The notes under the pieces were generated by a model, which saw only the letters and a program-made list of their open reading frames with translations, was not told where the DNA came from and did not search any database. From a virus: a stretch of 24,874 nucleotides of DNA. The position numbers and the translations under genes are program-made. The DNA lies in the IMG/VR virus record IMGVR_UViG_3300037427_001773, positions 1-24,874 of that record, one strand, 5' to 3'. The stretch's first letter is position 1. Each line of letters starts with the position of its first letter. This document shows, piece by piece, positions 1 through 24,874 of the stretch.

Positions 1-2
1 AG

Positions 3-2081
3 CAAGAACAATTCGATGTGGATGAGCGCAAGCTAGTCAAAGTGCTTGAATCAAACATCATTGAATCCGACCTGGTATCGGGTACTGAGATCAGTGATCA
101 GCGTGGGCGTAACCATGAGCTGTATTCCCTTGATGCCCTGGGCAATGAGAAATCCAATCGATCGCAGCATATCTCAGCCGATGTCATGGATGCGGTTGAG
201 TCGCAGAAGGCGATGTATCTGGAAACCTTTTTGTCAGGCCGGAACGTGGTTAAGTTTATGCCAGAGAACTCCGAGGATACTACGGCTCATTTGGCCACAA
301 GCTATGTCGAGCATATGTTCATGCACCGTAATGAAGGCGCGAAGTTATTACGCGATGCGCTGCACGATGCTTTTGTCTCCAAGAAGTGTGTTGTCTACAC
401 CTATTGGCAAGAAGACTCCACCTTAGTGACTAAATCCTTTGAGGGCCTTGCAGCTCCTCAGTTACAGGCATTGCAGGGACAGATCGCCCAGGAAGGCGGC
501 GATGTCCAGGCACAACAGACTGGCATGGGGCCTGATGGCATACCAATCTTCAGTGGTGAAGCGACCGTCGAGAAAGACACCAGCAAGGTATGCGTTGAAC
601 TGTTAAGACCCGAATCATTCTTTAGGGATCCTCATGCTGGCGATATTAAGTACGCAAGCTATGTCGGCTGGCAAGAAGAACTACCGAAATACGAATTAAT
701 CGAGCGTGGCTTTGAAGAAGAAGAGGTCATGAATCTACGCTTGGATTATCGATTCAGACAGAACCAGGAAGATCAATCGAGGAAGTCGCATGACTCCAGT
801 TATGGTCGGAATAAGCTGAATAACCGGGCTGATGAAGCAGAGAACGTCACGATCTATTGCATCTTTGCCTATATGAACCTGGAGAACTACGCGCCGACTG
901 TCAGTGCGGATTCAGTCGATGGTACGAAGCTGTATAAGTTTGTCTTCTCATCTGGCGAGCTCTTAACACAAGAGAACGGCTCCAAGTGGACTGAGGTTGA
1001 TGAATACCCAGTTCAGGAATGGACTCAGTATCCAATTAGTCATAGTGAGTTTGGCTTATGTGAAGCGGATATACAGGCTGACATCCAATGGACTAAATCA
1101 AACTTGCTCCGAATGATCATTGATAACCAGGCGATGACCAACACCTCAAGATGGAAGGCGCGTCATGGATTCATCAAGAACCCAAGAGAGTTATTAGAAA
1201 ACAACATCGGATCCGTGGTGTGGATGAAGGACATCAATCAGGATCTACAGCCATTACCAACGAATCCGCTATCTCCGTTGTCCATGCACGTTTTAGAAAG
1301 TCTGGAACAAGAGAAGGAACAGCGATCGGGGATGTCCCGATTAGCTAAAGGATTGAACGCCGATGCGGTAGCGAATCAAAATGCCGATAGCATGATCGAG
1401 CGATTAACTAACGCCAGTAACCGGCGAGTGATGCGCGGAGTCAGGGACTTTGCAGAAACCTTCTTAAAGCCGCTATTCATTCAGATGTATAACTTAGGTG
1501 TTGAGAACGATTCCGGCGAGGTCATGATGGAGATCGCTGGAGAATTCCAATCCATGCAGCCTTCGTCCTGGCCGAACCGTACCTTATGTGGTGTGGAAGT
1601 CGCGCTAACCCCGGAACAAGCCAAGACCAAGGCAGCGTTCCTGTTACAAATGCACCAGCTTATTAGTCAGGATCAGAACCTCGCAATGCTGTATGGCATG
1701 GAGCAGAAACACGCGCTCATCGATGATGTGTGTGACCTGGTAGGCATTGGTGATACCTCCCGTTATATGCGTCAACCTGATTCACAAGAAGTACAGCAAG
1801 CCGGACAGATGGCCAACCAGAAGGCACAAGAGAACGAACAACTACAGCAGCAGCTCATGACAATGCAGATGCAGAATCAGATGATGCAGCAGCAGCTTGC
1901 CCAGGCAGCAAACGCCAGGGAAGACATCAAAGTCAGGCTGAAGGGCCTTGAGGTACAGACTAAGGTCGCTGATACCGGGGCTGATAATGCCAGGGCTGAT
2001 GACAAGCTGGAATTCGAGAAGCAAAAGGCAGCAGCAGAATATCAATTAGAAAGAACTCAAAAGAGGCCAGCAGCATTATGA
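3..2081 (+). CDS. Portal protein (5'-truncated by the window edge)
   Basis: The portal forms the dodecameric ring at the capsid vertex through which DNA is packaged and ejected. The frame is open to the left edge. A GTG at 18 gives 687 residues, but the upstream codons continue in frame, so the true start is probably outside the window. The size, the position just before scaffold and MCP, and the segments around residues 40-130 (SADVMDAVESQKAMYLETF, then an SYVEHMF-type helix) fit large podovirus portals, as I recall the family. The C-terminal part (about residues 590-680) is rich in Gln and Met with a predicted coiled coil, as in portal barrels. Its stop overlaps an ATG (ATGA at 2078). No terminase is visible, so it must lie upstream. 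The portal assignment is by family resemblance and context. Confidence 0.85.
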   Translation, partial: QEQFDVDERKLVKVLESNIIESDLVSGTEISDQRGRNHELYSLDALGNEKSNRSQHISADVMDAVESQKAMYLETFLSGRNVVKFMPENSEDTTAHLATSYVEHMFMHRNEGAKLLRDALHDAFVSKKCVVYTYWQEDSTLVTKSFEGLAAPQLQALQGQIAQEGGDVQAQQTGMGPDGIPIFSGEATVEKDTSKVCVELLRPESFFRDPHAGDIKYASYVGWQEELPKYELIERGFEEEEVMNLRLDYRFRQNQEDQSRKSHDSSYGRNKLNNRADEAENVTIYCIFAYMNLENYAPTVSADSVDGTKLYKFVFSSGELLTQENGSKWTEVDEYPVQEWTQYPISHSEFGLCEADIQADIQWTKSNLLRMIIDNQAMTNTSRWKARHGFIKNPRELLENNIGSVVWMKDINQDLQPLPTNPLSPLSMHVLESLEQEKEQRSGMSRLAKGLNADAVANQNADSMIERLTNASNRRVMRGVRDFAETFLKPLFIQMYNLGVENDSGEVMMEIAGEFQSMQPSSWPNRTLCGVEVALTPEQAKTKAAFLLQMHQLISQDQNLAMLYGMEQKHALIDDVCDLVGIGDTSRYMRQPDSQEVQQAGQMANQKAQENEQLQQQLMTMQMQNQMMQQQLAQAANAREDIKVRLKGLEVQTKVADTGADNARADDKLEFEKQKAAAEYQLERTQKRPAAL

Positions 2082-2129
2082 GAGGACAGGGGTATATAGA
2101 ACGGATGCGTCAACGCAAGGAGCAAGAGA

Positions 2130-2480
2130 GTGGGTTTAATAACGAAAAGCGTAAGCGATTTCTTCAAGAGCTCAGTGAGAACAAAATTGCCGCCAATCAA
2201 GGAAGAGAACATCGCGACGATACGAACACGGGCCGAGTACGCGAAGAGTCTGATCGAGGACTCAGCGTTTCAGGAAGTGTTTCAAGCGATGAACGAGCAA
2301 GTAGTACGGGAGATCGCATCAAGCAGCCCACTCGATCAAAAAGAACGGGACGTTTTGTATCTAAAGCTCAAGCTAATAACTGAAATTCAAGAAACGCTGA
2401 TGATGTTTATCAGCGAATATGAAACTGCCGCTTTGATTAACGAAGCGCAAGCCAACCATGAGGAAGCTAATTATGGCTGA
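2130..2480 (+). CDS. Small helical protein between portal and scaffold
   Basis: This 116-residue protein is mostly helical. Its central segment (about residues 33-60, with RAEYAKSLIEDSAFQEVFQ) resembles small proteins found beside portal genes in many tailed phages, which are of unknown function. The GTG start at 2130 is supported by AAGGAG at 2117-2122, seven bases upstream. Its end overlaps the scaffold start by 8 bases, so the two are probably translationally coupled. A second frame (ATG 2078, overlapping the portal stop) covers the same DNA; its basic, Ser/Arg-rich C-terminal half looks like an out-of-frame shadow. The product is a real protein with fair certainty; the role is unknown, possibly in head assembly. 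Confidence 0.7.
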   Translation: MGLITKSVSDFFKSSVRTKLPPIKEENIATIRTRAEYAKSLIEDSAFQEVFQAMNEQVVREIASSSPLDQKERDVLYLKLKLITEIQETLMMFISEYETAALINEAQANHEEANYG

Positions 2481-3462
2481 ACCAGATGTTTCCGCTGAGG
2501 TAGACCAACCGACATCCGCGCCGGAGTCTTCCCCTCAGACCTTTCGGGAACGAGCTCTTAATCGCCTAACAGAGGAGTCAAACGACCAACCCCAGGCTGA
2601 AGAAGAGTTAGACAACAATGCGGAGCCCTTATCGGAAGATACCGATTTAGATGAGGCAGACCAACTCGATGACACAGCAGAAGCTGATTCGGACTCAGAC
2701 GAGCAACCCGAAGAAGACGATGCACCGAGAGTCTTTACGATAGACGGTAATGAGTTCAGTGAAGATGACATCAGAAACCTTGTAGCAGATCGCCGCAAGT
2801 GGGATGTCGAATTCCGTAAACGAACTCAACAGACTGCAAAGCAAAAAAAGGATTATGAGCGCGGTTCCGCTGAACTGGCGGTACAGCAAAAGCTCATTAT
2901 GGATGCTGCGCAAGGCAATCTAGACCAACTGAAGCAAGTTGACCCGACTGGCCTATCACAGGATCAGTACGCGATGTATCAACAGAACCTGAAGCAAGCA
3001 CGAGACCAGAATGATCACTGGGCGAATATGTTTAGCCAGGCGAACCAAGGGCTTAAAGCGAAGTTCGATGAATTTCAAAAAGCCCAGGCTGATGAGTCGG
3101 TTGAAGTGCTAAGAGGCATCGAACCCCGATGGAATGAGAATTTCTATGGGGATCTTAAAGAGTTTGCAGTCGAAACAGGCCGCTATTCAGATGAAGAGTT
3201 TAAAGAAGTCGCTGACTGGAGAGTGATCGAAGGATTGATCGCTTTACGAGATGCGGAATCTGCCACTCAGAAGCTGGAGAAGGTCAAAGAATCTAAATCC
3301 AAACCGAGCCGAAGACGGCAGAGAGCAAGACAACGCAATCGCAACTCACAAGGACAATTCCAGAGTGCGCGTGATGCGGTGTTTGAGTCTCCAAATGCTA
3401 AAGGTGATGGTTCATTTCGAGCAATGATGGAGGCGAAGCTCAAAGCTGAACGAGGTTCATAA
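2473..3462 (+). CDS. Capsid scaffolding protein
   Basis: This 329-residue protein has the usual scaffold design and position, directly before the MCP. A long acidic, low-complexity N-terminal third (about residues 10-85, rich in Glu, Asp, Ser) is followed by a helical coiled-coil middle (about 110-200) and a strongly basic segment (about residues 275-295, RRRQRARQRNR). Scaffolds use a basic C-terminal patch to bind the capsid inner face; that role is inferred here. The ATG at 2473 is preferred because GAGGAAG at 2460-2466 lies six bases before it. An in-frame ATG at 2458 would add five residues but lacks a comparable site. The protein is expected to leave the procapsid or be degraded on DNA packaging. 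Confidence 0.8.
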   Translation: MAEPDVSAEVDQPTSAPESSPQTFRERALNRLTEESNDQPQAEEELDNNAEPLSEDTDLDEADQLDDTAEADSDSDEQPEEDDAPRVFTIDGNEFSEDDIRNLVADRRKWDVEFRKRTQQTAKQKKDYERGSAELAVQQKLIMDAAQGNLDQLKQVDPTGLSQDQYAMYQQNLKQARDQNDHWANMFSQANQGLKAKFDEFQKAQADESVEVLRGIEPRWNENFYGDLKEFAVETGRYSDEEFKEVADWRVIEGLIALRDAESATQKLEKVKESKSKPSRRRQRARQRNRNSQGQFQSARDAVFESPNAKGDGSFRAMMEAKLKAERGS

Positions 3463-3476
3463 TTTAAGGACTTTGT

Positions 3477-3792
3477 ATGGCTTTTCATACTTATACACAA
3501 ACCCGTCAAGCTGAAGACGTTCAGGACGAGATTTATCAAATCTCTCCGGTAGATAGCCCCGTGGCTAGCCTCAGCAAAACAATCAGAGCAACTGGTAAGC
3601 TCCACGAATGGTCAGAAGACCGTTTGAACTCAAGCGGTGCTAACGCCGCCGTGGAAGGAGCAGATGCCGGATCGGATACTTCGGTAGCGATCACAGCTCT
3701 GAACAACTACACCCAGATCATGACTAAGGTCGCCAAGATTACTGGCACTTTAGAAGCCGTAGATAAGTACGGCCGTGATTCTGAAATGGCCT
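3477..3792 (+). CDS. MCP exon 1
   Basis: Codes for residues 1-105 and the first base of codon 106. It ends in GGCCT; the terminal U is the base expected before a group I 5' splice site. If unspliced, the frame runs on for seven intron codons to a TAG at 3813-3815. Confidence 0.88.
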
Positions 3793-5161
3793 TAATTGAG
3801 AGGGTCGCCGCATAGCGATATGCGGGCAATAACTCTGTGAATTCAAAGGAACTCTCACTGAGACAACTTTGAGCCAAGCCCCGCCAGGGGAAGGTGCAAC
3901 GACTATCCGAAAGGAGTACAGCCAAGTGGCTGGAAGCGCAGAGGCACTCAAGCAAGTGCAAGACATAGTCTAATCTTCATAGTGATATGAAGCTGGTTAA
4001 AACCGGGTGTGAATTAACGACTCACACTGAATACAAATGATCAATTGGAACAGCGATATTCTGAGCTTGCGAAGGATATTGAGCTGGCAATTATGGGTAA
4101 GCCTGGAGGAAGTTTCCAGACAGCAACAGCGGGATCGTCGAGTGCTGCGAGAAAGTTCGCTGCCCTGGCAATTCAGCTTCAAGGAGGCCCTAACAACGCC
4201 ACTTTGATGCAAGATGCCACCTCAGATGACACATTATCGAAATTGGAAACATCCATGCTCGATGCACACCAAAATTGTCATGCAGTGGGCGGAAACCCAG
4301 ATACGCTGATGGTTCCCCCAGCGGTTTCTCGATACGTTGCAAGCTTTGCAGCGGCATCAGGACGCAACAGGGAGCTCCGAGATACTACTAAGATCGTCAA
4401 TAACGTAGACCTTTACGTTTCGCCTAAACATTGGGCCATTGCGGCGTGAGTCGCATTGCAAACTCCGTGAATTCAGGGAAAATCTCATTGAGACAATCCT
4501 GAGCCAAGCTCGAAAGAGAAGGTGCAGAGACTATTGCGAAAGCAAGTAGGGCTAAGTAGCCCGAAGCGCGGAGCATCCTTAGAGGATGATGATATAGTCC
4601 GGCCTAGTATGTGAATACTAGCGGCTGCTAAGAGCAGCGGGTATGAGCTAACGACTCATGCTGAACAGATCGTTTGGTGAACTTAACGTAGTTCAAGACC
4701 GAGAAATGGAACCGCTATCGATGGTTGGAATTGATTTCAACTACTCGGCTACAGCGGTACTAAGACCTACTCAAGATTTTGCCTTGAGTAAAACGGGTAA
4801 GCATTGCCCCCTAGTGGCGAAAGCCGCATAGGATAACTTTGTGAACTGCTGGAAACCCCAAACACATCATGGTGTGGGCAATCAGCAGCCAAGCCTGGAA
4901 ACAGGAAGGTTCAACGACCATCCCTACGGGGAGTACGGCCAAGCGGCTGGAAGCGCAAAGCACCCTTCGCGGGTGAAGATATGGTCTCGTCCTTGCAGAT
5001 AATGTAAGGCAGCACGATGAAGTGCGGGAACAGTCTAGCGAGCTGTTTTGAAGATTTTACCAATGGATGCAGAATCGAGACAAATCATCACTGAATTGTC
5101 TTACTGTCTCTTGAACCGGGATTCCGCGTTCAGAGTGCATACCGTAAGCGCAAGCTTATAA
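3477..5161 (+). CDS. Major capsid protein, split by three group I introns (join 3477-3792, 4040-4425, 4673-4798, 5066-5161)
   Basis: Spliced length is 924 nt, or 307 residues plus TAA. Continuous reading stops at 3813, 4447 and 4829, but joining at U|intron-G| boundaries restores family motifs across every junction: SEMA-YQLEQRYSELAKDIE at intron 1, LYVSP-FGELNVV at intron 2, LSKTG-DAESRQIITEL at intron 3. These match my recollection of SU10/DUF5309-type capsid proteins, where a SEIAYQLAKRGKEL-like helix, a VYVS-FG turn and an AKTGD turn occur in this order. The N-terminal part (HTYTQTRQAEDVQDEIY, then SPVDSP) is also typical. An RBS (AAGGA) lies just upstream of ATG 3477. Intron 1 splits codon 106 after its first base; introns 2 and 3 lie between codons 234/235 and 276/277. 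Functional capsid can be made only if all three introns are removed. The assignment is from sequence and family knowledge; splicing itself is inferred. Confidence 0.92.
3793..4039 (+). ncRNA. Group I intron 1 in the MCP gene (247 nt, no ORF)
   Basis: This is a self-splicing RNA candidate. P1 pairs exon bases 3787-3792 (UGGCCU) with 3802-3807 (GGGUCG), with the splice-site U3792 opposite G3802. P2 is CCGCAUA (3808-3814) with UAUGCGG (3819-3825) around a GCGA loop. The conserved core has GGUGCAAC, then P7 GACUAU (3901-3906) pairing with AUAGUC (3965-3970). P8 is AGCC-AAGU-GGCU (3920-3931). A 3'-domain hairpin is CUUCAU (3975-3980) with AUGAAG (3987-3992). The last base is G (4039), as expected for omega-G. 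There is no room for a homing endonuclease. Joining 3792 to 4040 restores a conserved Tyr codon (T+AT). The subclass was not assigned. Confidence 0.92.
4040..4425 (+). CDS. MCP exon 2
   Basis: Codes for the rest of codon 106 through Pro234. It includes the ELAKDIELAIMG helix, a Gly/Ser/Ala-rich loop and the NNVDLYVSP strand. A stand-alone reading from TTG 4045 would be misleading, since that codon lies inside the conserved YQLEQR motif. Unspliced, the frame enters the intron and stops at TGA 4447-4449. Confidence 0.88.
4426..4672 (+). ncRNA. Group I intron 2 in the MCP gene (247 nt, no ORF)
   Basis: A close relative of intron 1 and exactly the same length. P1 pairs exon GCCU (4422-4425) with GGGC (4433-4436), with U4425 opposite G4433. 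P7 is GACUAU (4529-4534) with AUAGUC (4594-4599). P8 is GGGCU-AAGU-AGCCC (4549-4562); it keeps the AAGU loop while the stem differs from intron 1 by compensating changes. The 3'-domain hairpin CUAGUAU (4604-4610) with AUACUAG (4615-4621) is followed by GCUGC/GCAGC. A terminal hairpin with a UAACGA loop is shared with intron 1. The last base is G4672. The stretch GTGAATTCA is shared with intron 1. No endonuclease ORF is present. Confidence 0.92.
4673..4798 (+). CDS. MCP exon 3
   Basis: A 42-codon exon for residues 235-276, from FGELNVVQDREMEPLSMVG through the core strand YSATAVLRPTQDFALSKTG. It has no start codon of its own and is invisible to ORF callers. Both ends are in phase 0. It ends in CGGGT, with U next to the predicted splice site. 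Confidence 0.87.
4799..5065 (+). ncRNA. Group I intron 3 in the MCP gene (267 nt, no ORF)
   Basis: The most divergent of the three copies. P1 pairs exon GGGU (4795-4798) with GCCC (4806-4809), with U4798 opposite G4806. P2 is GUGGC-GAAA-GCCGC (4814-4827). P7 is GACCAU (4916-4921) with AUGGUC (4981-4986); relative to introns 1 and 2 a U-A pair has become C-G on both sides. P8 is GGCC-AAGC-GGCU (4937-4948). The 3'-domain hairpins are CCUUGCA (4991-4997) with UGUAAGG (5003-5009), then GCAC/GUGC. An extra hairpin near 4857-4878 helps explain the longer length. The last base is G5065. No endonuclease ORF is present. Confidence 0.9.
5066..5161 (+). CDS. MCP exon 4
   Basis: A 31-codon terminal exon plus TAA. 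It begins DAESRQIITELSYCLLN, which completes the KTG-DAE turn from exon 3 and gives the C-terminal strand of the capsid fold. It is followed within ten bases by an intrinsic terminator. Too short and startless to be found as an ORF. Confidence 0.87.
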   Translation, partial: DAESRQIITELSYCLLNRDSAFRVHTVSASL

Positions 5162-5167
5162 CCCTTG

Positions 5168-5192
5168 AAGGGCTCTTCGGAGCCCTTTTTTA
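5168..5192 (+). terminator. Rho-independent terminator after the MCP gene
   Basis: A perfect stem GGGCUC-UUCG-GAGCCC (5170-5185), extended by AA/UU, with the very stable UUCG tetraloop, runs into six T residues. It starts seven bases after the MCP stop. It would separate abundant capsid mRNA from the downstream adaptor and tail genes, or let only part of the transcripts read through. Confidence 0.9.
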
Positions 5193-5203
5193 TTGGAAAC
5201 CTT

Positions 5204-5548
5204 ATGACTGAGAAACGAATTATCTCCGCTACCGGGGATGTGTCGCGGTGGATTGCGTCCGAGCATGACAGCTCCGGTAAGCTGCAACACTATCGAGGCT
5301 ACAGCCAGGACGTTAAGCAAACGGCTGACCTGGTGAAGCAGCGAGCACAACAAATGCCTGGGCGATTCAGTAAATCGCTAGAGCATCAATATGTGGGCTC
5401 GGTGCCAATGACCATGATTCAGGATTTTGTCGCCAAGCGCGGTAAAACGATGAACGACTGGGCAACCGATAAGCACTTGAAGAAAGCATTTCTGTTGCAT
5501 ATGACGGCAGAAAACCCTCGATTGTTTGCTAAGAGCTATCAGACATGA
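5204..5548 (+). CDS. Small conserved-looking protein after the MCP, function unknown
   Basis: A 114-residue soluble, basic, mostly helical protein. The ATG at 5204 is preferred (GGAA at 5195-5198 upstream); an upstream TTG at 5165 would put the start inside the terminator hairpin. There is no signal peptide or membrane segment. The segment SVPMTMIQDFVAKRGKTMN suggests a helical fold. Its stop overlaps the next start (ATGA at 5545). The position between MCP and adaptor suggests a role in head completion or in the virion, but I recognise no family. Confidence 0.75.
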   Translation: MTEKRIISATGDVSRWIASEHDSSGKLQHYRGYSQDVKQTADLVKQRAQQMPGRFSKSLEHQYVGSVPMTMIQDFVAKRGKTMNDWATDKHLKKAFLLHMTAENPRLFAKSYQT

Positions 5549-6171
5549 CTTATGGGGTGCTCAAGACTGACCTGGCTGACTGGCTTAATCGATCAGACCT
5601 AACCTCGAAGCTGGATTCGTTCATTAAGAACGCTGAGAACACGATCTATCGAACGCTGAGTCATCGATTGTTAGAGAAAACAGCCACGTTTGATCGAACT
5701 AGCGAGTCTCCATTAACCGATGTCCTGGCATTACCGAGTGATTACCGGGAAGCGATCCTATTAACGGTCGATGGCACTCCGATCGAGCGAGTCTCACTGG
5801 ATTCTATTTCTAATCGAACAGCTAAGGTCGATGAGCCGAGTGAATTCTCAAGAAACGGAACCGATATACAGCTATGGCCTTTCCCTGATGCGGGACGGAC
5901 ATACAAATTAACCTATTATCACAAACCGGCCACTGTCACAGGTGGATCGGATAGCGGCACTAACGATCTGCTAACGGCAGAACCCGCACTATTTCTATAT
6001 GGCTCGCTAATCGAAGCCGAGCCCTACCTTCACAGTGATCAAATGCCCATGTTGCAAGTTTGGGCGAGTCGATTCGGTGAAATCCTAGCGACATTAGACC
6101 AGGAATCCTCTTTAGAGAACTATTCCGGCTCGACTGTCACCGTCAAATCAACATTCAGCGGGAGATTATAA
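5545..6171 (+). CDS. Head-tail adaptor protein (SU10-adaptor-like)
   Basis: This 208-residue protein has the features of the adaptor family seen in SU10-like and many other tailed phages. The N-terminal helical start (LADWLNRSDLTSKLDSFIK, then a segment like NAENTIYRTL) is followed by a beta segment with LPSDYREA, a Y-strand with KLTYYHKPA, and a C-terminal helix beginning around residue 148 (ALFLYGSLIEAEPYL). Such adaptors form a ring under the portal that joins the tail. It is coupled by ATGA overlap to the gene before it. An SU10-type adaptor next to an SU10-type MCP is mutually supporting. The family name is from memory of the motif pattern. Confidence 0.8.
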   Translation: MTYGVLKTDLADWLNRSDLTSKLDSFIKNAENTIYRTLSHRLLEKTATFDRTSESPLTDVLALPSDYREAILLTVDGTPIERVSLDSISNRTAKVDEPSEFSRNGTDIQLWPFPDAGRTYKLTYYHKPATVTGGSDSGTNDLLTAEPALFLYGSLIEAEPYLHSDQMPMLQVWASRFGEILATLDQESSLENYSGSTVTVKSTFSGRL

Positions 6172-6348
6172 ATGCCCAACTTAACAGACGAACAAATCGC
6201 ACAGATATTAGAAGCTGCTGGCCCTCGACAGGACGCTATCAGACGTATTTTAGGTGAAGACCTGGATTCTGAGCCGGAGCCTGTCAAAGAAGAGGAAGAG
6301 GCCGAAGAGGAGTCTTCTGACGAAGAGGAATCAGACTCTGAGGAGTAA
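6172..6348 (+). CDS. Acidic mini-protein (58 aa)
   Basis: An ATG with GGGAG at 6160-6164 begins one base after the adaptor stop. The first half (PNLTDEQIAQILEAAGPRQ) looks like a short helix. The second half is almost entirely Glu, Asp and Ser, ending in SDSEE. No family is recognised. Translation is likely, given the tight packing between adaptor and fibre genes. It could be a small assembly or DNA-mimic-like protein, but nothing specific supports that. Confidence 0.65.
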   Translation: MPNLTDEQIAQILEAAGPRQDAIRRILGEDLDSEPEPVKEEEEAEEESSDEEESDSEE

Positions 6349-6352
6349 TTAA

Positions 6353-9300
6353 ATGGCGTTAGAAACCGGAACAACCGTTGACAGTCTTGTTAGCACTAAT
6401 CCAGCAAATACGGATCCCGTGGGCCAAGCCGACGATCACTTAAGGCTGATCAAAGCGGTCTTAAAGACCACATTTGCTGGTATAACTGGTGTAGCGGATG
6501 AAGATAATATGTCTTCTGACAGCGCGGCAAAGCTAGCGACTCAGCAGTCCATTAAGGCTTATGTTGATTCTCAAGTTACTGCGCAAGACTTAGACCTCAC
6601 ATCGGACTCCGGCACTATCGCCATTGATCTTGACTCTGAAACCCTCACCATTGCGGGTGGAACAGGACTAGATTCATCGGCTACAGGTAATACAGTAACC
6701 GTTGCTATCGATTCGACCGTTGCGACCTTAACAGGCTCGCAGACGCTTACTAATAAAGTCTTAACCTCACCCACTCTAAACACGCCGACAATCGGCACAT
6801 CCTTCACGATTGGCTCTGCGACTATTACAGAAGCGGAACTGGAAGTCCTCGATGGTGCAACCCTAACGACCACTGAGCTTAATTATGTGGACGGGGTTAC
6901 TAGCGCAATCCAAACCCAGCTTGATGCAAAAGCACCTCTTGCGACACCGACTTTTACCACTTCAATTACTATCGGATCAGCGACGATCAGCGAGGCCGAG
7001 TTAGAGATACTCGACGGCGCGACAGTCACAACAGCCGAACTGAATGTTCTGGACGGGATTACCTCGACAGTCAGTGAGCTGAACATATTAGATGGTGTTA
7101 CCAGTACAGCATCAGAACTCAATATCTTGGATGGCGTGACCTCAACGGCAACCGAACTCAATATCTTAGATGGAGTTACGGCGACCACGGCAGAACTTAA
7201 TTATTCGGATACTGGCTCGGCAGTCGGCACTGTTGTGGCTAGTAAAGTTGTGACCGTGGACGCTAACAAAGATGTCGCGAGCTTCAGGAACATTACCTTA
7301 ACTGGTGAACTCGATGCGGGCTCTTTAGATGTCTCAGGTGATGCTGACATCGATGGCACCCTCGAAGCAGACGCGATCACGGTGGATGGCACCGCATTGA
7401 ATGAGTACATCGCCGATACCGTTGGCGCGATGGTCGGTTCTAACACTGAAACTAACATCACTGTGACCTATGAGGATGCCGACAACACCTTAGACTTTGT
7501 GATTGGTACGCTTAACCAGGACACTACAGGCACAGCGGCCCTGGCGACTTCATTCACCGTCACGGCAAACGACACCGCTAACGAAACTGTATACCCGGTC
7601 TTTGTGGATGGTGTGAGTGGCACTCAAGGAGCTGAGACAGACGCTGGCTTAACGTATAACCCCTCAACAGGATTGCTCACCTCGACAGGGTTCTCAGGCA
7701 ACCTGACGGGCACGTTACAAACTGCTGCCCAGGCTAACGTCACCAGCGTAGGCACGTTAACCTCGTTAACAATATCCGGCGATCTAACGGTCGATACAAA
7801 CACTTTGAAGGTCGATTCGAGTAACAATCGTGTCGGCATCAACCAGGCAAGCCCAGATGTTGCTTTGGATATGGGTGCTAATACTGATGCTGTCCATATG
7901 CCAACAGGTACGACCGCGCAACGCCCAGGATCTCCGGCTGCTGGATACTTTAGGTATAACTCTGAGACTGCCAAGTTTGAGGGCTACACCGATGAATGGG
8001 GATCGATCGCTGGCGGCGGCAGCGGCACTAACATGGATACCAATATCTTTGCGGGTGATGGTTCAGACACAACCTTTACGTTAAGCACCGCGCCTGATAC
8101 TGAGCAGAACCTAATCGTATTTGTTGATGGTGTGTTCCAGGCTCATGATGCCTATTCAGTCTCAGGAACTACGCTCACGTTTAGCGCACCTCCGGCAAAC
8201 GGTCGGGTAATCACGGTGTTCCATTCGACCACAACGGTCGGCGGCTCTAACGCAACGATCAACACGATGACCGGGGATAACTCGGATGTGACGATTGAAT
8301 TAAGCGTGGCACCAGTTCATGAGGCAAATACCCAGTGTTATTTCGATGGGGTTTATCAAAGCAAATCAAACTACTCAATTTCAGGCACTACATTAACTTT
8401 CAGCACTGCCCCACCCACGGGAGTCCTGGTAGAAGTTATCACCCTCACTAACACTTCAATCACTACAGCCGCCCAATTAGTAGACGCTGATGCAGATACC
8501 AAGATCCAGGTAGAAGAGTCCTCCGATGAAGACAAGATACGCTTTGACACTGGTGGTACTGAGCGGATGATCTTGGACTCAAGTGGATTAGCTATTCCTA
8601 GTAATGCTATAGCTATTGGCCAAAGTACATTTTCAGGCAGTAATGTTTTAGCTGATTTTCATGGCTCTGGTAACGCAGTAGGCGCAAGTCTTGCATTTGC
8701 AAATGACCACAACACAGATAAGTTTTATGTGGGTCTTGAAGGCAATACAACAGGCGATGCGTTTCTATATCAACAAGAAGACGCTGATATAAATTTTTAT
8801 ACCAATAATACCTTTAGAGCAAAACTAGATAATTCTGGAAACTTAGGAATCGGCGGTCAAACTACACCCGCAGCAAAACTAGATATTAAGGGAGACACTT
8901 CAACCTACGGGGGAATGTCAAAGATTTACCTGACCGACACAAGCTCTAACGCAGCAAGAAGAAATTGGGCGATAGGCAACGGCGGCAGTGGTTATGGCAA
9001 TTTAACTATTGGTGTCAGTAATGCTGCTGACGGAGATCCGATGGCCTCTGGAACTCACATAACGCCATTAATAATAGACAATGCTGGCCACGTTACCAAG
9101 CCATTGCAACCAGCGTTTAACGTAAGGAATAGTGCTTCTCAGTTTAATATAGCTATTGACTCAGACGTTACTGTTGTCTTTGGAACAGAGGTATTTGATG
9201 TAGGCAGTAATTTTACAGGAAATACATTTACTGCGCCTGTTACTGGAAAATATCAGTTAAATGTAAATATTCGTTGGAACCAATTAAACACAGCACATGA

Positions 9301-9529
9301 CTATGTAATTTGTTTTATTAAAACTACGCTTAGAACTTACTATTCTATTATTGATCCAGATGGATTTGATTCAATTCCAGCTTATTTTACACAAAATGTA
9401 AGCGCGTTAGCAGACATGGATGAGAATGATACTGCCTATGTGTACGTTTATTGTGCTGGAGGATCTGCAACATCTGACATTGACAGCGGCCCCGGCTCAA
9501 CAACATTTTCAGGCATCTTAGTAGCATAA
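6353..9529 (+). CDS. Large tail fibre with 13-residue repeats and C1q-like tip
   Basis: This 1058-residue fibre is probably involved in host binding. Residues 1-50 (MALETGTTVDSLVSTNPAN, then DDHLRLIKAVLK) resemble the conserved virion-attachment end of marine phage fibres. Residues about 215-285 hold tandem 13-residue repeats of the form xELNxLDGVTxTx. Residues about 560-700 hold two copies of a beta module (FVDGVFQ / YFDGVYQ, each followed by YS[VI]SGTTLTFS). Then come IRFDTGGTERMILDSSG and NSGNLGIGGQ motifs. The last ~140 residues (from about NVRNSASQFN to FSGILVA, with FTAPVTGKYQLNV) resemble C1q/TNF-like trimeric receptor-binding heads. From about base 8581 the DNA becomes AT-rich, so the tip seems to come from another source. 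There is no S74 chaperone at its own C-terminus. Confidence 0.85.
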   Translation: MALETGTTVDSLVSTNPANTDPVGQADDHLRLIKAVLKTTFAGITGVADEDNMSSDSAAKLATQQSIKAYVDSQVTAQDLDLTSDSGTIAIDLDSETLTIAGGTGLDSSATGNTVTVAIDSTVATLTGSQTLTNKVLTSPTLNTPTIGTSFTIGSATITEAELEVLDGATLTTTELNYVDGVTSAIQTQLDAKAPLATPTFTTSITIGSATISEAELEILDGATVTTAELNVLDGITSTVSELNILDGVTSTASELNILDGVTSTATELNILDGVTATTAELNYSDTGSAVGTVVASKVVTVDANKDVASFRNITLTGELDAGSLDVSGDADIDGTLEADAITVDGTALNEYIADTVGAMVGSNTETNITVTYEDADNTLDFVIGTLNQDTTGTAALATSFTVTANDTANETVYPVFVDGVSGTQGAETDAGLTYNPSTGLLTSTGFSGNLTGTLQTAAQANVTSVGTLTSLTISGDLTVDTNTLKVDSSNNRVGINQASPDVALDMGANTDAVHMPTGTTAQRPGSPAAGYFRYNSETAKFEGYTDEWGSIAGGGSGTNMDTNIFAGDGSDTTFTLSTAPDTEQNLIVFVDGVFQAHDAYSVSGTTLTFSAPPANGRVITVFHSTTTVGGSNATINTMTGDNSDVTIELSVAPVHEANTQCYFDGVYQSKSNYSISGTTLTFSTAPPTGVLVEVITLTNTSITTAAQLVDADADTKIQVEESSDEDKIRFDTGGTERMILDSSGLAIPSNAIAIGQSTFSGSNVLADFHGSGNAVGASLAFANDHNTDKFYVGLEGNTTGDAFLYQQEDADINFYTNNTFRAKLDNSGNLGIGGQTTPAAKLDIKGDTSTYGGMSKIYLTDTSSNAARRNWAIGNGGSGYGNLTIGVSNAADGDPMASGTHITPLIIDNAGHVTKPLQPAFNVRNSASQFNIAIDSDVTVVFGTEVFDVGSNFTGNTFTAPVTGKYQLNVNIRWNQLNTAHDYVICFIKTTLRTYYSIIDPDGFDSIPAYFTQNVSALADMDENDTAYVYVYCAGGSATSDIDSGPGSTTFSGILVA
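6995..7189 (+). repeat. Five 39-bp coding repeats in the tail fibre
   Basis: Five successive 13-codon units encode [AS/T]ELN(I/V)LDGVT-like peptides; a partial sixth follows (AELNYSD). The peptide is well kept, but third positions differ from unit to unit, for example between GATGGTGTTACC, GATGGCGTGACC and GATGGAGTTACG. Two looser copies lie upstream around 6837-6900. Confidence 0.85.
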
Positions 9530-9568
9530 CAACAAAGGCGAAATAACCTATCTTAAAGGAGATAAAAC

Positions 9569-9844
9569 ATGGCAGATCTTAAAGTAGAAATAACAGTAAA
9601 CGATACGATGCAAAAAATCCTGTTGAACGACTTGTTATCCATAGAAGATTGGATAACGGACGCTGTGACAGGAAAACAAAACAACTGCTGGAAGCGTTTC
9701 AGAGAAGCCTGGACTACAAAGTTAATGGATGACGATAGCTTTACAGATCCGATTCCAAGCTCGCAAGAGGCGTTCGTTGCGCTCGTCACCTCCAGGGAAG
9801 ATTACAAAACACGCAAAGAGCGTGACGAGGCTAGTAGCCTTTAA
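9569..9844 (+). CDS. Hypothetical small protein in the fibre region
   Basis: A 91-residue soluble protein with a strong RBS (AAAGGAG at 9555-9561, spacing 7). It contains IEDWITDAVTGKQNNCWKRF and a C-terminal FVALVTSREDYKTRKERD segment. I recall similar short proteins beside fibre genes in marine phages, but no function is known to me. It lies between two fibre genes, so a role as fibre assembly factor or accessory is possible. Composition is more AT-rich than the head genes. Confidence 0.75.
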   Translation: MADLKVEITVNDTMQKILLNDLLSIEDWITDAVTGKQNNCWKRFREAWTTKLMDDDSFTDPIPSSQEAFVALVTSREDYKTRKERDEASSL

Positions 9845-9860
9845 TTAGGGAGAATAATTT

Positions 9861-11066
9861 ATGGCATTAACAAAAGCACCAGAAGAGTTAGTAGATAAAT
9901 CTTTAACTTCTACTTTAACTATCACTACTGCTGATAATAGCAATAATTTAGTTCTTGCTAGCACTGACGCTGATGCTAGTTTTGGCCCTCGTTTAAAGTT
10001 ATTTAGAAACTCAGCATCAGCAGCAGACGGTGATGCCATAGGGTACATTAATTTTACTGGTACAAATGATGCTGGAACACCAGAAGAGGTTGGTTATGCT
10101 GCTTTTGACGCAAGAATAGTAGATGCTTCGGACGGTACTGAAGATGGAAGACTAGAAATAGTTACGTTATTAGCTGGTGTAGAAGGTACTTCCAGAATTT
10201 TAATGGACGCTACTGAGACTGTCTTCAATGATAATTCTAAAGACCTAGATTTCCGTGTTGAGAGTGATGATCATGCACATGCTTTATTTGTTAACGGTGC
10301 AGCTGGAAACGTAGGAATAGGGGATACAGTACCAGCTTGGGGCGCAAATTACAGAGCTTTGACAATTGGCTCTTCTGGTGCTATTTGGTGTACTAAAACC
10401 GGAACAAGTCTTACAGCACTGGCTGACAACACTTATTTCAACGGGTCAAATCAGATCGCTCGGAACACGCAAGCGGCCGCTCAATATTATATGAACGCTG
10501 GTAGCCATGTTTGGGAAAACGCACCTTCTGTGAGTGCGGGCGCAACGCAAACAATGGCTGTTCGTATGGTGATAAACCCGTCAGGTCATATTACTATTGG
10601 ACGTACTGCAACCAGTAATACTGAATCAGATCACGGAATAGATTTATACGGAAATGGTTATATCTACCTATACTCAGCCGCTTCTGGAAATGATGACACT
10701 TTTAGATCCTATGACTCTTCAGGAGCACTCAAAGCATCTATTGAAGCAGACGGAGACTACATAGATCATTCTGATGAAAATTACAAAGAGAATATTACAG
10801 ATGCTTCTAGCGTCCTCAGTACTATTTCTGACATTAAAATCCGTAGTTTTACTTGGAAGGACAGTGGCCGTAAACAAAGTTACGGTTTTGTTGCCCAAGA
10901 GTTAAAAGACGTTGTTCCTGAAGCAACAAAAGTTGCAGAAAAAGAAGGAGATATGTGGGGCGTAAGAAACTCAAGAATAGTTCCAATGTTAGTCAAAGCA
11001 ATCCAAGAACAACAAACACTAATAGAAACCTTACAAACCAAAGTCAAAGCGTTAGAGGAGGCATAA
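9861..11066 (+). CDS. Tail fibre/spike with C-terminal S74 self-cleaving chaperone
   Basis: A 401-residue protein with RBS GGGAG before ATG 9861. The N-terminal half is beta-rich and contains the GNVGIGDTVP and AVRMVINPSGHITIG motifs common in marine phage fibres. The C-terminal ~98 residues are an intramolecular chaperone of the endosialidase/peptidase S74 type: HSDENYKENI carries the Ser304-Asp305 site and Lys309 of the Ser/Lys dyad, followed by IRSFTWKD, YGFVAQELKDVVPEA, and a terminal helix with VPMLVKAIQEQQ and a short coiled coil. In known members the domain drives trimerisation and then cuts itself off just before the Ser, which would leave a mature protein of about 303 residues. Cleavage here is inferred from the conserved residues. 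Confidence 0.88.
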   Translation: MALTKAPEELVDKSLTSTLTITTADNSNNLVLASTDADASFGPRLKLFRNSASAADGDAIGYINFTGTNDAGTPEEVGYAAFDARIVDASDGTEDGRLEIVTLLAGVEGTSRILMDATETVFNDNSKDLDFRVESDDHAHALFVNGAAGNVGIGDTVPAWGANYRALTIGSSGAIWCTKTGTSLTALADNTYFNGSNQIARNTQAAAQYYMNAGSHVWENAPSVSAGATQTMAVRMVINPSGHITIGRTATSNTESDHGIDLYGNGYIYLYSAASGNDDTFRSYDSSGALKASIEADGDYIDHSDENYKENITDASSVLSTISDIKIRSFTWKDSGRKQSYGFVAQELKDVVPEATKVAEKEGDMWGVRNSRIVPMLVKAIQEQQTLIETLQTKVKALEEA

Positions 11067-11069
11067 CAA

Positions 11070-11975
11070 ATGGCAATCACTAAAATCTCACCAGACGTTG
11101 TAGACTTTGATTCAGCTTTAGTTGTTTCTCCTACACTTACTATAGGCGATGCAACAGCAGAAGATACTAAGATTGTCTTTGATGGTAATGCTCAAGATTT
11201 TTACATTGGTTTAGATGACTCTGCTGATGACCTAGTAATTGGATTAGGTTCTACGGTAGGTACTACACCAGCAATTGTTATAGACGAAAATCTAAACGTA
11301 GGAATAGGAGCGACTCCAGCAACAGGTGTTAGGCTGGATATGCGATCAGACGCAACCACAAACATTGCAGATTTTAGAAATGCTAATTCAGGTGGTTTTG
11401 GATTATATACAGCGGGTGGATCATCTTCTTCACAGTACGCTTTAAGGGCGGCAGACAAGGATAATACTGCGTTGTTTACTGTTTTAGGAGATGGAAACGT
11501 AGCGATTGCTGACGGTAATGTAACATTTGCATCAGGACACGGAATAGACTTTTCAGCTACTGGTGATGGTTCTGGTACTGATAGTTCAGAATTGTTAGAT
11601 GACTATGAAGAAGGGACTTTCACTCCAGCATTTGGCGATAGTGTGACAACGGCAACAGCTAATGGAAGGTACACAAAAATAGGAAGATTGGTTAATTTTT
11701 CCATAGAGATTGGAACTTCAGTTAGTAATATAACTGGAGGTGTTACTGCGGGAATAACTGGCTTACCTTACGCTGTTCCTACAAATCAATCTGCTGGGTC
11801 TTGTTTTTCACAGTATGTTGATAATGGGCCTTTCACAACTGTATATGTATACTCAACAGGCCCTACACTTTACTTATATGAACAATCATCTAGTTCTTAT
11901 CATCCTATGCAATATGCAGATATGAATGATGCTTCTGCATTTTTTTATATTCAAGGTACTTACATCACAAGTTAA
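11070..11975 (+). CDS. Tail fibre-like protein with YEEGTFTP motif
   Basis: A 301-residue beta-rich protein that starts three bases after the previous stop, with GAGG at 11057-11060. It shares its opening style (MAITKISPDVVDFDSAL) and the INxNVGIG-like motif (IDENLNVGIGATP) with the neighbouring fibre gene. The segment LLDDYEEGTFTPAFG followed by GRYTKIGRLVNFSIEI is a recurrent module in phage fibres and tail proteins. The last ~80 residues, rich in Ser, Tyr and Thr, probably form the receptor-binding tip. No S74 domain is present. Codon use is AT-rich, like the gene before it. Confidence 0.82.
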   Translation: MAITKISPDVVDFDSALVVSPTLTIGDATAEDTKIVFDGNAQDFYIGLDDSADDLVIGLGSTVGTTPAIVIDENLNVGIGATPATGVRLDMRSDATTNIADFRNANSGGFGLYTAGGSSSSQYALRAADKDNTALFTVLGDGNVAIADGNVTFASGHGIDFSATGDGSGTDSSELLDDYEEGTFTPAFGDSVTTATANGRYTKIGRLVNFSIEIGTSVSNITGGVTAGITGLPYAVPTNQSAGSCFSQYVDNGPFTTVYVYSTGPTLYLYEQSSSSYHPMQYADMNDASAFFYIQGTYITS

Positions 11976-12030
11976 TAAATTCAAACTTATGCTTACTGGA
12001 TTGTAGTCATGGACACAAAAGGAGAAACAA

Positions 12031-12291
12031 ATGGCTTTAGAAAAATCAACAAAACAAGACAAGATAGAAATCGTAGACCAAGGAGATTGGAAAGTTCTTC
12101 AAGTCCGTACAGCTACTATAGTAACTGATGATGGGACTGAAATATCCAGAACCTTTCATCGTCATGTAGTAAATCCTAACGATGACGTTAGTGGAGAATC
12201 AGATGAAGTTAAAAAACTAGCTGAGATCTATTTCACAGATGACGCAAAGGCTAAACATAAAGCAGCTATGGAATCAGGAGGGCCGGGATAA
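12031..12291 (+). CDS. Hypothetical small protein downstream of fibres
   Basis: An 86-residue, charged, soluble protein with a strong RBS (AAAGGAG at 12019-12025). The centre (WKVLQVRTATIVTDDGTEI, then SRTFHRHVVNP) resembles a short protein family I recall near fibre genes of marine phages, function unknown. It is preceded by a 55-base gap, one of the larger true intergenic spaces here, in which I see only the RBS. AT-rich like the fibre cassette. Confidence 0.75.
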   Translation: MALEKSTKQDKIEIVDQGDWKVLQVRTATIVTDDGTEISRTFHRHVVNPNDDVSGESDEVKKLAEIYFTDDAKAKHKAAMESGGPG

Positions 12292-12345
12292 ATGGAATTA
12301 ATAGTAGACATATTCAACATAGTCACAGCAGGAGCACCAGCATAA
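12292..12345 (+). CDS. 17-codon hydrophobic micro-ORF
   Basis: ATG at 12292 follows GGAGG (12278-12282). It encodes MELIVDIFNIVTAGAPA and stops in a TAATG overlap with the next gene. The peptide looks like the front of a membrane segment. It may be a true leader peptide that couples translation, or the remnant of a small membrane protein cut by recombination, because it sits where the AT-rich cassette ends. Confidence 0.4.
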   Translation: MELIVDIFNIVTAGAPA

Positions 12346-12566
12346 TGACAATCGAAACTATCAACATCGGCGAAGAAGAATACAAGGTAGAAGAACTTCC
12401 AGTAACGACCCAGGCTGACGTTAATCGTATAGCCGGGCTACGCCAGGAAGCCGCCCAGCTTGAAATGAGACTGCGCGAGACCAACGTGCTGATCTCAGCT
12501 TATTCCAATGCTGTGACCGAAGCGGTTAAGCCTGTAGAAGAAACAGAAGAGGTCGATGCCAGCTAA
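12345..12566 (+). CDS. Coiled-coil mini-protein (73 aa)
   Basis: The protein starts with a small beta unit (INIGEEEYKVEELP) followed by one long amphipathic helix (VNRIAGLRQEAAQLEMRLRE and onwards) and an acidic tail. The pattern (short NG/GEEY strand, then a helix pair measuring about 40 residues) recalls a DUF6447-like family seen beside phage fibre and tail genes. It is coupled to both neighbours by TAATG overlaps (12343 and 12564). It may be a fibre or tail assembly factor; this is inference. Confidence 0.7.
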   Translation: MTIETINIGEEEYKVEELPVTTQADVNRIAGLRQEAAQLEMRLRETNVLISAYSNAVTEAVKPVEETEEVDAS

Positions 12567-14164
12567 TGCCCGTCATCCCGGTTCGTATCAAAGACTCGCA
12601 GAAAGGCGCGGTCTGGGATACCCCTGCCTCTGAATTACCCCCGTCCATTTTCTCGGACGCAAAAAATGTTAGATGTATTGACGCTACCCTGGAAAGAATG
12701 GGTGGGCTGAAGGAGTGCGGCGCGAAGGCAGACTCTAAAGCCTTGTTTGGTATTTCACAGTCTGGCACTAACAAGCTGCTGCTGTTCACGGATGATGCGA
12801 TCTACCTAACAGACGATGCTGATTCGTTCTCAACAGCAGTAACCCCTAGTGCGGGCATAGCTGACTCAGCCACCTGGTCGGTATCGCAGATCGGTGACAA
12901 CGTGATTGCGACTTCAATCGACAACGTGCCTCTGCTATTAACGGCTGGGGCATCTGTCTTTGTACCCTTTACTAACTGGCCAGCGACCTATCGATGCAGA
13001 AAGCTAGAGCCCTTCCAGGGTTATCTGGTTGCAGCGGGTATTAAAGTATCCGGCACCGAGAAAACTGGTCTTGTGAAGTGGTCGGATGCTTATAACCCGG
13101 CATCGCTGGCTTCGGTTGCCTGGGATCACACGGTCCTGACAAACCTTGCAGGAGAGAAAGTGATTGCGATGGACTCTGAGATCATGGATTTCGGAATCCT
13201 GAGAAACATGGGCATTATCTATGGCTCGTTGCAGACGCATAAGATGACATCGACTACTGCAAACATCGCGGGTGTTCCCCAGGTGTTTCAGTTTGAGCTA
13301 TTGTTTGAGGATGAAGGGATATTCGGATCGCGCTGTTTTGTAGAAGCTGACAACTCGCATTACGTTGTCGGAAGTGCAGATATATATCGGCATAACGGAA
13401 TCCAGCGGCAATCGATCTCAAATGGTAGAGCAACTGCAAAGCTGGTTAAGGCTGTTGTTGCCCAGGGCACTGGCAGCTCGATCAGTACCGAAATCTTTTG
13501 CGGTCACAATCCTAGAAATTCAGAAGTCTACTTTGCATACGCTCCGGGCTTCTCTGGTTATGCCAGGCGATCTCTTGTTTACAATTACGCGCTCGATGCC
13601 TGGACGGAGCTGGACTTATCAGCAACAGCAACCCCGGTTCCGTTTACGCATTTTGCCAATAGCGCAGGGCCATCAAGCGATCTAGTGAGCTATGCCGAGA
13701 TTGAGAATGAATATAACGACTTAACCGACTCAATCAGTACATACACCTTAGCAAGCACTACAGACAGCGAGACCACGATGTATGTGATGAGCCCGACTCT
13801 GAACAAAGTGTACAAGCTTGATCACAACCTGGCGGCTTCGACCATCGCGCCGACAGCAACGATTGAGCGACAGGATCTTGATCTCGATGAATACTTCAAG
13901 ACCATTCGGAGCCTGAAATACATTTCAAGAACCATTCCGCTCTTTGAAGGAGCTGGAACAGTCAATGTTTATGTGGGTGGACGCAACAACATGGCCGAGG
14001 ATGTCACCTACGGATCAGCGCAGACCTTCACGATCGGAACCGATTACAAAGTGGATCATCGATCCACCTATCGATTCCCGGCGATCAAATTTGAACAGAC
14101 CGATAGCAATGACTCAGCCTTCACCGGCTTTGATCTGGAAGTGCAAGCCGCGCACAACCGATGA
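12566..14164 (+). CDS. Tail nozzle/propeller-like protein
   Basis: A 532-residue, beta-rich protein. Its start (SQKGAVWDTPASELPPSIFS, then DAKNVRCIDATLERMGG) has the pattern of podovirus tail proteins in which a DTPPxxLPxGxWSxAxNVRF-like opening leads into a beta-propeller, as in proteins related to P22 gp10 or T7-type nozzle proteins. Later strands include WSVSQIGDNVIATS and LVYNYALDAWTELD, propeller-blade-like repeats. It would form the lower tail tube or plug, linking the adaptor to the host surface. The assignment rests on motif style and gene order, not a confirmed match. Confidence 0.7.
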   Translation: MPVIPVRIKDSQKGAVWDTPASELPPSIFSDAKNVRCIDATLERMGGLKECGAKADSKALFGISQSGTNKLLLFTDDAIYLTDDADSFSTAVTPSAGIADSATWSVSQIGDNVIATSIDNVPLLLTAGASVFVPFTNWPATYRCRKLEPFQGYLVAAGIKVSGTEKTGLVKWSDAYNPASLASVAWDHTVLTNLAGEKVIAMDSEIMDFGILRNMGIIYGSLQTHKMTSTTANIAGVPQVFQFELLFEDEGIFGSRCFVEADNSHYVVGSADIYRHNGIQRQSISNGRATAKLVKAVVAQGTGSSISTEIFCGHNPRNSEVYFAYAPGFSGYARRSLVYNYALDAWTELDLSATATPVPFTHFANSAGPSSDLVSYAEIENEYNDLTDSISTYTLASTTDSETTMYVMSPTLNKVYKLDHNLAASTIAPTATIERQDLDLDEYFKTIRSLKYISRTIPLFEGAGTVNVYVGGRNNMAEDVTYGSAQTFTIGTDYKVDHRSTYRFPAIKFEQTDSNDSAFTGFDLEVQAAHNR

Positions 14165-14628
14165 GCTATGAGTTTACGAGCATTGACCAACTCGAACAGG
14201 TCAATCTCGCACTCGCGACCATTGCAGACGATTTAAGATCGATAACCCAAAAGATTTCCGAACTGGATGTGTACGCCAGGGCAGCAGTGGATGGCGCGTG
14301 GAAATTTGATTCGACCACATCGAGCGCAGATCCCGGTGCTACATTTTTGCGAGCTAATCATGCAACGGTCGGAAGTGTTACCGCACTGTATATCAGCGCG
14401 ACGATGGCCGTTGAAGGGCAGAGTTTAATCAGCGCAGCTCCGCTCTTAGGACTGATCAGCTCAAGCGACAAGATTTTATTAAGCGATCCTACGGGGTCAT
14501 TTTTGGCACGGTTCACAGCAGGGTCTGTGACCAATAATACAAGCTGGTACTCGGTAGCGGTTACGCACGTCGAGAGCAGTGGAACACCGACGAGCGGCTC
14601 GCCGCTTTCACTTAGATGGATACCTTGA
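14161..14628 (+). CDS. Beta-rich virion protein with N-terminal coiled coil
   Basis: A 155-residue protein coupled to the preceding gene by an ATGA overlap. Residues 1-40 form a short coiled coil (LALATIADDLRSITQKISEL). The rest is beta-rich and begins WKFDSTTSSADPGATFLRAN, a WxF-DPG-LR opening I recall from phage fibre or collar-type domains. It ends in LSLRWIP. This suggests a small trimeric surface or tail-tip protein, but the role is not proven. Confidence 0.65.
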   Translation: MSYEFTSIDQLEQVNLALATIADDLRSITQKISELDVYARAAVDGAWKFDSTTSSADPGATFLRANHATVGSVTALYISATMAVEGQSLISAAPLLGLISSSDKILLSDPTGSFLARFTAGSVTNNTSWYSVAVTHVESSGTPTSGSPLSLRWIP

Positions 14629-14629
14629 T

Positions 14630-15604
14630 ATGTCAACAGAAGAATCACTAGACCTAACTGGTTATTTAAATCCCTGGGAGACTTTGGGAGGCGCGGGAGG
14701 CAAGGCAGAAACCTACTATAAAGACCTGTTTGACAAGCTGTATGGAACTGATGCCGGAAGGGATTTCACTAAACCACCTGGCGTAACCGATACGGTCGAT
14801 CCGACAACTGGCGAAACAATCTATGGCCAGGTCGCTGGCTTTGATCCCATGCAGAACCAAGCCTTCCAGCGGATGCAGGACTTTACTACTCAAGGTCAAT
14901 ATCAGCCGGTCGTAAACGAAGATGGCACGGTGAATTATGAGCTCGTCACCCAAGGTGGCACGGGGGCTCACCTAGCTGAACAGGTGGCCAATCAATACGG
15001 CCAGGGCATCGATATGGGTTATGCCGAGGGAATCGCGAATAACCCCTACATGGACTCGATGATCGATGCAGCTTTAAGGGATCCCTATAGACAATATTCA
15101 GAAGTCGATCGCCCAGGAGTCGAGCAAGCAGCAGCAATGATCGGTGACAGTTCGCGAACAGACTTAGCCAGGGGAGTGGTACAGCGCGGCTATGAGGACA
15201 GGGCTTCAGACATCGCCAGCCAGATGCGCAGCGGTGCATATCAAACAGGATTAGGAATGGCTGAGAACAAGATCGTACAGGATCAGAACCTCGCGCAGCT
15301 CGGAACGCAATTAGGACTGAACAACATCAACACCATGATGACAGGTGGAGGTATGCAGCGAGACCTCCAACAAGACATTCGTAACGCGAATATGGGCAAT
15401 TTTGCCTACGGCGAAGACAGGCCCTGGCAGCTTGCTAGTAACCTAAATACCTTGATGTTCCCGGCTTTATCTGGATTCGGTAAGACCTACGGCACAGGAG
15501 CTCCAGACATCATGGATAAATTTATGGCTGGCCTGGCCGGATCAATATCTGAGGGTATAGGTTCTAGTCTTACAGATTGGCTCGGCAACAAGATCAATGG
15601 GTAG
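14630..15604 (+). CDS. Virion protein of the tail/ejection module
   Basis: A 324-residue protein. The ATG at 14630 (MSTEESLDLTGYLNPW), one base after the preceding stop, is preferred over an in-frame GTG at 14579 deep inside that gene. The N-terminal third holds FDPMQNQAFQRMQDFT. The middle (NNPYMDSMIDAALRDPYRQY, then an RPGVEQAAAMIG, SSRTDLARGV series) resembles a structural-protein family I recall from podovirus late regions. It lies between tail and ejection genes. The C-terminus is Gly- and Ser-rich, ending in ITEG-like small residues (SISEGIGSSLTDWLG). Role inferred as tail-associated or internal. Confidence 0.65.
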   Translation: MSTEESLDLTGYLNPWETLGGAGGKAETYYKDLFDKLYGTDAGRDFTKPPGVTDTVDPTTGETIYGQVAGFDPMQNQAFQRMQDFTTQGQYQPVVNEDGTVNYELVTQGGTGAHLAEQVANQYGQGIDMGYAEGIANNPYMDSMIDAALRDPYRQYSEVDRPGVEQAAAMIGDSSRTDLARGVVQRGYEDRASDIASQMRSGAYQTGLGMAENKIVQDQNLAQLGTQLGLNNINTMMTGGGMQRDLQQDIRNANMGNFAYGEDRPWQLASNLNTLMFPALSGFGKTYGTGAPDIMDKFMAGLAGSISEGIGSSLTDWLGNKING

Positions 15605-15613
15605 AGGTAGCTG

Positions 15614-17209
15614 ATGTCATTATTTAGATACTACGGAAAGAACAACGAGCAAGCGCAGCAAGAAGCGATTCAAAAAGCGCAGTTACAGCGTGAAATTCAA
15701 GCAAAGGCTAAAGGATTAGCCCCTAGCAATGGTGGAGCTCTATCAAGGTCTCAGCCAAAACAAGACAGGCTCGCTAATCGTCCCGTTTTAAGAACGCTAA
15801 GAAACGTGGCCAGAGCAGGTTTGGCTCCAATGACCTCCGACCCGCAAGCAGCTCAGAAGAGAGCAGCGAACCCATTTTACAAAGACCCAGCCGACGCATT
15901 CTGGGCGGGCATGGGCCAGGACGTTGCTGATGCAATGCTCGGAATTGACTCAGGTTCCAATGCGATGACGATGATGAACGAAGCGCGGAATATGCAGCCT
16001 GAAACGCAGATGCAGTACCTTGACTATCAAATTAAAAATCGGGAGCTAACTAAAACACAAGCGTTAGAAGCGGCAACGGATTTAGCTTACAAAAACCTCG
16101 ACTTGCAACAACTAGAAAATGATCCATTAAGCGTGGAACAAAAGGTGATTGATAACCTGTTCACTATTGGAAGACAAACAGGGAACGGCGATATAAATAT
16201 GATCGCGCAAGAAAAATACATGGAGTTGTTGAAGTTAAAAGACCAGCGTGGGCTACCTCGCGGATCAGCGCAAGAAAGAGCGTTTAGCACGATTTACGAC
16301 CAAAGTATCGACCCCAATTCACCTGAATATTTAAAGGCTTGGAATGTTGCTTTTGGGGAACGTAGAGAGTGGGATGACGGACTAGGCAAGTGGCGAAAGT
16401 TCAGGGATCGTGTGCCTGGCCCCGATGTGCGAATACCTGATGCGTATAGAGGTGAGTTCCCACAAGCACCAACTCAACCTGGAAGAGATCAACCAAATGT
16501 CGTTGTTGCTCCTAACGCCCAGCAAAAACGAAAACCTGGCATGGATACCACCTGGGTACCTGTTGATCCTAATCTGACAGACCCACAGTTTTGGGCAGCC
16601 CAAGGCTATGACATGGATACGGTGATGCGAAGTCGTCGGGAAACGGCAAAAGGTTTGAGTGGTGATGCTGGCGACTCTGCTAACTATTTACAGACTCAGC
16701 TTCGAGCTCTTACAAATCTACATAAGATGGAAAGGCAATTTAAAGGCAAACCTCTTATATCGGAAAGGATGTGGTACACCTACGCGATGGCAGACCAATC
16801 AGACAGAGGGGCTTTGGATAAAATATGGGCAACACTGTTTAAAACCAGCCTCACAGAAGATCAAAAAAATTACCTGGCTAACGCAAAATTGTTTGCAACT
16901 GCTTCGTTGCGTAAAGACTCAGGAGCTGCGCTAACAGCGGATGAGACAGCGACCTATTCTGAAAGAGGCGTGATCAACGATTCAATGGGTGAGGAAAGAC
17001 GAAAAACCATTGACGATTGGCGAATGGATCAAGTGGCTGCATTATTTAATTACATTCCAGTGGGCTGGCCTAAATGGAGAACCATGTATGACGTTGCCGA
17101 CGACCTCTACAAAAACTCGCCTAACAAAATCGAAGAAACATCAGGGCTTACTGAAGACGAAAAATACCTTCTCAATTTAAACACGGGAGGTGAAGAAAGT
17201 GGCGAGTGA
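15614..17209 (+). CDS. Large virion/ejection protein candidate, unknown family
   Basis: A 531-residue protein with a polar N-terminus rich in Gln, Ala and Lys (EQAQQEAIQKAQLQREIQA). The rest is helical with no signal peptide or clear membrane span. The C-terminal third holds RMWYTYAMADQSDRGALDKI and a WPKWRTMYDVADDLYKN segment. An RBS (GAGG at 15604-15607) precedes the ATG. It overlaps the next gene by 11 bases. Size, order and solubility suit an internal virion protein ejected with the DNA, but no family is recognised. Confidence 0.6.
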   Translation: MSLFRYYGKNNEQAQQEAIQKAQLQREIQAKAKGLAPSNGGALSRSQPKQDRLANRPVLRTLRNVARAGLAPMTSDPQAAQKRAANPFYKDPADAFWAGMGQDVADAMLGIDSGSNAMTMMNEARNMQPETQMQYLDYQIKNRELTKTQALEAATDLAYKNLDLQQLENDPLSVEQKVIDNLFTIGRQTGNGDINMIAQEKYMELLKLKDQRGLPRGSAQERAFSTIYDQSIDPNSPEYLKAWNVAFGERREWDDGLGKWRKFRDRVPGPDVRIPDAYRGEFPQAPTQPGRDQPNVVVAPNAQQKRKPGMDTTWVPVDPNLTDPQFWAAQGYDMDTVMRSRRETAKGLSGDAGDSANYLQTQLRALTNLHKMERQFKGKPLISERMWYTYAMADQSDRGALDKIWATLFKTSLTEDQKNYLANAKLFATASLRKDSGAALTADETATYSERGVINDSMGEERRKTIDDWRMDQVAALFNYIPVGWPKWRTMYDVADDLYKNSPNKIEETSGLTEDEKYLLNLNTGGEESGE

Positions 17210-19256
17210 AAATGCACAAACAGATTTTGTGGAAGCAATGCGTAAGAAAGCGGATTCCTTAACACCAACCGAGTTAAAAGAATACCGAATTCAGGTAGCT
17301 AGAGAAAATCAAAGAAACCCAAGGAAAAAAAGCCAGCAGTTACTGGACTTTCTCAATCAATATATTCCTGAAAGAGAAGAGCGGTCGGGTGGTGAGTTTA
17401 TGGGAGGAGTTCGACAGCTTGCAAATGATGCGACGTTAGGTTTTTCCGATGAGGCTGAAGCGCGAGTCAGATCGCTTAATCCTTTTGGCCCGACCAAAGA
17501 TGAGCATCTGATGAACATACGCTCACAGATGAAACAATATGACGAGGATTATCCCGTTCATTCTGGAGTCTCTACCACATTAAGTATGGCAAGCCCTGCT
17601 ATGCTCGGCAAGACACTAGTGAAACGAGGTTTGCCAGAAGCAAAAAGGTTATTAAGTGCTGTGCCAGATCAGGTTGCTGATACATACAACCAATTACGCC
17701 GGGCATACGGAACATACGAAGATTCCTCTACGGTTGGCAGAGGAGGGCGGCTACTTGGGACAGGTGGAACGATGGGCGCGGTGAGTGGTTACGGTTACAG
17801 CGAGGCTGAAGACCCTGATCAACAGGCGATGGATGCTGGTATGGGATTTATGGTGGGTGGAGCACTTACCCCATTGATGGGAGTAGGACTACCAGCCTTA
17901 TACAACGTCGGAAAAGAGATGTGGCGAAGAGCTTCAAGAACGCCAAGGCAGCGAGCAGATGAGGTGTTAGGGGATGTGTTAGCAGCAGAGCCTTTAGACG
18001 AAAACATGGCCCCGGAAGGTGTATTGATGGATCAGTCGGCCTCATTACAAAAACTGGCTACAGAAGTAGCTGGTAAAGATCGAGCGGCTGGTGGTCGAAT
18101 GACTTCTTTGACTGTGCCAAGACAAGCTGGTGCAAAAGAGAGAGTTGTAGATGCGTTAAAGGATTCTACTGGGTTCACAGGACAGGAATATCGACCCTGG
18201 GCAAGACGAGCTGAAACAATAAGAAAAACGGTAGCGAAAGAAAAGTTTGAGGTTGTCGGGCCAGCTCCAATAGAAGTAACGCCAAAGCTGAAGTTTTTAT
18301 TAACTAGTAATTTTGTAGAACGCAAAACTAAAAATGCGATAGATGCTGCTGTTGTCAAAGACGGAGGGCTTCCGCAAAACAGAGCATTTGAGTTAGGGCA
18401 GGGAGAGACCATAGGCGAATGGTTAGAGGATGTTAAGCCGACTGCTGGTTTTTATGAGGATGTGGCGTTCCAGCTTCGGGACGATTTACAAAAAGCAGTA
18501 GCTAGAAGTGAAGAAAAAGCGGCCGCTGATATTAGGGGTGTTCTTCAGCAGCTTTATAAAGAAATAGATGATCAGGTTCCAGAATACGCAAGCACCAGAA
18601 AGATATTAGAAAAGTACCATCGAGCAGAAGATGCTGGCGATCTGGGTTCGTCAATGATGCGGAGATACAACACTCGCCTTGATGATGCTCTCGATGAATT
18701 TGACGCAATGACTTTAGAGCAACGTGAAGCCGCTAGAAGAGGGGTTGCTTATAGCGTCAAACAGAATCTTGATCGAACTCCAAGAACAGGAGACTTTGGG
18801 AAGTTAGGGAAAACTGAAGAGAAAGTGGGTGCGCTACAACAATTATCCAGACCTGGAAAGCGAGAAATACTGACCGACAGGTTAGAGCAAGAATCCAAAA
18901 TGCACGAAACTGGAAACCTTGTAAGCGCAGCTAGAGGATCAAGAACCATGTTTGGCAATAGAAGTGAAGAAAGTAGAACGCCAACGCAATGGTTTATGGA
19001 TTCGCTAACTAGATACTTAGGCCCAGAAGCAGCCAACGAAGTAGCAATTACCTTAACAAGACGCTTGCCCAGAGAGGACGTTACTAGATTAATTAACGGT
19101 GCATTGCCCCCAGAGAGGGTTCTGCCAACCGTAGAACAGATTGCGAATTCTTCTGGTATATCAGTAGCGTTAGCTCAAAGAGTAATCGAAAACCTTGCTT
19201 ATGATAATTCAGCGGTTAGAGAATCAACAGGAAGGTTAAGTGGGGCATCTGAATAA
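17199..19256 (+). CDS. Large ejection (internal virion) protein candidate with membrane-active Gly-rich segments
   Basis: A 685-residue protein. The GTG at 17199 is chosen because GGGAGG (17185-17190) lies eight bases before it; an in-frame GTG at 17190 overlaps that site. The pattern after residue 60 (GGVRQLANDATLGFSDEAEA, then DYPVHSGVSTTLSMASPAML) recalls internal virion proteins I have seen in phage late regions. A Gly/Ala/Met-rich hydrophobic stretch (about residues 198-242, GMGFMVGGALTPLMGVGLPA) may insert into membranes during DNA entry. The C-terminal half is helical and highly charged. Its stop overlaps the next start (TAATG). Confidence 0.65.
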   Translation: MASENAQTDFVEAMRKKADSLTPTELKEYRIQVARENQRNPRKKSQQLLDFLNQYIPEREERSGGEFMGGVRQLANDATLGFSDEAEARVRSLNPFGPTKDEHLMNIRSQMKQYDEDYPVHSGVSTTLSMASPAMLGKTLVKRGLPEAKRLLSAVPDQVADTYNQLRRAYGTYEDSSTVGRGGRLLGTGGTMGAVSGYGYSEAEDPDQQAMDAGMGFMVGGALTPLMGVGLPALYNVGKEMWRRASRTPRQRADEVLGDVLAAEPLDENMAPEGVLMDQSASLQKLATEVAGKDRAAGGRMTSLTVPRQAGAKERVVDALKDSTGFTGQEYRPWARRAETIRKTVAKEKFEVVGPAPIEVTPKLKFLLTSNFVERKTKNAIDAAVVKDGGLPQNRAFELGQGETIGEWLEDVKPTAGFYEDVAFQLRDDLQKAVARSEEKAAADIRGVLQQLYKEIDDQVPEYASTRKILEKYHRAEDAGDLGSSMMRRYNTRLDDALDEFDAMTLEQREAARRGVAYSVKQNLDRTPRTGDFGKLGKTEEKVGALQQLSRPGKREILTDRLEQESKMHETGNLVSAARGSRTMFGNRSEESRTPTQWFMDSLTRYLGPEAANEVAITLTRRLPREDVTRLINGALPPERVLPTVEQIANSSGISVALAQRVIENLAYDNSAVRESTGRLSGASE

Positions 19257-21118
19257 TGGCACAATACCTCGAATACATCGGAGCTCTATCTCCCCGTAAA
19301 GGCGTAGGCCCGGCTTTAATCTACCCAGGCTACAAAACCAAACAAGCCCCTGGTGCATTTAACCGTGGTCAAGACTCTTTAGGTGAGGGGGTATTAGGCG
19401 CGTTATCAGGTGGGGGCGGTGGTGGCGGTGGTGACGATGAAGATGTTGTAGATGACGACGATGTAGTAGTTGTAGACGATGAAGATGTTGTAGATGACGA
19501 CGATGATGTAGTAGTTGTAGATGATCCACCACCAGTAGTTGATGATCCTCCACCCACAGATACTGACCCTGGTGTTTTAATCACTCCAACCAAAAAACCA
19601 CCCAACGATGGTAATCAAATAACCTGGTTAGACGAGCTCCCTAAAACAGGTCAAAACATCGCTATAAAAATGCTTGAGATGAATCCTGATGCTGATGTTT
19701 CTAAAGACAGAATTTTGGCAGAGTTTTATTACGATGGACAAGCAAATAGCAGACGTATTTCTGAGTTTTATCGGAACTATTACAATTGGCGGCGTGACAA
19801 AGCGATTGAAAAGTCAAAAAACAAATCAGACAGTTCATCAACAGTTTCAACAAACCTAACTGAGCAGCCAGACGGTACAGTTAGACCGGGTGCAGATCAG
19901 CCTAAAATCACTGATACTTCCAATACTTCGACTACTTCGAGCACTTCCGATACTTCGAGCACTTCCGATACTTCGAGCAATACCAATTCAGGTAGTAATC
20001 CAGTGATCAATGCTGGATCCACCACACAACAACCATCAGGAAAGCCTGGTGTTCTCAATCCAAGCTCAACGTCAGATAGCGAAGATGACAAAAAAAGCGA
20101 TGGCGAACTGAGCGAAGAAGTCCAAGAAGTGCTAAGAGACCTTGGGGTTCTGGATGCAGCGGGAGTCTGGACAAAACCAGACATAACAGTCGATATTGGG
20201 GCCAATGGTGAGCCGCAAATACTCATCAACGGTAAGACGGTCGATAAAACCGTAATCGATGCAATCAAAAATCAATTCCCCGACATCATCAGAAACTCAC
20301 CGGCAGCAAAGCATCTGCCGAGTGGAGATACTCATCTAAAGATGGGTGGCGAGGGTGGAATTCTCGACACAGGCGTAGGAGTCGCAGTGCCTGTTGATAC
20401 CAGTAAAGAAGGTATATCCGGCGACCCCGTAATCTACAAAGATGTTTCGGCTGGCGATGTTGAAGATTTCAGGCGAAACCCATTGTGGTGGCTGCGAAGC
20501 CGCGCCACACAAGCTGGCAGAAGCGCACGGGACATATGGAATGATGTGAAAGATCGGCTTGGTCTTTCCGATGAAGAGAAAGAGGCGTTAGAAGCGAGTG
20601 ATCAGATCGATGGCACTCAAATCACTGGTGGCTATGCCGGGTATACATCAACTGATCCAACCTCTGTGACGGGGGGCGATTCTTTTAGTGGGGGTTGGTA
20701 CGAAAATCCTTTAGGGACAGGCGAGCCGGATTTTTACACGCCAGAGAGGGGTACTCGATATGGTAGAGCAACTTCGCCCCTGGCAGACTTTGGCATTAAA
20801 GAGGGTCGCGGCCTACCGTACTCAAAATTTCCTGTCGATGGTGGACAATCATCAGTTTACGGCGAAGTCCTGATCGACAAGATGCAACCTCATGGGAACA
20901 CGCTCACAAGTGAAGTAGATCGAATGGTCGCTGAAAGCCTACCGTTTGTCTCAGTGACTGGCCCAGATGGAACCCCGATGATGTACGACAAACAGACCGG
21001 GCAGACTCTTTCATTACCTGAATATGGTGCTTTAGTGAAAAGCCGAAACACCATCGGATTGCCGCCAGGCGTGAATCAGATACCAGGGCGATTGCCGTCC
21101 TATCGAGGTTATGGTTAA
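19256..21118 (+). CDS. Large virion protein with Gly8 and Asp/Val low-complexity region
   Basis: A 620-residue protein. After ~50 ordinary residues comes a run of eight Gly, then a striking Asp/Val-rich segment (about residues 60-90), then a Pro/Asp linker (PPPVVDDPPPTDTDPG). A second low-complexity region (about residues 220-245) is a Thr/Ser repeat, (ST)SDTSS-like. Globular parts lie between and after them: ITWLDELPKTGQNIAIKMLE and, near 285-350, EEVQEVLRDLGVLDAAGVW. The C-terminal ~200 residues, with a GYTSTDPTSVTGGDSFSGGW segment, may be a separate domain. No family is recognised. The position between two probable ejection proteins suggests a virion component. It joins its neighbours by TAATG overlaps at both ends. 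Confidence 0.6.
   Translation: MAQYLEYIGALSPRKGVGPALIYPGYKTKQAPGAFNRGQDSLGEGVLGALSGGGGGGGGDDEDVVDDDDVVVVDDEDVVDDDDDVVVVDDPPPVVDDPPPTDTDPGVLITPTKKPPNDGNQITWLDELPKTGQNIAIKMLEMNPDADVSKDRILAEFYYDGQANSRRISEFYRNYYNWRRDKAIEKSKNKSDSSSTVSTNLTEQPDGTVRPGADQPKITDTSNTSTTSSTSDTSSTSDTSSNTNSGSNPVINAGSTTQQPSGKPGVLNPSSTSDSEDDKKSDGELSEEVQEVLRDLGVLDAAGVWTKPDITVDIGANGEPQILINGKTVDKTVIDAIKNQFPDIIRNSPAAKHLPSGDTHLKMGGEGGILDTGVGVAVPVDTSKEGISGDPVIYKDVSAGDVEDFRRNPLWWLRSRATQAGRSARDIWNDVKDRLGLSDEEKEALEASDQIDGTQITGGYAGYTSTDPTSVTGGDSFSGGWYENPLGTGEPDFYTPERGTRYGRATSPLADFGIKEGRGLPYSKFPVDGGQSSVYGEVLIDKMQPHGNTLTSEVDRMVAESLPFVSVTGPDGTPMMYDKQTGQTLSLPEYGALVKSRNTIGLPPGVNQIPGRLPSYRGYG
19433..19519 (+). repeat. Tandem direct repeat encoding an Asp/Val-rich segment (42 + 45 bp)
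   Basis: Unit 1 (19433-19474) encodes DDEDVVDDDDVVVV. Unit 2 (19475-19519) is the same except for one added GAT codon, giving DDEDVVDDDDDVVVV. The near identity at DNA level, including third positions, implies a recent duplication plus a one-codon slippage. Confidence 0.9.
19914..19979 (+). repeat. Short tandem Thr/Ser-codon repeat
   Basis: ACTTCGAGCACTTCCGAT-like 18-bp units repeat at least twice, inside a longer array of ACTTC-type units encoding TSSTSD. It is a disordered linker in the protein and a likely slippage site. Confidence 0.8.
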
Positions 21119-23199
21119 TGGCTAAAAAAGGCAGACTATCTCGAACCCACAATGAACCACCAGGTATGTTCGATGATGATATGGTGGATAAAGACGAGCA
21201 TGGCTTCTATGTCAAATCCCTTGGAATCCTCAGCAGTTTAAAACAACGCCGCATGACGGGCGAAGACCTAAAACGCACGTTGCAGAAAAAAGGCATTTCC
21301 CAGATGGAGATGGACGATCTCGGACTTACCGGGATGTTAAGCGGCAGAGATCGAGTTGACCTGGATGATGTTGAAGCGCACATCGAGGAGAACAAGCCAG
21401 AGTTTGAGTTGAAAACTCTACATGGAGATGACTATGACCCAGATTGGAGTCCTAATGATTTTGATTTCGACGAAGAAATTATGGGGACAGATACTGATGT
21501 CGGACGGGATGAAATTGCGTGGAGAAAAGAGAGTCTCCTAGAGGACTTTTTAAGTTCTAGTAGCTACGATTCAGGGCAGCACGTTATTGCAGACTATGTT
21601 AGCTCAGAGGCACATTTAAATCGTCATTTTGGCGGGAGCGCAATACCTGGCGGCGGTGATTCACGGAAACAATTTCTAAAAGATTGGGACGAAGTTTTTA
21701 CAGAAGATATGGGGATTGGCGCGGAAGGCAAAGGATTAGATTCACAGGAGTTTTACAACAATTATTCATCGTTTCTTGATGATGTGTTTGAAGATATGGC
21801 AACAGATGAATATATGCAAGATCCTATCTATGAATACGAGCTGTATGGTGACGATGTAAGGGATAATTACAGCGATCTTAAAATAATTGGAAACGATAAT
21901 CACGGTTACACAATTAAACTGCCAAATGGCGATGCCTTAGAAACAATGACAAGAGATGGGCGGCGGCCATGGTATGGGGGTAGTTTAGAAGAAGCTAGAG
22001 ATGAGGCAATAAGTGCAGCGTATGATTACGATCTTTTTGAGACGGATACAAATGCTGTTGATCTATATGAAGAACATACGCTAGGCGGCGGCGATAATTA
22101 TCAGGTTCATTCGTTTGTCATTGACCCAAGACATCAAGACGAAGAGTTTTATGGCACACATTTCGATGAAAACGCGATGTTTCATGCTAGAACAAAAGAT
22201 CGTCCAACACCTGATGGTCAGGGCAAGCTGTTATACATCGAGGAGCTGCAAAGCGATTGGGGGAAACAATATCGAGACAATCCTGACTTTATGCAAGATC
22301 GTAGTGCGAGCTTGAGTCCTGGGTGGGACACTTTGGTTTTTAATGAAAAAAAACCGCCATTTGTCACTGACACAAAAGCTTGGACTGATCTAGCTGCTAA
22401 ACAGTTAGCGACCTACGCCAAAGAAAATGGATACGATGGAATTGCATTTACACCAGGCCAGGTGCATGAGAAAAGATATGGGCGAGAAGGTAAAAGCGGA
22501 TTATCAGATCAATACAACAAGAATCTGATGGGCTCGATGAATACCATCTTTGAACGTCCAGCTTCGGTCTTTGAAGATCCTGAAGGGTTTGCCAGCGGCT
22601 CCCCGATGTGGATATTCGACGAGAAAGACAAACAAAAGATCGATAAAGGATTCAGCCAGTACGTTGCTCCGATAGGAGCTGGCATTTTAACAGGGGCGGG
22701 AATTACCGGGGCTTCTTTGACACCCCGGCAAGCCTATGCAGAAACAGGGAAATCGCAGCAGATGGATGCCTGGAATGTTGAGCAAGGCAGAGGGGCAGCT
22801 CTTCAAGAAATGATGGCGGGTGATCTCTCAGGAATGGCGGGCGATGCTCGAAGGATGTACGGCTTATTGTCAGGGTATGTCACCGACAAATTAAACCCTT
22901 ATTACACTGAGTCGATCGAAGAGACAGATGCGAGTGCTGACGCAATTCAAAATGCAGTTTATGGAGCTCTATCGGGAGGCAATGCAGATGATCCTGGTGC
23001 TCAAGCCTATCTTGGCCCGCTTCAACAAGGCGAGGAGCTCTACCAGAAAACGCTGGATGAATATACTGATCCAAGATTGATGGGAACATACCCAATCGAT
23101 GAAGAGCTCTATCGAACGAATCCGAGGCTATTCAGGATTCTCAACATGGTTGACCAATACAGTAATCCCTTTCACGTCGAACCTACGTTCAAGCGATAG
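21118..23199 (+). CDS. Large probable ejection protein with polyvalent-type phage domains
   Basis: A 693-residue protein. Residues about 36-100 (RMTGEDLKRTLQKKGISQME, then LGLTGML) match the pattern of a small helical domain common at the start of very large phage polyvalent/internal virion proteins. Residues about 340-450 hold the second signature: HFDENAMFHARTKDRP, LLYIEELQSDWGKQYRDNPD (EELQSDWG at 375-382), then PPFVTDTKAWTDLAAKQLAT and NGYDGIAFTPG. This pair of domains usually occurs together in such proteins. A small hydrophobic stretch (about 516-536, APIGAGILTGAGITGAS) may be membrane-active. The C-terminal ~150 residues are acidic. I infer a protein injected with DNA; an enzymatic activity is not shown by visible catalytic residues. 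Confidence 0.7.
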   Translation: MAKKGRLSRTHNEPPGMFDDDMVDKDEHGFYVKSLGILSSLKQRRMTGEDLKRTLQKKGISQMEMDDLGLTGMLSGRDRVDLDDVEAHIEENKPEFELKTLHGDDYDPDWSPNDFDFDEEIMGTDTDVGRDEIAWRKESLLEDFLSSSSYDSGQHVIADYVSSEAHLNRHFGGSAIPGGGDSRKQFLKDWDEVFTEDMGIGAEGKGLDSQEFYNNYSSFLDDVFEDMATDEYMQDPIYEYELYGDDVRDNYSDLKIIGNDNHGYTIKLPNGDALETMTRDGRRPWYGGSLEEARDEAISAAYDYDLFETDTNAVDLYEEHTLGGGDNYQVHSFVIDPRHQDEEFYGTHFDENAMFHARTKDRPTPDGQGKLLYIEELQSDWGKQYRDNPDFMQDRSASLSPGWDTLVFNEKKPPFVTDTKAWTDLAAKQLATYAKENGYDGIAFTPGQVHEKRYGREGKSGLSDQYNKNLMGSMNTIFERPASVFEDPEGFASGSPMWIFDEKDKQKIDKGFSQYVAPIGAGILTGAGITGASLTPRQAYAETGKSQQMDAWNVEQGRGAALQEMMAGDLSGMAGDARRMYGLLSGYVTDKLNPYYTESIEETDASADAIQNAVYGALSGGNADDPGAQAYLGPLQQGEELYQKTLDEYTDPRLMGTYPIDEELYRTNPRLFRILNMVDQYSNPFHVEPTFKR

Positions 23200-23208
23200 G
23201 CTCGCCCA

Positions 23209-23670
23209 ATGATCCTAGAATCCGTGGCAGTGGCTGCTGCGGCGTTAAATCAAATCGGCTCGATGATCGAGACCGCTGGCCAAGTTCAAGGCGGAGCGCA
23301 GCGGGTGATGAGCGCGATCTTAGACTTTGGGCAGGGACTTGATGAGCTTGAGAACAACAAGAAAGATACTTTTTTCGAGCAATCTCATTCTGATATTTTG
23401 CGGATCCAGATGATGCGTAGGCAGCAACAAAGATACGAACAGGATCTCGAAAATTTGCTCAGCATCGCCGACCCGATTCTATTAGAGCAGTATCGCCAGG
23501 CGAAAAAAGATCAGGTAGAAAAGAGAAAGGCACATCAGAAAGCATTAGCCGATGCTGCTCGCAGACGCAAACAACTCATTCAACAAATTATCACGATCTC
23601 AGCGATTGTTATCACAGGTTTGATAGCAGCAGCAATCGTGACTGCGCTAATAATCATGGTGCTCAAATGA
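23209..23670 (+). CDS. Coiled-coil protein with C-terminal membrane helix
   Basis: A 153-residue protein. Its short hydrophobic N-terminal start (ESVAVAAAALNQIGSMIETA) is followed by a long basic/acidic coiled coil (about 45-125) and a clear transmembrane helix at about 127-152 (IITISAIVITGLIAAAIVTA). It begins the block of small membrane genes at the end of the window. It could be an internal virion or lysis-associated membrane protein; no family is assigned. Confidence 0.7.
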   Translation: MILESVAVAAAALNQIGSMIETAGQVQGGAQRVMSAILDFGQGLDELENNKKDTFFEQSHSDILRIQMMRRQQQRYEQDLENLLSIADPILLEQYRQAKKDQVEKRKAHQKALADAARRRKQLIQQIITISAIVITGLIAAAIVTALIIMVLK

Positions 23671-23879
23671 CAGAAGTAAGAACAACAGAACCTCTTGTGG
23701 GCTGGCGAACGGTTGCCGTAACAAAGATGGAGCGGCTGCGCGACCTGGCAGAAGGTGATGATGGCCGGGTCAGAGAAGTAGTTGAAACAGTAAAGCCTCG
23801 CTTCTACACGATTAGTCCTAGTGGAAAGATTGAAGTGAAGGATCTCAGCTACCAGCAGAATGTAAATGTCCTTGCGTGA
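23667..23879 (+). CDS. Hypothetical 70-aa protein
   Basis: Small soluble protein with WRTVAVTKMERLRDLA and a C-terminal SPSGKIEVKDLSYQQ segment. It overlaps the neighbours by ATGA (23667) and GTGA (23876). The tight coupling at both ends makes translation likely. Function is unknown. Confidence 0.65.
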   Translation: MTEVRTTEPLVGWRTVAVTKMERLRDLAEGDDGRVREVVETVKPRFYTISPSGKIEVKDLSYQQNVNVLA

Positions 23880-24112
23880 AAACACTGGCATTAGTCTTTC
23901 AGATTGTCGTAATCATCAATGGCCCAGATGCGGCCGTTGAGCAGCCAGAAGAGATTTATTTTTATGACTTAGATAAGTGCCTGGTAATCAGTGAGCGACT
24001 TAGGGATCAACGAAACAAAGCCCACTACCGAAATACAAAAGGGATGGTCGGAGCTTACTGCAAACCAGCCTATGTATTCATCGAAGAAAAACAAACATTG
24101 ATATGGAATTGA
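23876..24112 (+). CDS. Small probably exported protein with two cysteines
   Basis: A 78-residue protein starting at GTG 23876, coupled to the previous stop. The N-terminus (MKTLALVFQIVVIING) is short, basic-then-hydrophobic, like a signal sequence or anchor. Two cysteines (C35 and C62, the latter in VGAYCKPAYVFIE) could form a disulfide in the periplasm. I recall similar short Cys proteins in marine phages near the lysis genes, but no function is known. A role in the envelope at lysis, or superinfection exclusion, is speculation. Confidence 0.6.
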   Translation: MKTLALVFQIVVIINGPDAAVEQPEEIYFYDLDKCLVISERLRDQRNKAHYRNTKGMVGAYCKPAYVFIEEKQTLIWN

Positions 24113-24113
24113 A

Positions 24114-24443
24114 ATGGTAAAGACATTTGAGGCAGAAAGTGAGCACCTTGCTTTAGATCAAGATAATGATGGAATTATTTCAGATTCCGAATTGAAAGCT
24201 GGTGCAGAGCTTCAGCAACTAAAAATATCAAACGAACGGGCAGACGCGCAAAGAGCTATGAGCTGGTTTGCATTGTGGGGGATGCTTCTCTACCCATCTT
24301 TAGTTGTAGCGTCTGAGCTCTTCGGTTTGACCCAGGCAGCATCAATCCTGGGTGATATGGCAGCAGTTTATTTTGTTTCAGTAGCGGGTATTCTCGCAGC
24401 GTTCTTCGGAGCGCAAGCATTTCAAAACCGGAATGGTAAATGA
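24114..24443 (+). CDS. EF-hand, two-TM membrane protein (holin candidate)
   Basis: A 109-residue protein. Residues 15-26 (DQDNDGIISDSE) form a textbook EF-hand loop, with Asp at 1, 3 and 5, Gly at 6, Ile at 8 and Glu at 12. A polar helix follows, then two hydrophobic segments, about 50-69 (SWFALWGMLLYPSLVVASEL) and 82-101 (MAAVYFVSVAGILAAFFGAQ). Similar EF-hand membrane proteins occur in marine phages, as I recall. It lies next to the spanin genes and has holin-like size and topology. Calcium binding and a holin role are inferences. Confidence 0.75.
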   Translation: MVKTFEAESEHLALDQDNDGIISDSELKAGAELQQLKISNERADAQRAMSWFALWGMLLYPSLVVASELFGLTQAASILGDMAAVYFVSVAGILAAFFGAQAFQNRNGK

Positions 24444-24844
24444 TGGGATACATCAGTGGTGGCCTGGGCATCGCTTTATTGATTATGTGTGGGATCTTCA
24501 AAGTCTATTTCGATCGATCACAAGAACAAATTACAGATTTAACAACTCAGCTCGAAACCTCAAAACAGAATCAGTTGAAACTCGAAGATGAGATTAAAGA
24601 GCAAAACGATAACCTGGAAAAGACGATCGCAAACCACGAAATGATTGTTGGTCAGATGGAAAAGATGACAGTGAAAAATCAAGAATTCCAGGCCGAGGCT
24701 AATCGACTCAAAAAGAAATTTTCAGAGCACGATCTCCAGCACATCGCCCTCAGACGACCAGATTCCATTAATAGGCTTATCAATGCCGCTACACAAAAAG
24801 TTGCTAAAGAATTTTCTGCTCTTACTGATCCTAATACTTTATAG
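24440..24844 (+). CDS. i-spanin (Rz-like) lysis protein
   Basis: A 134-residue inner-membrane spanin candidate: a single N-terminal transmembrane helix (about 5-22, ISGGLGIALLIMCGIF), a long periplasmic coiled coil (about 27-95) and a C-terminal LQHIALRRPDSINRLINAA segment, which resembles C-terminal regions of spanins in marine phages. ATG 24440 overlaps the previous stop. The following gene, whose start lies inside this one in the +1 frame, codes for a lipoprotein, the classic Rz/Rz1 arrangement. Together they would span the periplasm and fuse the two membranes at the end of lysis. This implies a Gram-negative host. Confidence 0.85.
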   Translation: MMGYISGGLGIALLIMCGIFKVYFDRSQEQITDLTTQLETSKQNQLKLEDEIKEQNDNLEKTIANHEMIVGQMEKMTVKNQEFQAEANRLKKKFSEHDLQHIALRRPDSINRLINAATQKVAKEFSALTDPNTL

Positions 24845-24874
24845 CGGGTGCTCTTGGCGGGGGTCAGAAGGCCC
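24783..24874 (+). CDS. o-spanin (Rz1-like) lipoprotein, overlapping Rz, 3'-truncated by the window edge
   Basis: In the +1 frame within the end of the i-spanin gene, ATG 24783 opens a frame with a lipoprotein signal: MPLHKKLLKNF (basic), LLLLILIL (hydrophobic), then YSGC with Cys23 as the predicted acylated residue. It continues SWRGSEG to the right edge without a stop. A lipobox reading with Tyr at -3 is slightly non-canonical; the rest fits well. In Rz1 genes the outer-membrane lipoprotein pairs with the Rz protein. The gene was not in any long-ORF listing because it is cut off. Confidence rests on signal peptide plus overlap with an Rz-like gene. Confidence 0.8.
   Translation, partial: MPLHKKLLKNFLLLLILILYSGCSWRGSEG

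What the first reader, a model, noticed from the sequence alone, without database searches (positions are those of the whole stretch)
3477..5161. Three group I introns inside one phage major capsid gene
Read straight, the MCP gene seems broken by stops and shifts. Removing 3793-4039, 4426-4672 and 4799-5065 at U|..G| junctions gives a continuous 307-aa capsid protein with conserved motifs restored at all three joins (MA-YQLEQRY, SP-FGEL, TG-DAES). Phage group I introns are known (for example T4 td, nrdB, nrdD; Twort), but three in one capsid gene, with no intron ORFs, is to my knowledge rare. An annotation tool would report fragments or a pseudogene and miss the last two exons, which lack starts. 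Capsid production depends on three splicing events.
Basis: partly seen in the sequence, partly recalled or inferred. Interest (0 to 1): 0.93.

Follow-up and report, generated by a model that had tools for sequence, protein, structure and literature searches.

The report
Three self-splicing introns in phage capsid gene
The main shell-protein gene of an uncultured virus of bacteria is cut by three small RNA segments of a kind that splices itself out, and other such viruses carry up to six of them in their shell genes, some inserted independently at the same codon.

Summary
Rfam finds three group I introns in the window (91.3, 78.8, 74.0 bits; gathering score 50), all inside one gene. Removing 3793-4039, 4426-4672 and 4799-5065 gives a continuous 307-aa SU10-type major capsid protein (Pfam E = 5.7e-66). 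Contig L004 (84% aa identity) encodes the same 307 residues uninterrupted. Two other contigs carry all three introns at 100% nucleotide identity. The introns hold no endonuclease gene and look like subgroup IA. Splicing itself is inferred, not shown.

The case is not unique. In 21 resolved SU10-capsid loci, window included, 35 introns occupy 13 sites. The intron-1 site is used in 11 loci, and a single origin of those introns is rejected (AU p = 0.009). L021 has four introns; L101 has six in a capsid gene of another family. In a blind intron scan 63 of 120 loci border a capsid exon, but a control scan with another motif gave far fewer (about 8 of 65). Single capsid-gene introns are published (LittleE, Tuc2009), and Twort has three in another gene. 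So this is a new member of a known kind, within a pattern of capsid-gene invasion I found no report of.

The parts
3477..3792 (+). capsid exon 1 (codons 1-105 plus first base of Tyr106)
3793..4039 (+). group I intron 1 (247 nt), after the first base of the Tyr codon in EMA-Y-QLE; P1 6 bp, P10 7 bp; ends in G
   Evidence: RF00028 78.8 bits; junctions; P1/P10
3901..3905 (+). intron 1 P7 5' strand (GACUA), pairs with UAGUC 3966-3970
4040..4425 (+). capsid exon 2
4426..4672 (+). group I intron 2 (247 nt), between VSP and FGEL; P1 CGCC-U/GGGC, same P1 letters as intron 1 of L097's capsid gene
   Evidence: RF00028 91.3 bits; junctions
4529..4533 (+). intron 2 P7 5' strand (GACUA), pairs with UAGUC 4595-4599
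4673..4798 (+). capsid exon 3
4799..5065 (+). group I intron 3 (267 nt), between TG and DAES; P1 GGG-U/GCCC; P10 GCAUU/GAUGC
   Evidence: RF00028 74.0 bits; junctions; P1/P10
4916..4920 (+). intron 3 P7 5' strand (GACCA), pairs with UGGUC 4982-4986: compensatory change relative to introns 1 and 2
5066..5161 (+). capsid exon 4 with stop codon
18..2081 (+). SU10-type portal protein gene upstream (context; true start uncertain at the contig edge)
   Evidence: Pfam SU10_portal 3.8e-113
2458..3462 (+). head scaffolding protein gene directly upstream (context)
   Evidence: phrog_3927 7.2e-11
5545..6171 (+). SU10-type adaptor protein gene downstream (context)
   Evidence: Pfam SU10_adaptor 6e-26

Best explanation
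One SU10-type major capsid gene (3477-5161) is interrupted by three small group I introns of subgroup IA type without endonuclease genes. Each has the P3-P8/P4-P6 core with P7.1/P7.2 and P9 hairpins. The end of each upstream exon pairs with an internal guide (P1), leaving a U.G pair at the 5' splice site. A guanosine attacks there, and the freed exon attacks after the intron's last G, helped by P10 pairing to the next exon. Three such reactions on the late transcript restore the frame of a 307-aa capsid protein. Shown: the RNA family, the covarying core, exact junctions against intronless relatives, and conservation of the joined protein. Inferred: that splicing happens in infected cells, needs no cofactor, and is efficient enough for capsid production. 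The introns are mobile elements that entered conserved capsid codons; how they moved without their own endonuclease is not known.
For: RF00028 hits over gathering for all three. Structure: 37 core pairs over 36 distinct capsid introns are 96.3% standard pairs against 70.5% in shuffles, and 30 of 37 pairs change on both sides. P7 shows a compensatory change between introns 1/2 and 3. Junctions: gapless 307-aa match to intronless L004; first of 780-893 candidates each against a profile of relatives without the window; relatives L005-L014 uninterrupted. Selection on the joined frame: synonymous/nonsynonymous codon differences to L004 are 55/17, 71/15, 24/6 and 15/10 by exon. Identical introns in contigs L015 and L016. 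Similarity to intron DNA of Twort and of SPbeta-type bnrdE records.
Against: No RNA evidence exists for this phage. P1 is only 4 bp for introns 2 and 3, which 36% of random T positions in the window reach, and P10 of intron 2 is 3 bp. In the predicted fold of intron 2 the end of exon 2 pairs with the start of exon 3 instead of forming P1. Exons 1 and 2 both end in GCCU and introns 1 and 2 both offer a GGG guide, so exon skipping is conceivable and would break the frame. Exon 4 is the least constrained exon (15 synonymous to 10 nonsynonymous).
Confidence: 0.95

Rival explanations
1. Decayed or dying introns: the intervals are group I introns by descent but no longer splice well, so the capsid gene is a pseudogene or a second intact copy serves the phage.
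For: No transcript evidence; P1 of introns 2 and 3 is short and P1 of intron 2 is absent from its predicted fold.
Against: Exons stay open and change mostly at synonymous positions; the three introns score well above the family threshold and are part of the covarying set; the same region is identical in two more contigs. The contig is incomplete, so a second capsid gene elsewhere is not excluded.
Confidence: 0.03
2. Translational bypassing, programmed frameshifts or inteins restore the protein instead of RNA splicing.
For: The gene is split into frames, as such systems would also show.
Against: The intervals hold stops in all three frames, which excludes inteins; they match the group I model and its structure covaries, which bypassing would not need.
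Confidence: 0.01
3. Assembly chimera: intron-like sequence from other phages was joined into the capsid gene during metagenome assembly.
For: The window is a virus record of unknown completeness.
Against: Two further IMG/VR contigs carry the same region at 100% identity over 6,224 and 8,798 bases; junctions are exact and in frame.
Confidence: 0.01

Closest known systems
Mycobacteriophage LittleE capsid-gene intron (Cluster J; PMC3706429, abstract and passages seen)
   Same: intron called most likely group I in a major capsid gene, U before and G at the end of the intron, splicing shown by RT-PCR and N-terminal sequencing
   Different: one insertion of 819 bp with a putative homing endonuclease; here three introns of 247-267 nt without such a gene
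Lactococcal phage Tuc2009 capsid-subunit intron (known here only from a sentence in PMC3706429)
   Same: group I intron in a capsid subunit gene
   Different: details not seen
[quoted passage not shown] paper not held)
   Same: three group I introns in one phage gene; one search finds Twort DNA similar to intron 2 (72% over 44% of it), under a feature one record calls tail tube protein
   Different: different gene; exon skipping was reported there according to the title
Faustovirus E12 capsid gene (PMC6247863, passages seen)
   Same: capsid gene with several group I introns (5 of 12 introns)
   Different: giant virus of amoebae, introns of 396-3,256 bp, mixed intron types
Jug phages (PMC12363816, passages seen)
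   Same: phage genomes with many small group I introns (18.5 per genome on average), splicing of 37 of 76 supported by metatranscriptomes
   Different: huge gut phages; the passages seen name terL, nrdD and DNA polymerase as split genes, not the capsid gene
Phage C72C1, GenBank OQ984150.1
   Same: SU10-type capsid gene with an RF00028 intron (81.8 bits) at the same Tyr codon as intron 1 (junction read by eye)
   Different: one intron; annotated as two head-protein fragments, intron not annotated

Membership tests
Group I self-splicing intron | conserved catalytic core recognised by covariance model | tested here: met
   RF00028 91.3, 78.8 and 74.0 bits against gathering 50
Group I self-splicing intron | core helices P3, P4, P5, P6, P8 kept through compensatory changes | tested here: met
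   96.3% of cells paired, 30 of 37 pairs with changes on both sides, over 36 distinct capsid introns (alignment fitted to the model)
Group I self-splicing intron | P7 (guanosine site) pairing | tested here: met
   GACUA/UAGUC in introns 1 and 2, GACCA/UGGUC in intron 3; not counted over all 37 introns because searches failed on string length
Group I self-splicing intron | U at the end of the 5' exon paired to G in the guide; G as last intron base | tested here: met
   the junction searches imposed T and G, but the junctions equal the gapless ones to L004; P1 of introns 2 and 3 is only 4 bp
Group I self-splicing intron | splicing of the transcript | not testable with these tools
   no RNA data
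Subgroup IA | extra P7.1/P7.2 hairpins between P7 and P3 (definition recalled, from no call) | tested here: met
   hairpins in the folds; helices 6 and 7 covary; no subgroup model was run
Mobile (homing) group I intron | homing endonuclease gene inside the intron | tested here: not met
   35 introns of 241-308 nt, longest stop-free stretch 90 codons; no GIY-YIG or HNH_3 in 6 records, all possibly fragments
SU10-type major capsid protein | match to the family profile over nearly the full length | tested here: met
   PF17236 5.7e-66, residues 7-301; phrog_1328 4e-61

The most novel reading that the evidence does not exclude
Phage major capsid genes are repeated landing sites for a lineage of endonuclease-free group I introns that move through RNA: reverse splicing into the most abundant late transcript, followed by copying back into DNA. 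That would explain several different capsid families being hit, up to six introns in one gene, the same codon entered independently by different intron lineages, and the lack of homing genes.
Probability: 0.15. Interest if true: 0.88.

Novelty: new member of a known kind. Interest (0 to 1): 0.6.

Why it matters
The capsid protein is made in large amounts, so a capsid gene that must be spliced three to six times tests how efficient and ordered bacterial group I splicing can be. Repeated entry into the same codon without homing genes makes the question of how such introns move directly testable. In practice, gene annotation splits such capsid genes (phage C72C1 is an example), which biases surveys that use the capsid gene as a marker.

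Tried and rejected
Alternative junction for intron 2 (4419-4668): chosen at first, when P1 length was weighed in; its P1 is 7 bp and lies at the DLYV-S site used by 7 other loci. Rejected because it deletes the conserved Pro, it scores 4.8-5.0 bits below 4426-4672 against two profiles without the window's protein, and L097's first intron has the same P1 letters as 4426-4672.

Intragenic duplication of the three introns: not settled. The tree places intron 3 in a supported set of 8 rows without introns 1 and 2, but holding all three together is not rejected (AU p = 0.42), nor is introns 1+2 (p = 0.50).

Capsid enrichment: the first scan (pattern taken from the intron core) gave 63 of 120 loci next to a capsid exon. 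A control scan with a different intron motif, absent from the window, gave 65 usable exons: 4 match phrog_1328 and 3 phrog_1357 (overlap not told), and one more, L357, is 79% identical to a capsid exon of the first set. Reductase and tape-measure families matched 4 each and RNA polymerase 3. So the strong enrichment belongs to this intron lineage or to the pattern, not to phage group I introns at large. In isolates, the 90 rows shown for similar introns (30 each, of 154, 141 and 159 records) name polymerases, terL, reductase, thymidylate synthase, helicase, endonucleases and Twort's tail tube, but no capsid gene; many of these rows are unannotated or hypothetical.

L072 was left out of the site table (its first intron could not be placed). 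L021's third intron was placed by hand from P1 and homology, and L021's second and L119's first junction were chosen among near-equal solutions. L060's third and fourth junctions were not resolved. Some loci are near-copies (L041/L100, L026/L049, L027/L054), so 21 loci are fewer lineages.

Full report
Observation. At Rfam's gathering thresholds the group I intron model RF00028 hits the window three times and no other family does. Removing 3793-4039, 4426-4672 and 4799-5065 leaves a 924-nt reading frame of 307 codons plus stop, which is an SU10-type major capsid protein (PF17236, 5.7e-66; phrog_1328 'major head protein', 4e-61). The neighbours fit: SU10-type portal and adaptor and a scaffolding protein.

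Junctions. L004 encodes a 307-aa capsid protein without interruption, 84.4% identical, with no gap at any junction. Relatives at 50-57% identity (L005-L014) are also uninterrupted and have no RF00028 hit. So the residues inside the intervals are not part of a longer capsid protein. Contigs L015 and L016 match the window at 100% over 6,224 and 8,798 bases and carry the same three introns. Earlier runs used profiles that held the window's spliced protein and are not independent. Each exon changes mostly at synonymous positions relative to L004: 55/17, 71/15, 24/6 and 15/10 codons.

The RNA. Each of the three introns folds better than all 200 of its shuffles. An alignment of 37 introns from SU10-type capsid loci, the window's included (36 distinct rows), keeps 96.3% of the core pairs against 70.5% in shuffles, and 30 of 37 pairs show changes on both sides. 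That alignment was fitted to the model, which favours the structure somewhat; structures slid by 1 to 3 columns fall to 34-47%. P7 was not part of that count, but intron 3 shows a compensatory change in it. P1 is 6, 4 and 4 bp and P10 is 7, 3 and 5 bp for introns 1 to 3. Of random T positions in the window 6.4% reach a P1 of 6 and 36% reach 4, so P1 alone is weak evidence for introns 2 and 3, and the predicted fold of intron 2 lacks P1. The hairpins between P7 and P3 point to subgroup IA (recalled definition). Similar introns sit in phage isolates, Twort among them.

Not a single case. I scanned IMG/VR for capsid relatives and for the intron core. Of 47 capsid loci found by capsid motifs, 4 carry introns by the model R1: two near-identical to the window, L187 (two introns) and L188 (three introns). 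L021 has four introns and L040 three. In 21 resolved loci, window included and L072 left out, 35 introns lie at 13 sites; intron 1's site is used by 11 loci, another by 7. In that set intron 2's and intron 3's exact sites occur only in the window, with L021 one base from intron 2's. A single origin of the 11 introns at the Tyr codon is rejected (AU p = 0.009). The group is defined by its site and was listed before any tree (first tree); long branches in the set are a caution.

Other capsid families. Of the other 101 loci, 100 were searched with the model, 98 had intron cores and 91 gave a usable flanking exon. Clusters whose representative matches a PHROG 'major head protein' hold 44 of the 91 (L124). 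Only representatives were checked one by one; all 91 were scanned for counts (26 match phrog_1357, 11 phrog_267). Together with the 19 this makes 63 of 120, or 53 of 104 after merging near-copies. These introns border a capsid exon; the exact site was worked out only for some. L101 has six RF00028 hits. Removing five of them gives 377 residues that align without gaps to L078 (90.5%) and L079 (88.9%); the sixth lies after codon 4, where L060 reads straight through (the sixth junction was read by eye from that output). L060's own introns were only partly resolved.

A control that lowers the claim. A second scan with a motif from another part of the intron, absent from the window, was examined for 100 of its 120 stretches: 68 loci had an intron core and 65 a usable flanking exon. 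Of these, 4 match phrog_1328, 3 phrog_1357, and L357 resembles a capsid exon of the first set, about 8 of 65 in all. Reductase and tape-measure families matched 4 each. Capsid genes are therefore frequent hosts, but the majority seen in the first scan is a property of this intron lineage or of the pattern. In isolates, none of the 90 rows shown for similar introns names a capsid gene.

Annotation. GenBank phage C72C1 has one RF00028 intron, at the same Tyr codon by eye; its capsid gene is annotated as two 'major head protein' fragments with three antisense ORFs over the intron and part of the second exon. Among 300 phage records with an SU10-type match, the 40 best and the 60 spread rows are single-piece matches, and C72C1 is the one of these that stops at the intron-1 site. 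Nine of the 300 records cover under 80% of the protein; only two of the nine were seen and only C72C1 was opened.

Mobility. None of the 35 introns has a stop-free stretch over 90 codons, and no GIY-YIG or HNH_3 domain was found in the window or five related records, all of which may be fragments. Other endonuclease families were not searched. Whether the window's three introns are copies of one another is open.

Literature. In the listings and the passages opened I saw no report of more than one group I intron in a phage major capsid gene; the library lacks most subscription journals and one search listed 30 of 59 papers. Single introns in capsid genes are published (PMC3706429). Jug phages show that dense phage group I introns are spliced in nature (PMC12363816). 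Several group I introns in a capsid gene are known from a giant virus (PMC6247863).

Verdict. The observation and its interpretation stand. The introns are of a known kind; the number in one capsid gene, and the repeated entry at the same codons, are what a specialist would find surprising.

Noticed in passing
L101:3637-5882 (IMG/VR locus): Six group I introns in one major head protein gene (phrog_1357 type), the most seen here in one gene.
   Followed up: yes
L017:1879-11082: Four group I intron cores on one contig, beside terminase, portal and DUF3383 exons, with an HNH gene at 10110-10757 between the last two cores.
   Followed up: partly
L402 (OQ984150.1 8530-9731): Phage C72C1 capsid gene split by an unannotated group I intron; three antisense ORFs annotated over the intron and part of exon 2 look spurious.
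   Followed up: yes
L403 (KJ410740.1 60784-62010): Cyanophage S-EIVl: the capsid frame homologous to L101's is annotated as an antisense ORF plus a partial sense ORF, which looks like a misannotation.
   Followed up: no
window 5170-5191: GC hairpin followed by six T just after the capsid stop codon, read by eye: a likely transcription terminator ending the capsid transcript.
   Followed up: no
window 9861-11066: C-terminus reads like an S74-type chaperone/peptidase domain of tail fibres (by eye, no search).
   Followed up: no
window 19256-21118: ORF with long Asp/Val-rich runs near its N-terminus.
   Followed up: no

Follow-up and report, generated by a model that had tools for sequence, protein, structure and literature searches.

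Introduction

Holins set the time of lysis. In one phage genome fragment, a small membrane protein encoded beside spanin genes carries an EF-type calcium loop, raising the question of whether a phage can couple lysis to calcium. No report of EF-hand holins, calcium-controlled holins or holins with an ion-binding sensor was found in the literature searched. The window, the whole stretch of DNA analysed here, is a single IMG/VR record of 24,874 bases and constitutes a partial genome, which encodes SU10-type portal and adaptor proteins. We refer to the protein and its relatives as EF2TM.

Results

The EF2TM gene and its surroundings

The EF2TM reading frame opens with the ATG at 24114, closes with the TGA at 24441-24443 and encodes 109 residues, MVKTFEAESEHLAL-DQDNDGIISDSE-LKAGAELQQLKISNERADAQRAMSWFALWGMLLYPSLVVASELFGLTQAASILGDMAAVYFVSVAGILAAFFGAQAFQNRNGK. 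The features of the region are as follows.

23209-23670, plus strand: TA155, 153 residues with a single membrane helix at the C-terminus; often found upstream of EF2TM (176 clustered members among the loci).
23667-23879, plus strand: small conserved ORF of cluster c14 in the same operon, its start overlapping the TA155 stop (ORF list, clustering).
23876-24112, plus strand: small ORF immediately preceding EF2TM, with a hydrophobic, signal-like segment at its N-terminus (ORF list, hydropathy).
24114-24443, plus strand: EF2TM, 109 residues, predicted cytosolic calcium loop and two-helix membrane hairpin; candidate holin or holin partner (ORF reading, homologues, context, AF2 model).
24156-24191, plus strand: EF-type calcium loop DQDNDGIISDSE, residues 15-26 (direct reading, family conservation, synonymous codons, loop-independent scan).
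24243-24266, plus strand: near-invariant juxtamembrane motif D-A-Q-R-x-M-x-W, residues 44-51 (D44 in 82/83, Q46 in 83/83, M49 in 81/83 and W51 in 81/83 members).
24264-24320, plus strand: predicted TM1, about residues 51-69, closing a continuous helix (residues 24-69) that extends from the loop (AF2, family hydropathy).
24354-24422, plus strand: predicted TM2, about residues 81-103 (hydropathy, AF2).
24440-24844, plus strand: Rz-type inner-membrane spanin, its start codon sharing ATGA with the EF2TM stop (phrog_739, E 2.8e-11).
24801-24874, plus strand: 5' part of an outer-membrane spanin lipoprotein of Rz1 type, which starts inside the last part of Rz and is interrupted by the contig end (overlapping lipobox ORF LLKNFLLLLILILYSGC...; intact homologue at 6688-7071 of L002).

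A preliminary description of this DNA had placed EF2TM beside lysis genes, and this holds, since the Rz-like spanin overlaps its stop and the Rz1 start follows. The downstream endolysin that it suggested looking for was not found: PF00959 detects none in the window or in L002, the closest relative of the window phage, Pfam and PHROGs find none among the scanned window ORFs, and the window ends before any endolysin. In L002, a tyrosine integrase (7307-8551) immediately follows Rz1, so the lineage of the window phage may be temperate. TA155, which matches phrog_32327 weakly, usually lies one to three genes upstream of EF2TM and is found elsewhere in Roseobacter phage CRP-345 (27176-27652). The window also encodes a putative fibre protein of 1058 residues with tandem LNILDGVTST-like repeats (6353-9529), and a 620-residue protein that contains a long low-complexity run of D and V (DDEDVVDDDDVVVVDD...) and has no Pfam or PHROG match (19256-21118).

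The calcium loop is maintained by selection

In the loop, D15, D17, D19, G20, I22, S23 and E26 fill EF positions 1, 3, 5, 6, 8, 9 and 12. EF2TM thus has the 12 residues, the ligands at positions 1, 3, 5, 7, 9 and 12 and the glycine at position 6 of an EF-hand loop. Taken alone, the protein is weak EF-hand evidence because its Pfam EF-hand matches fall below the curated cut-off (best E 0.014, 15.3 bits vs 25.9), and these scores would fit a chance match within a hydrophilic N-terminus. EF-hand_1 is matched at E<=1 by 10 of 11 family members. The family argues against a chance match: its profile searched against the PDB finds calmodulin at E 2.8e-8 for the whole sequence, with single EF-hand domains reaching an i-E of only 0.04-0.12. 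Among 83 non-redundant members (<92% identity), D15, G20 and E26 (loop positions 1, 6 and 12) are invariant, residues 17 and 19 are always D or N, and residue 22 is always V, I or L, whereas the neighbouring residues 16, 18, 21, 24 and 25 vary. The invariant residues are written with different codons (D15, GAT in 58 and GAC in 25; G20, all four Gly codons; E26, GAA in 45 and GAG in 38); therefore, it is the protein and not the DNA that is conserved.

Every calcium-binding position had been described as satisfied. Direct reading agrees, and the motif D-x-[DNS]-x-[DNSG]-G-x-hydrophobic-x-x-x-E is kept in 297 of 298 tblastn homologues, the remaining one having an ambiguous base at position 1. Because filtering homologues on the loop motif might be circular, a DNA-pattern scan was run on the juxtamembrane motif DAQRxMxW alone, and it recovered the full calcium loop in 111 of 115 assessable family matches. 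L348 and L418 alter G6, L370 alters E12, and L325 is loop-less. Family conservation, synonymous codons and the DAQRxMxW scan rule out a chance match, the probability of which we put close to nil. Our comparisons support strong protein-level selection on the EF2TM loop. The loop-less relative in L325 (592-981, minus strand) keeps the membrane hairpin and DAQRxMxW, and offers a ready-made natural control protein.

A calcium loop on a predicted membrane-entering helix

Two membrane helices had been claimed for EF2TM, and both hydropathy and an AF2 model (69 sequences, pLDDT 75.8, pTM 0.46) predict them. In the model, an unbroken helix of residues 24-69 begins inside the loop and includes TM1, and a second helix of residues 83-107 contains TM2. 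The claim of a canonical EF-hand stands for the loop and fails for the fold. The entering helix before the loop is absent, with AF2 showing helix at residues 10-12 only and at low confidence, and some relatives have merely 4-6 residues in front of the loop. In addition, there is one loop per chain, without the second, paired EF-hand. According to the model, EF2TM is a DxDxDG calcium loop atop a membrane-entering helix, and its fold is not a canonical EF-hand. Being single, unpaired and devoid of an entering helix, the loop may have a weak affinity for calcium.

Positive-inside charge counts favour an N-in/C-in orientation in 83/83 members, with a mean K+R of 4.2 before TM1, 0.7 in the turn and 2.6 at the C-terminus. 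This predicts a cytosolic loop, which would see external calcium only after a membrane leak. Class II (S21-like) holins have two TM helices and an N-in/C-in topology (PMC9636201), and EF2TM is predicted to share this arrangement.

This geometry also suits another function, in which the loop constitutively binds Ca2+ or Mg2+, only caps and stabilises the long helix and senses nothing, EF2TM remaining a lysis protein. In the AF2 model the 46-residue helix starts exactly at the loop, and single EF loops are often weak sensors. However, Glu at position 12 of an EF loop favours Ca2+ over Mg2+, and it is present in 83/83 members; with cytosolic free calcium in bacteria normally at sub-micromolar levels, the loop would have to be of high affinity for calcium to fill it constitutively. 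We regard a purely structural loop as a realistic possibility, somewhat short of an even chance. Binding of calcium by the loop, whether structural or regulatory, is likely.

An unnamed family of aquatic phages

One query of IMG/VR confirmed at least 595 EF2TM relatives among at least 599 candidate stretches; a query with HTVC008M gave at least 591 and one with DC31 gave 325, and these sets probably overlap. The GenBank carriers are Pelagibacter phage HTVC008M, four Melnitz phages of Methylophilales, Limnohabitans phage DC31 and the Roseobacter phages CRP-1, CRP-9, CRP-207, CRP-345 and CRP-810, so that the host range by isolates spans Pelagibacter, OM43, Roseobacter and Limnohabitans. In every one of them the product is labelled 'hypothetical protein'. 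Cellular relatives were found at one locus in genome_contigs, on a gammaproteobacterial MAG contig, and the family is therefore essentially viral. EF2TM has no significant match to a known holin family in Pfam, PHROGs or NCBIfam; the sole PHROG that the family touches repeatedly is phrog_27150, which carries the database label 'unknown function'. A fold search of the PDB returned nothing meaningful, and one of BFVD returned a single short unnamed viral protein (A0A516M8G9, E 3.6e-5). Marine calcium levels had been offered as a reason for the loop. We dropped this reason because freshwater phages such as Limnohabitans phage DC31 share a large branch of the family and keep the loop.

EF2TM stays while its lysis partners change

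Neighbouring genes were assigned to families by comparing cluster representatives with Pfam and PHROGs, and a lysis locus was defined by an endolysin, spanin or 3TM holin gene within four same-strand genes of EF2TM. The 276 loci with readable context divide into 173 lysis loci, 71 T4-like tail clusters, 25 others and 7 contig ends, counts that include near-duplicates; the non-redundant set has 48 lysis and 21 T4-like members. In 107 of the 173 lysis loci the next gene overlaps EF2TM. The partner sets are an Rz8-type spanin with an M15_3 peptidase (48), a 3TM holin with GH24 (31), a u-spanin with M15_4 (13), Rz with GH24 (12, and 5 with Rz1), phrog_2524 with GH19 (11) and phrog_2524 with M15_4 (10). 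EF2TM thus remains constant while four endolysin types (GH24, M15_3, M15_4 and GH19) swap around it together with Rz/Rz1, u-spanin or 3TM holins. The isolates show the same kind of cassette: EF2TM, spanin2 and endolysin in CRP-345, EF2TM and endolysin in CRP-1 and CRP-9, and lysozyme and EF2TM in CRP-207, with DC31 and CRP-810 also counted among isolates carrying EF2TM in a lysis context. Like class II holin genes, EF2TM therefore lies near endolysin and/or spanin genes, the endolysin itself being outside the window in the present phage. We conclude that EF2TM is very probably part of the lysis machinery.

Two families labelled 'unknown function' in the database appear in these cassettes. Phrog_2524 fills the 3TM-holin slot between EF2TM and endolysin (L199, 1607-1963, and cluster 31) and is probably a lysis gene. 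Phrog_30566, which has an N-terminal lipobox and a C-terminal membrane helix (L172, 2349-2747; CRP-1 gp54) and lies beside the endolysin, is a probable unimolecular spanin.

The 173 lysis loci include 95 with a spanin, about 63 with a 3TM holin-type gene and 15 with an endolysin only. A spanin and a 3TM holin-type gene never occur together within four genes of EF2TM, and the slot after EF2TM holds one or the other (for example, L038 1295-1678 vs L225 1146-1601). The 3TM holin-type gene, which adjoins EF2TM in about a third of the lysis loci, speaks against the holin reading, and at those loci EF2TM cannot be the sole holin. EF2TM could instead be an antiholin or regulator of a separate holin, with calcium binding releasing or imposing a block. 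The 3TM gene is usually directly downstream of EF2TM, and a long cytosolic sensor domain would suit a regulator. However, the 95 spanin loci have no nearby 3TM gene to regulate, and PF11351, the GTA_holin_3TM family, is present in CRP-810 and missing from the other 7 of the 8 isolate genomes searched. Moreover, a permissive hydropathy scan of CRP-1 (67 annotated CDS) found EF2TM (gp56) to be the only short membrane-hairpin protein besides the u-spanin gp54, which leaves no other such protein to regulate; its endolysin gene directly follows and overlaps EF2TM. We consider a purely regulatory role for EF2TM unlikely.

A separate clear holin elsewhere had been named as an observation that would speak against the proposal. 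Such a gene accompanies EF2TM at the 3TM loci, but not in CRP-1, CRP-345, DC31 or the window, itself a partial genome. In CRP-345 a second small protein with two helices, gp02 (56 residues), is encoded far from the cassette. HTVC008M has no annotated holin, and its endolysin (phrog_3513, with an N-terminal hydrophobic segment) and Rz-like spanin (phrog_739) are encoded away from EF2TM; because it also contains a further plausible ORF with two helices and several with one, elimination is weaker there. An unannotated candidate spanin pair, Rz-like (phrog_739) followed by a small lipoprotein, lies at 117049-117582 of HTVC008M (KC465899.1).

The T4-type branch

In the 71 T4-like loci, including those of HTVC008M and the Melnitz phages, EF2TM lies between baseplate-hub/gp51 genes and the tape-measure gene. 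This position raises the alternative that EF2TM is a membrane protein that is associated with the tail or ejected, such as a partner of the tape measure, and that its proximity to lysis genes merely reflects the end of a structural operon. The location of TA155 near structural genes in CRP-345 points the same way. Against it, EF2TM adjoins the endolysin in CRP-1, CRP-345, CRP-207 and CRP-9 and, where visible, precedes the terminase genes, without tail genes next to it. In the tree, which has few columns and many poorly resolved forks, the T4-context sequences form one branch with a few members from other contexts nested inside. One of these, L122, has a small ORF, Rz and Rz1 after EF2TM. A T4-type sequence in a lysis cassette argues that the tail-side EF2TM gene of HTVC008M belongs to a scattered lysis set like that of T4, and is not a tail gene. 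A tail function for EF2TM appears improbable.

Discussion

The preliminary description had proposed a calcium-sensing holin or antiholin. Selection on the loop, the lysis cassettes and the predicted class II topology support this proposal in part, and marine calcium has been lost as its rationale. With moderate confidence, we assign EF2TM as a holin of class II topology or, at loci that also encode a 3TM holin, as a holin partner. The likelihoods that we attach to the lysis role, the holin assignment, calcium binding and calcium-controlled timing are judgements and not computed values.

We propose that a cytosolic, N-terminal, single EF-type loop caps one long helix that would run unbroken into TM1, followed by TM2 and a short basic tail returning to the cytosol. 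In cassettes of EF2TM, spanin and endolysin, EF2TM would most likely be the holin: late in infection it would build up in the inner membrane before opening it, possibly by pore formation, and thereby allow endolysin and spanins to act. In cassettes with a 3TM holin of the PF11351 or phrog_2524 type, EF2TM would most likely be a second holin component, either partner or antiholin. The invariant Glu at position 12 makes Ca2+, rather than Mg2+, the most likely ligand of the loop. In its simplest role, the loop would act as a switch that stays empty while cytosolic calcium is at its low resting level and fills once a first leak admits calcium. The filled loop might stiffen the helix or pair the loops of neighbouring monomers, leading to abrupt triggering. 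Such calcium-triggered lysis, in which calcium from the first leak locks neighbouring holins open by positive feedback, would control timing; we put it forward tentatively, as a possibility that we doubt more than we believe.

Comparison with known systems places EF2TM near several of them. Like class II holins, it is small, has two helices, a predicted N-in/C-in topology and a basic C-terminus, and its gene adjoins spanin or endolysin; unlike them, it has a cytosolic calcium loop and a long helix, and it matches no known holin family in sequence. GTA_holin_3TM (PF11351) occupies the same cassettes and shows weak profile similarity in the TM region (hhalign probability 20, E 0.0011), but it has three helices and no EF loop, is a separate gene beside EF2TM in some cassettes, and its Pfam model does not match EF2TM. 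A common origin with 3TM holins was considered and not adopted, the hhalign probability of 20 being weak support. As in calmodulin-family EF-hands and Dx[DN]xDG calcium loops (PMC3123361), EF2TM has the full 12-residue loop with E12 and an exit helix, whereas its loop is single, unpaired and without an entering helix, and its exit helix continues into a membrane helix.

The lysis genes of T4, the holin gene t and the endolysin gene e, are scattered in the genome, and T is a class III holin with one helix. In HTVC008M, a T4-like pelagiphage, the candidate holin, endolysin and spanin are likewise far apart, although EF2TM has two helices and a calcium loop in place of the single helix of T. The paper on the Melnitz phages named no holin gene and proposed the curli pore CsgG as a pinholin analogue (PMC9004378).

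The EF2TM family is unnamed and very common in aquatic phages, and its members are strong candidates for overlooked holin-like lysis proteins. Phages of the abundant hosts SAR11 and OM43 carry EF2TM where no holin has been named. The family provides a concrete gene with concrete residues (D15 and E26) for asking whether a phage couples lysis to calcium. If calcium-triggered lysis is true, lysis would be abrupt and tied to membrane integrity, for instance after damage or superinfection. EF2TM would then represent a ligand-gated holin family widespread among phages of oceans and lakes, and it would be the holin missing from HTVC008M- and Melnitz-like phages.
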